Source: Ramlibacter alkalitolerans
Lineage (GTDB): Bacteria; Pseudomonadota; Gammaproteobacteria; Burkholderiales; Burkholderiaceae_C
Reading direction: 5' to 3'
NCBI RefSeq assembly: GCF_016722765.1
Contig: NZ_JAEQND010000003.1
Span: 248,001-312,000 of the forward strand
Length of the DNA stretch: 64,000 nucleotides
Shown in pieces: positions 1 to 64,000 of the stretch. A program made the position numbers and the translations under genes. The first letter of the stretch is position 1; each line of letters opens with the position of its first letter. The notes below the pieces were generated by a model. It had not been told where the DNA came from, ran no database searches, and saw only the letters and a program-made list of their open reading frames with translations.

Positions 1-718
1 CTGGGAAGCGGCGATCGACGTCCCCGGCGAGGATTGCGAGCGCATCGCGCAGACCGCGGCCCGCTTCGGCGTGTACCTGGTGGTGGGCGTCATCGAACGG
101 GACGGCGGCACCCTCTATTGCACCGTCCTGTTCTTCGGTCCCGACGGCAGCTACCTGGGCAAGCACCGCAAGCTGATGCCCACGGGCAGCGAGCGGCTGG
201 TGTGGGGCTTCGGTGACGGCTCCACGATGCCCGTGTTCGACACGCCGCTCGGCCGCATGGGTGCGGTGGTCTGCTGGGAGAACTACATGCCCCTGATGCG
301 CGCCGCGCACTACGCCAAGGGGATCCAGATCTACCTGGCGCCGACGGCCGACGGCCGCGAGACCTGGCTCTCCACCATGCGCCACATCGCCATGGAGGGC
401 CGCTGCTTCGTCCTCTCGTGCAACCAGTACGCGCTGCGCAGCGACTATCCGGGCGACTACGTTTCCGAGCTGGGCGAGGAGCCGGGCAAGGTGGCCTCGC
501 GCGGTGGCAGCTGCATCGTCAACCCGCTGGGCCAGGTGCTCGCGGGACCCGATTTCGAGGGCGAGACCATCCTCACCGCGGACATCGACCTCGCCGACAT
601 CGCGCGCGGCAAGTTCGACTTCGACGCCGTGGGCCACTACGCGCGCCCGGACGTGTTCCAGCTGGTGGTGAACGACAAGCCCACGGCTGCCGTTGTTTTT
701 GAAAGGGACAAGCAGTGA
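1..718 (+). CDS. Nitrilase/carbon-nitrogen hydrolase, 5'-truncated by window edge
   Basis: C-terminal part of a nitrilase-superfamily enzyme, which hydrolyses nitriles or amides through a Glu-Lys-Cys triad. The reading frame is open from base 2, so the start and the catalytic Glu lie upstream of the window. Visible motifs are the lysine block GKHRKLMPT and the nucleophile block VVCWENYMP with the Cys codon at 272-274. The segment after the Cys has the usual nitrilase layout ([16 protein letters not shown]). The Trp-Glu after the Cys is the pattern of nitrilases rather than of biotinidase or beta-ureidopropionase types, but the substrate cannot be read from sequence. The stop overlaps the GTG of the next gene (GTGA), so translation is probably coupled. 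Confidence 0.9.
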
Positions 719-1650
719 AGATCCTGATCCTCGGCGCCGGCGGCATCGGCGGCCTGTTCGGCGGACGGCTGGCGTTGGCGGGAGCGGACGTGACCTTCCT
801 GGTGCGCGACAAGCGCAAGTCGCAGCTCGATGACGATGGCATCCGGGTGGAGAGCCAGTTCGGCAATTTCTGCGTGCCGGTGCACTCGGTGACCGCCCGC
901 GAAGTGAAGCCGGAGTTCGACCTCGTGATCCTGACCTGCAAGGCCTATGACCTGCCGTCGGCGATCGAGAGCGTGCGCCCGGGGCTGGCGCCGGGTGCGG
1001 CGGTGCTGCCCTTCCTCAATGGCCTCGCCCATCTCGAGGTCCTGAACCAGGCCTTCGGCGCGGCCAACGTGCTGGGTGGAACCGCCCGGGTGCAGGTCAC
1101 GATGACGCCCGACGGCGTGATCCGCCAGCTCAATGACTGGCAGACGCTCACCATCGGCGAACAGGACGGGCGCGTGTCCCCGCGGATCGAAGCCCTGAAG
1201 GCCGTCCTGGACCAGACCGGCGCCGAAGTGAAGGTTTCGCCGCAGATCCTGCGCGAGCTGTGGCTGAAGCTGGTGCATCTTTCCACCGTGGCAGGCATGA
1301 CCTGCCTGATGCGGGCGAACATCGGCGAGATCGTGCGCACGCCGGAAGGCTCCGCCCTGCTGGTGAAGTTCTTCGAGCGCAACGCCGAGATCGCGGCCCA
1401 CTTCGGCCACCGGCCGGACGACAAGTTCAGGAGCACGTACCTCGCGCTGTTCCGCCAGGCCGACGCGATGTACGAGGCGTCCATGCTGCGCGACCTGGAA
1501 AAGGGCGGCCGGATCGAGTCGGAGCAGATCCTCGGCGACATGCTGCGTCGCTGCCGCGAGGCAGGCCAGCCCGACGCGCTCCACCTGGCCGCGTACACCC
1601 ACGTGAAAGCTTTCGAGCAGCGCCGGGATGCCGGTCGCCTGCCTCGCTGA
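715..1650 (+). CDS. Ketopantoate reductase family protein (PanE/ApbA-like)
   Basis: 311-residue NADP-dependent 2-oxoacid reductase of the ketopantoate reductase family. The N-terminal Rossmann motif [11 protein letters not shown] is at residues 7-17, followed by the all-alpha ApbA C-terminal domain containing [13 protein letters not shown]. It starts at a GTG that overlaps the nitrilase stop. A second PanE-like gene lies at 52456, so this copy need not make pantothenate. Its place in a nitrilase / Bug receptor / cupin run suggests a catabolic 2-oxoacid or hydroxy-acid substrate, which is inference only. Confidence 0.88.
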
Positions 1651-1660
1651 GGAGAAGACC

Positions 1661-2635
1661 ATGACCCTCTCCCGTCGCAGCGTCCTGGCGGCAGCAACGG
1701 TGCTCGCGTGCGGCGCCGGTGGCGCCTTCGCGCAGCCCTTTCCCGGCAAGCCGATCCGGCTGCTGGTCGGCTTTCCGCCCGGGGGCGGGGTCGACATCAT
1801 CGCTCGCGCGATCAGCCAGCGCCTGGGCGAAAGACTCGGCCAGCCCGTGATCGTGGAGAACCGGCCCGGCGCCGGCGGGAACATCGCGGCGGAGATGGTC
1901 GCGCGCGCGGCGCCCGATGGCTCGACCCTGCTGGTGAGCGCGGTGAGCAGCCTGGCGATCAGCGCCAGCCTGTACAAGAACCCGCGCTACGACCTGCTGA
2001 AGGACTTCACGCCCGTCGCCGTGGTGGCCTCGGTGCCCAACGTGCTGGTGGTGAATCCGGCGGTGAAGGCGCGCAACGTCGCGGAGCTCATCGCGCTGGC
2101 GAAGGCGAACCCGGGCCGGATCAATTTCGGTTCCGCCGGCAACGGCACCACCGTGCACTTCGCGGGCGAACTCTTCAAGTCGATGGCCGACATCGACATC
2201 GTGCACGTGCCGTACAAGGGCGCGGCACCGGCGATGAGCGACCTGCTGGCGGGGCAGGTGCAGATCATGTTCGACTTCCTGTCGGCCGCCAATGCGCACA
2301 TCAGGAGCGGAAAGCTGGTCGCCCTGGGGGTGACGGGCGCCAAGCGCTCGCCGCTGCTGCCGAACGTGCCCACCATCGCCGAAGCAGGGCTGCCCGGATA
2401 CGAGGTGCTCGGAGCCTTCGGCGTCATGGCGCCGGCCGGCACGCCGCCGGAGATCGTGCAGCGGCTCAATCACGACATCCGCGACGTGGTGAAGCTGCCG
2501 GACGTGCGCGAGCGGCTCGTTTCGTCGGCCGCGACGCCGGAGTACGAGACGCCGGAGGAATTCGCGGCGACCCTGAAGGCCGAAGTGGCGAAGTGGGCGC
2601 GCATCGTCGCCCGGACCGGCGTCCAGCTGGATTGA
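1661..2635 (+). CDS. Bug-family (TctC-like) periplasmic solute-binding receptor
   Basis: 324-residue tripartite tricarboxylate transporter receptor of the Bug family, typically binding carboxylates in the periplasm. It has a signal peptide (SRRSVLAAATVLACGAGGAFAQ), then the family hallmark PFPGKPIRLLVGFPPGGGVD and the PYKGAAPAM block near residue 185. I chose the ATG at 1661 because a purine-rich GGAGAAG precedes it; an in-frame ATG at 1628 lies inside the upstream gene. No TctA/TctB membrane subunits are nearby, so it is one of the orphan Bug receptors abundant in Burkholderiales. It probably serves the carboxylate handled by the flanking genes. Confidence 0.93.
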   Translation: MTLSRRSVLAAATVLACGAGGAFAQPFPGKPIRLLVGFPPGGGVDIIARAISQRLGERLGQPVIVENRPGAGGNIAAEMVARAAPDGSTLLVSAVSSLAISASLYKNPRYDLLKDFTPVAVVASVPNVLVVNPAVKARNVAELIALAKANPGRINFGSAGNGTTVHFAGELFKSMADIDIVHVPYKGAAPAMSDLLAGQVQIMFDFLSAANAHIRSGKLVALGVTGAKRSPLLPNVPTIAEAGLPGYEVLGAFGVMAPAGTPPEIVQRLNHDIRDVVKLPDVRERLVSSAATPEYETPEEFAATLKAEVAKWARIVARTGVQLD

Positions 2636-2658
2636 GCCCCGCGGGCAGGAGCAAGCGC

Positions 2659-3042
2659 ATGAGCGATCCCAACATCGGCCAGGAGCGGCCATCGAGCGAC
2701 TTCGCGGTGTCGTCCCGCAAGATCGTGGCCGAAGGCAAGGACGTCCAGGTCAAGGAGTTCCTCCTGGGCCCGGGCGAGGAGGTGCCTTGGCATCACCACA
2801 CCGAGGTGTTCGACGTGTTCTACTGCCTGGAAGGCCGGCTGCACGTGCAATGCGCCGAGGTGTGGAGCGGCGAGGCTCGGGCCACGGTCGAACTCGGGGT
2901 CGGCCAGTCGCTGAAGCTCGAGCCGGGGACCGCGCATCGGCCGTTCAATCCCTCTGCCCGCGAGCGCTGCCGCTTCCTGCTGGTGCAGGGCATCGGTGAG
3001 TACGACTGGATACGCTACGAGCCCAGGACCCGTAGCGACTGA
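2659..3042 (+). CDS. Single-domain cupin protein
   Basis: 127-residue cupin, a small beta-barrel metal-binding fold. The first cupin motif shows metal-ligand candidates His45, His47 and Glu49 (PWHHHTEVFDVFYCLEG), and the second motif GTAHRPFNP gives a further His. The start ATG at 2659 follows GGCAGGAGC. It lies 23 bp after the Bug receptor gene and probably ends the same operon. Enzymatic (isomerase or dioxygenase-like) or sensory roles are both possible; the substrate is unknown. Confidence 0.85.
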   Translation: MSDPNIGQERPSSDFAVSSRKIVAEGKDVQVKEFLLGPGEEVPWHHHTEVFDVFYCLEGRLHVQCAEVWSGEARATVELGVGQSLKLEPGTAHRPFNPSARERCRFLLVQGIGEYDWIRYEPRTRSD

Positions 3043-3122
3043 AGCGCCGGCGCGGCGGCTCGCCTGTCCGGGGCGCTCGGGGCAGGCCTTCGGCCCGGGC
3101 CACCCGACCTCGGGCCGCTGCT

Positions 3123-3845
3123 TCAGTAGCCGTAGAACTCCTCGCTGCGGATGTCGTCGTCGTCGACGCCCACGCGTTCCAGGGTCTCCCGCAAGCCGGC
3201 GACCATGGCCGGCGGGCCTGCCACGTAGTAGACGGGATCGGGCAGCTCGGCGGCCACGCGTTTCAGGAGCGCTGCGTCGACCAGCCCCGTCTCGCCCATC
3301 CAGGGCAGGCGGGACTCCGCCATGCGCGTCATCGTCGCGACCAGGCTGAAATTCGGGTAGTCGCCTTCGAGCCGCTGCAATTCGGAGAGGAAGGCGCTGT
3401 CCTCGGGCCGCCGGTTCGAATACACCAGCACCAGGCGCCGCTGCAGGCGCTGGTGGGCGGCGTGCCGCAGCATGCTCATGAACGGCGTGATGCCGATGCC
3501 GCCGGCCACGAACACCGCGGCACGCTCGGCCTTGTTGTGCAGGGTCAGCGCGCCGAACGGCCCTTCGACCTGCGCCGGTGCACCGAGGGCGAGCCCCGCC
3601 AGGGCGTTCTTGAACGCGGAGTCCCGCCTGCGCGTGGCCACCACCAGTTCGCCCTCGTGCGGCGCGCTGACGATGGAAAAGGCGTGGCGTGCGCCTTCCG
3701 TGCCGGCGATCGCCGGATCCGGCAGGATGAGGTCGATGGCCTGCCCCGGCTTGAAGCTGAAGCCGGCAGGCTTGTCGAAGTGGAAGGCCATCGTGCCGTG
3801 GGCAACTTCCTCGCGGCGCTGCAGGCGGACTGTCTCGGAGGTCAT
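3123..3845 (-). CDS. Ferredoxin-NADP reductase-like FAD/NAD(P)-binding oxidoreductase
   Basis: 240-residue flavoprotein of the ferredoxin reductase superfamily. The FAD-binding barrel comes first (HAFSIVSAPHE holds the RxYS-like flavin motif in the variant HAFSIVS). The NAD(P)-binding domain follows with VAGGIGITPFMSML, the nucleotide-binding YVAGPPAMV, and a C-terminal EEFYGY typical of this fold. There is no 2Fe-2S ferredoxin domain, so it needs an external electron partner. The start at 3845 is favoured over one at 3878 because AGGAG lies about 7 bases upstream. It is divergent from the transporter operon at 4092, across a 246-bp gap in which I see no other feature. Confidence 0.87.
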   Translation of the reverse strand: MTSETVRLQRREEVAHGTMAFHFDKPAGFSFKPGQAIDLILPDPAIAGTEGARHAFSIVSAPHEGELVVATRRRDSAFKNALAGLALGAPAQVEGPFGALTLHNKAERAAVFVAGGIGITPFMSMLRHAAHQRLQRRLVLVYSNRRPEDSAFLSELQRLEGDYPNFSLVATMTRMAESRLPWMGETGLVDAALLKRVAAELPDPVYYVAGPPAMVAGLRETLERVGVDDDDIRSEEFYGY

Positions 3846-4091
3846 GGTGCGGCTCCTGCGCCGCGGCGCGCGCGGCATGGGGGGTGGTTGCGCGAAGGGC
3901 GCTCCCGGTCATTGGATGCCGCGAACCCGGCAAACGTGACAAGCCCCTGCACGCCGCATGGCGGACGGCCGCGCAGGGCGTCTGCAGCTCGGCCGCACGG
4001 TGGCGTGAGGGCTGCCCCGGGAAAATCCCTGTATTGCCGCCGGGACGAAAACCGATTGAATGGCGACTCCATCGTGTCCAGGAGCCCCGCC

Positions 4092-5351
4092 ATGCCTGCA
4101 GACCACGGCCTTTCCCCCTTCCTTCCTCCCCGCCGCGCGGCGCTCGCGCTGGCCGCCGCCTCGCTGGGCCTGCTGCTCGCCGCGCCGACGGCGCAGGCGC
4201 AGGGCAAGCCGATCCGCATCGGCGTGCCCACCGCCATGCAGCTGCAGGTCGGCCGCGACACCCAGGACGCGGTGAAGATGGCCATCGACGACATCAACGC
4301 CAAGGGCGGGGTGCTCGGGCGCAAGCTGGAGATGGTGGTCGCCGACGAAACGGAGAACCCCGAGACGGGCATCAGCGCGATCAAGAAGCTCACTGCCGAC
4401 GAGAAGGTCGACGTGCTGATCGGCGGCTACACCAGCGGCGTCACGCTCGCGCAGCTGCCGCACATCTCCGCCGCCAAGACCATCTACCTGGGGGTCGGAG
4501 CCGCCTCGCCGTCGATCACGCAGAAGGTCAAGGCCGACTACGACAACTACAAGTACGTCTTCCGCGTCGGGCCGATCAATGCGGCCAACCAGGCACGCGA
4601 GCTCACCGGCTTCATCGCCAACTTCGTCAAGGGCGAACTCGGCATCAGCAAGATCGCCATCGTGGGCGAGAACGCCAAGTGGGTGCAGGACCTGGTGCCG
4701 GTGCTGAAGAAGGGCGCCGTCGATGCCGGCGCGGACATCCGCGCCACCGAGTTCTTCGACACCCAGACGGCCGACTTCTCGCCGCTGTTCTCCAAGGTCA
4801 AGGAATCCGGCGCGCAATACCTGGTGGTGGTCCTGTCGCATGCCTCCAGCGACACCTTCGCCAAGCAGTGGTACGACTCGCGCTTCCCCATGCCCTACGG
4901 CGGCATCGACGTCAAGAGCATGGACGGCGACTTCTGCGACCGCATCGGCGCCAAGTCGGTCGGGCAGATGGCCGCGAACTTCGCCGTGCGCGCGCCGCTC
5001 ACGCCGCGCACCATCCCCTTCTTCGACGAGTTCAGGAAGCTGACCAACCGCTCGCCCGTCTACACCGCGTTCGGCGCCAACGACGCCGTCTACATCTACG
5101 CCGATGCGGTCAAGCGCGCCGGCGCGACCGATGCCGACAAGGTGATCAAGGAACTGGAGAAGACCAACCACGTCGGCATCCCCGGTGTGATCCAGTTCGA
5201 CGAGATGCACGACGTCAAGCCCGGCACGCCGACGTACAAGGGACCGTCCTTCCTGCTGGCGCAGTGGCGCGACGGCTGCAAGCGCGAGGTCGTCTACCCG
5301 AAGACGCAGCGCACCGCCGACTTCAAGTTCCCGAGCTGGATCAAGAAGTAG
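4092..5351 (+). CDS. Branched-chain amino acid-type ABC transporter substrate-binding protein
   Basis: 419-residue periplasmic binding protein of the LivJ/LivK class (type I fold). An N-terminal signal peptide ends near AAPTAQAQG, followed by IRIGVPTAM and the ligand-site region GGVLGRKLEMVVADE. The ATG at 4092 has AGGAG 8 bases upstream. It is the first gene of a five-gene transporter operon continuing with livH, livM, livG and livF-like genes. Liv systems in this group also import aromatics, amides and urea, so leucine/isoleucine/valine specificity should not be assumed. Confidence 0.93.
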   Translation: MPADHGLSPFLPPRRAALALAAASLGLLLAAPTAQAQGKPIRIGVPTAMQLQVGRDTQDAVKMAIDDINAKGGVLGRKLEMVVADETENPETGISAIKKLTADEKVDVLIGGYTSGVTLAQLPHISAAKTIYLGVGAASPSITQKVKADYDNYKYVFRVGPINAANQARELTGFIANFVKGELGISKIAIVGENAKWVQDLVPVLKKGAVDAGADIRATEFFDTQTADFSPLFSKVKESGAQYLVVVLSHASSDTFAKQWYDSRFPMPYGGIDVKSMDGDFCDRIGAKSVGQMAANFAVRAPLTPRTIPFFDEFRKLTNRSPVYTAFGANDAVYIYADAVKRAGATDADKVIKELEKTNHVGIPGVIQFDEMHDVKPGTPTYKGPSFLLAQWRDGCKREVVYPKTQRTADFKFPSWIKK

Positions 5352-5358
5352 GGCCAGG

Positions 5359-6213
5359 GTGCTCGAAATCCTGATCGTGGGGGCGGTGAGCAGCGCGATC
5401 TACGCGATGCTCGCCGTCGGCTTCACGCTGATCTTCGGCGTGGCGCGCGTGCTCAATCTCGCGCACGGCTCCTTCTACGCGCTGGGCGCCTACGGCGCCT
5501 ACTTCCTCACCTCCTCGCTGAAGTGGCCGCTGCTGCCGGCGGCGCTGGTCTCGATCGCGCTCGTGGCCTCGTTCGGCGTGCTCGTGGAGCGCGTCTTCGT
5601 GCGTCCGATGCGCAGCTCGCAGCTGGCGGTGCTGATGATCACGCTGGCGGTGGCGCTGGTGGTCGAACAGGCGCTGTTCCTCACCTTCGGCTCCGAGTAC
5701 CGCAACGTGCCGTCCTTCGTCGATGCGAAGGTCACCCTCGGCGGCGTCGACGTCGCGGGCTCGCGCCTGCTGGCGCTGGGCGTGAGCACGGTGCTGATCG
5801 CGGCGCTGTGGCTGTTCATCCAGCACACCCGGCTCGGCTCGGCCATCCTGGCCATCTCGCAGGATGCCCAGGCGGCGCAGTACGTCGGGATCCCCAGCGA
5901 CCGCATCTTCTCGGTGGTGATGGGCATCTCGGCCGGGCTGGCCGCGGCGGCCGGCATCCTCGCCGGGCCTTTCCTCAGCGTGCAGCCCACGATGTGGCTG
6001 CTGCCGATCGTGAAGGCCTTCGCCATCGTGGTGGTGGGCGGGCTCGGCTCGATCCCGGGCAGCATCATCGCGGCGCTCATGCTGGGTTATGCGGAAACGA
6101 TCGTGGCCTACGCCGCCTCCACCTCGTGGACCGAGATCGTCTCGGTGCTCGCCACGCTGCTGATGCTGGTCGTGCGGCCGGCGGGGATCTTCGGCCGGCG
6201 CGCCGCCTTCTGA
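5359..6213 (+). CDS. LivH-like ABC transporter permease
   Basis: 284-residue inner-membrane permease of the branched-chain amino acid transporter family, with about eight hydrophobic helices. The early signature LAHGSFYALGAYGAY and the EAA-like loop GGLGSIPGSIIAALMLGYAE near the C terminus match LivH. It begins with GTG 7 bp after the binding-protein stop, preceded by a GGGCCAGG that is only a weak ribosome-binding site. It pairs with the LivM-like permease that follows. Confidence 0.93.
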   Translation: MLEILIVGAVSSAIYAMLAVGFTLIFGVARVLNLAHGSFYALGAYGAYFLTSSLKWPLLPAALVSIALVASFGVLVERVFVRPMRSSQLAVLMITLAVALVVEQALFLTFGSEYRNVPSFVDAKVTLGGVDVAGSRLLALGVSTVLIAALWLFIQHTRLGSAILAISQDAQAAQYVGIPSDRIFSVVMGISAGLAAAAGILAGPFLSVQPTMWLLPIVKAFAIVVVGGLGSIPGSIIAALMLGYAETIVAYAASTSWTEIVSVLATLLMLVVRPAGIFGRRAAF

Positions 6214-6220
6214 GGGGACC

Positions 6221-7201
6221 ATGCTGCGCCACCGCCTCGACCTCACCGCCGCCGCCGGCCTCGTCGGCGTCATGGCGTTGCTGCCGCTCGTCTTTCCCAG
6301 CAACTACCTGATCGGCGTGCTCACCGTCAGCGCGATCTACGGCATCTGGGCGGTGAGCTGGGACTTCATGTCCGGGCTGACGGGCCGCGAGAATTTCGGC
6401 CACAGCCTGTTCATCGGCGTCGGCGCGTACACGGCGGGCTTCCTCAACACGGGCTTCGGTGCCAGCCCGTGGTGGAGCCTGCCGGCCGCCATGGGGGTGG
6501 CGGTCCTGTTCGCGCTGCTGATCGGCCTGCCGACGCTGCGCCTGAAGGGTCCGTATTTCGCCCTGGCCATGCTCTCCGGCGCGGTGATCATGCAGCGGCT
6601 GATGCTGATCTTCTGGGAACACACCGGCGGCGAGGAGGGCATCAACGGGCTGGCGCCGCTGATCCGCTCGCAGCTCGGGTTCTACTACTTCGTGCTGGGC
6701 ACGCTGGTGCTGATCACGGCGGTGCTGCTGGTGCTCGCCCGATCGCACTGGGGGCTGATCCTGCGCGCGATCCGCGGCGACGAGGCCACCTGCCAGGCCG
6801 CCGGCATCAACGTCACGTTCTACAAGATCGCCTCGCTGGTGATCAGCGCCGCGTTCGCCGGCGCCGGCGGGGCGATGTACGCGCACTACCAGCTGCAGGT
6901 CAGCCCGCAGCTGTTCGCGGTGGTCACCTCCATCACGATCATCACCATGGTCTACGTGGGCGGCATGGGCACGATCTACGGGCCGGTGGGCGGCGCCGTG
7001 CTGCTGGTGCTGATGACGGAGCTGCTGCGCCGCTTCGGCGAATGGCGGCTGATGGTCTACAGCTGCGTCCTGATCGCGATCCTGTTCTTCCTGCCCAAGG
7101 GGCTGGTGGCGCCGCTGTGGACGCGCCTGCGCGCCGCCCTGAAGCGCGGGCGCAAGCAGCCCCTGGTGCCCGTGACGGACGGCCTGGAGCAGCAGGCATG
7201 A
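6221..7201 (+). CDS. LivM-like ABC transporter permease
   Basis: 326-residue second permease of the Liv-type importer. The N-terminal block SWDFMSGLTGRENFGHSLF is the LivM signature, and the cytoplasmic coupling loop is GGMGTIYGPVGGAVLL. About nine hydrophobic segments are visible. Its stop overlaps the ATG of the LivG-like gene (ATGA), indicating translational coupling. Confidence 0.93.
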   Translation: MLRHRLDLTAAAGLVGVMALLPLVFPSNYLIGVLTVSAIYGIWAVSWDFMSGLTGRENFGHSLFIGVGAYTAGFLNTGFGASPWWSLPAAMGVAVLFALLIGLPTLRLKGPYFALAMLSGAVIMQRLMLIFWEHTGGEEGINGLAPLIRSQLGFYYFVLGTLVLITAVLLVLARSHWGLILRAIRGDEATCQAAGINVTFYKIASLVISAAFAGAGGAMYAHYQLQVSPQLFAVVTSITIITMVYVGGMGTIYGPVGGAVLLVLMTELLRRFGEWRLMVYSCVLIAILFFLPKGLVAPLWTRLRAALKRGRKQPLVPVTDGLEQQA

Positions 7202-7953
7202 CGGCGCTGCTCGAAGTCGCGAACCTGAACAAGCATTTCGGCGGGCTGCACGCCTTGCGCGACTTCGCCTGCACCGTGCAGCGCGGGGAGATCGTCGGCA
7301 TCCTCGGTCCCAACGGCGCCGGCAAGACGACGCTCTACAACCTGCTCACCGGCTTCATCCCGCCCGATCCGGGCGCGCGCATCGTGTTCGAGGGCCACAG
7401 CCTGCTGCGCCTGCCGCCGCACCGCATCGCCGCCCGGGGCATCTCGCGCACCTTCCAGCTGTGCCGGCCGTTCACCGGCCTGACGGTGCTGGAAAACGTG
7501 GTCGTCGGCGCCCTCGGCGCGCAGCGCGAACCCCGCGCCGACCTGCGTGCGCGCGGCCGCGAACTGCTGCAGCGCGTGGGCCTGGCCGGGCGCGAGGACG
7601 TGCCGGTGGACGTGCTGTCCTATGGCGACCAGCGCCGGCTCGAAATCGCACGGGCCCTCGCCGCGCGGCCCCGCCTGCTGCTGCTGGACGAACCCTTCGC
7701 CGGCCTCGGCAGCGGCGAGATGGCCGAGCTCTCGGCGCTGATCCGGCAGGTGCACGCGCAGGAGGGCCTGACGGTGGTGCTGATCGAGCACAAGCTGCGC
7801 GAGTTCATGAGCCTGGTGCAGCGCGTCGTCGCCCTCGATTTCGGGGCCGTGATCGCGCAAGGCGCGCCCGAGGAGATCGTGCGCAACCCCGCCGTGATCG
7901 AGGCCTACATCGGCCGCGACGCGCACGCGCCGGAAGCCGCCCATGCTGCTTGA
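7198..7953 (+). CDS. LivG-like ABC transporter ATP-binding protein
   Basis: 251-residue ATPase of the Liv importer. Walker A is GPNGAGKTT, the family-specific signature is LSYGDQRRLEIARAL in place of LSGGQ, and Walker B is LLLLDEPFAGL. The C-terminal BCA-type extension VIEAYIGRD is present. It overlaps livM by 4 bp and livF by 11 bp. Confidence 0.94.
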   Translation: MTALLEVANLNKHFGGLHALRDFACTVQRGEIVGILGPNGAGKTTLYNLLTGFIPPDPGARIVFEGHSLLRLPPHRIAARGISRTFQLCRPFTGLTVLENVVVGALGAQREPRADLRARGRELLQRVGLAGREDVPVDVLSYGDQRRLEIARALAARPRLLLLDEPFAGLGSGEMAELSALIRQVHAQEGLTVVLIEHKLREFMSLVQRVVALDFGAVIAQGAPEEIVRNPAVIEAYIGRDAHAPEAAHAA

Positions 7954-8650
7954 GGTGCGCCGGCTCTCGGTGGCCTACGGCAAGGCGGTGGCGCTGGAGA
8001 ACGTCTCGCTGGACGTCGCGCCGGGCGAGTTCGTCGCCGTGCTGGGCCCGAACGGTGCCGGCAAGAGCACCTTGCTCAAGGCGATCTCGCGCGCGCAGCC
8101 TTCCTCGGGCACGCTGTCCTTCCGCGGCGAATCGCTGCAGGCCTTGCCGGCCCACGCCGTGGTCGGCAAGGGCATCTGCCACTGCCCGGAAGGGCGGCGC
8201 CTGTTCCCGGAACTCACGGTGCTGAAGAACCTGATGCTCGGCGCCTACCTGCGCAGCGACCGCGCACAGGTCGAAGCGGATCTCGAACAGGTCTATCGCC
8301 TCTTTCCCGTGCTCGAGGAGCGCGGCGCGCAGGTGGTCAGCACGCTGTCCGGCGGGCAGCAGCAGATGGTCGCCATCGGCCGGGCGCTGATGGGGCGGCC
8401 CGCGCTGCTGCTGCTCGACGAGCCTTCGGTGGGCATCGCGCACCGCCTCAAGCTGGAGATCTTCGACGCCATCAAGCGCATCCAGGCCGCCGGCACCGCG
8501 ATCCTGATGGCGGAACAGGACGCGCAGTCGGCCCTGCGCGTGGCCGACCGCGTCTACGTGCTGGAGCACGGGCAGGTGGGGCGCTGCGGCAGCAGCGCGG
8601 AGCTGGGCGCCGACGACTACATCCGGCAGGCGTACCTGGGCGTCAACTAG
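7943..8650 (+). CDS. LivF-like ABC transporter ATP-binding protein
   Basis: 235-residue partner ATPase. Walker A is GPNGAGKST, the signature is LSGGQQQMVAIGRAL and Walker B is LLLLDEPSVGI. The C terminus IRQAYLGVN is the LivF-type ending. It closes the transporter operon and overlaps the converging TetR gene by 8 bp. Confidence 0.94.
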   Translation: MLLEVRRLSVAYGKAVALENVSLDVAPGEFVAVLGPNGAGKSTLLKAISRAQPSSGTLSFRGESLQALPAHAVVGKGICHCPEGRRLFPELTVLKNLMLGAYLRSDRAQVEADLEQVYRLFPVLEERGAQVVSTLSGGQQQMVAIGRALMGRPALLLLDEPSVGIAHRLKLEIFDAIKRIQAAGTAILMAEQDAQSALRVADRVYVLEHGQVGRCGSSAELGADDYIRQAYLGVN

Positions 8651-9263
8651 CCGCGGCGGGGAGCGGCTGGCGGCGCAGTCGTCCGGCGGTGAGCCGGGCG
8701 CCCAAATCCGCAGCGTTCAGGAGCTGCGCAAGCAGCGCCTTGGTGCGGCGCGAATGCGGCGATGCGTCGAACAGCCAGTGCGCAACGACGGTGAGGAAGA
8801 TCGTGGTCAGCACGGTCTCGGCGAGTTCGCGCCGCCAGCCGACTTCCGGCAGCATCGCCACTTCGCGGATCCACTGCACCGTGTCGCTGGTGCGCATGAT
8901 GCCGCGCGCCTGCAGGTGCATGTGCTCCGGCTGCAGCTTGTAGCCCAGCATCTCGCGGGTGAGCTCCCGATGCGGAGCGAGGGCGTCCAGCCAGGTCGTG
9001 TACGCCTGCTGCAGGCGTTCGCGCTGCGGCAGCTCCCGCCAGCCGGGCACCTGCGGCAGCTGCAGCAGGGCGGCATCGGCGACGTCGAGCCAGGCCTCGG
9101 CGAGCGCGTCCTTGTTGGGGAAGTGGCGATGGATCTCGGCCAGGGGCACGCCCATCTCGCGCGCGATCTCGAACAGGTGGATCGCATCCCAGCTGCTCTG
9201 GCGGGCCAGGTGCAAAGCCACCTCGAGGATGGCGCTCCTGGCGACTTGCGGTTCCGATTGCAT
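8643..9263 (-). CDS. TetR-family transcriptional regulator
   Basis: 206-residue regulator. The N-terminal helix-turn-helix (AILEVALHLARQSSWDAIHLFEIAREMGVPLAEIHRHFPNK is the region, residues 11-51) fits the TetR/AcrR pattern, with the recognition helix around PLAEIHRHF. The rest is helical ligand-binding domain. It is convergent with the Liv operon, so control of that operon is possible but not shown by position. Confidence 0.82.
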   Translation of the reverse strand: MQSEPQVARSAILEVALHLARQSSWDAIHLFEIAREMGVPLAEIHRHFPNKDALAEAWLDVADAALLQLPQVPGWRELPQRERLQQAYTTWLDALAPHRELTREMLGYKLQPEHMHLQARGIMRTSDTVQWIREVAMLPEVGWRRELAETVLTTIFLTVVAHWLFDASPHSRRTKALLAQLLNAADLGARLTAGRLRRQPLPAAAS

Positions 9264-9329
9264 GGCGGCACCTCCCGCGGCAATGCTGCCACAGGAGATG
9301 TCGCTGCGCTCGCGAACCCGGGGTCGCCG

Positions 9330-10295
9330 CTAGGCTGCGAGCGCGAGTTCGGCGACGGGCGCCGCGCCGGGCGACAGTTCCCCGCCCAGCGCTTCCAGCA
9401 GGTCGGGAATCAGGGCCGACAGCTCGCCCGTGAGGATGGCGGCGTTGGTGTCGAAGCCTTCATCGTCCTTGCCCTTGGTGTCGTCGGCTTCCTTCACGAC
9501 GACGTCCAGCATCTTGAGCTTGCGCAGCTGCCCGGCGTCGCTCAGCACGAAGGAGACGCGATCGTTCCAGGTCAGCGCGAGCTGGGTGGGCATCTTGCCG
9601 GCGGCTATGTGCTCGGCGACCTCGTCGATGTCCAGCGTGTGGCGCGAATAGCGCACGGTGGACTTCTGCTCGTCGGGCGCCTTCAACTCGCAGTCGCGGT
9701 CGACGGTGAAGCGCCAGGGCGCCTCGCGCGTGACCAGCCAGTGCGACATCGAGGCGGCCGGCGAGGTCTGCGTCTGCACCAGTTGCAGGTCGAGTGCGGG
9801 CCCGGCACCCGGCACCTCGAGCAGCGCCGCCAGCAGGGAGGAGACGATGCGGTCGGCGGCGGCCAGGCTGCCGGCGTCCACCACCAGCAGCCTCTCGCGC
9901 GGATCCAGCCACAGCAGGGTGGTGCTGCGCTTGCTGAAGGCGCGCGGCAGCAGGTCCAGCAGGACCTCCTCCTTGAAATCCTTCTTCAGCCTGGCCGGCA
10001 CGCGCTCGTTGCCGGTTTCGAGCTTGTAGCGCTCGATCTTCTCCTCCACCGCGGCCTTGATGGCGGAGGAGGGCACCGCGCGCTTCTCGGTGCATTGCTT
10101 GAGGATCAGGTGGCCGGCGACGCTTTCGGCCATCACCTTGCTCTTGTTGCCGCGCGGCGGCACCCAGCCGGTGGATTCCGGCTGGGTGGGGCCGCAGGGG
10201 ACGAAACGGGATTTCTGCAGGACGCGCTCGAGGGCGGCGAGGTCGGGCAGGACGAAGTCCTCCGCGACGCGGAAGAAACAGGCGTTCTTGAACAT
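9330..10295 (-). CDS. rdgC: Recombination-associated protein RdgC
   Basis: 321-residue DNA-binding protein that forms a ring around DNA and modulates RecA activity. It begins with the family-typical MFKNACFFR; later family blocks include GWVPPRG, KDFKEEVLLDLLPRAF and a mid-protein LLWLDPRERLLVVDAGS. The ATG at 10295 was chosen because the protein family begins MFKN; an upstream extension to 10433 reads through a REP repeat and is not credible. It is divergent from an MFS gene. Confidence 0.95.
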   Translation of the reverse strand: MFKNACFFRVAEDFVLPDLAALERVLQKSRFVPCGPTQPESTGWVPPRGNKSKVMAESVAGHLILKQCTEKRAVPSSAIKAAVEEKIERYKLETGNERVPARLKKDFKEEVLLDLLPRAFSKRSTTLLWLDPRERLLVVDAGSLAAADRIVSSLLAALLEVPGAGPALDLQLVQTQTSPAASMSHWLVTREAPWRFTVDRDCELKAPDEQKSTVRYSRHTLDIDEVAEHIAAGKMPTQLALTWNDRVSFVLSDAGQLRKLKMLDVVVKEADDTKGKDDEGFDTNAAILTGELSALIPDLLEALGGELSPGAAPVAELALAA

Positions 10296-10332
10296 CAGGA
10301 GTCGAAAAGGTCGCCAGGCAAAGCGCCGGATT

Positions 10333-10372
10333 GTAGGCTGGCGGTGAGCCGCGCCAGCGCGCGAACCCCAGC
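10333..10372 (+). repeat. REP element, single copy
   Basis: One 40-bp copy of the window's REP family. It begins with GTAG followed by an imperfect palindrome GCTGGCGGT...AACCCCAGC. It lies between rdgC and the divergent MFS gene. The orientation (GTAG first) is recorded as plus. Confidence 0.85.
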
Positions 10373-10402
10373 GGTGCAGCCCCGGCACCACGGTCCCGTG
10401 CA

Positions 10403-11857
10403 ATGCCCTTCCCCATGAACGTTTGCATGCCAACGGCTAGACTCCCGCCAGTGCAGAAGAAGTACGAAGAGGGGACGTCCGTCCTCCCCGACGGCCTGCC
10501 GGTGCCCGAACGCTATTGGGCCATGGCCGCCATCCTCCTGGGCATCGCGCTGTCGGTGCTCGATGCCACCCTCGTGAACCTGGCGTTGCCGGACATCACC
10601 CGGCATTTCGGCGCCTCGCCGGCCGCGTCGGTGTGGGTGGTCAACGCCTACCAGCTCGCCACGCTGGGCCTGCTGCTGCCCTGCGCCAAGCTGGGCGAGC
10701 GCGTGGGCTACCGCGCCGTGTACCTGGTGGGACTGGCCGTGTTCACCGCCGCCTCCCTGGGCTGCGTGGTGGCGCCCTCGCTGCCGCTGCTGGCCGGCGC
10801 GCGCGCGGTGCAAGGCTTCGGCGCGGCCGGCATGATGGCCGTCAACGCGGCACTGGTGCGACTGACGTATCCCGGCGCCGTGCTGGGGCGCGCGCTGGCG
10901 CTCAATTCCGTGGTGGTCGCGACCTCCTCGGTCGCCGGGCCGAGCATCGCGGCGCTGGTGCTCTCGGTGGCCTCGTGGCCGTGGCTGTTCGTGATCCAGG
11001 TGCCGCTCGGGGTCGTGCTGCTGTGGATCGGACGGCGCGCCTTGCCGCACAACCCGCCGCGTGTCGGCGGGCAGCCGCTGCGCGCCATCGAGGTCGCGCT
11101 CAACATCGCGATGTTCTCGCTGGTGTTCCTGGGTGCCGACGCCTTCGGCGCCCGCCGCGGCGGCGCCCCCGACGCCAGGATGCTCGCAACCGGTGCCGGC
11201 CTGCTGGCGCTCGGCCTCGCCGTCGCCTGGGTGTACGTGCGCGGGCAGCGGCGGCAGGCCGCACCGCTGTTTCCGGTGGACCTGCTGCGCATCCCGGTGT
11301 TCGCGCTGTCGATGTGCACGTCGGTGACCGCATTCGCGGCGCAGACGCTCGCCTTCATCGCCTTGCCCTTCCTGCTGTTGCAGGGCCAGGGGCGCAGCCA
11401 CCTCGCCGCCGGCCTGATGATCACGGCGTGGCCGGCGGCCGTGGTCGTGATGGCACCGATCGCCGGCCGGCTGGTCGGGCGCCATCCGGCCGGCGTGCTG
11501 GGTGGCATCGGGCAGGGCGTGCTGTCGCTCGGGCTGCTGTGCCTGGCGCTGCTGCCGGCGCGCCCGGCGGACTGGCAGATGGCCTTGCCGCTGGTCCTCT
11601 GCGGCGCCGGCTTCGGGCTGTTCCAGTCGCCCAACAACCACACCATCGTGACCAGCGCCCCGCTGCCGCGGGCCGGCGCCGCCAGCGGCATGCTGGGGAC
11701 GGCGCGGCTCACCGGGCAGTCGCTGGGCGCCGTCATGCTGGGGCTGATCTTCAGCGTGGTGGGCGTGGAGGGCGGCGGGCCGGCGATCGCGCTGGGGCTG
11801 GCGTCAGCGCTGGCGGCGGCGTCGGCGACGTTCAGTCTGTGCCGCTTGCGGGCTTGA
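10403..11857 (+). CDS. MFS drug/proton antiporter, DHA2 (EmrB/QacA) type
   Basis: 484-residue major facilitator exporter with about 14 hydrophobic helices. The hallmark SVLDATLVNLALPDI sits in helix 1 and VVNAYQLATLGLLLP in helix 2. The motif-C region reads VVATSSVAGPSIAALV, and FGLFQSPNNHTI is characteristic of DHA2 proteins. The start is uncertain: ATGs at 10403, 10418 and 10427, or a GTG at 10451 that sits 8 bases behind a TAGACT. The first 25-30 residues are poorly hydrophobic, so a later start is plausible. Substrate unknown. Confidence 0.85.
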   Translation: MPFPMNVCMPTARLPPVQKKYEEGTSVLPDGLPVPERYWAMAAILLGIALSVLDATLVNLALPDITRHFGASPAASVWVVNAYQLATLGLLLPCAKLGERVGYRAVYLVGLAVFTAASLGCVVAPSLPLLAGARAVQGFGAAGMMAVNAALVRLTYPGAVLGRALALNSVVVATSSVAGPSIAALVLSVASWPWLFVIQVPLGVVLLWIGRRALPHNPPRVGGQPLRAIEVALNIAMFSLVFLGADAFGARRGGAPDARMLATGAGLLALGLAVAWVYVRGQRRQAAPLFPVDLLRIPVFALSMCTSVTAFAAQTLAFIALPFLLLQGQGRSHLAAGLMITAWPAAVVVMAPIAGRLVGRHPAGVLGGIGQGVLSLGLLCLALLPARPADWQMALPLVLCGAGFGLFQSPNNHTIVTSAPLPRAGAASGMLGTARLTGQSLGAVMLGLIFSVVGVEGGGPAIALGLASALAAASATFSLCRLRA

Positions 11858-11870
11858 TGCGGGTGCGGGC

Positions 11871-11963
11871 GTAGGCTGGCGGTGAGCCGCGCCAGCGCGC
11901 GAACCCCAGCAATGCGCGAAGCGCCGGGGTTCCGTCGCGTTCGCGCGTCCCCCCCGGCCTGCG
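11871..11963. repeat. REP pair (BIME) between convergent genes
   Basis: A perfect forward REP copy (11871-11910, starting GTAGGCTGG) is followed by a degenerate inverted copy (11921-11963, CGCCGGGGTTCC...). Together they form a large imperfect hairpin between the 3' ends of the MFS gene and the glutathione transferase gene. Confidence 0.8.
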
Positions 11964-11973
11964 AGGACCATCC

Positions 11974-12675
11974 TCACCGCCGCTGGTACTGCGCCGCCCC
12001 GAACAAGATCTCGCGCGCCTTCGCATCCTCGGTGATCGGCTTGCGCAGTTCCGCCAGCACCTTCACGCCGCGCTGCACCGCCGGGCGCTGCGCGATCGTG
12101 TCGAACCAGCGCTGCAGGTGCGGATAGTCCTCCAGCTGCACGCCCTGGTTCTGCCAGCTGCGCAGCCACGGAAAGGTCGCGATGTCGGCGATCGAGTACT
12201 CGGCCCCACCGAGCCACTCGCTTTGCGCCAGGCGCTTGTCGATCACGCCGTACAGGCGCTTCGCCTCGTTGGTGTAGCGGTCGATGGCGTAGGCAATCTT
12301 CTCGGGCGCGTAGATGCGGAAGTGGTGGCACTGCCCCAGCATCGGCCCGACGCCGCCCATCTGGAACATCAGCCACTGCAGCACCTCGTACTTCGCGCGG
12401 TCGCCGGCGGGCAGGAAGCGCCCGGTCTTGGCCGCCAGGTACACCAGGATGGCGCCCGATTCGAACACCGGGATCGGCTCGCCGTCGGGCCCGTCCGGAT
12501 CGACGATCGCGGGGATCTTGTTGTTCGGGCTGATGGCAAGGAAGTCGGGCCTGAACTGCTCGCCGGCGCCGATGTTCACCGGGATCGCCTCGTAGGGCAG
12601 GCCGCACTCCTCCAGCATGATGTGCACCTTGTGGCCGTTCGGCGTGGGCCAGGAATGGACGGCAATCGTCGACAC
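11974..12675 (-). CDS. Glutathione S-transferase (YfcG/YghU-like)
   Basis: 233-residue glutathione transferase. The thioredoxin-like N-terminal domain has SWPTPNGHKVHIMLEE and the glutathione-binding turn NNKIPAIVD, then the ESGAILVYLA block. The helical C-terminal domain has DIATFPWLRSW. The resemblance to disulfide-bond oxidoreductase types (YfcG/YghU) comes from the TPNG N-terminal pattern. Start GTG at 12675 is supported by an AGGAGG 7 bases upstream; longer versions have no such site. Confidence 0.9.
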   Translation of the reverse strand: MSTIAVHSWPTPNGHKVHIMLEECGLPYEAIPVNIGAGEQFRPDFLAISPNNKIPAIVDPDGPDGEPIPVFESGAILVYLAAKTGRFLPAGDRAKYEVLQWLMFQMGGVGPMLGQCHHFRIYAPEKIAYAIDRYTNEAKRLYGVIDKRLAQSEWLGGAEYSIADIATFPWLRSWQNQGVQLEDYPHLQRWFDTIAQRPAVQRGVKVLAELRKPITEDAKAREILFGAAQYQRR

Positions 12676-12727
12676 GCAGGGACCTCCTGTTTCTCTATGA
12701 TGAGGCAACTTCAGGGCAAACCGGCGC

Positions 12728-13420
12728 ATGTTCGACCGCATCCGGAAAGTCTTCCAGCGCGGGACCACGCAAGGCGATGGCGGGCCGGGGTCCTCGCTGT
12801 CGCCCAACGGACCGGTGTCCGAATGGGCGGCCTCGCGCGGCCTGAGCTTTTCGATGGGGCCGCTGGGCCACACGGCGTCCATGCACGGCAAGGTCGGAGG
12901 CCACGCCTGGCGGATGGAACTGGGCAAGCCCACGCGCGACTACATCCACGGGGAGGAATTGCGCGCCCGCGCCGAACTCGGCGTGTTCGACGACGTCGGC
13001 GCGCTGATCATCAGCCGCCCGCTGAAGGACGCCCTGGAGCGGCGCGCCTACAGCATGATCACCGACACGCTGCAGACCACGGCCGATCCGCGCCTGCCGG
13101 AGGAAATGCGCTGGCTGGCGATGTACGACGAGATCGGCTGGGAGGGCGTGCCGCAGGCGTTCTGGAGGCGCTACGCCGTGCTGTCCGACCGGCGCGAACA
13201 TGCGCTCGCTTGGGTCGACAACGCGCTGGTCGAGCTGCTTCTCGGTGCGCCCACGCCGCCGCCGGGCGTGCAGCAGCCCTTCATGCTCGTGCTGATGCGC
13301 GGCAAGTGCTATCTGCGCATGCAGTACCAGCCGGCGGTCACGAGCACGCTGGATCACGCCAGCACGGTGTTCATCGCGGCCTGCGAAAGCGCGCTGGGGG
13401 CGTTCGGGACGCGGCGCTGA
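12728..13420 (+). CDS. Conserved-looking hypothetical protein
   Basis: 230 residues, not recognised. No signal peptide or membrane helix is obvious. The N-terminal 30 residues are Gly/Ser/Pro-rich and likely disordered. The rest is a mixed alpha/beta soluble domain with charged helices (EEMRWLAMYDEIGWEG, AFWRRYAVLSDRREHALAW). The ATG at 12728 is 52 bp from the divergent glutathione transferase start. Codon use matches its neighbours, so it is probably a real lineage gene. Confidence 0.7.
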   Translation: MFDRIRKVFQRGTTQGDGGPGSSLSPNGPVSEWAASRGLSFSMGPLGHTASMHGKVGGHAWRMELGKPTRDYIHGEELRARAELGVFDDVGALIISRPLKDALERRAYSMITDTLQTTADPRLPEEMRWLAMYDEIGWEGVPQAFWRRYAVLSDRREHALAWVDNALVELLLGAPTPPPGVQQPFMLVLMRGKCYLRMQYQPAVTSTLDHASTVFIAACESALGAFGTRR

Positions 13421-13449
13421 TCAGCACCGGGCGGACACGAAGCAATTCG

Positions 13450-13548
13450 AACGCAGAAACCGCAAAAGGAAGACGAAAGCCGCAGAAAACATCCGGTTCG
13501 ATGGATGTCCTTCTGCGGCTTCTGCGTCACTTCTGCGGCTTCTGCGTT
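13450..13548. repeat. Long inverted repeat, AACGCAGAAGCCGC family, copy 1
   Basis: Arms 13450-13494 and 13503-13548 are nearly perfect inverted copies about 45 bases long, built from the unit CGCAGAAGCCGCA, with an 8-bp loop. It lies between the hypothetical gene (plus) and the acyl-CoA dehydrogenase gene (minus), both ending here, so the hairpin could serve as a two-way transcription stop. Two relatives are at 35561 and 43923. Confidence 0.85.
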
Positions 13549-13586
13549 CTACCTGCGGGAACAGCCACCGGTTCTCGATGACGAGA

Positions 13587-14861
<1,275 letters not shown>

Positions 14862-14890
14862 GGTGGATGCAGTTCCTCGTGGTTGGAGAG

Positions 14891-16000
14891 TCAGGCCCGC
14901 TGCGCGAAGCTCCAGGCCAGTTCCGCCATCGGCCGCGCGGACTTGCCGGAAGCCACCGCCTGCTGGCTAGAGGCGGTGCCGGCCTCCACGCGCTTGGCGA
15001 TGCCCTGCAGGATGGCGGCGATGCGGAACATGTTGTAGGCCATGTAGAAGTTCCAGTCGGCCTTCAGGTCGGCGACGGTCGACAGGCCCGTGCGATCGCA
15101 GTAGCGGCGGATGTAGTCGTCCTCGCTCGGGATGCCCAGCGCGGCGTGGTCGAGCCCGCCGATGCCGCGGAACGAGCCGTGTGGGACGTGCCAGGCCATG
15201 CAGTGGTAGCTGAAGTCCGCCAGCGGATGGCCCAGCGTGGAAAGCTCCCAGTCGAGCACCGCCACGGCGCGTGGCTCGGTCTCGTGGAACATCAGGTTGT
15301 CCAGCCGGTAGTCGCCGTGCACGATCGAGACCTTGCCTTCGTCGCGCGCCGCCGGCGGGATGTGCGCCGGCAGCCATTCGAGCAGCCGTTCCATCTCCGG
15401 GATCGGCTGGCTCATGGGCCCGGCGCCATCGGTCGAGGCCTTGTACTGCTTGCTCCAGCGGCCGATCTGGCGCTCGAAGTAGTTGCCCGGCTTGCCGTAG
15501 CCCGCCAGGCCGCGTTCCGCGAATTTCACCGTGTGCAGCGCCGCGATCACGCGGTTCATCTCGTCGTAGATGCGGGCGCGCTCGGCCGGCGCGATGCCGG
15601 GGAGGGCCTGGTCCCACAGCACGCGGCCCTGCATGAACTCCATGATGTAGAAGGCGCGGCCGATCACCGACTCGTCCTCGCACAGCACGTGCATCCGCGG
15701 CACCGGGACATCGGTGCCGGCGAGCCCGCGCATGACGGCGAACTCGCGCTCCACCGCGTGCGCCGAGGGCAGCAGCTTGGCGACCGGCCCCGGCTTGGAG
15801 CGCATCACGTAGCTGCGCTGCGGCGTCACCAGCTTGTACGTCGGGTTGGACTGCCCACCCTTGAACATCTCCACCGACAGCGGACCGCGGAAGCCTTCGA
15901 GGTTGCGCTCCAGCCAGGCGGTGAGCGCATCGACGTCGAAGGCGTGGCGCTCGGACACCGGCCGGGTGCCGACGAAATGCTCGTAGTTCTGCTCGCTCAT
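14891..16000 (-). CDS. Phosphotransferase family protein (APH-like acyl-CoA kinase candidate)
   Basis: 369 residues with the aminoglycoside phosphotransferase/choline kinase fold. Kinase motifs are visible: the nucleotide-binding [12 protein letters not shown], the invariant Lys/Arg region YVMRSKPG, the catalytic loop [13 protein letters not shown] and the metal-binding [12 protein letters not shown]. No drug-resistance role is implied. In human ACAD10/11 this domain precedes an acyl-CoA dehydrogenase, and in Pseudomonas levulinate catabolism the homologue LvaA phosphorylates 4-hydroxyacyl-CoA. Its position between a Crp/Fnr regulator and an acyl-CoA dehydrogenase fits that kind of job. Confidence 0.9.
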
Positions 16001-16007
16001 GGGGCGG

Positions 16008-16790
16008 TCACTTCTCGTTGTCGGCTTCGACGATGCGCAGCAGGCTTTCGCGATTGCGCACCACCAGGCCGCCCGGTTCGATGCGGATCACGTCTTCGCG
16101 TTCCATCTGCTTGAGCTCCTGGTTGACGCGCTGGCGCGAGGCGCCCAGCAGCTGCGCGAGTTCCTCCTGCGCGAGCTGCAGGCCGATGCGCACCTCGCGG
16201 CCATCGGCCAGCGAGGGCACGCCGTAGCTGCGCACCAGGTGCGCCAGCTGCTTGGCCAGGCGCGCCCGCAGCGGCAGCGTGTTGAGGTCCTCCACCAGCC
16301 CGAACAGCTGGCGGATGCGGCGGGCCTGCAGCCGCAGCAGGGCCTCGTACAGCTCCACGTGCTGCGACAGGATCTTCTGCAGGTCCGCCCGCGAGACGAG
16401 CAGCATGGTGGTGTCGCCGTGCGCGTAGGCATCGTGGGTGCGGCGCTCGCCGTCGAAGATGGCGACGTCACCGAACCAGATCCCCGGTTCCACATAGGTC
16501 AGGGTGACCTGCCTGCCGGTGATGGAGGTCGAGCTCACGCGCACCGCGCCGCGCGCCACCGCGCTCCAGAACTCGGCCGGGTCGCCGCGGGCGCAGATCA
16601 GTTCGCCGTCCTTGTAGCGTTTGACGAAGGCGCATCGGAGGATGTCGTGGCGCAGCGATGGGGAAAGGGAGGAGAACCAGCGGCCGTTGTTGATGGCGGC
16701 GCGCTCCTCGATGGTAAGAATGGGGTCGTCCATGGTCTGTCTTGTGAGCGACTGCCGGGCCTCCTGCGTCGCATCGGGGGCCGCGCTCAT
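16008..16790 (-). CDS. Crp/Fnr-family transcriptional regulator
   Basis: 260-residue regulator with a cyclic-nucleotide-binding-type N-terminal barrel (GELICARGDPAEFWSAVARG, WFGDVAIFDGE) and a C-terminal winged helix whose recognition helix is LLGASRQRVNQELKQ. There is no FNR-type cysteine cluster, so direct iron-sulfur oxygen sensing is unlikely. The start at 16790 makes an ATGA overlap with the enoyl-CoA hydratase stop; an alternative ATG at 16733 (MDDPILTIEER) would give 241 residues. It sits inside a fatty acyl-CoA operon and may regulate it. Confidence 0.88.
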   Translation of the reverse strand: MSAAPDATQEARQSLTRQTMDDPILTIEERAAINNGRWFSSLSPSLRHDILRCAFVKRYKDGELICARGDPAEFWSAVARGAVRVSSTSITGRQVTLTYVEPGIWFGDVAIFDGERRTHDAYAHGDTTMLLVSRADLQKILSQHVELYEALLRLQARRIRQLFGLVEDLNTLPLRARLAKQLAHLVRSYGVPSLADGREVRIGLQLAQEELAQLLGASRQRVNQELKQMEREDVIRIEPGGLVVRNRESLLRIVEADNEK

Positions 16791-17566
16791 TCGTAGTCCG
16801 GCTTCTGCTTGGCCAGGAAGGCGCCGATGCCGATCCCGCCGTTGGCGTGGTGCAGGTTGCGCACGAAGTGCTCGCGCTCCGCGGCTAGGTGGCGGGCCAG
16901 GGGGGTGTCGCCCGCGTCGTTGACCAGCTCCTTGATGCTGGCGATCGCATTGGGCGCACGCTCGTTGAGCCTTGCGGCGAATTCCAGGGCCTCCTGCAGC
17001 GCCGCGCCGGGAGCGCTGACGCGGTTGACCATGCCGAACTGCTGCAGGCGCAGCGGACCGATGCGCTCGCCGCACATCAGCAGCTCGTTGACGGCCTGCC
17101 GCGGCAAGGCCTGCGCGAGGCTCCAGGTGCCGCCGCCATCCGGCGACAGCGCGACGCTGCTGTAGGCCATCACGAACACGGCGTCCTCCGCCGCCACGAT
17201 GAAGTCGCAGGCCAGCGCCAGCGAGAAGCCCGCGCCCGCGGCGGCGCCTTCGACCGCGGCGATCACCGGCTTGGGAAAGGTGCGGATCGCCTCGATCCAG
17301 CCGTGCAGGCCGTCGATGGATTGCGCCTGCACCGCGGGCGGCTGCTCGCGATTGGCCAGCAGGCGCTGCAGGTTGCCGCCGGCGCAGAAGGTGTTGCCGG
17401 CGCCGGTGATGACGACGCTGCGCACCTCGGGGTTGCTGTCCGCCGCGTTGAGCGCCTCGACGCCGGCCGCGTAGATCTCCGGCCCCAGCGCGTTGCGCAG
17501 TTCCGGATTGCTGATGGTCAGGACCATGGTGCGGCCCTGGCTGGCGCTTTTCAGTTCCGCGGGCAT
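16787..17566 (-). CDS. Enoyl-CoA hydratase/isomerase family protein
   Basis: 259-residue crotonase-fold enzyme. The oxyanion-hole blocks are FCAGGNLQRL and VEGAAAGAGFSLALACDF; the second acidic position is in ALSPDGGGTWSL. The C-terminal FLAKQKPDYE is usual for the family. Close relatives in Burkholderiales are often labelled oxepin-CoA hydrolase (alternative type), but the sequence alone supports only a hydratase/isomerase. Its start is 4 bp from the 3-hydroxyacyl-CoA dehydrogenase stop, and its stop overlaps the regulator start. Confidence 0.9.
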   Translation of the reverse strand: MPAELKSASQGRTMVLTISNPELRNALGPEIYAAGVEALNAADSNPEVRSVVITGAGNTFCAGGNLQRLLANREQPPAVQAQSIDGLHGWIEAIRTFPKPVIAAVEGAAAGAGFSLALACDFIVAAEDAVFVMAYSSVALSPDGGGTWSLAQALPRQAVNELLMCGERIGPLRLQQFGMVNRVSAPGAALQEALEFAARLNERAPNAIASIKELVNDAGDTPLARHLAAEREHFVRNLHHANGGIGIGAFLAKQKPDYE

Positions 17567-17570
17567 GGGT

Positions 17571-19091
17571 TCAGGCCTCTTCCTGCAGCAGCGACAGGCC
17601 GATGGCGCCGCGGCGGCGCAGCCAGGGGCTGGGGCGGTAGCGCGGGTCGCCGTACACCGTCTGCAGGTTGAACAGAACTTCCAGGATGTTCGTCGGGCCC
17701 CAGCGGTCCCCCATGGCCAGCGGGCCGAGCGGATAGCCCAGGCCCAGCGTCACCGCCGTTTCCAGGTCGCGCGGCGAGCAGACGCGCTGCTGGCACATGT
17801 CGGCCGCGATGTTGACGATGGTGCCGACGACGCGCTGCGTGACGAAGCCGCCCGAGTCGCGGATCACGCTGACCGGCTTGCCGTCGCGGGCGAACAGGGC
17901 GTGGGCGGCATCGCGCATGTCGGGGCGCGTCGCGGGGTTGGTGGCGAGCACGCGGCGCTTCGTGGCGGCATCCTCGATCAGCAGGTCGATGCCGACGGTG
18001 CGGGCGGGGTCGAGCCGCTCCACCACCGCCACCGTGGTGACGTCGAAACCGAGCGGCGCCACCAGCGTGAGCGCCTGCGCGGAGGGCGACTGGCCGGTCT
18101 CCACCTTGGCGCCCAGGTCCTTGAGCAGCTGGAACAGCTCGGCCCGGCGCGCGGCACGGTTGGAAACCCACACCGGCGGAATCTCCTGCACCGTGGGCGC
18201 GGGCGCTTCGGCCGGCACCTGCTGCTTGCCCTCGGCGTAGCGGTAGAAGCCCTCGGCCGTCTTGCGTCCCAGCATGCCGCCGGCGACGCGCTGGGCGGCG
18301 ATGGGGCTGGGGCGGTAGCGCGGCTCGTCGTAGTACTGGCGGTAGATCGACTCCATCACCGGATGCGAGACGTCCAGCCCGGTCAGGTCCATCAGCTCGA
18401 AGGGCCCGAGCCTGAAGCCGACCTGGTCGCGCAGGATGCGGTCGATGGTGGCGAAATCGGCCACGCCCTCGCCGACGATGCGCAGCGCCTCGGTGCCGTA
18501 GCCGCGGCCGGCGTGGTTGACGATGAAGCCGGGCGTGTCCTGCGCCTGCACCGGCGTATGGCCCATCTGCCTGGCATACGCGGTGAGGCCTTCGCACACG
18601 GCGGGATCGGTCTTCAGGCCGGCGATCACCTCCACCACCTTCATCAGCGGCACCGGGTTGAAGAAGTGGTAGCCGGCGACGCGCTGCGGTCGCTGCAGCC
18701 CGTTGGCGATCGCGGTGACGGACAGCGAGGACGTGTTGGTGGCCAGCACGGCCTCGGGCCCCACGATGCCTTCGAGCTGCGCGAACAGGGCCTTCTTCAC
18801 GTCGAGCCGTTCGACGATCGCCTCGACCACCAGCTCGCAGTCCGCCAGGTCCTGCAGGCTGCCGGCGGCGTGCAGCCGCTGCTTGGCCGCCTGCACGGCC
18901 CCGGCCTCCATGCGGCCCTTTTCCTGCAGGCGGTCCCATTGGGTCGCCAGGTCCGCCAGGGCCCGCTGCACGGCCTCGGGCTGGGTGTCGTAAAGACGCA
19001 CGGTGCTGCCCGCCTGCGCCGCGATCTGCGCGATGCCGCGGCCCATGGCCCCGGCGCCCGCAATGCCGATGGTGTTGTAACGAGTCTCCAT
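17571..19091 (-). CDS. 3-hydroxyacyl-CoA dehydrogenase (PaaH-like, duplicated C-terminal domain)
   Basis: 506-residue NAD-dependent beta-oxidation enzyme. The Rossmann motif GIAGAGAMGRGIAQ is at residues 9-22, the catalytic region is SSLSVTAIAN with GYHFFNPVPLMKVVEVI, and two 3HCDH C-terminal domains follow (NHAGRGYGTEALRI and VTQRVVGTIVNIAADM). About 500 residues with two such domains is the form found in phenylacetate catabolism (PaaH). It is the first gene of the minus-strand operon running to 13587. No other paa genes are in the window. Confidence 0.92.
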   Translation of the reverse strand: METRYNTIGIAGAGAMGRGIAQIAAQAGSTVRLYDTQPEAVQRALADLATQWDRLQEKGRMEAGAVQAAKQRLHAAGSLQDLADCELVVEAIVERLDVKKALFAQLEGIVGPEAVLATNTSSLSVTAIANGLQRPQRVAGYHFFNPVPLMKVVEVIAGLKTDPAVCEGLTAYARQMGHTPVQAQDTPGFIVNHAGRGYGTEALRIVGEGVADFATIDRILRDQVGFRLGPFELMDLTGLDVSHPVMESIYRQYYDEPRYRPSPIAAQRVAGGMLGRKTAEGFYRYAEGKQQVPAEAPAPTVQEIPPVWVSNRAARRAELFQLLKDLGAKVETGQSPSAQALTLVAPLGFDVTTVAVVERLDPARTVGIDLLIEDAATKRRVLATNPATRPDMRDAAHALFARDGKPVSVIRDSGGFVTQRVVGTIVNIAADMCQQRVCSPRDLETAVTLGLGYPLGPLAMGDRWGPTNILEVLFNLQTVYGDPRYRPSPWLRRRGAIGLSLLQEEA

Positions 19092-19161
19092 GCGGGCATT
19101 ATCGGCGGGCGCGCAGTGCCCTCCGGACCCAACTTTTTGGGGGACCGGGTTCCGGCTTGCC

Positions 19162-19167
19162 TAGAAT
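19162..19167 (+). promoter_or_regulatory. Candidate -10 box (TAGAAT) for the FimV-like gene
   Basis: TAGAAT ends 10 bases before the ATG at 19178. If used, transcription would start about 4 bases before the ATG, giving a nearly leaderless mRNA. The -35 is poor (TTGGGG at 19137, spacing 19). Confidence 0.4.
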
Positions 19168-19177
19168 GGGCGCCTTC

Positions 19178-21232
19178 ATGTTGCACAAAGTTACCTGGCG
19201 CGCCGTAGGCCTTGCCGCATGCGGCTGGCTGCTTGCCTGCGAAGCCGGCGCCCTCACCGTGGGCCGCGCCCGCGGCGCCGTGCTCCTGGGCAGGCCGCTG
19301 GACCTGGCGATCCCAGTGACGCTGGACGCCGCCGGCGAGGACGCGCCGTGCGCCAGCGCCGAGGTTTTCTACGGCGAAGAACGCTTGCGCCGCGACCCTT
19401 CCGTGCGCTGGGAGCCGGGCGCCGGCGGGCAGGGCGTGCTGCGCGTGAACTCGCCGGTCCCGGTGGACGAACCGATGGTGACCGTCTACCTGCGCGTGGG
19501 CTGCGGCCAGAGCATGACGCGGCGCTTCGTGATGCTGTCCGAGGTGCCGCCGGACAACGAACCGGCCACCGCGCCGCGGGTGGCGAACGTGCCGGCGCAG
19601 CCGCCGCTGGCGAACCCGGCGCCGTCGCGGCAGTCCTCGCCGCAGGCACCGGTGGCCGCCGCGCCCTCTGCGGCGGGTCCGCGTGCCGCGGCACCGGGCC
19701 GCCGCGATGCCGCTGCAGCGGACCATGCGGCAGTGGCCGCCCTGCGGCCCGAAACCGCCCTGCCGGCCGCGCGTCCGGGCCGGCCCGCCGCGCCGGCTCC
19801 GGCCACCCGGGCGCGCAAGCCGGAGGCCGGCGAGCCCCGGCCGCGCCTGAAGCTCGAACCGCTGGATCTGGGCGCGGATGGCGATCCGGGACTGCGCCTG
19901 TCGTCCGAGCTGCGCAGCGAGGTCGCCACCGACCCGCAGCGCCGCGCGGAAGCGGCTGCGCTGTGGAAGGCGCTGCAGAAGGGGCCGGACGAGGCGCTGC
20001 AGGACGCGCTGCGGCTGCAGTCGGTCGAACGCGAAATCAAGTCCCTGCGCGAGCTGACCCAGCAGAACGCGAGCACCGTCGCCCGCATGCGCGAGGAGGT
20101 GGAGCGCGCCCGGGGCAACCGCGGCATCGCCGGCGGCCTGGTGGCGGCGCTGTCGGCCGTCCTGCTGGCGCTGCTGGCGTGGGTGGGCTGGCGCTGGTGG
20201 GGCGAGCAGCGCTTGAAGCGCGTCGGCCGCTGGTTCGACGAGCACGGCGAGGCCAGCCTGCGCGCCGGGTCGCGCGCCGGCCCGGAGGGCCTGCAGACGC
20301 AGCCGGCGGCCATCCTGCGCGAAGGCCCGCCCGCGCCCGTGCGGCCGCCCGCGGCGACGGGCGCCGTGACGGTGAACGGCGGCGTGAGGCCGGCAGCCGC
20401 GACGGCGGCGGCCTTCGGCGCGGCGTCCGTCGCTGGCGCTGCTGCGCGGCCCGCCGCCCGGCCGGCCGCAGCGATGCCCGCACTCGCCCGCGACGACTTC
20501 CTGGCCAGCCGTGGCGGCATCACGCGCATGGTGGGCGTGCAGGAACTGATCGACGTGCACGACAAGGCCGATTTCTTCCTCTCCATCGGCGAGGTCGACC
20601 AGGCGATCGCGCTGCTCGAAGCGCACGTGCACGACGACGTCGAAACGAGCGCGCTGGCGTGGATGGACCTGCTGGAGCTGTACCACTCGCTGGGTCGCCG
20701 GGCGGAATACGAGCGCCTGCGCAGCGAGTTCCGCCAGCGCTTCACGGCCAGCGTGCCCGATTTCGATCATTTCGGCGAGCCGGGCGATTCGCTGGAGAAC
20801 TACGAGCGGGCGCTCGGCCGCATCGTGGCCCTGTGGCCCTCGCCGCGCGTGCTGGACGTGATCGAGGAATCGATCTTCCGCAAGCCGGGGCTGCCGGGGG
20901 CCGAGCCGTTCAGCCTCGAGGCCTACCGCGAACTCGTGCTGCTGTACCACGTGGCCAAGGAACTGGCGGAGCAGGCGGCGCAGGGCACGCCCGTCGCCGC
21001 GACCTTCCACGACACCGCGGTGCATCCGCTGAACCTCGTGCCGCGCTCCGAGCCGCTCGGGCTGGAGCGCGACCTGATGGTGCCGCCGGCCTCGGCGCGC
21101 CTGGGCGTGGACATCGACCTGGGCACGCTGCCGGAGGCCGCGTCGGGCCGGCGCGAGCTGCCGGCGCTGGACTTCGATCTCGACGAGCCCACCGGCAACC
21201 CGTCGCTGGACGAAGCGCCCCGGGACCTCTGA
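19178..21232 (+). CDS. FimV-like membrane protein with TPR-like C terminus
   Basis: About 684 residues. A signal peptide (MLHKVTWRAVGLAACGWLLACEAGA) leads into the FimV N-terminal domain (LTVGRARGAVLLGRPLDLAIPV, with cysteines in PCASAEVFYGEERL and RVGCGQSMTRRF). A long Pro/Ala-rich linker follows, then a coiled coil around residue 280-315 and one transmembrane helix (IAGGLVAALSAVLLALLAWVGW). The cytoplasmic C-terminal part has repeats (DKADFFLSIGEVDQAIALLEAHV). FimV organises polar type IV pili and signalling. I see no LysM domain and no FimV C-terminal domain block, so this is a shortened relative. In-frame ATG/TTG starts also exist at 19166 and 19157. Confidence 0.8.
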   Translation: MLHKVTWRAVGLAACGWLLACEAGALTVGRARGAVLLGRPLDLAIPVTLDAAGEDAPCASAEVFYGEERLRRDPSVRWEPGAGGQGVLRVNSPVPVDEPMVTVYLRVGCGQSMTRRFVMLSEVPPDNEPATAPRVANVPAQPPLANPAPSRQSSPQAPVAAAPSAAGPRAAAPGRRDAAAADHAAVAALRPETALPAARPGRPAAPAPATRARKPEAGEPRPRLKLEPLDLGADGDPGLRLSSELRSEVATDPQRRAEAAALWKALQKGPDEALQDALRLQSVEREIKSLRELTQQNASTVARMREEVERARGNRGIAGGLVAALSAVLLALLAWVGWRWWGEQRLKRVGRWFDEHGEASLRAGSRAGPEGLQTQPAAILREGPPAPVRPPAATGAVTVNGGVRPAAATAAAFGAASVAGAAARPAARPAAAMPALARDDFLASRGGITRMVGVQELIDVHDKADFFLSIGEVDQAIALLEAHVHDDVETSALAWMDLLELYHSLGRRAEYERLRSEFRQRFTASVPDFDHFGEPGDSLENYERALGRIVALWPSPRVLDVIEESIFRKPGLPGAEPFSLEAYRELVLLYHVAKELAEQAAQGTPVAATFHDTAVHPLNLVPRSEPLGLERDLMVPPASARLGVDIDLGTLPEAASGRRELPALDFDLDEPTGNPSLDEAPRDL

Positions 21233-21244
21233 GGCCGGGCCTCG

Positions 21245-22435
21245 CTAGTGCTTCGCCGACGCGAAGCGGCTGGCCAGCGTGCTCGCCGCCATCGCCGCCA
21301 GCACCCCGGCCACCCCGGCCCAGTGCAGCGAGTCCATGCCGCCGCGTGCGATCAGCCAGCCGCCTGCGGCCGCCCCGACCGCCTGGCCGGCATACATGGC
21401 GGAGGAATTCAGGGCGACGGTGGCCGACGCCAGGTCAGGCGCCATGCCGACCAGGCGGGCCTGCTGCGCCGAGTTGGTCGAAAAGCAACCCAGCGCCCAC
21501 GGCACCGTGACCAGCATCGCCAGCGGCAGCGAGACGCCGAGCGGGAACAGCACGAAGCTTGCGGCCATCAGGGCCAGCCCGATCATCACGCAGCGCGCCG
21601 CGCCGATGCGGTCGATGTGGCGCGTCATCAGCACGTTGCCGGCCAGGCCGAAGGCGCCGAAGCACAGGAAGTAGAGGCTCAGCGCGCCAGGCTCCAGCCC
21701 CAGCTTCTGGCGGAAGTAGGGCGCCATGTACGAGAACAGCACGAACTGGCCGGCGGCCGACAGCACCGTCACGCTCACGACGATCATCAGCGGGCGCGAA
21801 CGCAGCGTCTGCTGCCAGGCGGCGAACGAGAGCGCCGGCGGCTTCACCCCGGTGGGCAGGGCGCGCCAGACCCAGGCGGCACTGAGCACGCTCAGGGCAG
21901 CGACCAGCACCATGGCGCTGCGCCAGCCGAGCGTCCCGCCCACCAGGGCGCTCAGCGGCATGCCCACCACCGAGGCCAGGGACCAGCCGAGGAAGATGAA
22001 GGTGATGGCGCGCCCGCGCTGCCCGAGCGGCACCAGCAGGCCCAGCGAAGCCGCCGCCTGCGGCGTGAAGATCGCCGGCGGCACCAGGGCCAGCACGCGC
22101 AATGGGAGCAGGGAGGCGAAGCCGGGCGCGAACGCGCAGGCCAGGTGCAGGGCGGCGTACCAGAGCATCGACAAGGACAGGAGCAGCCGCCTGTCCCAGC
22201 CGGCGACGACGGAGGCGCACAGCGGCGCGCCCACGCACATCAGCAGCGCGCCGGCCGAGATCAGCTGGCCGGCCGTCGACACGGAGACGGCGAGGTCGCG
22301 GCTGATCTCGTCGAGCGTTCCCGGCACCGCCATCACGCCGGTGCCGATCACGAAATTGCCGAACAGCAGCGGCCACAGCACCGCCGGCAGCGGCTCGCGC
22401 AGGGCTGGCGATGACGGAATGACCTCGCTTCGCAT
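21245..22435 (-). CDS. MFS transporter, DHA1 (AraJ/YdhP-like) type
   Basis: 396-residue, 12-helix major facilitator. Helix 1 region is LLFGNFVIGTGVMAVPGTLDEI and helix 2 is VSTAGQLISAGALLMCVGAPL, the pattern of sugar-efflux/AraJ-like DHA1 exporters. The motif-A region reads AGWDRRLLL. The start is uncertain between 22435 and 22492. With the 22435 ATG, residues 5-9 (VIPSS) are encoded by one arm of an inverted repeat. Substrate unknown. Confidence 0.85.
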   Translation of the reverse strand: MRSEVIPSSPALREPLPAVLWPLLFGNFVIGTGVMAVPGTLDEISRDLAVSVSTAGQLISAGALLMCVGAPLCASVVAGWDRRLLLSLSMLWYAALHLACAFAPGFASLLPLRVLALVPPAIFTPQAAASLGLLVPLGQRGRAITFIFLGWSLASVVGMPLSALVGGTLGWRSAMVLVAALSVLSAAWVWRALPTGVKPPALSFAAWQQTLRSRPLMIVVSVTVLSAAGQFVLFSYMAPYFRQKLGLEPGALSLYFLCFGAFGLAGNVLMTRHIDRIGAARCVMIGLALMAASFVLFPLGVSLPLAMLVTVPWALGCFSTNSAQQARLVGMAPDLASATVALNSSAMYAGQAVGAAAGGWLIARGGMDSLHWAGVAGVLAAMAASTLASRFASAKH

Positions 22436-22520
22436 CGATGACGCGGCTGCCGCCGCATGACCTTTCACGTCATGGCGCGCTGCGCCGGTCATGCCGGCGC
22501 AGCCGCGTCATTCCGTCATC
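22410..22520. repeat. Nested inverted repeat (GATGACGGAATGAC arms)
   Basis: Perfect 14-bp arms GATGACGGAATGAC (22410-22423) and GTCATTCCGTCATC (22507-22520). A second, inner pair is ATGACGCGGCTGC (22438-22450) with its inverse at 22499-22511. The left arm is inside the MFS coding region and the right arm ends at the stop codon of the hydroxyacid dehydrogenase. It could attenuate read-through from the upstream gene. Confidence 0.75.
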
Positions 22521-23526
22521 AGCGGCGGACCTGCAGGGCGCCGGGATTGACGATGTTGGTGGGCGTGCCCTTGATGAAGTTCACCACGTTGTCGAAGGCG
22601 GCGCCGAAGTACAGCTCGTAGCTTTCCTGCTCGACGTAGCCGATGTGCGGAGTGCAGATGCAGTTCTCGAGCCGCAGCAGCGCGTGGCCCTGCAGGATCG
22701 GCTCGCTTTCGAAGACGTCGATGGCGGCCATGCCCGGGCGCCCGCGGTTGAGCGCGGCGATCAGCGCCTCCGGCTCGATCAGCTCCGCGCGCGAGGTGTT
22801 CACCAGCAGGGCGGTGGGCTTCATGCGGGTCAGGTCCTCCAGCCGCACGATGCCGAGCGTCTCGTCGTTCAGGCGCAGTTGCAGCGTGAGCACGTCGCTG
22901 TCGGTGAACAGGGCTTCGCGGCTGGTGGCGGCCATGAGGCCGTCACCCTCGGCCCGGGCCCGCGATTCCGGGCTGCCCCAGACCTGCACCCGCATGCCGA
23001 AGGCCTTGCCGTAGCCGGCCACCAGCTGGCCGATCTTGCCGTAGCCCCAGATTCCGAGCGTCTTGCCGCGCAGGACCTGGCCGACGCCGAAGTTGGGCGG
23101 CATGGAGGACGACTTCATGCCGGACTGCTGCCAGGCGCCGTGCTTCAGGTTGCTGATGTACTGGGGCAGGCGGCGCATCGCCGCCATGATGAGCGCCCAG
23201 GTGAGTTCGGCCGGCGCCACCGGCGAGCCCACGCCCTCGGCCACGGCGATGCCGCGCTCGGTGCAGGCTTCGACATCGATGTGGGCGCCGACGCGGCCGG
23301 TCTGGGAAATGAGCTTCAGGCGCGGCAGCTTCTCGACGAGCTGGCGCGTGATGTGGGATCGTTCGCGGATCAGGACGATGACGTCGGCGTCGCGCAGGCG
23401 CACGGAGAGCTGGCCGATGCCCTTGACGGTGTTGGTGAACACCTTGGCGGGGTAGGCTTCCAGCTTGGACGCGCACTGGAGCTTGCGCACGGCGTCCTGG
23501 TAGTCGTCGAGGATCACGATGTTCAT
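22519..23526 (-). CDS. D-2-hydroxyacid dehydrogenase family protein
   Basis: 335-residue NAD(P)-dependent dehydrogenase. The NAD-binding motif is LGIWGYGKIGQLVAGYGKAFGM (GxGxxG-type), the catalytic Arg is in LLVNTSRAELI, the Glu in DVFESEPI, and the His in CTPHIGYVE. Family members reduce 2-oxoacids such as glyoxylate, hydroxypyruvate or phosphohydroxypyruvate. The start ATG at 23526 gives MNIVILDDYQDAV, which is a typical beginning. It may be co-transcribed with the MFS gene, although the inverted repeat lies between them. Confidence 0.92.
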   Translation of the reverse strand: MNIVILDDYQDAVRKLQCASKLEAYPAKVFTNTVKGIGQLSVRLRDADVIVLIRERSHITRQLVEKLPRLKLISQTGRVGAHIDVEACTERGIAVAEGVGSPVAPAELTWALIMAAMRRLPQYISNLKHGAWQQSGMKSSSMPPNFGVGQVLRGKTLGIWGYGKIGQLVAGYGKAFGMRVQVWGSPESRARAEGDGLMAATSREALFTDSDVLTLQLRLNDETLGIVRLEDLTRMKPTALLVNTSRAELIEPEALIAALNRGRPGMAAIDVFESEPILQGHALLRLENCICTPHIGYVEQESYELYFGAAFDNVVNFIKGTPTNIVNPGALQVRR

Positions 23527-23674
23527 TCCCTCGATTGTGCCTTGCATGCGGTCGCGCCCATGGCTGCGCTGGGGCGGGCCGCGCCAGCCGGCGCGCGGCA
23601 GCCAGAAGGGGCCGGCGACTGGGGTTTCCCGCACGCTCCTAAGATGTCGGCTTTCAGCGAAGAGGAAATTTCCC

Positions 23675-24193
23675 ATGACGATGTCGATGTACGCGGCGAG
23701 CATCCCCGTGTTCCAGCACATGCTGCGCAACCTGGCCTTCATCCTGGAGAAGGGCGAAGCCAACGCGCAGGCCCGCGGCTTCGACCCGGCAGCCCTGACC
23801 ACCTACCGGCTGGCGCCGGACATGCTGCCCTTCACGCGCCAGGTGCTGATCGCCTGCGATGCGGCCAAGCTGTGCGCGGCGCGCATCTCCGGCGTGGAAG
23901 CGCCGAAGTTCGAGGACAACGAGGCCACCTTCGCCGACCTGCGGGCACGCGTGCAGAAGACGCTGGCCTACCTGGAGACGGTGCCGGCCAGCGCCATCGA
24001 CGGCAGCGAGGACAGGCAGATCACCATCCCGGTGGGACGCGAGAAGACGCGCACCATGAGTGCCCAGGCCTACCTCACCACCTGGGCGCTGCCGAACTTC
24101 TTCTTCCACATCACGATGACCTACGCGATCCTGCGGCACAACGGCGTGGACCTGGGCAAGGCGGATTACCTGGCGGGCGCAGCGGGGCGCTGA
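23675..24193 (+). CDS. DUF1993 family protein
   Basis: 172 residues matching the DUF1993 pattern: MYAASIPVFQHMLRNLAFILEKGEA at the N terminus and LPNFFFHITMTYAILRHNGV at the C terminus. It is a soluble four-helix-bundle-like protein of unknown function, related in fold to DinB-type proteins. The ATG at 23675 has GAGGA upstream and was preferred to longer versions that run into the divergent promoter region. It is divergent from the hydroxyacid dehydrogenase. Confidence 0.85.
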   Translation: MTMSMYAASIPVFQHMLRNLAFILEKGEANAQARGFDPAALTTYRLAPDMLPFTRQVLIACDAAKLCAARISGVEAPKFEDNEATFADLRARVQKTLAYLETVPASAIDGSEDRQITIPVGREKTRTMSAQAYLTTWALPNFFFHITMTYAILRHNGVDLGKADYLAGAAGR

Positions 24194-24204
24194 GAGCGGT
24201 CTTC

Positions 24205-24339
24205 GTAGGCTGGCGGTGAGCCGCGAAGCGCGACCGAGCGCCGCTGGCGGCGCGTAGTCCGAGGCGCCAGCCTCGGCAACCCCAGCGTTCAGCGTGCAAT
24301 CGCTGGGGTTCGCGCCTGCGCGGCTCACCCCAGCCTACG
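24205..24339. repeat. REP pair (BIME), GTAG ends outward
   Basis: A forward copy starts GTAGGCTGG at 24205, and its AACCCCAGCG end is displaced to 24279-24288 by an inserted, itself repetitive GC-rich piece. An inverted copy runs from CGCTGGGGTT at 24301 to AGCCTACG at 24339. The two outer ends are GTAG and CTAC. It lies between DUF1993 (plus) and the small gene at 24352 (minus), which converge here. Confidence 0.8.
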
Positions 24340-24351
24340 AAAGCTGCCGTA

Positions 24352-24630
24352 TCAGCAACCTTGCGCCTCCAGCGCGGCGAGCCGGTCGAGTTCGGCGCAG
24401 ACATCCGCCAGCCGGCCCGAGATCACCATGCGGCCGGCGGTGCTGCGCGGCGCGCTCGGCTCCAGCACGCGCACGACGCGCAGAGGCTTGAGCGCCTGGC
24501 CCGGCAAGGCCGTTGCCGGCACTGCGCGGGCGGGCGCAGCGGCCGAAGGCGCCGTGTGCGGTGCCAGGGTGGCGAGCAGCCGGCGGAAGGCGGCGGCCAG
24601 GCGGGAAAGCGAAACGAAAGCGGTTGCCAT
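24352..24630 (-). CDS. Small hypothetical protein downstream of lexA
   Basis: 92 residues, function not recognised. The N-terminal half is Ala/Arg-rich with an amphipathic stretch (FVSLSRLAAAFRRLLATLA). The C-terminal part GRMVISGRLADVCAELDRLAALEAQ looks like a folded helical module and ends in Cys. CAGGAG lies 7 bases before the ATG at 24630, so it is likely translated. It follows lexA on the same strand after 119 bp, where other bacteria place SOS division inhibitors such as sulA; no SulA similarity is visible. Confidence 0.65.
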   Translation of the reverse strand: MATAFVSLSRLAAAFRRLLATLAPHTAPSAAAPARAVPATALPGQALKPLRVVRVLEPSAPRSTAGRMVISGRLADVCAELDRLAALEAQGC

Positions 24631-24749
24631 GTGAGAGCTCCTGGGGGAGAGAAACACAGGCAGGATTGACGAGGAAGGCTGCTGCCGCAGGGTGATGGCG
24701 ATCGCTTCGCCATACGCCTGCCACCTGCGGCGGCCGCCGTGGCCTTACC

Positions 24750-25421
24750 TTACATGAGCATCGTGTTGCGGATCAGGCCGACCGCGACGCCCTCGATCTC
24801 GAATGGCTCGCCGGGCTCCACCACGATCGTGGGGTAGTCCGGGTTTTCGGCGTGCAGCTCGATCAGGTGCTTGTTGCGGCGGAAGCGTTTGACGGTGACG
24901 TCTTCGCCGAGGCGTGCCACCACGATCTGGCCGTTCTTGGCCTCGCGCGTGGCCTGCACGGCGAGCAGGTCGCCATCCATGATGCCGGCATCGCGCATGG
25001 ACATGCCGCGCACCTTGAGCAGGTAGTCGGGGCGGCGCTGGAACAGGCCGCTTTCCACGTAGTACGTCTTGTCCACGTGTTCCTGCGCGAGGATCGGCGA
25101 GCCCGCGGCCACCCGGCCCACCAGCGGCAGGGCCAGCTGCAGCAGCGTGGGCAGCGGCAGGTCGAACTGCTTGACGCGGGCTTCCTGGATGGCGCGAAGC
25201 GTCTCGCCCTTCAGGCGGATGCCGCGCGAGGTGCCGCTCACCAGGTCGATCACGCCCTTGCGGGCGAGGGCCTGCAGGTGCTCCTCCGCGGCGTTGGCTG
25301 ACTTGAAGCCGAGTTCCTCCGCGATTTCGGCGCGGGTGGGCGGCGCCCCCGTGCGCTCGATGGCGCTCTGGATCAGGTCCAGAATCTGCTGCTGGCGCGG
25401 CGTGAGCTTGGGTGGCTCCAT
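24750..25421 (-). CDS. lexA: LexA repressor
   Basis: 223-residue SOS repressor. The winged helix-turn-helix is at residues 1-70 ([33 protein letters not shown]). The self-cleavage bond is Ala106-Gly107 in GRVAAGSPI, and the catalytic dyad is Ser141 (GMSMRD) and Lys162 (REAKNGQ). It is about 20 residues longer than the E. coli protein because of an extended linker around residues 78-100, common in betaproteobacteria. The start ATG at 25421 is fixed by AGGAG 7 bases upstream. Two SOS boxes precede it, so it is autoregulated. Confidence 0.97.
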
Positions 25422-25479
25422 AGCTGGCTCCTGGTCCGTTGCGGTGGCGGGCTGGCGGGCGATGCTTGCCATGGTGGGA

Positions 25480-25495
25480 CTGTGTTGATATCCAG
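25480..25495. promoter_or_regulatory. SOS (LexA) box, one mismatch
   Basis: CTGTGTTGATATCCAG fits the CTGT-N8-ACAG operator with one mismatch (CCAG). It lies 58 bases upstream of the lexA ATG and 3 bases from the perfect box. Confidence 0.75.
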
Positions 25496-25498
25496 TAT

Positions 25499-25514
25499 CT
25501 GTATTTTTGAACAG
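25499..25514. promoter_or_regulatory. SOS (LexA) box, perfect consensus
   Basis: CTGTATTTTTGAACAG is a perfect CTGT-N8-ACAG operator with an AT-rich core. It lies between lexA and the divergent asparaginase gene, 11 bases before the asparaginase ATG, so LexA bound here should affect both directions. Confidence 0.88.
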
Positions 25515-25525
25515 TTTGGGGCGGA

Positions 25526-26464
25526 ATGCAAGCGCAGGAACGAAGAATCGTGGTACTGGCCACCGGCGGCACGATCGCCGGGCGCGCGGCGACGGCCAGC
25601 GACAACCTGGGCTACCGGGCGGCGCAGCTCGGGGTCGAGCAGTTGCTGGCTGGCGTGCCGGTGCCGGCGGGCTGGGCCGTGGAAGGCGAGCAGGTCGCGC
25701 AGGTCGACAGCAAGGACATGGACTTCGGCGTCTGGCGCGCCCTCGCGCAGCGCTGCGACCAGGCCCTCGCGCGCGACGACGTGGCCGGCATCGTGGTCAC
25801 GCACGGCACCGACACGATGGAGGAGACGGCGTTCTTCCTGCAGGCCGTGCTGGCGCCGCGCAAGCCGGTGGTGCTGACCGGCGCGATGCGGCCGGCGACC
25901 TCGGTGGCGGCCGATGGACCCCAGAACCTCGCCGATGCGCTGTCGGTCGCCGCGTCGGGTCAGGCGCGCGGCGTGTGCGTGGTGTTCGCGGGGGCCGTGC
26001 ACGGCGCCCCCGACGTGCGGAAGGTGCACGGCTATCGCGCCGATGCGTTCTCCTCGGGGGACGCGGGGCCGGTGGCCTATGTGGAAGAGGGCGCCCTGCG
26101 CGTGCTGCGCCCCTGGCCCGAAGGCACGGCGGTGCGCGATGTGCAGGCGCTGCCCCAGCCGGCGCAGTGGCCGCGGGTGGAGATCATCCTGAGCCACGCG
26201 GGCGCGAGCGGTGCGATCGTTGCGGCGCTCGTGAAGGACGGCGTGCGCGGCCTGGTGGTGGCGGGCACCGGCAACGGCACGGTGCATGCCGCGCTCGAAG
26301 GCGCGCTGCTGCAGGCGCAGGACCAGGGGGTGGTGGTGCGGCGCGCCTCGCGCTGCCTGCAGGGGCGCGTGCTGGCGCACGCGGGGGACCGGCTGCCGGT
26401 GGCGCAGGGGCTCACGCCGGTGCAGGCGCGGATCGCCTTGATGCTGGAGTTGATGGCGGGGTGA
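25526..26464 (+). CDS. L-asparaginase (bacterial I/II family)
   Basis: 312-residue amidohydrolase converting asparagine to aspartate and ammonia. The nucleophile Thr16 is in LATGGTIAG and the second catalytic pair Thr95-Asp96 in [18 protein letters not shown] and the C-terminal GTGNGTVH block complete the family pattern. There is no convincing signal peptide, so it is probably cytoplasmic (type I-like). It is divergent from lexA with an SOS box almost in its ribosome-binding region, and convergent with adk across a REP pair. Confidence 0.93.
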
Positions 26465-26468
26465 TGAG

Positions 26469-26562
26469 CGCTGGGGTTCGCGCTGCCGCGGCTCACCGCC
26501 AGCCTACGCGCGCCGCGCGTGCCGCCTGCCCGTAGGCTGGGGTGACGCCAGGAATCCCAGCG
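26469..26562. repeat. REP pair (BIME), GTAG ends inward
   Basis: An inverted copy (26469-26508, CGCTGGGGTT to GCCTACG) is followed by a degenerate forward copy (26532-26562, GTAGGCTGGGGTGA). The GTAG ends face each other, opposite to the geometry at 24205. It lies between the convergent asparaginase and adk genes. Confidence 0.8.
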
Positions 26563-26590
26563 ATCGGCGCAGCGGCAGCGAGCCGGAGAA

Positions 26591-28136
<1,546 letters not shown>

Positions 28137-28156
28137 GCGCGGGTCTGCAGCGCGGG

Positions 28157-28363
28157 TCAGACGAGGGGCGTGCGCGGGGGCAGGCGCTCCAGTTCCTCGT
28201 CGCCCAGGGTGCGCGCCTCGTCTTCCAGCAGCACGGGAATGCCATCGCGGATCGGGTACGCGAGCCGGGCGCTGCGCGAAAGCAGTTCCTGGCGCTCGCG
28301 GTCGAGGTCCAGCGGACCCTTGGTCACGGGGCAGACGAGAAGCTCAAGCAGGCGAGGATCCAT
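28157..28363 (-). CDS. Trm112 family (UPF0434/YcaR-like) small protein
   Basis: 68 residues, starting [20 protein letters not shown] and continuing [19 protein letters not shown], the UPF0434/Trm112 pattern. In eukaryotes Trm112 activates methyltransferases; the bacterial role is unsettled. The usual second zinc cysteine is replaced by Thr (CPVT), so metal binding is doubtful. It overlaps lpxK by 20 bp and is always near lpxK/kdsB in this group. Confidence 0.92.
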
Positions 28364-29339
28364 GGGCGGATGATAGCTGTGCGTCCAGCAGGCGATCGAA
28401 GGCGTCCCAGAACGCCTGCGGGATCTCCACCTGCAGTGGCACGGCCCAGGCATCGGGCCGCAGGGCCCACAGCTTGACGGCATCCTTTTCCGTGCACAGC
28501 AGGCACGCGTCGGCCGGAATCGCCGCGGGCAGGTGGACGAAATCGTGGTGGTCGGGCAGGCCGTAGGTGGCGGTGAGCGTGAGGCCGGCAGCACGCAGCA
28601 TGTCGAAGAAGGCCTCCGGCGAGGCGATGCCGGCCAGCGCGATCACGGGCACGCCACGCAGGTCCGCCAGCCGCCGGCGGGCGCCGTCGCCGCGCAGCGC
28701 CTCGGTCGCGAGCGTGCGCCGCAGGACGTGGCCCTCGATGCCGGGCGTTTCGGAATCGCGCAGCACCAGGTCGACCGGCCGCGGCCAGTGTTCCCGCATG
28801 GGGCCGGCCGGCAGCAGCAGGCCATTGCCGATGCCGCGGCGGTCGAAGACGCAGATCTCGATGTCGCGCGCGAGTGCGTGGTGCTGCAGGCCGTCGTCGC
28901 TGACGATCACCTGCGTGCCCGGATAGGCGGCGAGCAGCGCCCGCGCCGCCTGCGCCCGCCGGCGCGCGACGAACACCGGCAGGCCGCCATTGCGCCGCAG
29001 CAGCAGCGGTTCATCGCCGGTGAGGACGGGGTCGTCCTGCGGCCGCACTTCGCGGCAGTCCAGGGTGCTGCGGCCGTGGCCGCGCGAGACGACACCGGCG
29101 CGCACGCGCCGGCGGCGCAGGTGCTGCAGCAGGGCCAGCACCACGGGGGTCTTGCCGGCACCGCCCGCGATCACGTTGCCGACGACGATCACCGGCACCG
29201 GCAGGCGTTCGACCGGGCGCCGGCCCGAGGCATAGAGGCGGCGGTGCAGCGCGGTGCCGGCGCGATAGACGAGCGAGACAGGCCACAGCAGGCGAGCCAC
29301 CGGCCCCCGCCGCAGCCAGGCGCGCTGCAGTCCGCTCAC
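28344..29339 (-). CDS. lpxK: Tetraacyldisaccharide 4'-kinase
   Basis: 331-residue inner-membrane kinase phosphorylating the 4' position of the lipid A precursor. Walker A is [15 protein letters not shown]; further blocks are [20 protein letters not shown] and DHHDF. It starts with a GTG that overlaps the exbD stop (GTGA), implying coupled translation. A short hydrophobic N-terminal segment ([16 protein letters not shown]) is the membrane anchor. Confidence 0.95.
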
Positions 29340-29764
29340 TTGGCGCCGGCCTGCGCCGAAGACTGCGTGGCGAACGTGATCTGGCTCAGGCCGATGCGGC
29401 GCGCCGCTTCCATCACCGTGATCACCGACTGGTGGGTGGCGGTGGCGTCGGCGCTGATGATGACGACGGAGTCCTTGCCTGCCTTGGACGCTTCGGCCAT
29501 CGATTCGGCCAGGGCCTCGGGGCCGCGGCCGCTGACCGGCTGCTTGTTGACCATGTAGCGGCCGTCGCTCGAGACCGCGACGATCAGTTCGCGCGGGTAG
29601 TCGCGCTGCGCGTCGGTGTCGGCCACCGGCAGGCGCAGCTGCATCTCCGTGAACTTGCTGTACGTGGTGGTGAGCATGAGGAAGATCAGCACCACCAGCA
29701 GCACGTCGATGAACGGGATCAGGTTGATCTCCGGTTCGTCCTTGGCGCGAAGACGGAAGTTCAT
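29336..29764 (-). CDS. exbD: ExbD/TolR family biopolymer transport protein
   Basis: 142 residues. A cytoplasmic N terminus, a single transmembrane helix with the proton-relay Asp (NLIPFIDVLLVVLIFLML) and a periplasmic domain are visible, as in ExbD. It overlaps the ExbB-like gene (ATGA) upstream and lpxK downstream. No TonB gene is in the window, so the partner could be TonB elsewhere or an MsbA-adjacent envelope function. Confidence 0.93.
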   Translation of the reverse strand: MNFRLRAKDEPEINLIPFIDVLLVVLIFLMLTTTYSKFTEMQLRLPVADTDAQRDYPRELIVAVSSDGRYMVNKQPVSGRGPEALAESMAEASKAGKDSVVIISADATATHQSVITVMEAARRIGLSQITFATQSSAQAGAK

Positions 29765-30393
29765 GCCCTGCGCAGGTTGATCAAATGGCGGGCGAAGCGC
29801 TCGGCGGAGAGTTCGAGCGTGAGCAGGTATTCGTCCACGCGCCCGCGGAAGTAACGCCAGAAGATCAGGGCCGGAATCGCGACGATCAGGCCGAAGGCCG
29901 TGTTGTAGAGGGCCACCGAGATGCCGTGCGCCAGCTGCGCGGGGTTGCTGCCCGTCGCCGCGCCGGCGCCCGACTGCGAGCCGAAGATCTCGATCATGCC
30001 GATGACGGTGCCCAGCAGGCCCAGCAGGGGCGCGGCCGAAGCGATCGTGGCCAGTGCGTTCAGGTAGCGCTCCAGGCGGTGCGCCACGGCGCGGCCGGTG
30101 TTCTCCATGTTCGCGCGCAGGTCCGCCTCGGTGCAGCGGGGATCGGAGTTGAGCGCGCGGAAGCCGCTGGCCAGCACTTCGCCCAGCGCGGAATTCTGCT
30201 CGAGCTGGCGCACGACGTCGGGCGAGGGCACGGAGGCGCGCGAGACGGCCAGCGCCTCGTCCAGCAGTTTCGGCGGGGCGACCTTGGCTGTCTTGAGGCT
30301 CAGGAAACGCTCGATGACGAGCGCCAGGGCCAGGATGGAGCAGGCAACGAGCGGCCAGATCGGCCAGCCTGCGGCTTGTATGATCGAAAACAA
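29761..30393 (-). CDS. exbB: MotA/TolQ/ExbB proton channel family protein
   Basis: 210 residues with three hydrophobic segments: WPLVACSILALALVIERF near the N terminus, ASAAPLLGLLGTVIGMIEIF, and ISVALYNTAFGLIVAIPALIFW, the ExbB arrangement. I place the start at a TTG (30393), because GGAGG lies 7 bases upstream and no ATG exists nearby; the product then begins MFSIIQAAGWPIWPL as in relatives. It heads the exbB-exbD-lpxK-Trm112-kdsB-adk run. Confidence 0.92.
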   Translation of the reverse strand: MFSIIQAAGWPIWPLVACSILALALVIERFLSLKTAKVAPPKLLDEALAVSRASVPSPDVVRQLEQNSALGEVLASGFRALNSDPRCTEADLRANMENTGRAVAHRLERYLNALATIASAAPLLGLLGTVIGMIEIFGSQSGAGAATGSNPAQLAHGISVALYNTAFGLIVAIPALIFWRYFRGRVDEYLLTLELSAERFARHLINLRRA

Positions 30394-30758
30394 ACGGGGT
30401 CCTCCGCCGGGGTGTACTGCTGGTCGGGCGGCGCTTGCGCGCTGCCTCGCGCGGATTATCGCGGCATGCCGCATTGTCGGACCAGTTTGCAAGGGTCGTA
30501 GGCGAGGTCGACGTATCCGTAGGACGACACTCACAAAAGTTGTGGATAACTTTGTTGAGAAAACCCCTTTGCCGCAGCGCCGACCCGCGCCAGTCCTGCA
30601 CCGCGACAGAACGATGACCAAATGAGCAGGAAAAAACCGTTGAAAATCAAGGACTTGCTCCGAGGAATCAGCGTCCTGGCCCGTCCTGGGGTGTTTTTCC
30701 CCGATTCCGGGCTTCTGTGGATGAATTTCCATGGGGTTTTCACTAGGGAAGACCGGCT
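30394..30758. other. 365-bp divergent intergenic region, exbB / xseA
   Basis: No gene is supported here. It is noticeably AT-richer than the surroundings (especially 30530-30560 and 30620-30700) and should hold the promoters for the envelope operon and for xseA. It contains a perfect DnaA box at 30541-30549 and a weaker TGTGGATGA at 30716-30724. I cannot assign -35/-10 pairs with confidence. Confidence 0.6.
30541..30549 (-). promoter_or_regulatory. DnaA box (TTATCCACA on minus strand)
   Basis: TGTGGATAA on the plus strand is the exact complement of the consensus 9-mer TTATCCACA. It is a single perfect copy, so a replication origin is not supported. Confidence 0.5.
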
Positions 30759-32057
30759 TTGTTGACGGACGGCAGCCCGGCTGCGCCGCGGGTCTGGGCG
30801 GTCGGCGCACTGTGCCGGGCCGTGGCCGACGCCCTGGAGGCGCGCTTCAATCCGGTCAGCGTGCGCGGGGAGATCACCGGGTTCTCGCGGGCGGCCAGCG
30901 GCCACTGCTACTTTTCGCTCAAGGACACGCAGGGGCAGGTCCGCTGCGCCATGTTCCGCCGCAGCGCCAGCCTGCTGGCGTTCGCGCCGCGCGATGGCGA
31001 ACTGGTCGAAGTGAGCGGGCGGCTGGGCGTATACGAGCAGCGGGGCGACCTGCAACTGGTGGTCGAGAGCATGCGCCGGGCCGGGCAGGGCGCGTTGTTC
31101 GAGCAGTTCTTGCGCCTGAAGGCGAAGCTCGAAGCCGAAGGCCTGTTCGAGGCCGGCCGCAAGCGCCCGCTGCCCTTGCTGCCGCGCGGCATCGGCATCG
31201 CCACTTCGCTGGGCGCGGCGGCGCTGCACGACGTCGTGACGTGCCTGCGCCGCCGTGCGCCGCACGTGCCGGTGGTGCTCGCGCCCGCGGCGGTGCAAGG
31301 GATGCAGGCCCCTGCAGAACTCGTCGCAGCGCTCGAATCGCTGTACCGGCTGGCGGGCCGCGGCACGATCGACGCGATCCTGCTGGTGCGCGGCGGCGGC
31401 TCCATGGAGGACCTGTGGGCCTTCAATGACGAACGGCTGGCGCGCACCATCGTGCGCAGCCCCGTGCCGCTGGTGAGCGGCGTGGGGCACGAGACCGACT
31501 TCACGATCGCCGATTTCTGCGCCGACCTGCGCGCGCCCACGCCGACGGCCGCGGCGGAACTCGCGGCGCAGCCGCGCGAGGCGTGGCTGGGGGCGCTGCG
31601 CATCCTGCACGAGCGGCTGCAGGAAGCTGCGCAGCGCCGACTCGACCGGGCGGAGCAGCGACTCGACCAGGCGGCGGCGCACCTGGGCCGGCCGTCCGCG
31701 CGCACCGCCCAGCAGCACCTGCGCATCGAACGCCAGGCGCAGCGCCTGCGGCTGGCGCTGGCGTCGCGGCTGCGGCGCGCGCAGGAGGAACTGCGCGCCG
31801 CCCGCGACGGCCTGCGCGGCGGCATCGCCGAGCGCGTGAGCCGCGCGGCGCGCCAATGCGAGCGCGTGGAGATGCGGCTGGAACTGCTCGATCCGCGCCT
31901 CGTGCTGCAGCGGGGCTATGCGCTGCTGACGGATGCCGCCTCGGGCCAGCCACTCACGAGCGCGCGCGCCCTGCACGAAGGGCAGGCCGTGCGGGCCGCC
32001 CTTGCGGATGGCGAGGTTGATCTTCGCGTGGCGCCGCGAAGCGGGAATCCTTCCTAG
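30759..32057 (+). CDS. xseA: Exodeoxyribonuclease VII large subunit
   Basis: 432 residues. The N-terminal OB-fold (VSVRGEITGFSRAASGHCYFSLKD) is followed by the catalytic domain (ILLVRGGGSMEDLWAFNDE, VSGVGHETDFTIADFCADLRAPTPTAAAE), then a long basic coiled coil and the C-terminal LDPRLVLQRGYALL block. No ATG fits; two consecutive TTG codons at 30759 and 30762 are the best starts. The small subunit xseB is not adjacent. Confidence 0.95.
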   Translation: MLTDGSPAAPRVWAVGALCRAVADALEARFNPVSVRGEITGFSRAASGHCYFSLKDTQGQVRCAMFRRSASLLAFAPRDGELVEVSGRLGVYEQRGDLQLVVESMRRAGQGALFEQFLRLKAKLEAEGLFEAGRKRPLPLLPRGIGIATSLGAAALHDVVTCLRRRAPHVPVVLAPAAVQGMQAPAELVAALESLYRLAGRGTIDAILLVRGGGSMEDLWAFNDERLARTIVRSPVPLVSGVGHETDFTIADFCADLRAPTPTAAAELAAQPREAWLGALRILHERLQEAAQRRLDRAEQRLDQAAAHLGRPSARTAQQHLRIERQAQRLRLALASRLRRAQEELRAARDGLRGGIAERVSRAARQCERVEMRLELLDPRLVLQRGYALLTDAASGQPLTSARALHEGQAVRAALADGEVDLRVAPRSGNPS

Positions 32058-32060
32058 AAT
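32055..32060 (+). promoter_or_regulatory. Candidate -10 box (TAGAAT) for sodB
   Basis: TAGAAT overlaps the xseA stop codon and lies 36 bases before the sodB ATG. GAAAGAAGAG before the ATG serves as ribosome-binding site. The -35 is not clear. Confidence 0.45.
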
Positions 32061-32096
32061 CGGCGGTTCGACACCACAACCAGCGAAAGAAGAGCC

Positions 32097-32678
32097 ATGG
32101 AACACGTCCTGCCCCCCCTGCCGTATCCCATCGACGCACTGGCCCCGCACTATTCCCGCGAGACGCTCGAGTATCACCACGGCAAGCACCACAACGCGTA
32201 CGTGGTGAACCTGAACAACCTGCAGAAGGGCACCGAGTTCGAGAACATGCCGCTGGAGGACATCATCCGCAAGTCCTCGGGCGCCATCTACAACAACTCC
32301 GCCCAGGTGTGGAACCACACCTTCTTCTGGAACTGCATGAAGCCCGAGGGCGGCGGCGAGCCCACCGGCGCGCTGGCGCAGGCGATCACCGGCAAGTGGG
32401 GCAGCTACCAGGCGTTCCGCGAAGCCTTCGTGAAATCCGCCGTCGGCAACTTCGGATCAGGCTGGACCTGGCTGGTGAAGAAGGCGGACGGCACGGTGGA
32501 CATCGTCAACACCGGCGCCGCGGGCACGCCGCTGACCACCGCCGACCGCGCGGTTCTGACGGTGGATGTGTGGGAACACGCGTACTACATCGACTACCGC
32601 AACCTGCGCCAGAAGTTCGTGGAGACCTTCCTGGACAAGCTGGTGAACTGGGAATTCGCGGCGAAGAATTTCGGTTGA
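32097..32678 (+). CDS. sodB: Superoxide dismutase, Fe/Mn type
   Basis: 193-residue cytoplasmic superoxide dismutase. Metal ligands are at the canonical positions His27 (YHHGKHH), His74 (WNHTFFW), Asp157 and His161 (DVWEHAYYIDYRN). The residues FWNCMKPEGGG and the FGSGWTWL block favour the iron form. A strong stem-loop follows the gene. Confidence 0.97.
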   Translation: MEHVLPPLPYPIDALAPHYSRETLEYHHGKHHNAYVVNLNNLQKGTEFENMPLEDIIRKSSGAIYNNSAQVWNHTFFWNCMKPEGGGEPTGALAQAITGKWGSYQAFREAFVKSAVGNFGSGWTWLVKKADGTVDIVNTGAAGTPLTTADRAVLTVDVWEHAYYIDYRNLRQKFVETFLDKLVNWEFAAKNFG

Positions 32679-32700
32679 TCGGGCGCTGCGCGCAATGACG

Positions 32701-32724
32701 GAAGGGCCGCTTGCGCGGCCCTTC
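32701..32724 (+). terminator. Stem-loop terminator after sodB
   Basis: GAAGGGCCGC / GCGGCCCTTC form a perfect 10-bp stem with a TTGC loop 22 bp after the sodB stop. The T-tract is weak. Confidence 0.7.
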
Positions 32725-32727
32725 CTG

Positions 32728-32814
32728 CTGGGGTTCGCAGGGCTCACCGCCAGCCTACCGCCGGACCGCCGTGCGTAGGCTGGCGGTGAACCGCGAAGCG
32801 CGTGAACCCCAGCG
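32728..32814. repeat. REP pair (BIME), GTAG ends inward
   Basis: An inverted copy (32728-32758, ending in CAGCCTAC) and a forward copy (32775-32814, starting GTAGGCTGG) are separated by 16 bp. It lies between the convergent sodB and DUF192 genes. Confidence 0.85.
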
Positions 32815-32819
32815 ACCCC

Positions 32820-33254
32820 TCAACGAAAGATCGGCCCCCCCAGCTTCGTCCCCGCCTTGATCCCCTTCTTGGCGAACCACCCCTTGTTCATCTCCAGCAC
32901 GTAGCGCACGGGCTTGTCGGAGCAGTGCGCATCGAGCGTCTGCGGCTTCATCTCGTCGGTGTTGACGATGGTGCCGTCGTCGGCGACGAAGGCGATGGCC
33001 AGCGGCAGCAGCGTGTTCTTCATCCAGAAGCACTGCTGGCTCGGCGCCTCGAACACGAACAGCATGCCCTCGTGCTGCGGCATCTCCTTGCGGTGCATCA
33101 GCCCCGTCATGCGCTGCTCGTCGGTGGCGGCGACCTGCGCGTCGATCACGTGCATGCCGGCGGTGAGCTTCACGCGCGGCAGGTTCATCTGCGGCTCCTG
33201 CGCGTGCGCGAGGGGGGCCAGCAGCAGGGCGGCGAGGGCGAGGGACTTCATCAT
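32820..33254 (-). CDS. DUF192 family secreted protein
   Basis: 144 residues with an N-terminal signal peptide (LALAALLLAPLAHAQ) followed by a DUF192 domain: LMHRKEMPQHEGMLFVFE, QCFWMKNTLLPLAIAFV and the end VLEMNKGWFAKKGIKAGTKL. The function is unknown; an archaeal structure shows a small beta barrel. Two adjacent ATGs (33254, 33251) are possible starts. Confidence 0.9.
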   Translation of the reverse strand: MMKSLALAALLLAPLAHAQEPQMNLPRVKLTAGMHVIDAQVAATDEQRMTGLMHRKEMPQHEGMLFVFEAPSQQCFWMKNTLLPLAIAFVADDGTIVNTDEMKPQTLDAHCSDKPVRYVLEMNKGWFAKKGIKAGTKLGGPIFR

Positions 33255-33279
33255 GCGGCGATTGTGCGGTGGAAACAAA

Positions 33280-33302
33280 AATGCCCGCGCGCGGCGGGCA
33301 TT
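33280..33302 (-). terminator. Rho-independent terminator for the 33322 gene
   Basis: Stem AATGCCCGC/GCGGGCATT with a short GC loop, followed on the minus strand by TTTTTGTTT. It lies 19 bp past the stop of the small Lys/Ala-rich gene. Confidence 0.8.
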
Positions 33303-33321
33303 CCGGGCCGGGACCCAGGAC

Positions 33322-33543
33322 TCAGTTCTTGTCCTTCTTGGCGGTCTTCTTGCTGGACTTCTTGGCGACCTTCTTGGTGGCCTTGGCGTCCTTCTTGGCG
33401 TCCTTCATGTCCGCCTTGGCATCGGCCTTGACTTCCGTCTTGGCAGCCGAGGCACCAGCCATCGGGGCACCGGCGTGCGAAGCGGCGAAGGCGGTGGACA
33501 TGGCGAACACGGAGGCGGCCAGGACGGCGAGCAGCTTGCTCAT
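33322..33543 (-). CDS. Small secreted Lys/Ala-rich protein, copy 1
   Basis: 73 residues: a clear signal peptide (MSKLLAVLAASVFAMSTAFA) followed by a low-complexity basic tail of Ala, Lys and Asp ending KKTAKKDKN. No folded domain is visible; the mature part should be disordered and strongly basic. It resembles acid-shock (Asr) type periplasmic proteins in design only. GAAAGGA precedes the ATG. It is a paralogue of the gene at 33749 and shares an upstream element with it. Confidence 0.8.
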   Translation of the reverse strand: MSKLLAVLAASVFAMSTAFAASHAGAPMAGASAAKTEVKADAKADMKDAKKDAKATKKVAKKSSKKTAKKDKN

Positions 33544-33622
33544 GGAAAATCCTTTCAGGGTTGGGAAGTTCTTTTCTTACCTCCCGTACCACCGGGCGGC
33601 CCATCCGTAACGGAGCGGAGCA

Positions 33623-33636
33623 GCGGCCGGTTGACA
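33623..33636. promoter_or_regulatory. Element shared upstream of the Lys/Ala-rich genes, copy 1
   Basis: GCGGCCGGTTGACA (plus strand) lies 80-93 bases before the ATG at 33543. The identical 14 bases occur 76-89 bases before the ATG at 34051. Confidence 0.5.
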
Positions 33637-33685
33637 GCCGCCGCGAAGGCGGCACTCAGGGTCATCCCGAGCCCACCAAGACAAA

Positions 33686-33704
33686 GGCCCGCCAGGGGCG
33701 GGCC
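33686..33704 (-). terminator. Rho-independent terminator for the 33749 gene
   Basis: GGCCCGCC / GGCGGGCC is a perfect 8-bp stem with a 3-base loop. On the minus strand it is followed by TTTGTCTT. It lies 45 bp past the stop of the second Lys/Ala-rich gene. Confidence 0.8.
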
Positions 33705-33748
33705 AGTGACGCGGCCGCGCGATGCGGCCGGCAAGGGGAAGCAGCCGA

Positions 33749-34051
33749 TTACGACTTCTTCTCTTCCTTCTTCTCTTCCTTCTTCACTTCGGCCTTCGGG
33801 GCGGCCTTCTTGGCCTTCTTGTCGGCCTTGGCGACCTTCTTTTCTTCCTTCTTGGCTTCGGCCTTGACTTCGGCCTTCTCTTCCTTCTTCTCGGCCTTCA
33901 CGACGGCCTTTTCTTCCTTCTTCGCTTCGACCTTGGCCGGAGCAGCGGCGGCGGCCGGGGCGGCGGCGGCGGCCGGGGCGGCGGCGGGGGCCTGGGCGAA
34001 CACGGCAGCGGAGAACAGGCCGGCGATGAGGGTGGCGAGCAGCTTGGTCAT
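33749..34051 (-). CDS. Small secreted Lys/Glu/Ala-rich protein, copy 2
   Basis: 100 residues: signal peptide MTKLLATLIAGLFSAAVFAQ, an Ala/Pro stretch (about residues 21-40), then repeated Lys/Glu/Ala blocks such as KAEKKEEKAEVKAEAKKEE to the end. The tail is predicted to be a charged single helix or disordered. AAGGA precedes the ATG at 34051. It is a tandem paralogue of the 33322 gene with an Ala/Pro insertion and more Glu. Confidence 0.8.
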   Translation of the reverse strand: MTKLLATLIAGLFSAAVFAQAPAAAPAAAAAPAAAAAPAKVEAKKEEKAVVKAEKKEEKAEVKAEAKKEEKKVAKADKKAKKAAPKAEVKKEEKKEEKKS

Positions 34052-34126
34052 TGGATTCCTTGGGAGCTTTCGTTTTGAAAAAAATGCCCAACGCGATGTC
34101 AGACCCTCCGCCAACGCGGCAATGCG

Positions 34127-34140
34127 GCGGCCGGTTGACA
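34127..34140. promoter_or_regulatory. Element shared upstream of the Lys/Ala-rich genes, copy 2
   Basis: GCGGCCGGTTGACA, identical to 33623-33636 and at nearly the same distance from its gene. It could be a regulator site or a shared promoter segment left by duplication. Confidence 0.5.
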
Positions 34141-34202
34141 CAACCGCGGCAGACCTTGATCTGGCGCATTCTTCGCTGCAAGGAAGCCGACAGCTTCGCC
34201 GC

Positions 34203-34208
34203 TAGAAT
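34203..34208 (+). promoter_or_regulatory. Candidate -10 box (TAGAAT) for icd
   Basis: TAGAAT lies 66 bases before the icd ATG. No good -35 is seen at 16-18 bp. Confidence 0.4.
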
Positions 34209-34274
34209 CCGCTCGTTTCCCCCGCCGGCCCGCCCGGTGCGGCACATCCGATCCCTTCCGGAGACGTTTCCCCC

Positions 34275-35531
34275 ATGGCTTACCAGCACATCCAGGTCCC
34301 CTCGCAGGGCCAGAAGATCACCGTGAACGCCGACATGTCGCTGAACGTGCCGGACCAGCCGATCATTCCCTACATCGAGGGCGATGGCACCGGCCTGGAC
34401 ATCACCCCCGTGATGCTGAAGGTGGTGGATGCCGCGGTCCAGAAGGCCTACGGCGGACAGAAGAAGATCCACTGGATGGAGATCTTCGCCGGCGAGAAGT
34501 CGACCCGCGTCTACGGCCCGGACGTCTGGCTGCCCGACGAAACCCTGCAGGCGGCGCGCGAGTACGTCGTCTCGATCAAGGGCCCGCTGACCACGCCGGT
34601 CGGCGGCGGCATCCGCTCGCTGAACGTGGCGCTGCGCCAGGAGCTGGACCTGTACGTCTGCCTGCGGCCGATCCAGTACTTCCGCGGCGTGCCTTCGCCC
34701 GTGAAGGCGCCCGAGAAGACCAACATGGTGATCTTCCGCGAGAACTCGGAAGACATCTACGCCGGCATCGAGTACGAGGCCAACACCGACAAGGTCAAGA
34801 AGCTGGTCGATTTCCTGATCAAGGAAATGGGCGTGAGCAAGATCCGCTTCCCGCAGACCTCCGCCGTCGGCATCAAGCCGGTGTCCGTCGAAGGCACCGA
34901 GCGCCTGGTGCGCAAGGCGATCCAGTACGCCATCGACAACGACAAGCCCAGCGTGACGATCGTGCACAAGGGCAACATCATGAAGTTCACCGAGGGCGGC
35001 TTCCGCGACTGGAGCTACGCGCTGGCGAAGAAGGAGTTCGGCGCGGTGGAGATCGACGGCGGCCCCTGGTGCAAGTTCAGGAACCCGAAGACGGGCAAGG
35101 ACATCATCGTCAAGGACTCGATCGCCGACGCCTTCCTGCAGCAGATCCTGCTGCGCCCGGCGGAATACAGCGTGATCGCCACGCTGAACCTCAATGGCGA
35201 CTACATCTCCGACGCCCTGGCGGCGCAGGTCGGCGGCATCGGCATCGCGCCCGGCGCCAACCTGAGCGACACGGTCGCCATGTTCGAGGCCACGCACGGC
35301 ACCGCGCCGAAGTACGCCGGCAAGGACTATGTGAACCCGGGTTCCGAGATCCTGTCGGCCGAGATGATGCTGCGCCACATGGGCTGGACCCAGGCCGCCG
35401 ACCTGATCATCAGCTCCATGGAAAAGTCCATCCTGTCCAAGAAGGTCACGTACGACTTCGCGCGCCTGATGGAGGGCGCCACGCAGGTGTCGTGCTCCGG
35501 CTTCGGGCAGGTGATGATCGACAACATGTAG
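34275..35531 (+). CDS. icd: Isocitrate dehydrogenase, NADP-dependent
   Basis: 418-residue TCA-cycle enzyme of the E. coli Icd type. The phosphorylatable Ser is Ser115 in [10 protein letters not shown], the substrate Arg/Tyr block is [16 protein letters not shown] and the Lys block is [17 protein letters not shown]. The cofactor region [23 protein letters not shown] and [18 protein letters not shown] fits NADP specificity. Transcribed alone; a long inverted repeat follows it. Confidence 0.97.
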
Positions 35532-35560
35532 CGCGGCGCCTTGCGAGCCGCCATTCAATA

Positions 35561-35664
35561 GCCGGACCCAGAGGACGCAAAGGGTACGCAAAGGACGCAA
35601 AAGACATCCCTTCAAAGGTTTTCTTTGCGTTCTCTGCGTACCCTTTGCGCCCTCTGCGTCCGGC
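35561..35664. repeat. Long inverted repeat, CGCAGAGGACGCAAAGG type, copy 2
   Basis: Left arm 35561-35610 and right arm 35618-35664 are near-perfect inverted copies about 47 bases long, with units such as GAGGACGCAAAGGGTACGCA. It is the same architecture as the repeats at 13450 and 43923 but a different unit sequence. It lies between icd and ubiU and could end icd transcription. Confidence 0.85.
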
Positions 35665-35705
35665 TGTTGCATTGGTGCCCCTCAAGCGTCCGCGATGCAC
35701 ATTGA

Positions 35706-35747
35706 TTGATGCGCGTCAGAACGCGGGCCGGTACGCGCGCGTATCGT
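35706..35747 (+). promoter_or_regulatory. Candidate FNR-type box with -10 upstream of ubiU
   Basis: TTGATGCGCGTCAG (35706-35719) matches the FNR/Anr consensus TTGAY-N4-RTCAA in 9 of 10 positions. A TATCGT (35742-35747) sits exactly where the -10 box is expected for a class II FNR promoter centred at -41.5. The ubiU ATG is 67 bases past the box. Confidence 0.6.
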
Positions 35748-35786
35748 CGGCGGCATCCGTCCCTTCCGGGCGCGGCAATCCACTCC

Positions 35787-36818
35787 ATGTCCGTCGTACC
35801 AACACCTCCAGCCAATCCCTTCGAGCTGGTCTGCCCGGCGGGCAGCCTGCCCGCCCTCAAGGCCGCCGTCGACGCCGGCGCCGACTGCGTCTACATGGGG
35901 ATGCGCGACGCCACCAACGCGCGCAACTTCGCCGGCCTGAACTTCGACCGCGCCGCGACCGAGAACGGCATCCGCTATGCCCACGAGCGCGGCAGCAAGG
36001 TGCTGATGGCCATCAACACCTATCCGCAGGCGGGGCAGGGCGAACGCTGGCGCAGCGCCGTGGATACCGCGGCGCAACTGGGCGTCGATGCCGTCATCGT
36101 CGCCGATCCGGGCCTGCTGCAGTACGCCGCCCGCCAGCACCCGCAGCTGCGGCTGCACCTGTCGGTGCAGGGCTCGGCCACCAATTACGAAGCGATCAAC
36201 CTTTATCGCGAGCAGTTCGGCATCCAGCGCGCCGTGCTGCCGCGCGTGCTGTCGCTCGAGCAGGTCAAGCAGCTGGCGCAGCGCACGCAGGTCGAGATCG
36301 AGGTGTTCGGCTTCGGCAGCCTGTGCGTGATGGTGGAGGGGCGCTGCCAGCTGTCGTCCTACGTCACCGGCGAGTCGCCCAACACGCACGGCGTGTGTTC
36401 GCCGGCCAAGGCGGTGCGCTGGCAGGAAACGCCGCGCGGCCGCGAGGCGCGCCTGGGCGGCGTGCTGATCGACGTCTACGGTGAAGGCGAGAACGCCGGC
36501 TACCCCACGCTGTGCAAGGGCCGCTTCGATGTCGACGGCGAACAGAACTACTACGCCATCGAGGAGCCGACCAGCCTCAACACGCTGGACCTGCTGCCGC
36601 AGCTGATGAAGATCGGCGTGCGTGCGATCAAGATCGAGGGCCGCCAGCGCAGCCCCGCCTACGTCGCGCAGGTCACGCGCATCTGGCGCGAGGCGATCGA
36701 CCAGTGCGTGGCCGCCGGCCACCGCTACGCCGTCAAGACCCAATGGATGGCGGGCCTCGACCAGCTCGCCGAAGGCCAGCAGCACACGCTCGGCGCCTAC
36801 CACCGTTCCTGGAAATAA
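35787..36818 (+). CDS. ubiU: U32 peptidase-family protein UbiU (O2-independent ubiquinone hydroxylation)
   Basis: 343 residues of the U32 family. Four cysteines suited to a 4Fe-4S cluster are visible: [24 protein letters not shown] and TLCKGRFD. The N-terminal barrel begins [27 protein letters not shown]. In E. coli UbiU and UbiV form a complex that hydroxylates ubiquinone precursors without oxygen. It is followed 11 bp later by ubiV and then ubiT and ubiD. The start at 35787 was chosen over an upstream one that would include the FNR box. Confidence 0.93.
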
Positions 36819-36829
36819 GAAGAAGTCCC

Positions 36830-37729
36830 ATGAAGCTGTCCCTGGGCCCCCTGCAGTACTACTGGCCGCTCGCGAACGTGCAGGCCTTCTACGCCGGCAT
36901 CGCCGACACGCCGGTCGACATCGTCTATCTCGGCGAGGCCGTGTGCTCGCGCCGGCACGAGGTGAAGCTGGCCGACTGGCTGGAGATCGCGCACATGCTG
37001 CGCGGCGCCGGCAAGGAGGTGGTGCTGTCCACGCAGGTGCTGCTGGAGTCCGGCGCCGACGTCACCGGGCTGCACAAGATCGCCGCCAACGGCGAGTTCC
37101 ACGTCGAGGCCAACGACATGGGCGCGGTGCACTGCTGCGCGGGCAAGGTGCCCTTCGTCGCCGGCCCGCACCTGAACATCTACAACGGCGACACGCTGCG
37201 CTGGGTGGCGGGGCTGGGCGCGGCGCGCTGGGTCATGCCGGTGGAGATGAAGCGCGAGGACCTCGCCACGCTGCACAGCGAGCGCCCCGAGGGCCTGGAG
37301 ACCGAGGTGTTCGCCTTCGGTCGCCTGCCGCTCGCCTTTTCCGCCCGCTGCTTCACGGCGCGCCACCTGAACCTGCCCAAGGACGACTGCGGCTTCAGCT
37401 GCATCGCCCACCCCGACGGCCAGGTGCTGCGCACGCGCGAGAACGAGCCCTTCCTCGTGCTCAACGGCATCCAGACGCAGTCCGCGCGCGTGCACTCGCT
37501 GCTGGGCGACCTGCCGTCGCTGGCGCAGGCCGGCGTCGACGTGGTGCGCCTGTCGCCGCAGTCGCAGCACATGCCGCAGATCATCTCCCTGTTCGATGCG
37601 GTGCGGCGCGGCACGACGAGCCCCCGCGCGGCGCATGCCGCCAGCCTGGAACTCCTCCCTGACGAGCCCTGCAACGGCTACTGGCACGGCCGCTCCGGCC
37701 TCGAGCAGGTGACCGAGGCCTTCGCATGA
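36830..37729 (+). CDS. ubiV: U32 family protein UbiV (O2-independent ubiquinone hydroxylation)
   Basis: 299 residues beginning [17 protein letters not shown]. Four conserved cysteines for the iron-sulfur cluster are seen in [10 protein letters not shown] and [18 protein letters not shown] (C-x12-C-x3-C). It is the partner of UbiU. AAGAAG precedes the ATG. Its stop overlaps the ubiT start (ATGA). Confidence 0.93.
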
Positions 37730-38196
37730 CCACGCCGCTCTTCTCGCTTTCCGCCTTGCCCGAGTGCCCGAAGCCGATCGCCGCGGTGCTCGAGCGCCTG
37801 CCGTCGTTCCCGGGTTCGCTGGTGCTGGCCACCGCGCTCAACGCCATCCTGGCGCCGCAACTGCCGGAAGACGTCAAGCAGATGATGTCCGGCCGGCGCT
37901 TTCGCATCCATGTGCGCGACGCGCGCCTGTCGTTCGACTTCGCGTGGAACGGCAGCCGCTTCACGCCCCTGTCGCGCCAGGCGCAGCCGGACCTGACGAT
38001 CAGCGCCAGCGGCCCCGATTTCCTGCGCATCGCGCGCCGGCAGGAAGACCCGGACACGCTGTTCTTCAACCGCCGCCTGAGCATGGAAGGCGACACCGAA
38101 CTGGGGCTGGTCGTGAAGAACACGCTCGACGCCCTGGAGCTGCCGGTGTTCGATCTCTCGCGCTTCACGCGCGGCCGCGGCGCGCCCAGGCCTTGA
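37726..38196 (+). CDS. ubiT: SCP2-domain protein UbiT (O2-independent ubiquinone pathway)
   Basis: 156 residues with a sterol-carrier-protein-2 type domain: [23 protein letters not shown] and [29 protein letters not shown]. UbiT is the anaerobic counterpart of UbiJ and binds isoprenoid quinone precursors. It overlaps ubiV by 4 bp and ubiD by 4 bp, so the cluster is tightly coupled. Confidence 0.9.
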
Positions 38197-39677
38197 CGTA
38201 CCGCGACCTGCGCGAATTCGTCGCCCAGCTGGAGCAGGGCGGCGAGCTGAAACGCGTCGCCCAGGCGGTGTCGCCGCACCTGGAAATGACGGCCGTCTGC
38301 GACCGCGTGCTGCGCGCCGGCGGCCCGGCGATCCTGTTCGAGAACCCGACGGGGCACCGCATCCCCGTGCTGGCCAACCTGTTCGGCACGCCGCAGCGCG
38401 TGGCGCGCGCCATGGGCGTGCCCGACCTGAAGGGCGTGCGCGTGTTCGGCGAACTGCTGGCGCGCCTGAAGGAGCCCGAGCCGCCGCGGGGCTTCAAGGA
38501 GATGCTGGGCCTGGGCGACCTGCTCAAGCGCCTGTGGCACATGGCGCCGCGCGAGGTCGGCAAGCCGGCCTGCCAGCAGCAGGTGTTCGAAGGCCCCGAC
38601 GTCGATCTCACGCGGCTGCCGATCCAGCATTGCTGGCCCGGCGACGTGGCGCCGCTCATCACCTGGGGCCTGGTGATCACTCGGGGGCCCAACAAGGCCC
38701 GCCAGAACCTGGGCATCTACCGCCAGCAGGTGCTCGCGCGCAACAAGGTGATCATGCGCTGGCTGCCGCACCGCGGCGGCGCGCTCGATTTCCGCGACCA
38801 TGCGCTGGCGCATCCGGGGCAGCCGTATCCCGTCGCGGTGGCGCTGGGCGCCGATCCGGCCACGCTGCTGGGGGCGGTCACGCCGGTGCCCGACTCGCTC
38901 TCCGAATACCAGTTCGCGGGCCTGCTGCGGGGCAGCCGCACCGAGGTGGCGCCGGCGCTGGGCGTGCCGCTGAACATCCCGGCGACGGCGGAGATCGTGC
39001 TCGAAGGCCACATCCAGCCGGATCCGAATCACACCAGTGGCTACGAGCACGCGCTGGAGGGCCCCTACGGCGACCACACGGGCTACTACAACGAGCAGGC
39101 CGCCTTCCCGGTGTTCACGATCGACCGCATCACGCAGCGGCCGGACGCGCTCTACCACTCCACCTACACCGGCAAGCCGCTCGACGAGCCCGCGGTGCTG
39201 GGCCTGGCGATGAACGAACTGTTCATCCCGCTGCTGCAGCGGCAGTTCCCCGAGATCGTCGACTTCTACCTGCCGCCGGAAGCCTGCAGCTACCGCATGG
39301 CGGTGGTGAGCATCCGCAAGGCCTACCCGGGGCACGCGCGGCGGGTGATGATGGGCGTGTGGAGCCACCTGCGCCAGTTCATGTACACCAAGTTCGTGCT
39401 GGTCGTCGACGACGACATCGACGTGCGCGACTGGCGCGAGGTGATGTGGGCCCTGTCCAGCCGGATGGACCCGGCGCGCGACACGATGACGATCGAGAAC
39501 ACGCCCATCGACTATCTCGACTTCGCCTCGCCGGTGGCGGGCCTGGGCAGCAAGATGGGCATGGACGCGACCAACAAGTGGCCGGGCGAGACCCAGCGCG
39601 AATGGGGCCGCACGATCCGCATGGATCCCGACGTCACGGCGCGCGTGCAACGCCTGTGCGAGGACCTGGGCTGCTAG
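38193..39677 (+). CDS. ubiD: 4-hydroxy-3-polyprenylbenzoate decarboxylase UbiD
   Basis: 494-residue prenylated-FMN-dependent decarboxylase of ubiquinone synthesis. It begins at a TTG overlapping the ubiT stop (TTGA); the resulting [19 protein letters not shown] aligns with the known UbiD N terminus, which fixes this start. Cofactor and active-site blocks include [29 protein letters not shown]-like [16 protein letters not shown] and [11 protein letters not shown]. It needs UbiX for the cofactor, not seen here. Its placement behind ubiUVT suggests an operon for respiratory quinone made under low oxygen. Confidence 0.94.
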
Positions 39678-39787
39678 GCTTCACGATCGCGCGTGGGAAG
39701 CGGCTGTTGCAGGCCTCGTTGCAGTCCGGTCACCGCGCGGCCGGGAATCCAGCTGGTAGACCAGCATCCGACAAGCAGGGAAACGCC

Positions 39788-40315
39788 ATGCGTCCTTCCA
39801 TCCTCCTGGCCGCCGTGGCGGCCCTCGTGGCTGCTGCACCGGCCCTGGCCGACCTGCCGTGGATGGTCCGGCAGCAAGGCGGCTACGAGTACAAGCCGCA
39901 GTACCGCCCGGCGCAGGTCGCGGGCACCTCCCGTTGCAACAGCCGCGCGGTCGGCGGCGTCCTGGCCGGCATCGTGGGCGGCGCGCTGGGCGAGCAGATC
40001 GGCCGCGGCGAAGGGCGCACCCTCGCCACCGTCGGTGGCGCGGTCGCCGGCGTGCTGGTGGGCGGCGAGGTCGGGCGCCGCATGGACGCGGCCGACCACG
40101 CCTGCGTCGGCGAGGTGCTCGAAGTCGCTCCGGAGGGCAGGCAGGTGCAGTGGCAGGACGGCGGCAGGCGCTACACGGTCGTGCCGGGCAAGGTCAATTA
40201 CGTGCAGGGCGCCTATTGCCGGCCGTACACGCTGACGGTCCACACCGGGCGCAGTCCGCAGCGCCAGCGCGGAACCGCCTGCCGGCGCCCGGATGGCGTG
40301 TGGATGGCGGGCTGA
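39788..40315 (+). CDS. Glycine-zipper 2TM surface protein
   Basis: 175 residues. A signal peptide (RPSILLAAVAALVAAAPALA) is followed by a glycine-zipper segment AVGGVLAGIVGGALGEQIGRGEGRTLATVGGAVAGVLVGGEVG at residues 56-98, the pattern of the rickettsial 17-kDa antigen family. A Cys-containing C-terminal domain follows. It is probably associated with the envelope. GGGAAACGCC precedes the ATG. Confidence 0.85.
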   Translation: MRPSILLAAVAALVAAAPALADLPWMVRQQGGYEYKPQYRPAQVAGTSRCNSRAVGGVLAGIVGGALGEQIGRGEGRTLATVGGAVAGVLVGGEVGRRMDAADHACVGEVLEVAPEGRQVQWQDGGRRYTVVPGKVNYVQGAYCRPYTLTVHTGRSPQRQRGTACRRPDGVWMAG

Positions 40316-40425
40316 CGCAGCCGCAATCGGGGAGAAAGGCCCGGGACTGGGCATCGTGGCCGCAGCAGTGCGCCCGTGCGGGATGAGCCTCTCGCGTTCC
40401 TCCGGGCGAGCTGCAAAAGCGCCGA

Positions 40426-40445
40426 GAGCCGCCCGCAGGCGGCTC
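40426..40445 (-). terminator. Terminator stem-loop for the cold-shock gene
   Basis: GAGCCGCC / GGCGGCTC form an 8-bp stem with a 4-base loop; on the minus strand TCGGCGCTTTTGC follows. It is 23 bp beyond the stop. Confidence 0.65.
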
Positions 40446-40468
40446 CGGAATCTCACGCGCTCAGGGCG

Positions 40469-40786
40469 TCAGGCCTTGTTGGCGTGGTCGCTGTGGCCGC
40501 CGGCCGCATGGAACTGCGGCGCGCGGACCTTCGGCTGGCGCGGCGGCCGATCGGTGGGGGCAGGCTGCGTCTGGATGACGCCAGGCTGCGCCTGGATGTT
40601 CTGCGCGAGCTGGCCCTTGGGACCTTGCTGGATGTCGAAGCTGACGCGCGACCCCTGCTTGAGAGTCTTGAAGCCCTCCATCGTGATCGCCGAAAAATGC
40701 GCGAACACATCCGAGCCACCGCCATCGGGTTCGATGAACCCGAAGCCCTTGGCATCGTTAAACCACTTCACAGTTCCGGTCGCCAT
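40469..40786 (-). CDS. Cold-shock domain protein with C-terminal extension
   Basis: 105 residues. The N-terminal cold-shock domain (about 67 residues) has RNP1 KGFGFI and RNP2 VFAHF. The extra 38 residues are Gln/Pro-rich ([21 protein letters not shown]) and end with [13 protein letters not shown]. The protein binds single-stranded nucleic acid. It is longer than the 67-70 residues usual for CspA. Its 5' region has TTGACA 68 bp upstream. Confidence 0.93.
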
Positions 40787-40848
40787 GATGCGCGCCCCCG
40801 TTTATTGTTCCCTCAGTGATCGTCGAGTCTCCTAGAACACCGCTCATC

Positions 40849-40854
40849 TGTCAA
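40849..40854 (-). promoter_or_regulatory. -35 box (TTGACA) of the cold-shock gene
   Basis: A perfect TTGACA on the minus strand. The -10 at 17 bp reads GAGACT, which is weak. It implies a leader of about 30-35 bases. Confidence 0.45.
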
Positions 40855-40940
40855 CATTTTCACTTAGTCAATCGCAAGTGCCCGTCAGGAAACGTTTTTT
40901 TATTTCCAAGCTCCCTGCGCGCAGGCCGTCGAAATCAAGC

Positions 40941-40956
40941 TGGCACGCATGTCGCT
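40941..40956 (+). promoter_or_regulatory. Candidate sigma-54 promoter upstream of clpS
   Basis: TGGCACGCATGTCGCT fits the -24/-12 pattern YTGGCACG-N4-TTGCW with one mismatch (TCGC). GG and GC are 10 bp apart as required. It points toward clpS 73 bp downstream of its end. Found by eye only. Confidence 0.35.
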
Positions 40957-41015
40957 TGAATGTGACGGGACCGTCTCCAATTCACCTAGGGTCTACGGGC
41001 GGCGATGGCGCTCGA

Positions 41016-41021
41016 TAGAAT
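41016..41021 (+). promoter_or_regulatory. Candidate -10 box (TAGAAT) for clpS
   Basis: TAGAAT ends 7 bases before the ATG at 41029, so the transcript would start at about the ATG itself. No -35 match. Confidence 0.35.
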
Positions 41022-41028
41022 GATTTTC

Positions 41029-41388
41029 ATGGCCAGTCAGACACCACTCCCGCCCCCCGCCGGACCGGCGATCCGGCCGTCGGAGGACGATGGCGGATCG
41101 GTGGTCGCGGAGCGGAAGACGCAGAAGACGAAGCCACCGCAGATGTACCAGGTGGTGATGTTGAACGACGACTACACCCCGATGGAATTCGTGGTGGTGG
41201 TGATCCAGGAATTTTTCGGCAAGGACAGGGAGACGGCCACGCAGATCATGTTGAAGATCCATCTGGACGGGAAGGGCATCTGCGGCGTGTACTCGAGGGA
41301 CGTCGCGGCCACGAAGGTCCAGCAAGTGCAGGAGGCGGCCCGCCAGGCGGGACACCCGCTGCAGTGTCTGAGTGAACCGGTCGAGTGA
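41029..41388 (+). CDS. clpS: ATP-dependent Clp protease adaptor ClpS
   Basis: 119-residue N-end-rule adaptor delivering substrates to ClpAP. The core has [19 protein letters not shown], the N-degron pocket and [23 protein letters not shown]. The flexible N terminus is Pro-rich. I use the ATG at 41029; an in-frame ATG at 41005 would put a TAGAAT inside the gene. It is 52 bp before clpA. Confidence 0.95.
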
Positions 41389-41440
41389 TCAGTACTCGAA
41401 CATCGGAAAAGGTTTTGAACGCAAGGCAGAAGGAAATCTC

Positions 41441-43786
<2,346 letters not shown>

Positions 43787-43803
43787 GCTGCCTCGCGTCG
43801 ATG

Positions 43804-43830
43804 AAAAAGCCGCCCTCGGGCGGCTTTTTC
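43804..43830 (+). terminator. Rho-independent terminator after clpA
   Basis: AAAAAGCCGCC / GGCGGCTTTTT form an 11-bp stem with a CTCG loop, symmetrical and so possibly active in both directions. It is 17 bp beyond the clpA stop. Confidence 0.92.
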
Positions 43831-43840
43831 TTGACGTGGC

Positions 43841-43880
43841 GTAGGCTGGTGGTGAGCCGCGAAGCGCGCGAACCCCAGCG
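43841..43880 (+). repeat. REP element, single copy
   Basis: A 40-bp copy beginning GTAGGCTGGTGGTGAGCC and ending AACCCCAGCG, directly after the clpA terminator, between convergent clpA and prlC. Confidence 0.85.
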
Positions 43881-43922
43881 TTGACACCGCAGACAAATGG
43901 CGGTGCTTGAGCGAGCCGTTGG

Positions 43923-44019
43923 AACGCAGAAGCCGCAAAAGTGACGCAAAAGCCGCGAAAGGATTCCCTGCAAATCTCCTTTCTGCGGCTTTGGCTGTTT
44001 CTTCTGCGGTTTCTGCGTT
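43923..44019. repeat. Long inverted repeat, AACGCAGAAGCCGC family, copy 3
   Basis: Arms 43923-43965 and 43973-44019 are imperfect inverted copies with the same CGCAGAAGCCGCAAAAG unit as the copy at 13450. It lies between the 3' ends of clpA and prlC, next to a REP. Confidence 0.85.
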
Positions 44020-44049
44020 AGAAAAAGCTCAACCCGACGCGGCGCCCCT

Positions 44050-46095
44050 TCAGGACCCCAACCCCTTCTGCCGCAGCAACGGCTCGATCACCGGATCCCT
44101 CCCGCGGAACGCCCGGAACGCCGCCCCCGGCTCCACGCTGTTGCCGGTCGAATAGATGCAGCGCTTCAGCCGCTCGGCCACGGCAACGTCGAACGGGCTG
44201 CCCGCCTCCATGAACGCATCCCACGCGTCCGCGTCGAGCACTTCGGCCCACAGGTACACGTAGTAGCCCGCCGCATAGCCGCCCCCGAACAGGTGCTGGA
44301 AGTGCGCGAGCCGGTGGTTGATGCCTGCAGCTTCCGGCAAGCCGCGCTCGCGCAGCAGCTGATCCTCGAACGCCGGCCAGTCGCTCACCGCGGCGGAATC
44401 GGGGTGGCGGTGCACCGCCATGTCCACGATCGCGCTGCCGCAGTAGCGCACCGTCTCGTAGGCCTCGCCGAACATCGCGGCGGCCCGCAGGCGCTCGATC
44501 AGCGCATCGGGAATGGGCTCGCCCGTCTCCACGTGCTTGGCGTGCCGGCGCAGCACCTGCGGCTCCGCCATCCAGTGCTCGAACAACTGCGAAGGCAGTT
44601 CGACGAAATCGCGCAGCACCTGCGTGCCGGCGAGGTCGCCGTAGGTGACGTTCGACAGCAGCCCGTGCAGCCCGTGCCCGAACTCGTGGAACAGCGTGCG
44701 CACGTCGTCGAAACTCAGCAGCGTGGGGCTGCCCTCGGCGAAGTTGTTGTTGTTCAGGATCACCGGCAGCACCTCGCCGCCATTGCGCGCCTGCACCGCG
44801 AGGCTGCTCATCCAGGCGCCGCTGCGCTTGCTGGTACGGGCGAAGTTGTCCTGGATGAACAGGCCCACGGCGCGCCCCTGCGCATCGTGCACTTCGTAGG
44901 CCCGCGCGTCCGGGTGGTACAGCGTGAGGTCGGTGCGCGGCGTGAAGCGCAGCCCGAAGAGCCGCTGCGCGCAGTCGAAGGCGGCTTCCACCATCGCGGG
45001 CAGGGGGAAATAGGGCTTGACCTGTGCGTCGTCGAGGGCGAAGTCGCGCTGGCGCACCTTCTCGGCCCAGTAGCGCCAGTCCCAGGCTTCGACGGTCTCC
45101 GTGCTGCCGGCTGCGCGCTGCGCCGCTTCCAGGCTGGCGCGCTCATGCTGCAGCGCCGCCTTCGCGCGCTCGAACACGTTGTCCAGCAACTGGTCGACGG
45201 CCTCCGGCGTGCGCGCCATGCGATCGACCAGCGCGTAGTCGGCATACGTGGCGTAGCCGTGCAGCCGGGCCTGCTCCTGGCGCAGCTGCAGGATACGGCC
45301 GATCAGGGGCCGGTTGTCATGCTTCCCTTCGTGCGCGCCGCGGCCGACCCAGGCCCGCCAGGCCTGCTCCCGCAGGTCGCGCCGCTCGGAAAAGGTGAGG
45401 AAGGGCACGATCGAGGACCGCGACAGCGTGATCGCGAGCACGTCGCCCAGTCCGCGCTGCTGCGCCGCCGTGCGCGCGGCGGAGCGCACGAATTCCGGCA
45501 GCCCCGCGAGTTCGGCCTCCTCGCGCAGCACCAGCGCCCAGGTCGACTCGTCGTGCAGCACGTTCTGGCCGAAGCTCGTCTGCAAGGCGGCCAGCTCCTG
45601 CGCGATCTGCGCATAGCGTTCCTGCGCGGCCGGTCCCAGCAGCGCCCCGGCGCGCACGAAGTTCAGGTGCGTGCGTTCCAGCAGCCTCATTTGTTCGGGA
45701 TCGAGTCCGAGCCGCGCCCGCCGCTCGTGCAGGGCATCGACGCGCGCGAACAGGGGCTGGTGCATCGCGATCGCGCTCCAGTGCGCGGCGAGCACAGGCG
45801 CCATGCGCCGCTGCACGTCCTGCAGTTCGGGCGATGTCTCGGACGTGCACAGGTTGTGGAACACCATGCTGATGCCGGCGAGCCGCCGGTCGCAGCAGTC
45901 CAGGGCGGCCAGCGTGTTCCCGAAGTCCGGCGCCTGCGGGTTGTGCGCGATGGCGTCGACGGCGGCGCGGTGTTCCTGCAGCGCCTGGGCGAAGGCGGGC
46001 TCGAAGTGCGAAGGCCGGATCTCGGCGAAGGGCGCCAGGCCGTAGGGGGCGGTCCAGGGGGCGAGGAGGGGATTGGGTGCGGGCTGGGAAGGCAT
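44050..46095 (-). CDS. prlC: Oligopeptidase A (M3 family metallopeptidase)
   Basis: 681-residue zinc peptidase that degrades oligopeptides and signal peptide remnants in the cytoplasm. The zinc site LFHEFGHGLHG is at about residues 468-478, with the third ligand Glu in the following helix. N-terminal NPLLAPWTAPYGLAPFAEIRPSHFEPAF and C-terminal GGGYAAGYYVYLWAEVLDADAW are typical of PrlC. Its start ATG sits 5 bases after a TAGAAT. Confidence 0.95.
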   Translation of the reverse strand: MPSQPAPNPLLAPWTAPYGLAPFAEIRPSHFEPAFAQALQEHRAAVDAIAHNPQAPDFGNTLAALDCCDRRLAGISMVFHNLCTSETSPELQDVQRRMAPVLAAHWSAIAMHQPLFARVDALHERRARLGLDPEQMRLLERTHLNFVRAGALLGPAAQERYAQIAQELAALQTSFGQNVLHDESTWALVLREEAELAGLPEFVRSAARTAAQQRGLGDVLAITLSRSSIVPFLTFSERRDLREQAWRAWVGRGAHEGKHDNRPLIGRILQLRQEQARLHGYATYADYALVDRMARTPEAVDQLLDNVFERAKAALQHERASLEAAQRAAGSTETVEAWDWRYWAEKVRQRDFALDDAQVKPYFPLPAMVEAAFDCAQRLFGLRFTPRTDLTLYHPDARAYEVHDAQGRAVGLFIQDNFARTSKRSGAWMSSLAVQARNGGEVLPVILNNNNFAEGSPTLLSFDDVRTLFHEFGHGLHGLLSNVTYGDLAGTQVLRDFVELPSQLFEHWMAEPQVLRRHAKHVETGEPIPDALIERLRAAAMFGEAYETVRYCGSAIVDMAVHRHPDSAAVSDWPAFEDQLLRERGLPEAAGINHRLAHFQHLFGGGYAAGYYVYLWAEVLDADAWDAFMEAGSPFDVAVAERLKRCIYSTGNSVEPGAAFRAFRGRDPVIEPLLRQKGLGS

Positions 46096-46100
46096 CGCCC

Positions 46101-46106
46101 ATTCTA
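46101..46106 (-). promoter_or_regulatory. Candidate -10 box (TAGAAT) for prlC
   Basis: On the minus strand TAGAAT is followed by GGGCG and then the ATG at 46095. Transcription would begin at or inside the start codon. No Shine-Dalgarno is visible. Confidence 0.35.
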
Positions 46107-46131
46107 GGAAGCGGGGCCCGCCCCTGCTCGC

Positions 46132-47220
46132 TCACCGCGACTTCTTCACCCCCACCGTGTACTGCCCGGTGGCCGCTGCCACCTTGTGCCGCACGGTCAG
46201 CCAGTACTGGCCCGGCCGCAGCTTGCGCACGATCCTGGCGTTCAGCCCGCGGCCGCGATCGTCGTCCCACGTGACCACCGTCCCCGGATCGTCCGGCCCG
46301 TGCAGGGTGAGCACGGTGTCGGTCGGCCCCTCGGTGGTCAGGATGTGCGTGGCAGCCTGGTCGACCACGAAGTGGAAGGTATCGACTTCACCGGCCGTGG
46401 CCAGGTCGGCGGCCACGCGCGGCCCGCCGACGGTGAGTTCGGTGAGCGCCGGCGCGTTGCTGGGATACTGCCGCCGCATGAAGGCGATGTCCGTCTGCGA
46501 GAACTCCGTGTTCCAGCCTACCGCGTAGGAGCCGATCGTGAGCGCGTCGGGGATGGCGTACTCCATGATCGAGGTCGGGTCGAACTGCGTGTGGTTGGTG
46601 CTGTCCTCGGAATACACCTGGAAGATGTTGAAGTCCACGTCGGCCTTGCTCCAGCCCTGCTGCGCGTAGTAGGCATAGACCTTGGGCTTGTCCCAGGGGA
46701 TCTGGCCCTGGGCGGCGGGATTCTGGTGCTCGTGGATCATGCCGAGCGCGTGGCCGAACTCATGCCGCACCACGCGCTGGTATTCGCGCAGGTCGGTGTC
46801 CGGCTCGAGCCAGCCGTAGTTCATGGTGGCCTCCGACGGGCCCACCGTGAGCGCGTCGGTGCCGACGGTGGACCAGGAAAAATCCTTCTCCGCGAAGCTC
46901 ACGCGGATGTCGCCGGCGCCGCTGGTGACGAACTCCAGCTTCAGGTTCGCCACGCTTTCCCACTCGCGCGCGATCTGCTGCACCCTGGCCTGCACCGACG
47001 GCTCGCCGTCCAGGAATTTCACCTTCAGCGTGCGGCCGTTCTCCCACAGCTTCAGCCGCTCCACTGCGGCACGCGTGCGGCCGGGGACGGACGACCGCAG
47101 CGGCGTCACGCGAACGTTGTCGGGCCGCTCGCGGGCCGCCACTTCGTCGCCCGCGCCTTCCGCCGCGTCGCCGGTGAGTCCCGGCACGAAAGGTGAACAG
47201 ATCTTGCACGTGAGTCGCAT
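46132..47220 (-). CDS. Astacin-like (M12A) zinc metalloprotease with PPC-type C-terminal domain
   Basis: 362 residues. The zinc motif HEFGHALGMIHEHQ (HExxHxxGxxHE) is near residue 152, and the Met-turn is SIMEYAIP near residue 220, with Glu in place of the usual His. The preceding region (VKFLDGEPSVQARVQQIAREWE) is typical of secreted astacin-like proteases. Residues 270-362 look like a pre-peptidase C-terminal beta domain (GEVDTFHFVVDQAATHILTTEG). The N terminus MRLTCKICSPF has a CxxC and no classical signal peptide. GAGGAG supports the ATG at 47220. Confidence 0.88.
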   Translation of the reverse strand: MRLTCKICSPFVPGLTGDAAEGAGDEVAARERPDNVRVTPLRSSVPGRTRAAVERLKLWENGRTLKVKFLDGEPSVQARVQQIAREWESVANLKLEFVTSGAGDIRVSFAEKDFSWSTVGTDALTVGPSEATMNYGWLEPDTDLREYQRVVRHEFGHALGMIHEHQNPAAQGQIPWDKPKVYAYYAQQGWSKADVDFNIFQVYSEDSTNHTQFDPTSIMEYAIPDALTIGSYAVGWNTEFSQTDIAFMRRQYPSNAPALTELTVGGPRVAADLATAGEVDTFHFVVDQAATHILTTEGPTDTVLTLHGPDDPGTVVTWDDDRGRGLNARIVRKLRPGQYWLTVRHKVAAATGQYTVGVKKSR

Positions 47221-47366
47221 GGCGTTCTCCTCTGGAAGCTCGGTCGCAAAACTAGCACGCGGGTGTCCGGGTGCATAGCGTACGAAGGAGGAGGGCCGAC
47301 CGGCGGGGGGTGATCCATTCCCCTCGCACCGCTGGCTCGACGGGGATGGCGACGCTGGCCTGCCGC

Positions 47367-48128
47367 TTACCGCAGCAGGGCCGCCACCGCCGGCCCGATC
47401 AGGCCCGCTCCGGTGACCAGCAGCAGGCCGCACACGACCTTCAGCACCGTCTCGCGCCGCCACGCCGGCGGATGCCGCCGCATCCACCAGGTGATCGTCA
47501 TCACCAGGGGCACGGTGACCGCGGACAGCCACAAGGCCCGCGGGCTGAACTGGCCGGTGGGGATCACCAGGGCCAGGCGCAGCAACGAGCCGAACGCCAG
47601 GCTCGCGACCAGCGTGTCGCGCAGCGAGTCCAGGTCCCAGGGCTGGCGATAGAAGTGGTAGACGAGCGGCGGGCCCGAGGCCGAGAACAGGCCCCCGAGC
47701 AGGCCGGACAGGAAGCCGTAGCCGCCGAACGAGATGCCGGACGACTGCGTGGCCCGGGGGAGGGTGCGCACCAGCACGACGATGGCGCAGGCAATCACCA
47801 CGACGCCCAGCAGCAGCCGCAGCACCATGACGACGTTCGCGCTCAGCCAGGCGAGCAGCGCCACGCCGGCCGCCACGCCGAACACGCTGCCGCTGACCGT
47901 GTGGCGCCAGGCGCTCCAGCGCAGCGACTTGTGCGTGCCGCGCAGCTGGATGGCCGCATTGGCGAGCGACAGCACCGTCGCCACGTTGGCCACGTCGGGC
48001 AGCGGCGCGAGCTCGAACAGTCCCGTGAGTCCCAGCAGGATCAGCGCGAGGGCGAAGCCGGTGATGTTCTGCAGCGAGGAGGCGAGCGCGACGCAGACCA
48101 GGAAGCCCGCGAACTGCAGCGCGCTCAT
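47367..48128 (-). CDS. TSUP (TauE/SafE) family membrane transporter
   Basis: 253-residue, about eight-helix membrane protein of the sulfite exporter TauE/SafE family. The two repeat halves are seen: ALILLGLTGLFELAPLPDVANVATVLSL near the N terminus and FLSGLLGGLFSASGPPLVYHFY in the middle. Substrates in the family are small sulfur- or carbon-containing anions. It overlaps the EVE-domain gene (ATGA), so the two are co-translated. Confidence 0.9.
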   Translation of the reverse strand: MSALQFAGFLVCVALASSLQNITGFALALILLGLTGLFELAPLPDVANVATVLSLANAAIQLRGTHKSLRWSAWRHTVSGSVFGVAAGVALLAWLSANVVMVLRLLLGVVVIACAIVVLVRTLPRATQSSGISFGGYGFLSGLLGGLFSASGPPLVYHFYRQPWDLDSLRDTLVASLAFGSLLRLALVIPTGQFSPRALWLSAVTVPLVMTITWWMRRHPPAWRRETVLKVVCGLLLVTGAGLIGPAVAALLR

Positions 48129-48592
48129 GATCCGGCGTCGAGCTTCTTCAGGATCCGCCGCCAGTGCACCGGCTCCACCGGCGTGATCGACAGCCGGTTG
48201 CCCTTCTTCAGCACCAGCAGGTCCTGCAGGTCCGGGTCGGCGCGCAGTTCCGGCAGCGTGAGGTTGCGGGTCTTGCGCAGCACCTGCACGTCCACCAGCA
48301 TCCAGCGCGGCGCCTCGGCCTTGGACGCGGGGTCGTGGTACGGCGACCCGGGATCGAACTGCGTCGGGTCGGGGTAGGGCGTGGACGCGACGCGCGCAAT
48401 GCCGACGATGCCCGGCTCCGCGCAGCTCGAGTGGTAGAACAGCACGCCGTCGTCGATGCGCATCTGGTCGCGCATGAAGTTGCGGGCCTGGTAGTTGCGC
48501 ACGCCGGTCCAGGGCACGGTGGATTCCGGCGCCGCGAGCGCGTCGTCCACCGAGACCTCGGCGGGCTCGGATTTCATCAGCCAGTAGTGCAT
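48125..48592 (-). CDS. EVE domain protein
   Basis: 155 residues covering one EVE domain (PUA-like fold): HYWLMKSEPAEVSVDD, WTGVRNYQARNFMRDQM, GVLFYHSSCAEPGIVGIARV and KKGNRLSITPVEPVHWRRIL. EVE domains read modified bases in DNA or RNA (for instance 5-methyl or hydroxymethylcytosine). A role in base-modification recognition here is family-level inference. Confidence 0.93.
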   Translation of the reverse strand: MHYWLMKSEPAEVSVDDALAAPESTVPWTGVRNYQARNFMRDQMRIDDGVLFYHSSCAEPGIVGIARVASTPYPDPTQFDPGSPYHDPASKAEAPRWMLVDVQVLRKTRNLTLPELRADPDLQDLLVLKKGNRLSITPVEPVHWRRILKKLDAGS

Positions 48593-48637
48593 TGCCCGCC
48601 GATTATGGGCAAGCGGCCGCCGCGGCGTGGGCCGCGG

Positions 48638-50050
48638 TCAGTCGCGCGGGCGCAGCCGCATGCGCAAGGGCGTGGGCGCCATGGTGAAGGCGAGGTGCTC
48701 GCGCGTGGCCTCGGGCGTCGCGGACTCCACCGCCTCGAGCTCGAACGAGCCGAGCACCGTGGCCATCGCCACCTTGATCTCCAGCAGCGCCAGGTAGCGG
48801 CCGGGACAGATCCGCGGGCCGGCCCCGAAGGGCATGGCCACGCGCTTGCCGGGGCCCGCCTCGGCACCGAGCCAGCGTTCAGGCCGGAAGCTTTCGGGCG
48901 CCTCGAAGTAGCGCGCGTCGGTGGCGCCCGGGCGCATCAGGAAGATGCACATGGTGCCCTTGGGGATCGCCACGCCGGCCAGCACCGTGTCGCGGGCGGC
49001 CTGCTGCGGCAGCAGCGGCGCCACCGGCTTCAGGCGCATCGTTTCGTGGGCGCAGGCTTCGACGAAGGGCAGGTGCTCCATCTGCTCGTAGCACGTGGGC
49101 ACGCGCTCGTCGCCGAGCGCCGCGCGCACCTCCTCGCCGGCGCGCCGCAGCGCCCCGGCGTCGCGGCACAGGAGCCATAGCATCCACGACAGCGTGTTGG
49201 CCGTCGTGTCCTCGCCGGCCAGCAGCATGGTCACCACGTTGGCGGCCACGTCCTGGTCGGTCAGCGCGTTGCCGGGCTGCTCGCGCGCGGCCAGCATCGC
49301 CTCGATGAGGTTCGAGGGCGAGGCCCGCAGCGCCGGATCGGCCTGCAGGCGCTCGCGCGCGGCGGCGATGAACCCGGCCACGGCCGCATCGAGCGCCTGC
49401 AGGTGGGCGTCGAGCCGGCGGTCGCGCGGCAGCTTGAACCAGCGCCAGTAGGGAACGGGCGCCAGCAACCGTCGGGCCACCATGGGGAAGATCTGGTCCA
49501 TGTGCTGCTGGATCGGGTCCTGCTCGTTGCCCAGCGTGTCGATGTCGGCGCCGAAGGCCAGGCCCGCGATCACGTCGACCGTGAAGCGCATCAGGTCCTG
49601 CTGGACCGGGACCGGCTCGCCCAGGGCGCCCGCCCGCGCGAAGCGCTTGGCCAGCCGCTGCGCGACCTGCGCCAGCGCCGGGAAATAGCGCTTCACGTGG
49701 CCGGGATCGAAGGCCGCCATCACCATGGTCCGCTGCCGGCGCCACTTGTCGCCGTTGGACGCGAACAGGCCGCCGAAGTGCAGTTCCTCCGCGATGGAAG
49801 TCATGCGGTCCGTGCGCTGGAAGGTGCCGGGGCGATCGCGCAGGGCCTCGGTGACGACCTGCGGATCGGCCACCACCACGAATTCGCGGCCCCAGACCCG
49901 CACGCGGTAGAAGTCGCCGAAGCGCGACTGCCAGCCTTCGAGGTTCTGGTGGAATTCCGGCAGGTGGATCTGGTGGGCATTGCCCATCAGCGGCAGGCCC
50001 GGCGGGGCGGGCAGGTCGGCTATCCGGCGCAGTGGAACGACAGCATCCAT
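48638..50050 (-). CDS. Cytochrome P450
   Basis: 470-residue P450. The I-helix oxygen-activating motif is LLAGEDTTANT, the K-helix ExxR is in ETMRLKP, and the heme-binding block FGAGPRICPGRYLA holds the Cys ligand. It has a soluble, non-membrane N terminus. No ferredoxin or reductase gene is adjacent, so its electron donors are elsewhere. The substrate is unknown; the sequence resembles bacterial relatives of eukaryotic-type (CYP102/CYP4-like) P450s more than CYP101 types. Confidence 0.93.
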   Translation of the reverse strand: MDAVVPLRRIADLPAPPGLPLMGNAHQIHLPEFHQNLEGWQSRFGDFYRVRVWGREFVVVADPQVVTEALRDRPGTFQRTDRMTSIAEELHFGGLFASNGDKWRRQRTMVMAAFDPGHVKRYFPALAQVAQRLAKRFARAGALGEPVPVQQDLMRFTVDVIAGLAFGADIDTLGNEQDPIQQHMDQIFPMVARRLLAPVPYWRWFKLPRDRRLDAHLQALDAAVAGFIAAARERLQADPALRASPSNLIEAMLAAREQPGNALTDQDVAANVVTMLLAGEDTTANTLSWMLWLLCRDAGALRRAGEEVRAALGDERVPTCYEQMEHLPFVEACAHETMRLKPVAPLLPQQAARDTVLAGVAIPKGTMCIFLMRPGATDARYFEAPESFRPERWLGAEAGPGKRVAMPFGAGPRICPGRYLALLEIKVAMATVLGSFELEAVESATPEATREHLAFTMAPTPLRMRLRPRD

Positions 50051-50123
50051 GCGGATCTCCCGGCAGTGGGAGCCCCAGCATAGACCCTGCGCGCCGCCAA
50101 CGCCTCGCGCAAACAGGCGAGCG

Positions 50124-51401
50124 TCAGCGGCGCCGGGCCAGCGCGCCGCGGCCGGCGTAGCCGGAAGGCGGCGCGGGTCGGGTCTGCAGCCGCACGCCTT
50201 CGTTCCACTTGGCCATGCGCTCGGAGCGCGCGAACGAGCCCACCTTGAGCTGCCCGGCGTCCCAGCCGGTGGCGAGGTGCACGATGGCGACATCCTCGGT
50301 CTCGCCGGAGCGGGCCGAGACGATCGTCGCGTAGCCGAGCGCCTTCGCTGCGTCGAGCGCCGCCCGCGTTTCGGTGACGGTGCCGGCCTGGTTCGGCTTG
50401 ATGAGGACGCAGTTGCACGCGCCTGCGGCGGCCGCTGAGCGCACGCGCGGCGCGCTCGTCACGAGATAGTCGTCGCCGACCACCTGCACCCTATCGCCCA
50501 CCGCCCGCGTGAAGGCGACCAGGCCGGCCTCGTCGTCCTCGGCCAGCGGGTCCTCGATGGAGACGATCGGGTAGCGCTCGACCCAGCGCACCAGCCGCTC
50601 GCACAGCCCATCCGAATCGAGCTCCTCGTTTTCCAGCGCCAGGCGATAGCGGCCGCCGTGGCCGAACTCGGACGCAGCGATGTCCAGCGCGATGGCCACC
50701 TGCTCGCCCGGCACGTAGCCGGCCCGCTCGATCGCCGCCACCAGCGTGTCGAGCGCTTCCTCGTTGCGGCGGAAGCTGGGCCACCAGCCGCCTTCGTCGG
50801 CCACGCCGGCCAAGGCGCCGCGCTCCTGCATCAGCTCGCCGGCGGCCCGGTACACCTCCGCCGTCATCTCCAGCGCCTGCGAGAAGCTTTCCGCTCCGGT
50901 GGCGATCACCATGAAATCCTGGATGTCCACGCGCCGGCCGGCATGCGCGCCGCCGCCGAAGATCTGGATCTGCGGCAGCGGCAGGCGCACGTCGCGACCT
51001 TGCGCGAGGTAGCGCCACAAGGGCAGCCGCGCCTGGGCCGCGGCCGCGTGCAGCACCGCCAGCGAGGTGGCGATCAGCGCGTTGCCGCCCAGCCGCGACT
51101 TCGTCGGCGTGCCGTCCAGCGCGATGAGCATGGCATCGATGCCGGCCTGGTCCGCGGCATCGCGGCCGACCAGTGCCGGCGCGATTTCGCGCGCGATGCC
51201 CGCGAGCGCCTGCTGCACGTCGCGGCCGCCGAAGCGCTCGCCGCCATCGCGCAGTTCCACGGCTTCGCGGCTGCCGCGCGAGGCGCCGGCCGGCGCGATG
51301 CCGAGGCCGGAGGTGCCGTCGGCGTTGAGCACTTCGACTTCGATGGTGGGACGGCCGCGCGAATCCCAGATGCGGCGGGCGAGAACGGTTTGGATGGTCA
51401 T
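50124..51401 (-). CDS. Enolase-superfamily paralogue with altered active site
   Basis: 425 residues with the whole enolase fold. Metal ligands match enolase: Asp240, Glu283 and Asp310. The general base Lys335, Lys386, His153 and Glu203 also match. Two substrate-site residues differ: the Glu of QEFM is Asp162 (IQDFM) and the His of SHRSGETED is Ala363 (SARSGETED). The N-terminal loop reads PAGASRG instead of PSGASTG. A housekeeping 2-phosphoglycerate enolase is therefore unlikely; a related 2-phospho-hydroxyacid dehydratase is possible. Its ATG overlaps the stop of the upstream kinase gene (ATGA). Confidence 0.88.
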   Translation of the reverse strand: MTIQTVLARRIWDSRGRPTIEVEVLNADGTSGLGIAPAGASRGSREAVELRDGGERFGGRDVQQALAGIAREIAPALVGRDAADQAGIDAMLIALDGTPTKSRLGGNALIATSLAVLHAAAAQARLPLWRYLAQGRDVRLPLPQIQIFGGGAHAGRRVDIQDFMVIATGAESFSQALEMTAEVYRAAGELMQERGALAGVADEGGWWPSFRRNEEALDTLVAAIERAGYVPGEQVAIALDIAASEFGHGGRYRLALENEELDSDGLCERLVRWVERYPIVSIEDPLAEDDEAGLVAFTRAVGDRVQVVGDDYLVTSAPRVRSAAAAGACNCVLIKPNQAGTVTETRAALDAAKALGYATIVSARSGETEDVAIVHLATGWDAGQLKVGSFARSERMAKWNEGVRLQTRPAPPSGYAGRGALARRR

Positions 51402-52408
51402 GCGAATTCCCGGGCCCAGGAGCCCGCGATGGAGGCCAGGGAGGCGGGCTCCTGCTGCAGCAGCGCGATGGCAGCGCGGCGCACCGCCTGCCGCTGCGGC
51501 TCGGCCAGGTATTCGACCGGCGACTTGCCGTCGACGCGCGCCAGCGTGAGGCCCGGCAGGAGCGTGGCGACGCGTTGTTCCAGCGCGGCGACCGGCTCCC
51601 AGCGCACCTGCGGCCAGTAGGCCTGCAGGAAGCCAGCGAAGCTGTCCATCAGCGCGCCCGTGCACGCCGGCAGGTGCGCCGCCTTGAGCAGGAAGTGGTT
51701 GAGGCAGAAGGCGAGGTCGAAGGCGGGGTCGCCGAACCAGGCGCATTCGGCATCGAGCAGCACCGGCCCCTTCGGGCCGAGCAGGATGTTCTTGGGGCTG
51801 ACGTCGCCGTGCACCAGCACCCGGCGGGTGATGGCCGTGCGCTCCACCACCTGCAGCAGGCGCCCGGCGAGTTCGGGATGCTCGCGCGCCGTCTCCACCA
51901 GGTAAGGCTCCAGCCGCAAGGCATGGAAGTCGGCGTCGTTGGCGAATTGCGCCGCCAGCCGCGCGTCGTCCGCCGTCGCGGCGTGGATGCGCCCGAGGAT
52001 GGCACCGGTGGCGCGGGCCGTTTCCACGTCGATGCGGCCGGCCAGCAGTTCGGCCTTCCAGTTGCGGTATTCCGGCCCGAGGAAGGCCATGACGAAGCTC
52101 TTGCTCGCGGCGTCCTCGCCCAGCACCTGCGGCACGTGGCCGGGCACCATCGCGCCGACGGTGCGCAGGTAACCGATCTCGGCGAACACGCGCTCCACCG
52201 GCACCTTCCAGTCCTTGGCGACCTTCAGCTTCGGCAGCGCCTGCTTGACGCAGTAGCTTCCCGAGCGCAGGTCCACGCGGTAGATGCCCGAGGACACGCC
52301 GCCTGCGAGTGGCTGCGCGCGCACTTCCTCTTCGGGCGCCGCGAGTCCCAGCGCGAGGAAGATGCGCCGCATCGCCGCGGGGTCGTGCGAGAGGTCGACG
52401 TGGGGCAT
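51398..52408 (-). CDS. APH-like phosphotransferase coupled to the enolase paralogue
   Basis: 336-residue small-molecule kinase of the aminoglycoside phosphotransferase/methylthioribose kinase type. It has a P-loop-like GGVSSGIYRV, the Lys in YCVKQALPK, the catalytic HGDVSPKNILLG and the metal-site LLDAECAWFGDPAFD. It overlaps the enolase-like gene by 4 bp, so the two are translated together. A plausible scheme is phosphorylation of a hydroxy compound by this kinase and elimination by the enolase-like protein; the substrate is unknown. Confidence 0.88.
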   Translation of the reverse strand: MPHVDLSHDPAAMRRIFLALGLAAPEEEVRAQPLAGGVSSGIYRVDLRSGSYCVKQALPKLKVAKDWKVPVERVFAEIGYLRTVGAMVPGHVPQVLGEDAASKSFVMAFLGPEYRNWKAELLAGRIDVETARATGAILGRIHAATADDARLAAQFANDADFHALRLEPYLVETAREHPELAGRLLQVVERTAITRRVLVHGDVSPKNILLGPKGPVLLDAECAWFGDPAFDLAFCLNHFLLKAAHLPACTGALMDSFAGFLQAYWPQVRWEPVAALEQRVATLLPGLTLARVDGKSPVEYLAEPQRQAVRRAAIALLQQEPASLASIAGSWAREFA

Positions 52409-52421
52409 GGCCGGCCGATTC

Positions 52422-52427
52422 TAGAAT
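52422..52427 (+). promoter_or_regulatory. Candidate -10 box (TAGAAT) for the panE-like gene
   Basis: TAGAAT lies 28 bases before the ATG at 52456, with a short leader. It sits 14 bases from the divergent kinase start. Confidence 0.45.
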
Positions 52428-52455
52428 GCGGGTCCCCTCGCAACGCAGACAAGCC

Positions 52456-53367
52456 ATGGCTTCCAATGCTCCCCTGAAGGTCGCCGTCATGGGGGCCGGC
52501 GCCGTCGGCTGCTACTTCGGCGGCATGCTGGCCCGCGCCGGCCACCCGGTCACGCTGGTCGCGCGGCCGCAGCACGTGGAGGCGATCGCACGCGACGGCC
52601 TGCGGATGGAGACGAAGACCTTCGACGAGCGGGTGCGGCTCGCGGCGACCACCGAAGTGGCCGGGGCGAAGGAGGCCGACGTGGTCCTCTTCAGCGTCAA
52701 GTCGCCCGACACGGAATCCGCCGGCCGCGCGCTCCTGCCGTTCCTGAAGCCCGACACGCTGGTGCTGTGCCTGCAGAACGGGGTCGACAACGCGGAGCGC
52801 CTGCGCACCGTCCTCCCCGAACACGAGGTTGCGGCCGCGGTCGTCTACGTCGCCACCGAAATGGCCGGCCCGGGGCACCTGAAGCACCACGGCCGCGGCG
52901 AACTGGTCATCGAGCCCGCCCGGGCCAGCGGGGGCGTGGCGCAGGCGCTCGTGGCGGCCGGCGTGCCGACCGAGATCTCCTCCAACGTGCGCGGCGCGCT
53001 CTGGCTCAAGCTGATCATCAACTGCGCCTACAACGCCATCTCCGCCATCGCCCAGCGGCCCTACGGCGAGAACGTGGGCAGCGTCGGCATCTGGGACGTC
53101 ATGCACGACGTGGTGGACGAATGCGTTGCGGTCGCCCGGGCCGACGGCGTGCAGTTGCCGGCCGACCCGCACGAGACCACGCGCAAGCTGGTGGCCACCA
53201 TGCCCGCGCAGTATTCCTCCACGGCGCAGGACCTCGCGCGCCACAAGCCCACCGAGATCGACTACCTGAACGGCTACGTGGTGCGGCGGGGCCAGGCCCT
53301 GGGCATCGCCACGCCGGCCAACCGGGTCCTGTGGGCGCTGGTCAAGCTGATGGAAAGCAAGCGCTGA
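52456..53367 (+). CDS. panE: 2-dehydropantoate 2-reductase
   Basis: 303-residue NADPH-dependent ketopantoate reductase. The Rossmann motif is GAGAVGCYFGGMLARAG (residues 13-29), and the cofactor/substrate region has FSVKSPDTES and LQNGVDN. The catalytic Lys is in LWLKLIINCAYN and the C-terminal block is EIDYLNGYVVRRG. This copy fits PanE better than the one at 715, so it is the likelier pantothenate enzyme. Confidence 0.88.
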   Translation: MASNAPLKVAVMGAGAVGCYFGGMLARAGHPVTLVARPQHVEAIARDGLRMETKTFDERVRLAATTEVAGAKEADVVLFSVKSPDTESAGRALLPFLKPDTLVLCLQNGVDNAERLRTVLPEHEVAAAVVYVATEMAGPGHLKHHGRGELVIEPARASGGVAQALVAAGVPTEISSNVRGALWLKLIINCAYNAISAIAQRPYGENVGSVGIWDVMHDVVDECVAVARADGVQLPADPHETTRKLVATMPAQYSSTAQDLARHKPTEIDYLNGYVVRRGQALGIATPANRVLWALVKLMESKR

Positions 53368-53385
53368 TCCAGCCGGGCGCCCGTG

Positions 53386-53391
53386 TATAAA
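53386..53391 (+). promoter_or_regulatory. -10 box (TATAAA) for rmuC
   Basis: TATAAA places transcription start near 53398, giving a 15-base leader with GGGAG before the TTG at 53413. Confidence 0.5.
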
Positions 53392-53412
53392 GGGCGCAGT
53401 TGGGAGAATCGT

Positions 53413-55122
53413 TTGGATCCGCAGTTGTTCATGGTCCTTGTCGCCGGCGTGGCCGGCCTTGTTCTGGGTGCCGTCGTGGTCTGGCTGGCCGGCCGCCAGG
53501 GCTTGCAGGCGCGGGTCGATACGGCGGTGGCGCGCACTGAAGCGGCCCTCCAGGGCGATCTCGCGCAGGCCCGGGAGCGGGCGCGGCTGCTGGAGGAGGA
53601 ACGGCGCGCCGACCTGAATGCCCTGGCCGAAAGCCGGGCCCAGGCGGACCGCTGGCGCAACGAGCTCGATCTGGCGCGCGACGATGTCTCCAAGCTCACC
53701 GAACGCGCCGTCCGCGTCCCCACGCTGGAAGACGAACTGCGCCGGCTCGCCGAGGACCTGCGCGCCAGGACGGCCGACGTCCTGCGCCATTCCGGCGAGG
53801 CGGCGCAGAAGGGCGCTGCGCTGGAGGAACAGGCGCAACGCATCGCACCGCTGGAAGCGCGCCTGCGCAGCACCGAGCAGCAGCTCGCGCAGGCGGCGCA
53901 GCAGCTGGCCGACCTGCGCGAGACCTCCGGCGGCGAGCTGTCGCAGCTGCGCACGCGGCTGGAAGCGGAGCGCAGTGCCGCGCAGGAGAAGTTGGCGCTG
54001 CTGGTGGAGGCGAAGAACACGCTCACCGAACAGTTCCGCAACCTCGCCACCGAGATCCTGGAGGAGAAGTCGAAGCGCTTCGCCGAACAGAACCAGACGG
54101 CCATCGGCCAGCTGCTGGATCCGCTGCGCACCCAGTTGAGCGAGTTCAAGGGCAAGGTCGAAGAGGTCTACGTGCAGGAAGGCAAGGACCGCTCGGCGCT
54201 GTCCGAGCAGGTGCGCCAGCTCGTAGCGCTGAACCAGGCCCTGAGCCAGGACGCGCAGAACCTCACCATGGCCCTGAAAGGCAACGCCAAGGCGCAGGGC
54301 AACTGGGGCGAGCTGGTGCTGGAACGGGTGCTCGAGGCCTCCGGGCTGCGCAAGGGCCAGGAATACCAGGTGCAGGACAGCCAGGTTCGCGAGGACGGCA
54401 GCCGCGCGCAGCCGGACGTGGTCATCCTGCTGCCCGAGGAACGCCGCCTGGTGGTCGATTCCAAGGTGTCGCTGATCGCCTATGAAGAGATGATCGTCGC
54501 GCAGGGCGACGAGGAGCGCGCGCTGGCCACCCGGCGCCACCTCGAGTCGGTGCGCAACCACATCAAGGGCCTCTCCGGCAAGCAGTACCAGACGCTGTAC
54601 GGCCTGAAGTCGCTGGACTTCGTGCTGATGTTCGTGCCGATCGAGCCGGCTTTCATGATGGCCGTCACCAACGACGGCAACCTGTTCATGGACGCCTGGG
54701 AGAAGAACGTGCTGCTGGTCAGCCCGTCGACCCTGCTGTTCGTGGTGCGCACCGTGGCCCACCTGTGGCGGCAGGAGGCGCAAAGCCGCAACGCGCAGGA
54801 CATCGCCCGCCGCGGCGCGGAGCTGTACGACAAGCTGGCCGACTTCGTCAAGGACCTGGAGACCGTGGGCACGCGCCTGAAGCAGGCGCAGGACGCCTAT
54901 GGCGAGGCGCACAAGCGGCTGTCCACCGGCCGCGGCAACGTGATCCGGCAGGCCGAGATGCTGCGCAGCCTGGGCGTGAAGCCGACCAAGACCTTGCCCG
55001 GGGCGCTGCTCGACGCGGCGCTGGAGGACGACGCGGAGCCGGACCTCGCCCCGCTGGCGGCGCTGGCCGCGAGCAATACCGCGCGGCTCGTCGCCGATGA
55101 ACCCGGCGAGGCCGCGGCCTAG
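53413..55122 (+). CDS. rmuC: DNA recombination protein RmuC
   Basis: 569 residues. An N-terminal transmembrane helix (MVLVAGVAGLVLGAVVVWLAG) is followed by about 200 residues of coiled coil, then the nuclease-like RmuC domain (GNWGELVLERVLEASGL, QPDVVILLPEERRLVVDSKVSL, FVLMFVPIEPAF). It limits inversions at short repeats in E. coli. TTG start, preceded by GGGAG and a TATAAA. Its stop shares CTAG with the converging HAD gene. Confidence 0.95.
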   Translation: MDPQLFMVLVAGVAGLVLGAVVVWLAGRQGLQARVDTAVARTEAALQGDLAQARERARLLEEERRADLNALAESRAQADRWRNELDLARDDVSKLTERAVRVPTLEDELRRLAEDLRARTADVLRHSGEAAQKGAALEEQAQRIAPLEARLRSTEQQLAQAAQQLADLRETSGGELSQLRTRLEAERSAAQEKLALLVEAKNTLTEQFRNLATEILEEKSKRFAEQNQTAIGQLLDPLRTQLSEFKGKVEEVYVQEGKDRSALSEQVRQLVALNQALSQDAQNLTMALKGNAKAQGNWGELVLERVLEASGLRKGQEYQVQDSQVREDGSRAQPDVVILLPEERRLVVDSKVSLIAYEEMIVAQGDEERALATRRHLESVRNHIKGLSGKQYQTLYGLKSLDFVLMFVPIEPAFMMAVTNDGNLFMDAWEKNVLLVSPSTLLFVVRTVAHLWRQEAQSRNAQDIARRGAELYDKLADFVKDLETVGTRLKQAQDAYGEAHKRLSTGRGNVIRQAEMLRSLGVKPTKTLPGALLDAALEDDAEPDLAPLAALAASNTARLVADEPGEAAA

Positions 55123-55874
55123 CCGGGCTCGGGACTGGCCGTCGTCCCGAGCGGATCTTGCTCCGGCTTGAGCACGCCGAGCAGGTCGGAGGTCGTGCGC
55201 AGGATCAGGTTGGCCCCTGCTTCCTGCAGCTCGCGCTCGGTGCCGAAGCCGCACAGGACGGCGACGGTCTGCGCCCCGGCCAGGCGGCCGCAGCGCACGT
55301 CGATGGTCGTGTCGCCGATCATCACGCAGGCCTTCGGGTCGACCTCCATGATCCTGGCGGCATAGAGCAGCGGCTCCGGGTGCGGCTTCATGCGCCGCGT
55401 GGTCTGCGCGCCGACCACCACCTTGAACAGCTCGCGCACGCCATAGTGCTCCAGGAAGCGTTCGACGCGCGGCGCGCCGCCGGTCGTGATGGTGCACATG
55501 GGATAGTGCTGCGCCAGCTTGTGCAGCATCTCCTGCACGCCGGCCACCATGTCGTGCGGCACTTCGTCGATCGCCTCGGGGTTGCGGGTGTGGGCCGGGT
55601 CCAGCTGGCGCACCTTCATGGCCTTGAGCCGGTCGCGCAGGCGCTGCGCCGGCACGTCCAGGCCCAGCCGGTCCAGCCAGGCGTAGGCGCCGTGCACCGG
55701 CGTCTCCAGCCCCATCACGGCCTGGCGGGCGAGCTTCTCGCTGCGCCGGCCGCTCACCAAGGGCACCTTGTCCAGCATCGCCGCCAGCTGGGCGACCAGG
55801 TGGTCGTCGGTATCGGCGAGCGTGCCGTCGATGTCGAAGCACAGGGCCTGGATGCGGGTGAGGTCGAGGGACAT
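55119..55874 (-). CDS. HAD-family hydrolase (phosphoglycolate phosphatase-like)
   Basis: 251 residues. HAD motif I is CFDIDGTLADTDD, motif II TITTGGAPR, motif III region RRMKPHPEPLL and motif IV VMIGDTTIDVRCGRLAGAQTVAV. The cap is the C1 type of the Gph/PGP group. Substrates may include phosphoglycolate or other small phosphates. Convergent with rmuC. Confidence 0.9.
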   Translation of the reverse strand: MSLDLTRIQALCFDIDGTLADTDDHLVAQLAAMLDKVPLVSGRRSEKLARQAVMGLETPVHGAYAWLDRLGLDVPAQRLRDRLKAMKVRQLDPAHTRNPEAIDEVPHDMVAGVQEMLHKLAQHYPMCTITTGGAPRVERFLEHYGVRELFKVVVGAQTTRRMKPHPEPLLYAARIMEVDPKACVMIGDTTIDVRCGRLAGAQTVAVLCGFGTERELQEAGANLILRTTSDLLGVLKPEQDPLGTTASPEPG

Positions 55875-55988
55875 GGCGAAACGGCGCGTGACGTGCCAGC
55901 ATAGGAGAACCCGAGTGCCGCGGGGTCCCCCGCATTGACCGGGCAGGCACGGTCGAGCAGACTCGGGGCCAAAATACCAGGAATAACC

Positions 55989-56393
55989 ATGCGTTCGTTC
56001 GTTCGTTTCGCGCCCCTGCTGCTGGCCGCGGCCGGCGCCTTCGCCCAGGCCCAGGGTGCCCCCAAGGAATTGCCCAAGGACCTGCACGGCCGCTGGACGA
56101 TCGTTGCGGCCGGCAGCAAGCCCGTCACCGCGCCTTTCGACCTGGAGAACATCCAGCGCAAGGACGACGGCACGTTCGCGGCCCGCCTGACCTGGACGAC
56201 CGCCGACCCGAAGTGCATCGTGCGCTACCAGCCGATGACCGGGCGCGTCACGCCGAGCGGCCTGAGCTTCGAGACGGTCACCAGGTGCGACGTGGCGATC
56301 AGCGCCGAGCTCGCGCAGCAGGGCAGCACCTGGATCGGCAAGGCGACGAGCAAGGCCACGCCGCCCACGGTGATGGACCTGACGGCGAAGTAA
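55989..56393 (+). CDS. Secreted hypothetical protein
   Basis: 134 residues with a signal peptide (MRSFVRFAPLLLAAAGAFAQ). The mature part (LPKDLHGRWTIV, FDLENIQRKDDGTFAARLTW, SGLSFETVTRCDVAI) looks like a small lipocalin-like beta barrel with one Cys pair. No family was recognised. It lies between the divergent HAD gene and the convergent MazG-like gene. Confidence 0.7.
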   Translation: MRSFVRFAPLLLAAAGAFAQAQGAPKELPKDLHGRWTIVAAGSKPVTAPFDLENIQRKDDGTFAARLTWTTADPKCIVRYQPMTGRVTPSGLSFETVTRCDVAISAELAQQGSTWIGKATSKATPPTVMDLTAK

Positions 56394-56409
56394 GGGCGCC
56401 CCCGGCTTC

Positions 56410-56757
56410 TCAGAGCCCGGTGTACTTGCTGCTGGAGCCCCTGGCCTTGTCGACGGGGTACTTCAGCGCGTTCTTGCGCAGCTTGGCGGCGAGCGCGGCG
56501 GACAGGTCGATGCCCAGGTCGTGCGCCATCAGGAGCGTGTAGCACAGCACGTCCGCCAGTTCGTCGGCGAGGTCGTCCTTGCGCGCCTGCGCGGTCTCGG
56601 CCACGCCGGCCGCGTCCTTCCACTGGAAGATCTCCAGCACCTCGCCGGCTTCCAGCAGCAGCGACAGCGCGACGTCCTTCGGGTTGTGGAACTGCTTCCA
56701 GTCGCGCTCGTCGCGAAAGTGCAGCACGTCGGCGGTGAGTCGCTCGAGTTCGTTCAT
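56410..56757 (-). CDS. MazG-like nucleotide pyrophosphohydrolase
   Basis: 115 residues, RS21-C6/MazG-like all-alpha NTP pyrophosphatase. Metal motifs are SLLLEAGEVLEIFQW (EAGEV, the ExxE helix) and DDLADELADVLCYTLLMA (ExxD). Relatives hydrolyse dCTP or modified pyrimidine nucleotides. It is the last gene of the URC-type operon and overlaps the amidohydrolase stop (ATGA). Confidence 0.88.
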   Translation of the reverse strand: MNELERLTADVLHFRDERDWKQFHNPKDVALSLLLEAGEVLEIFQWKDAAGVAETAQARKDDLADELADVLCYTLLMAHDLGIDLSAALAAKLRKNALKYPVDKARGSSSKYTGL

Positions 56758-58031
56758 GGCTGGCGCAGGAAGTCGATGGTGCGCGGCACCTCGCCGACCA
56801 CGATCTGCGGCAGCACCGGCGCGGTGGACGCCACCAGCCGGCCGCGCTTGAACACCTTCAGCCGGGTGGCGCGCAACCGGATCGCCTCCACCACGTCGCG
56901 CGCCTGCAGCAGCACGAAGCTGGCCTCGCAGCCGGGCGCCAGCCCGTAGCCTTCCAGGTGCATCACCTTCGCCGCATTCACCGTGACGGCATCGAAGCAG
57001 GCGCGCATGCCCTGCAGGCTGGTCATCTGCGCCACGTGCAGGCCCATGTGCGCCACCTCCAGCATGTCGCCCGAGCCCATGCCGTACCAGGGGTCCATCA
57101 CGCAGTCGTGGCCGAAGGCGACGTTGACGCCGGCGGCCATCAGCTCCGGCACCCGGGTCATGCCACGGCGCTTCGGGTAGGTGTCGTGCCGGCCCTGCAG
57201 CGTGATGTTGATCAGCGGGTTGGCGACGACGCTCACGCCGCTCTCCGCGATCAGCGGCAGCAGCTTGGAGACGTAGTAGTTGTCCATGCTGTGCATCGAG
57301 GTGCAGTGCGAGGCGTTCACCCGGCCCTGCAGGCCCAGGCGCTGGGCCTCGAAGGCCAGCGTCTCGATGTGGCGCGACAGCGGGTCGTCGGTCTCGTCGC
57401 AGTGCATGTCGACCAGCGCGCCGCGGCGTGCGGCGGCCTCGCACAGCAGCTGGATGCTGATCGCGCCATCGCTCATCGTGCGCTCGTAGTGCGGGATGCC
57501 GCCGACGATGTCGACGCCCAGGTCCATCGCGCGCTTCATGTTCTCGATCCCGCCCGGAGTGCGCAGCACGCCATCCTGCGGGAAGGCGACCAGCTGCAGG
57601 TCGATCACGCCGGCCACGCGGCGCTTGACCTCGAGCAGCGCTTCCACCGGCAGCAGGCTGGGGTCGCTGGTGTCGACGTGGCTGCGGATCGCCAGCAGCC
57701 CGCGCGCGACCGCCCAGTCGCAGTAGGCGAGGGCGCGCGCGACCAGGTCTTCCGCCTTCAGCAGCGGCTTGAGTTCGCCCCACAGCTGGATCCCCTCCAG
57801 CAGCGTGCCGCTTTCATTGACGCGCGGCAGCCCGTAGCTGAGGGTCGCGTCCATGTGGAAGTGCGGGTCGCAGAAGTGCGGCGACAGGAGATGGCCGCCG
57901 GCGTCGACGGTCTCGTGCGCCGGTGCGGACAGTCCCGGCGTCGCTTCGGCGATGACGCCGGACTGCACGGCGACCGACATGCCGGTGCGGCCGTCGGGGA
58001 AGGTGGCGTTGGTGATGAGGAGGTCGAGCAT
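56754..58031 (-). CDS. Cytosine deaminase-like amidohydrolase
   Basis: 425-residue metal-dependent hydrolase of the CodA family. Metal ligands are in HFCDPHFHMDATL (HxH), with DMHCDETDDP and NPLINITLQGRHDTYPKRRG further on, and the catalytic Asp in FGHDCVMDPWYGMGSGDMLE; these blocks are CodA-like. It deaminates cytosine or a related N-heterocycle. Its start overlaps the HupE-like stop (TGATG). In this operon it could supply uracil to the uracil phosphoribosyltransferase. Other amidohydrolase substrates are possible. Confidence 0.88.
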   Translation of the reverse strand: MLDLLITNATFPDGRTGMSVAVQSGVIAEATPGLSAPAHETVDAGGHLLSPHFCDPHFHMDATLSYGLPRVNESGTLLEGIQLWGELKPLLKAEDLVARALAYCDWAVARGLLAIRSHVDTSDPSLLPVEALLEVKRRVAGVIDLQLVAFPQDGVLRTPGGIENMKRAMDLGVDIVGGIPHYERTMSDGAISIQLLCEAAARRGALVDMHCDETDDPLSRHIETLAFEAQRLGLQGRVNASHCTSMHSMDNYYVSKLLPLIAESGVSVVANPLINITLQGRHDTYPKRRGMTRVPELMAAGVNVAFGHDCVMDPWYGMGSGDMLEVAHMGLHVAQMTSLQGMRACFDAVTVNAAKVMHLEGYGLAPGCEASFVLLQARDVVEAIRLRATRLKVFKRGRLVASTAPVLPQIVVGEVPRTIDFLRQP

Positions 58032-59278
58032 CAGGAAGGTGCCAGGTCGAAGGCCCGCTGGACGAACCACCACGCGGCCACCAGCGCCACGCACAGCGAG
58101 CCGAAACGCAGCACGCCGACGCGGTAGAAGCTGGTGCTGCGCAGCAGGTAGGCCACGGGCAGGAAGGCCGCGACGATCGCCAGCTGGCCGATCTCCACGC
58201 CCAGGTTGAAGCCGACCAGCGCCAGCGCCAGCGCGCCTTGCGGCAGGCCGAGGTCCGCCAGGACGGAGGCGAAGCCGAATCCGTGCACGAGGCCGAACAC
58301 GAAGGCCATGACCCAGCGCTTGCGGTCGATGGTGCCGCGCAGGTTGTTGAGGGCCGCCACGACCACCGAGGCGGCGATCACGGATTCGACCAGCCGCGAA
58401 GGCAGGCTGATGAAGCCCAGCACGGCGAGGCTGAGGGTGATGGAGTGGGCCAGCGTGAAGGCGGTCACCACCTTGAGCACGTCGACGGCGGCGGCGCGCA
58501 GGCTGGGCGTGGGACTCCAGGCCTGCGCGCGGCGCACCAGCACCGCCGGCAGCAGCAGGGCGACCAGGAACAGGATGTGGTCGAAGCCGATCCAGATGTG
58601 CCAGATGCCTTCGACGACGTACTGGCGCAGCGTCTCCCAGCCACTGGTGGCGGCGAGCTGGAGGTCCTGGGTGGCGGAGTCGGCGGCGAAGACCAGCGGC
58701 TGCGGCGAGGAGGCGCCGGCGGGCGTCCACTGCACCAGGCCGCGGTGCGTCGGGTCGACGTCGAACAGCATCGCGTAGTGGACCTGCACGCTGCCGGCGA
58801 GCTTGTCGCACTGCGCGCGCAGGGACAGCACCGCGTACGTGCCGTCGCTGTGCTTGTCCAGCATCAGCGGGCCGGCGGATTGCAGGGGACACGCGGCGCC
58901 CTGCGACGAGAAGGTGAGCTTGGCGATCGCGAGCTTCTCGAGGTCGGCGCTGCGCTGGCGCACCTCGCCCCAGGTCAGTTCGCCGTTGCCGTCGCGATCG
59001 AGCTGCAGCACGTAGTCGAGGTCGCGCAGCGCGATGTCCCAGCGCACGGCGATGCCGTCCGGCTCGCCGCGCAGGGTGAGGTAGGAGTCGCTGGGTTTGT
59101 GGGCCCAGGCGGGCAAGGAGACGAGGGCGAGGAGGAGGACGTAGGCTGGCGGTGAGCCGCGCCAGCGCGCGAACCCCAGCGGTGCGCCAGCGCAGCGAAG
59201 CGCTGGGGTTCCGGCGCTGGCGCGCGTCACCACCAGCCTACGAAGCCAGCACCAGACGGAAAGCAGCACCCCTCTCAC
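58031..59278 (-). CDS. HupE/UreJ-like membrane protein with REP-expanded N terminus
   Basis: 415 residues. A periplasmic domain (AHKPSDSYLTLRGEPDGIAVRWDIALRDLDYVL) is followed by a six- to seven-helix HupE/UreJ_2 domain (GIWHIWIGFDHILFLVALLLPAVL, FTLAHSITLSLAVLGF, FVFGLVHGFGFASVLADLG). The only available start is a GTG at 59278 that overlaps the upstream stop (GTGA). Between it and the hydrophobic signal core VLLLALVSLPAWA lie about 34 codons contributed by a REP pair. HupE and UreJ carry nickel or cobalt; transport by this branch is unproven. Confidence 0.85.
   Translation of the reverse strand: MRGVLLSVWCWLRRLVVTRASAGTPALRCAGAPLGFARWRGSPPAYVLLLALVSLPAWAHKPSDSYLTLRGEPDGIAVRWDIALRDLDYVLQLDRDGNGELTWGEVRQRSADLEKLAIAKLTFSSQGAACPLQSAGPLMLDKHSDGTYAVLSLRAQCDKLAGSVQVHYAMLFDVDPTHRGLVQWTPAGASSPQPLVFAADSATQDLQLAATSGWETLRQYVVEGIWHIWIGFDHILFLVALLLPAVLVRRAQAWSPTPSLRAAAVDVLKVVTAFTLAHSITLSLAVLGFISLPSRLVESVIAASVVVAALNNLRGTIDRKRWVMAFVFGLVHGFGFASVLADLGLPQGALALALVGFNLGVEIGQLAIVAAFLPVAYLLRSTSFYRVGVLRFGSLCVALVAAWWFVQRAFDLAPS
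59141..59242. repeat. REP pair (BIME) inside the HupE-like coding region
   Basis: A forward copy (59141-59180, GTAGGCTGG start) and an inverted copy (59201-59242, CTACG end) sit within the signal-peptide part of the HupE-like gene. The gene frame stays open through all of it (102 bp, 34 codons). The outer ends are GTAG and CTAC. Confidence 0.85.
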
Positions 59279-60456
59279 CGCGTCCCCCCCAGCTTCGCCG
59301 CCACTTCCTGCAGCACCGGATCCTCATACCCGCTCGTCTTCAGCCACTCCAGCGCCGGCTGCGCGGCCGCAGGATCGCGGGCAGCCAGTGCCGCGCGCAG
59401 CAGCACCTCGGCGTCGCGCGGCTCCTTCTGCTTCGTGTAGTTGCTCTTCGCGTAGGCCAGCGCCTTGGCCGCATCGTGTTCCAGTTCCAGCTCCCAGCGC
59501 GCGGCCTCCTGTTCGTGCAGGCGATCGCCGCGCCTGGCGGCTGCCTCGAAGCGGTCGCGCAGTTGCGACAGCCACTCGCCGGTGCGCGGATGATTCACCG
59601 CCCGGCCGGCCAGGGCCAGGCGCAGCAACAGGACGTCGGAGCGCTCCCAGCCATCGAGCAGCTGCACCACTTCCTGCGGCCGCCCGCGCTGCAGCAGGAA
59701 GTCGGCATACGACGCCAGCAGGAACTGGTCGGTGATGCCCTGGGCGAGCGCGGCAGCGTAATGCCGTTGCGCGTCGCCCCAGCGCTGCAGCCGCACGGCC
59801 ATTTCGGCCAGCCGCGTCTGGACCCAGAGCATCAATCCCGGCGCGACGTCCTTCGCGTTCGACACGGCATCGGACAGCATCTCGTAGGCGGGCACCAGCT
59901 GGCCCGTCGTGGCACGCACATAGGCGGTGCAGCCCTGCGCGAACAGGCCGGGCGCGATCCGCCCCATGCGGTCGCATTCCGCCGCGGCCCACGCGTACTG
60001 CGCTTGCACCATGTAGATGGCCGCGCGCCAGGCCACCGGCTCCACCGCCTGGGGATCGAGCTCGCTGGCGCGCTTGAGGCTCGCCAGCGCGCCCTCGAAA
60101 TCATGGCTGTACTGCTGCAGCTGGCCGCGCACCAGCCAGTAGCGGCCGTCCTGGCCGGCGCCCTGCGCCAGCGGCGCGATGCTGGACATCGCGTAGCCCA
60201 CGTAGCGCGGATCGCCCTGCGCCATCGCCAGCGCGAAATAGCGCTCGCCCAGGTCGAGGCGCAAGGCCTGGTCCTGCGGCCGCGAGGCGAGCTGCCGCCG
60301 CAGCGATTCGACCACGCGCAGGGCCGGGTCGCTGGCCACCGGCAGGCGCTCGACGACCTCGGTGTCGCTGGCCGGCGTGTAGGGCGCGGCGGGGGCGCGC
60401 GCGGCCAGCAGGCACAGCGCAGCCGCCGCCACGCACGCGCATCGCGGACTGGGCAT
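59275..60456 (-). CDS. Secreted TPR-repeat protein
   Basis: 393 residues with an N-terminal signal peptide (CACVAAAALCLLAARAPAAP) and tetratricopeptide-like helical repeats throughout, such as GRYWLVRGQLQQYSHDFEGALASLKRASELDP and LLASYADFLLQRGRPQEVVQLLDGW. It is periplasmic by prediction. It overlaps the HupE-like gene (GTGA) and begins 8 bp after upp, so it belongs to the same operon. Pairing of a TPR protein with a HupE/UreJ_2 protein suggests joint function. Confidence 0.85.
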   Translation of the reverse strand: MPSPRCACVAAAALCLLAARAPAAPYTPASDTEVVERLPVASDPALRVVESLRRQLASRPQDQALRLDLGERYFALAMAQGDPRYVGYAMSSIAPLAQGAGQDGRYWLVRGQLQQYSHDFEGALASLKRASELDPQAVEPVAWRAAIYMVQAQYAWAAAECDRMGRIAPGLFAQGCTAYVRATTGQLVPAYEMLSDAVSNAKDVAPGLMLWVQTRLAEMAVRLQRWGDAQRHYAAALAQGITDQFLLASYADFLLQRGRPQEVVQLLDGWERSDVLLLRLALAGRAVNHPRTGEWLSQLRDRFEAAARRGDRLHEQEAARWELELEHDAAKALAYAKSNYTKQKEPRDAEVLLRAALAARDPAAAQPALEWLKTSGYEDPVLQEVAAKLGGTR

Positions 60457-60464
60457 CGGGCGGC

Positions 60465-61100
<636 letters not shown>

Positions 61101-61110
61101 GGATTTCGGT

Positions 61111-62378
61111 TCAGAACACGGTGCCGTCGCTTGCCACCTGCAGCGGCGGCAGGCCGCCGCGGCGCTGCTGCGCGAGTTCGCGTCCGGTGGCCCAGGTGCC
61201 GCCTTCCAGGACGGCACCCATGCCCAGGTGGCTGGCGTCAGTGTGCAGCAATTTCCGCAGCTCCACCGCGAGTTCGTCGAGCAGGGCCACCGTGAGGGCG
61301 CGCCATTCGACGACCAGCTCGTCGCCCGGCTGCCACACGTGCTGCGTGACGGCTTCGTCGCGCAGCCGCAGCACGCCGGTATCGAGCAGCAGGCCGCCGT
61401 TGCGGTACTCGGCCAGGCCGGTGAGCGCGTCCAGGCCGTGCAGCTGCACGCCGGCCCACTCGAAAGGCTCCAGCAGCGAATAGGTGAGCCACTGCGACAG
61501 CTTGTGGAAAGGCACCCAGCCGTCGCTGGCGCCTTCGCCGCGCACGGCTTCGTGACGCCAGCAGTCGCCCAGCGGCACGTTGCCGATCGCGTTGCCCAGG
61601 GGCCAGATGCCGGAGCAGGTGAGCAGGATCTCCGAGAGGATGTCGTGCGCCGAGTCTTCGGCCGTGCGCGGCGGCACGGTGGACCCGAAGGGCGTGAGGA
61701 TCAGGTCGAACAGGCCGGAGGGGCGGCCTTCCTCGTTGAAGACCTCGGGCTGCTCCGCCATCGCCTCGCCGAAGCGGCGCAACAGGATCGCCCGGTTTTC
61801 CAGGCCCAGGAGCGGATTGTCCTCGCGCACCTGGAAGGCGCTGGCCAGGCGGTCGGTGGAAAGCGCGCGCAGGCCGGCCGCGTCGACCTGCAGGGGGCGG
61901 TTGCGGTCGCTGGAAAAGACCCCGGCGATGAACGCGTGGTAGCTCGCCACGGCGAGGCCTTCGGAGCGGGTGTAGGCCTGGCCGGTGCCGGATTCGGTGT
62001 AGCGCCAGTCGGGGCCGGCGCCGCCATCGAGCAGCACGCTCGCGAAGGTGAAGTCCACCAGGGCGTGGATGCGCGTCGCGCGCGGCAGGTGTTCCACCCG
62101 CCGCTCCAGTTCCGCCTTGCGATCGACGCCGCCGGCTTCCAGGTGGCGCCAGCGGCTGTGCAGCGGGACGTGCAGCTTCGGGAAGCGCCTGCGGGTGATG
62201 TCGGCGACGTCGCGCGCCGCGCCGGGCAGGGCGCCGTCATCGACCGTGAACCAGCGCGACTGGCCCTCGCGCGCGCGCCGCAGCAATTGGCCGCAGCGTT
62301 CGCGGATGGCGTGCGTGCTGCGCAGGAGGCTGGCCGCGGCCTCCGCTTCGGCGGCGCCCGTCACGGATTGCACGGTGC

Positions 62379-62382
<4 letters not shown>
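61111..62382 (-). CDS. URC4/Urg3 family (DUF1688) protein
   Basis: 423 residues matching DUF1688, the family of fungal URC4/Urg3 needed for uracil catabolism. Typical blocks are [66 protein letters not shown] and [19 protein letters not shown]. No catalytic motif is known; the chemical step is unassigned. It overlaps the URC1-like stop by 4 bp (ATGA) and is followed by upp. Confidence 0.92.
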
Positions 62383-63626
<1,244 letters not shown>

Positions 63627-63740
63627 GATGTCCTGCGGTGCAAAGTCCGACTCTAGCAAAGCGGCGGGGTCAGCGACACTGTTGGGCCTACCCGTTGCGA
63701 AGCGCGCGAACGCACTCTGGCGCGGCCCTCGGCCGCGGAA

Positions 63741-63769
63741 GGTGAACCGCGAAGCGCGTGAACCCCAGC
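63741..63769 (+). repeat. REP element lacking the GTAG head, beside the RAYT gene
   Basis: 29 bp (GGTGAACCGCGAAGCGCGTG then AACCCCAGC) identical to the same part of the copy at 32775. The first ten bases of the REP are missing, and a second degraded copy lies just upstream near 63692-63716. It is 21 bp from the RAYT stop. Confidence 0.75.
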
Positions 63770-63790
63770 AAATAAAAAAAAGCAGGAAAC

Positions 63791-64000
63791 CTACTCCCCG
63801 AACTGCCCCTCCACCGTGGCGCTGATCCCCCAATCCGGCGCCACGATCCCCTCCCGCACGAACCGGTGGAAGCTGGAATACGGCCATTCGTTCGCCCGCG
63901 CCACCCATCCGTGCTTCACCGGGTTGTAGTGGATGTAGTCCACGTGCCGCTGGAAGTCTTCCTCATCGTGGATCTGGTGCTCCCAGAAGCGGCGCTGCCA
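63791..64000 (-). CDS. REP-associated tyrosine transposase (RAYT, Y1_Tnp), C-terminal part
   Basis: The last 69 codons of a minus-strand gene that continues beyond the window. The frame reads WQRRFWEHQIHDEEDF, then HVDYIHYNPVKHGWV and WPYSSFHRFVREG, the C-terminal signature of RAYT/TnpA-REP proteins, including the tyrosine block preceding NPVKHG. The HUH metal site would be in the missing N-terminal half. RAYTs cut and join single-stranded REP DNA and recognise a GTAG tetranucleotide. It is probably the domesticated enzyme behind the REP copies in this window. Confidence 0.92.
   Translation of the reverse strand, partial: WQRRFWEHQIHDEEDFQRHVDYIHYNPVKHGWVARANEWPYSSFHRFVREGIVAPDWGISATVEGQFGE

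Follow-up and report, generated by a model that had tools for sequence, protein, structure and literature searches.

An in-frame GTAG-type REP dimer in the predicted signal-peptide n-region of a HupE-like gene of Ramlibacter alkalitolerans

Can a mobile repeat that lies in the first codons of a gene for an exported protein be translated as part of the signal peptide, or has it moved the start codon or damaged the gene? The question is raised by a minus-strand gene of the HupE/UreJ family (59278-58031) in the Ramlibacter window, the stretch of 64,000 nucleotides analysed here. Passages of Di Nocera et al. 2013 (PMC3733652) describe GTAG REPs as palindromic units with GTAG ends, often paired as dimers of opposite orientation; copies occur within ORFs and, in a number of cases, at their NH2 termini, and most of these NH2-terminal copies are considered there to be perhaps extragenic, through misannotation. 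N-terminal in-frame repeats are usually blamed on a wrongly annotated start, and the HupE start, fixed by an overlap with the preceding gene, makes the question directly testable.

The start codon and leader of the HupE-like gene

The features of the locus are as follows.

59275 to 60456, minus strand: upstream ORF for a TPR-repeat protein, whose TGA overlaps the HupE start
59275 to 59278, minus strand: GTGA, a 4-nt overlap of the HupE GTG start and the TPR TGA, in the geometry of translational coupling
59243 to 59278, minus strand: codons 1-12, ahead of the repeat (VRGVLLSVWCWL)
59140 to 59242, minus strand: GTAG-type REP dimer of 103 nt, an inverted pair CGTAGG...CCTACG
59141 to 59242, minus strand: 34 REP-encoded codons (13-46), a putative enlarged signal-peptide n-region, with GTGs at 59233 and 59230
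59102 to 59140, minus strand: predicted h- and c-region of the signal peptide, VLLLALVSLPAWA (codons 47-59), with A-W-A before His60
58031 to 59101, minus strand: mature HupE/UreJ-family protein, 356 aa plus stop, with Pfam HupE_UreJ_2 at precursor residues 220-382

The original prediction, that a REP pair is read in frame for 34 codons after 12 others in the signal peptide of this gene, is borne out by coordinates and codons. The protein belongs to the HupE/UreJ family, with 169.8 bits against the PF13795 profile (curated cut-off 24.5). Codons 13-46 translate as RRLVVTRASAGTPALRCAGAPLGFARWRGSPPAY, and the mature part begins with His60 at 59101 (HKPSDSYL). The arms of the inverted pair measure 48 nt each, are 85% complementary and are separated by a 7-nt gap, and the GTAGG...CCTAC at both outer ends marks the dimer as GTAG-type. 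It is a multi-copy element: the stretches read of the host genome (G000; 5.7 Mb, 33 contigs) hold 43 full dimers as well as partial copies. Further full or partial family copies lie in the window at 10333-10377, 11870-11963, 24204-24339, 26467-26508, 32774-32814 and 43840-43883.

A start at GTG 59278, overlapping the upstream stop, had also been proposed. The HupE GTG occupies 59278-59276 and the TPR TGA 59277-59275, and we looked for this overlap at 81 orthologue loci (L001-L080 and L110). No TPR gene is seen at L004 and L069; the other 79 have a TPR homologue upstream of HupE. At 77 of the 79 an in-frame HupE start is overlapped by the TPR stop codon, as NTGA in 76 cases and by one base in the other; the overlap is missing at L053 and L071. 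Because of this conservation the HupE start is anchored independently of the repeat, which supports the proposal and disposes of the objection commonly raised against N-terminal REPs, that of a miscalled start. Other in-frame starts are the GTG of codon 4, the GTG-GTG of codons 16-17 in the repeat and a TTG within the hydrophobic core. Between repeat and core there is no ATG, GTG or TTG, so every usable start of these kinds yields a REP-encoded n-region. The earlier claim that no start lies between the repeat and the mature part thus stands as far as the core, but not for the core itself, which holds the TTG. A mis-annotated HupE start was rejected on the conserved overlap together with the lack of a start codon after the repeat.

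Translation could instead begin at one of the two GTGs of the repeat, at 59233 or at 59230, which follow its AGG by 3 or 6 nt; the REP would then provide both the start and the n-region of a leader of about 43 residues. This would fit the fact that 77 of 86 oriented rows (43 host-genome dimers, both ends) finish with GTAGGCTGGYGGTG, and that the repeat of the R. montanisoli orthologue (L006) contains an in-frame GTG. The window dimer, however, folds at -90 kcal/mol (z about -11.1, with none of 200 shuffles equal), and the internal site is buried in that stem; the overlap start, conserved in nearly all loci with a TPR homologue, also speaks against it. We regard an internal start as unlikely, and if one were real the n-region would still be repeat-encoded.

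We scored the signal peptide with a simple hydropathy and charge measure of our own. The n-region carries a net charge of +7, the core VLLLALVSL has a mean Kyte-Doolittle value of 3.16 and A-W-A stands at the end, features expected of a Sec signal; core and cleavage motif look ordinary. A twin-arginine signal was considered and dropped, since the RR at codons 13-14 is far from the hydrophobic core. The leader is thus predicted to have about 59 residues, 34 of them from the translated repeat, as originally suggested; the fixed start and the in-frame repeats at the same place in relatives support this.

Empty and filled leaders among the orthologues

The leaders were compared on a 44-row tree of orthologues of at least 65% identity, with duplicates removed and reverse-strand loci included; more distant loci were used for their leaders only, in a listing confined to forward-strand loci. 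In 36 of the 44 rows the leader has 17-26 residues and no recognised repeat. These were judged by eye, save for three of them (L001, L002 and L007), whose match to the REP family is on a par with that of shuffled sequences. The REP is absent from the leaders of R. monticola, R. paludis and L002. A comparison of orthologues had been proposed as a check, and shorter REP-free leaders do exist: that of R. monticola, the closest orthologue (89% identity in the mature protein), has 18 residues, MIRWLLLAALFLCAPASA. REP-free orthologues that start just upstream of the core, as here, had been named as a finding that would count against translation through the repeat. They do not refute it, because the R. 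monticola-type start codon is absent from the window gene.

The other eight leaders, of 27-152 residues, comprise six clear and two tentative repeat carriers.

Window gene: GTAG REP, leader of 59 residues
L006, R. montanisoli: GTAG REP, leader of 51 residues
L004, a MAG: GTAG REP, leader of 65 residues
L011, Caenimonas sedimenti: inverted repeat starting TCATCCCCGCGAAGGCGGGGATC, leader of 50 residues
L012: CGTTCGGGCTGAGCYTGTCGAAG repeat, leader of 28 residues
L110: CGTTCGGGCTGAGCYTGTCGAAG repeat, leader of 27 residues
L003, R. cellulosilyticus: tentative REP remnant (3 of 100 shuffles equal), leader of 39 residues
L005, a Ramlibacter MAG, 3581-3869: 63-nt unit repeated 4.6 times in tandem and in frame, leader of 152 residues from the overlapping start

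The likeness of the L005 leader to the REP is weak (shuffles equal it in 7 of 100 trials for the unit and in 2 of 100 for the leader end), and both the L003 and the L005 leader may be REP remnants. The TCATCCCCGCGAAGGCGGGGATC inverted repeat occurs four times in the C. sedimenti genome (G018), and the CGTTCGGGCTGAGCYTGTCGAAG repeat 4 times in G043 and 11 times in G027; in the host genome, four of the seven places returned by a search with the other repeat families were read. Presumably the TCATCCCCGCGAAGGCGGGGATC family resembles Neisseria dRS3. Judged from sequence, three unrelated repeat families have filled this one orthologous leader.

All eight repeats, clear and tentative, are in frame. 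In each of the five clear carriers whose upstream stop is visible (window, L006, L011, L012, L110), the overlap start shares the frame of the mature part; the same holds for the tentative L003 and L005. The chance of five out of five is (1/3)^5, about 0.004, if the cases are independent, and about 0.012 if the window and L006 represent one event. Translation through the repeat is not needed in L005 and L011, because an ATG lies after the repeat or at its end. Leader length alone proves nothing, since eight distant orthologues (L033, L034, L036, L048, L051, L055, L065 and L075) have leaders of 33-55 residues with no recognised repeat; among them, L033, L034, L036 and L075, from MAGs labelled Polaromonas, Comamonadaceae or Limnohabitans, have leaders of 42-55 residues.

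Staying open in the frame of the HupE gene is not automatic for such a dimer. The 43 full dimers of the host genome (matched length 89-136 nt, outer ends GTAGG/CCTAC) have on average 1.7 of six frames open, and their lengths spread over the three remainders of division by three (11, 13 and 19 dimers), so a random insertion would usually break the gene. We consider it probable that the HupE leader contains an in-frame REP dimer that is translated as part of a cleaved n-region and tolerated for want of an intergenic spacer. A mobile GTAG-type dimer would have gone in shortly after the start codon of a gene that encodes a Sec-exported membrane protein. As that start sits on the TPR stop codon, an insertion near the 3' end of the upstream gene falls in the first codons of the next, and there would be no spacer to absorb it. 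It could survive only in frame and stop-free, with core and cleavage site intact; the n-region, loose in length and sequence, would tolerate 34 extra residues, and signal peptidase should remove the leader and leave the mature protein unchanged. We infer the start at GTG 59278, export and cleavage, neutrality and arrival by transposition from these comparisons.

It had also been suggested that the insertion damaged export. Export or translation would then be lost and the frame would be intact by chance, a view with which the strong hairpin of the repeat and the ability of R. monticola to do without it would agree. The mature protein is full-length, however, and its gene is under purifying selection, with a dN/dS of 0.20 against R. 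monticola and 0.20-0.33 across six relatives. The core and A-W-A look ordinary, and R. montanisoli, too, has an in-frame REP in its HupE leader. Damage therefore finds no support in these sequences, and we think it very improbable.

The hairpin, the history of the insertion and other genes

The repeat begins 37 nt downstream of the GTG start of the window gene, and between 27 and 61 nt after the start in the window, L006, L004 and the two further genes described below. A distance of 27-61 nt is beyond the usual initiation footprint. Judged by its position, the hairpin is thus unlikely to block initiation, as had been considered. It might nevertheless be kept because it tunes the gene pair, through the stability of the upstream mRNA or through translational coupling, with n-region coding as a by-product. 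Stable hairpins in L006 (z -7.4) and in the cytochrome gene L130 (z -4.4), as in the window, are consistent with this; the L004 hairpin is weaker (z -2.6, 1 of 200 shuffles equal). The repeats also lie near the 3' end of the upstream gene, a preferred position of GTAG REPs in passages of PMC3733652. Against tuning, R. monticola, R. paludis and L002 lack the repeat, and repeats of other families occupy the HupE site. Moreover, the possible remnant in L003 folds no better than its shuffles (z -0.69) while its frame is still open. If it truly is a remnant, the frame there has outlived the stem; we had taken L003 as clear proof of this and dropped it as such after the shuffle test of its REP likeness. 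Retention for tuning seems to us improbable, and a translated, tolerated n-region remains the preferred reading.

The GTAG REP family was detected in five of 18 genomes (E 1e-6, best 40 candidates per genome). Among these best 40 candidates, matches beyond the host lie at 13 places in R. montanisoli (G012), of which eight were read, and at four in C. sedimenti, of which two were read, while R. monticola (G013) and R. paludis (G015) have one partial match each; none was found at these settings in G007, G042 and G032, the genomes of L003, L004 and L005. An association with RAYT transposases is common for GTAG REPs and may be missing, as passages of PMC3733652 have it. The host genome has a single Y1_Tnp match. 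The 4.3 kb of sequence read at this locus contain no GTAG REP copy, so that no RAYT was found beside the family; a RAYT may have been lost or gone undetected. The Y1_Tnp gene (L162 about 1475-2320, G000 contig C1) has another motif, translating as NWGQIPI, on both sides, an arrangement reminiscent of the TIR-flanked transposases in parts of PMC3733652.

Filled and empty leaders are neighbours on the tree: the window and R. monticola, L004 and R. paludis, and L005 with L006 and L002. If L003 and L005 count as carriers, a single gain followed by three losses needs four changes, as do four separate gains, by a count made by hand; the inner forks are weak (88/64 and 92/77 in the 44-row tree). The GTAG carriers may derive from one old insertion, which is favoured because the window and L006 share their immediate flanks. 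Separate arrivals or conversion are favoured because R. monticola has one partial match and because the window copy is nearer to host copies than to that of L006, which ranks 70th of 109 in likeness to it, behind many host-genome copies (both orientations ranked, the window's own copy counted). L012 and L110 belong to separate parts of the tree, and a close relative of each (L022 and L020, respectively) is repeat-free.

Across the host genome, G012 and G018, seven of the 61 REP places examined open into a coding-like frame. Three have a start codon shortly after the repeat; the other four are the window gene, if the TTG in its core is set apart, its R. montanisoli orthologue and two further genes.

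L130 1264-1680, G000 contig C15, minus strand: small cytochrome c (PF00034), REP dimer in the predicted signal-peptide n-region
L160 492-1199, G018 contig C46: transport permease (PF02653), REP-encoded N-terminal tail, ATG overlapping the upstream stop

The cytochrome c case was missed by our first coding filter and found by looser tests. Its leader reads VMRSSDVPV, the repeat and ATASLALICLAVPAHA, with the upstream stop 1 nt before the start and no start codon between repeat and core. In R. monticola the orthologous leader has 19 residues and no REP, whereas in G038 there is a leader of 47-48 residues that overlaps the upstream stop and whose REP likeness beats 100 of 100 shuffles.

The n-regions of genes that touch the preceding stop might be a recurrent refuge for mobile repeats, which would be translated there, serve as n-region and be discarded with the signal peptide, and so could persist, possibly with active hairpins, at no change to the mature protein, in several families independently. 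We hold this only tentatively. As a control, G027 was examined for the CGTTCGGGCTGAGC repeat, one of the two non-GTAG families of the HupE leaders: six of its ten further copies there (L166, L167, L168, L170, L173 and L174) lie inside long frames that look coding by composition to either side. Since these copies also sit inside other genes, the leader would be one tolerant place among several, which speaks against signal peptides being special here. Among the 61 places no GTAG copy was found mid-gene by a base-composition filter, which can miss cases.

Comparison with known repeats in coding sequence

If the preferred reading is true, selfish repeats can live in coding sequence and leave the mature protein unchanged, and some unusually long annotated signal peptides can be real. 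Palindromic elements read in frame within protein genes have already been published for Rickettsia and for several REP-bearing genomes, and cases in predicted signal peptides are on record too. What appears to be new, as far as the literature searched shows, is the use of GTAG REPs as the n-region of a conserved gene with an anchored start, together with the putative filling of one orthologous leader by three repeat families and the second gene in the host genome.

With respect to the GTAG REPs in the passages of Di Nocera et al., the window gene differs in that its start is fixed by the overlap and no start follows the repeat; the word 'signal' occurs twice in PMC3733652, neither time about signal peptides. 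YPAL/RU-2 and RU-1 repeats in enterobacterial ORFs are described in passages of Delihas 2007 (PMC2759123) and Delihas (PMC2229807), according to which the YPO1552 homologues of other genera carry signal sequences that bear no relation to the repeat. These are other families, presented there as a possible birth of new exported proteins, and those passages contain neither an overlap-anchored start nor an orthologous leader filled repeatedly by several families, both of which are features here. The Rickettsia palindromic elements (Ogata et al. 2000), as cited in passages of PMC2229807 and PMC3733652, are selfish and lie in frame in conserved genes whose function is kept. Those elements stay in the product, whereas the REP residues of the window gene lie in a leader that is presumably cleaved off.
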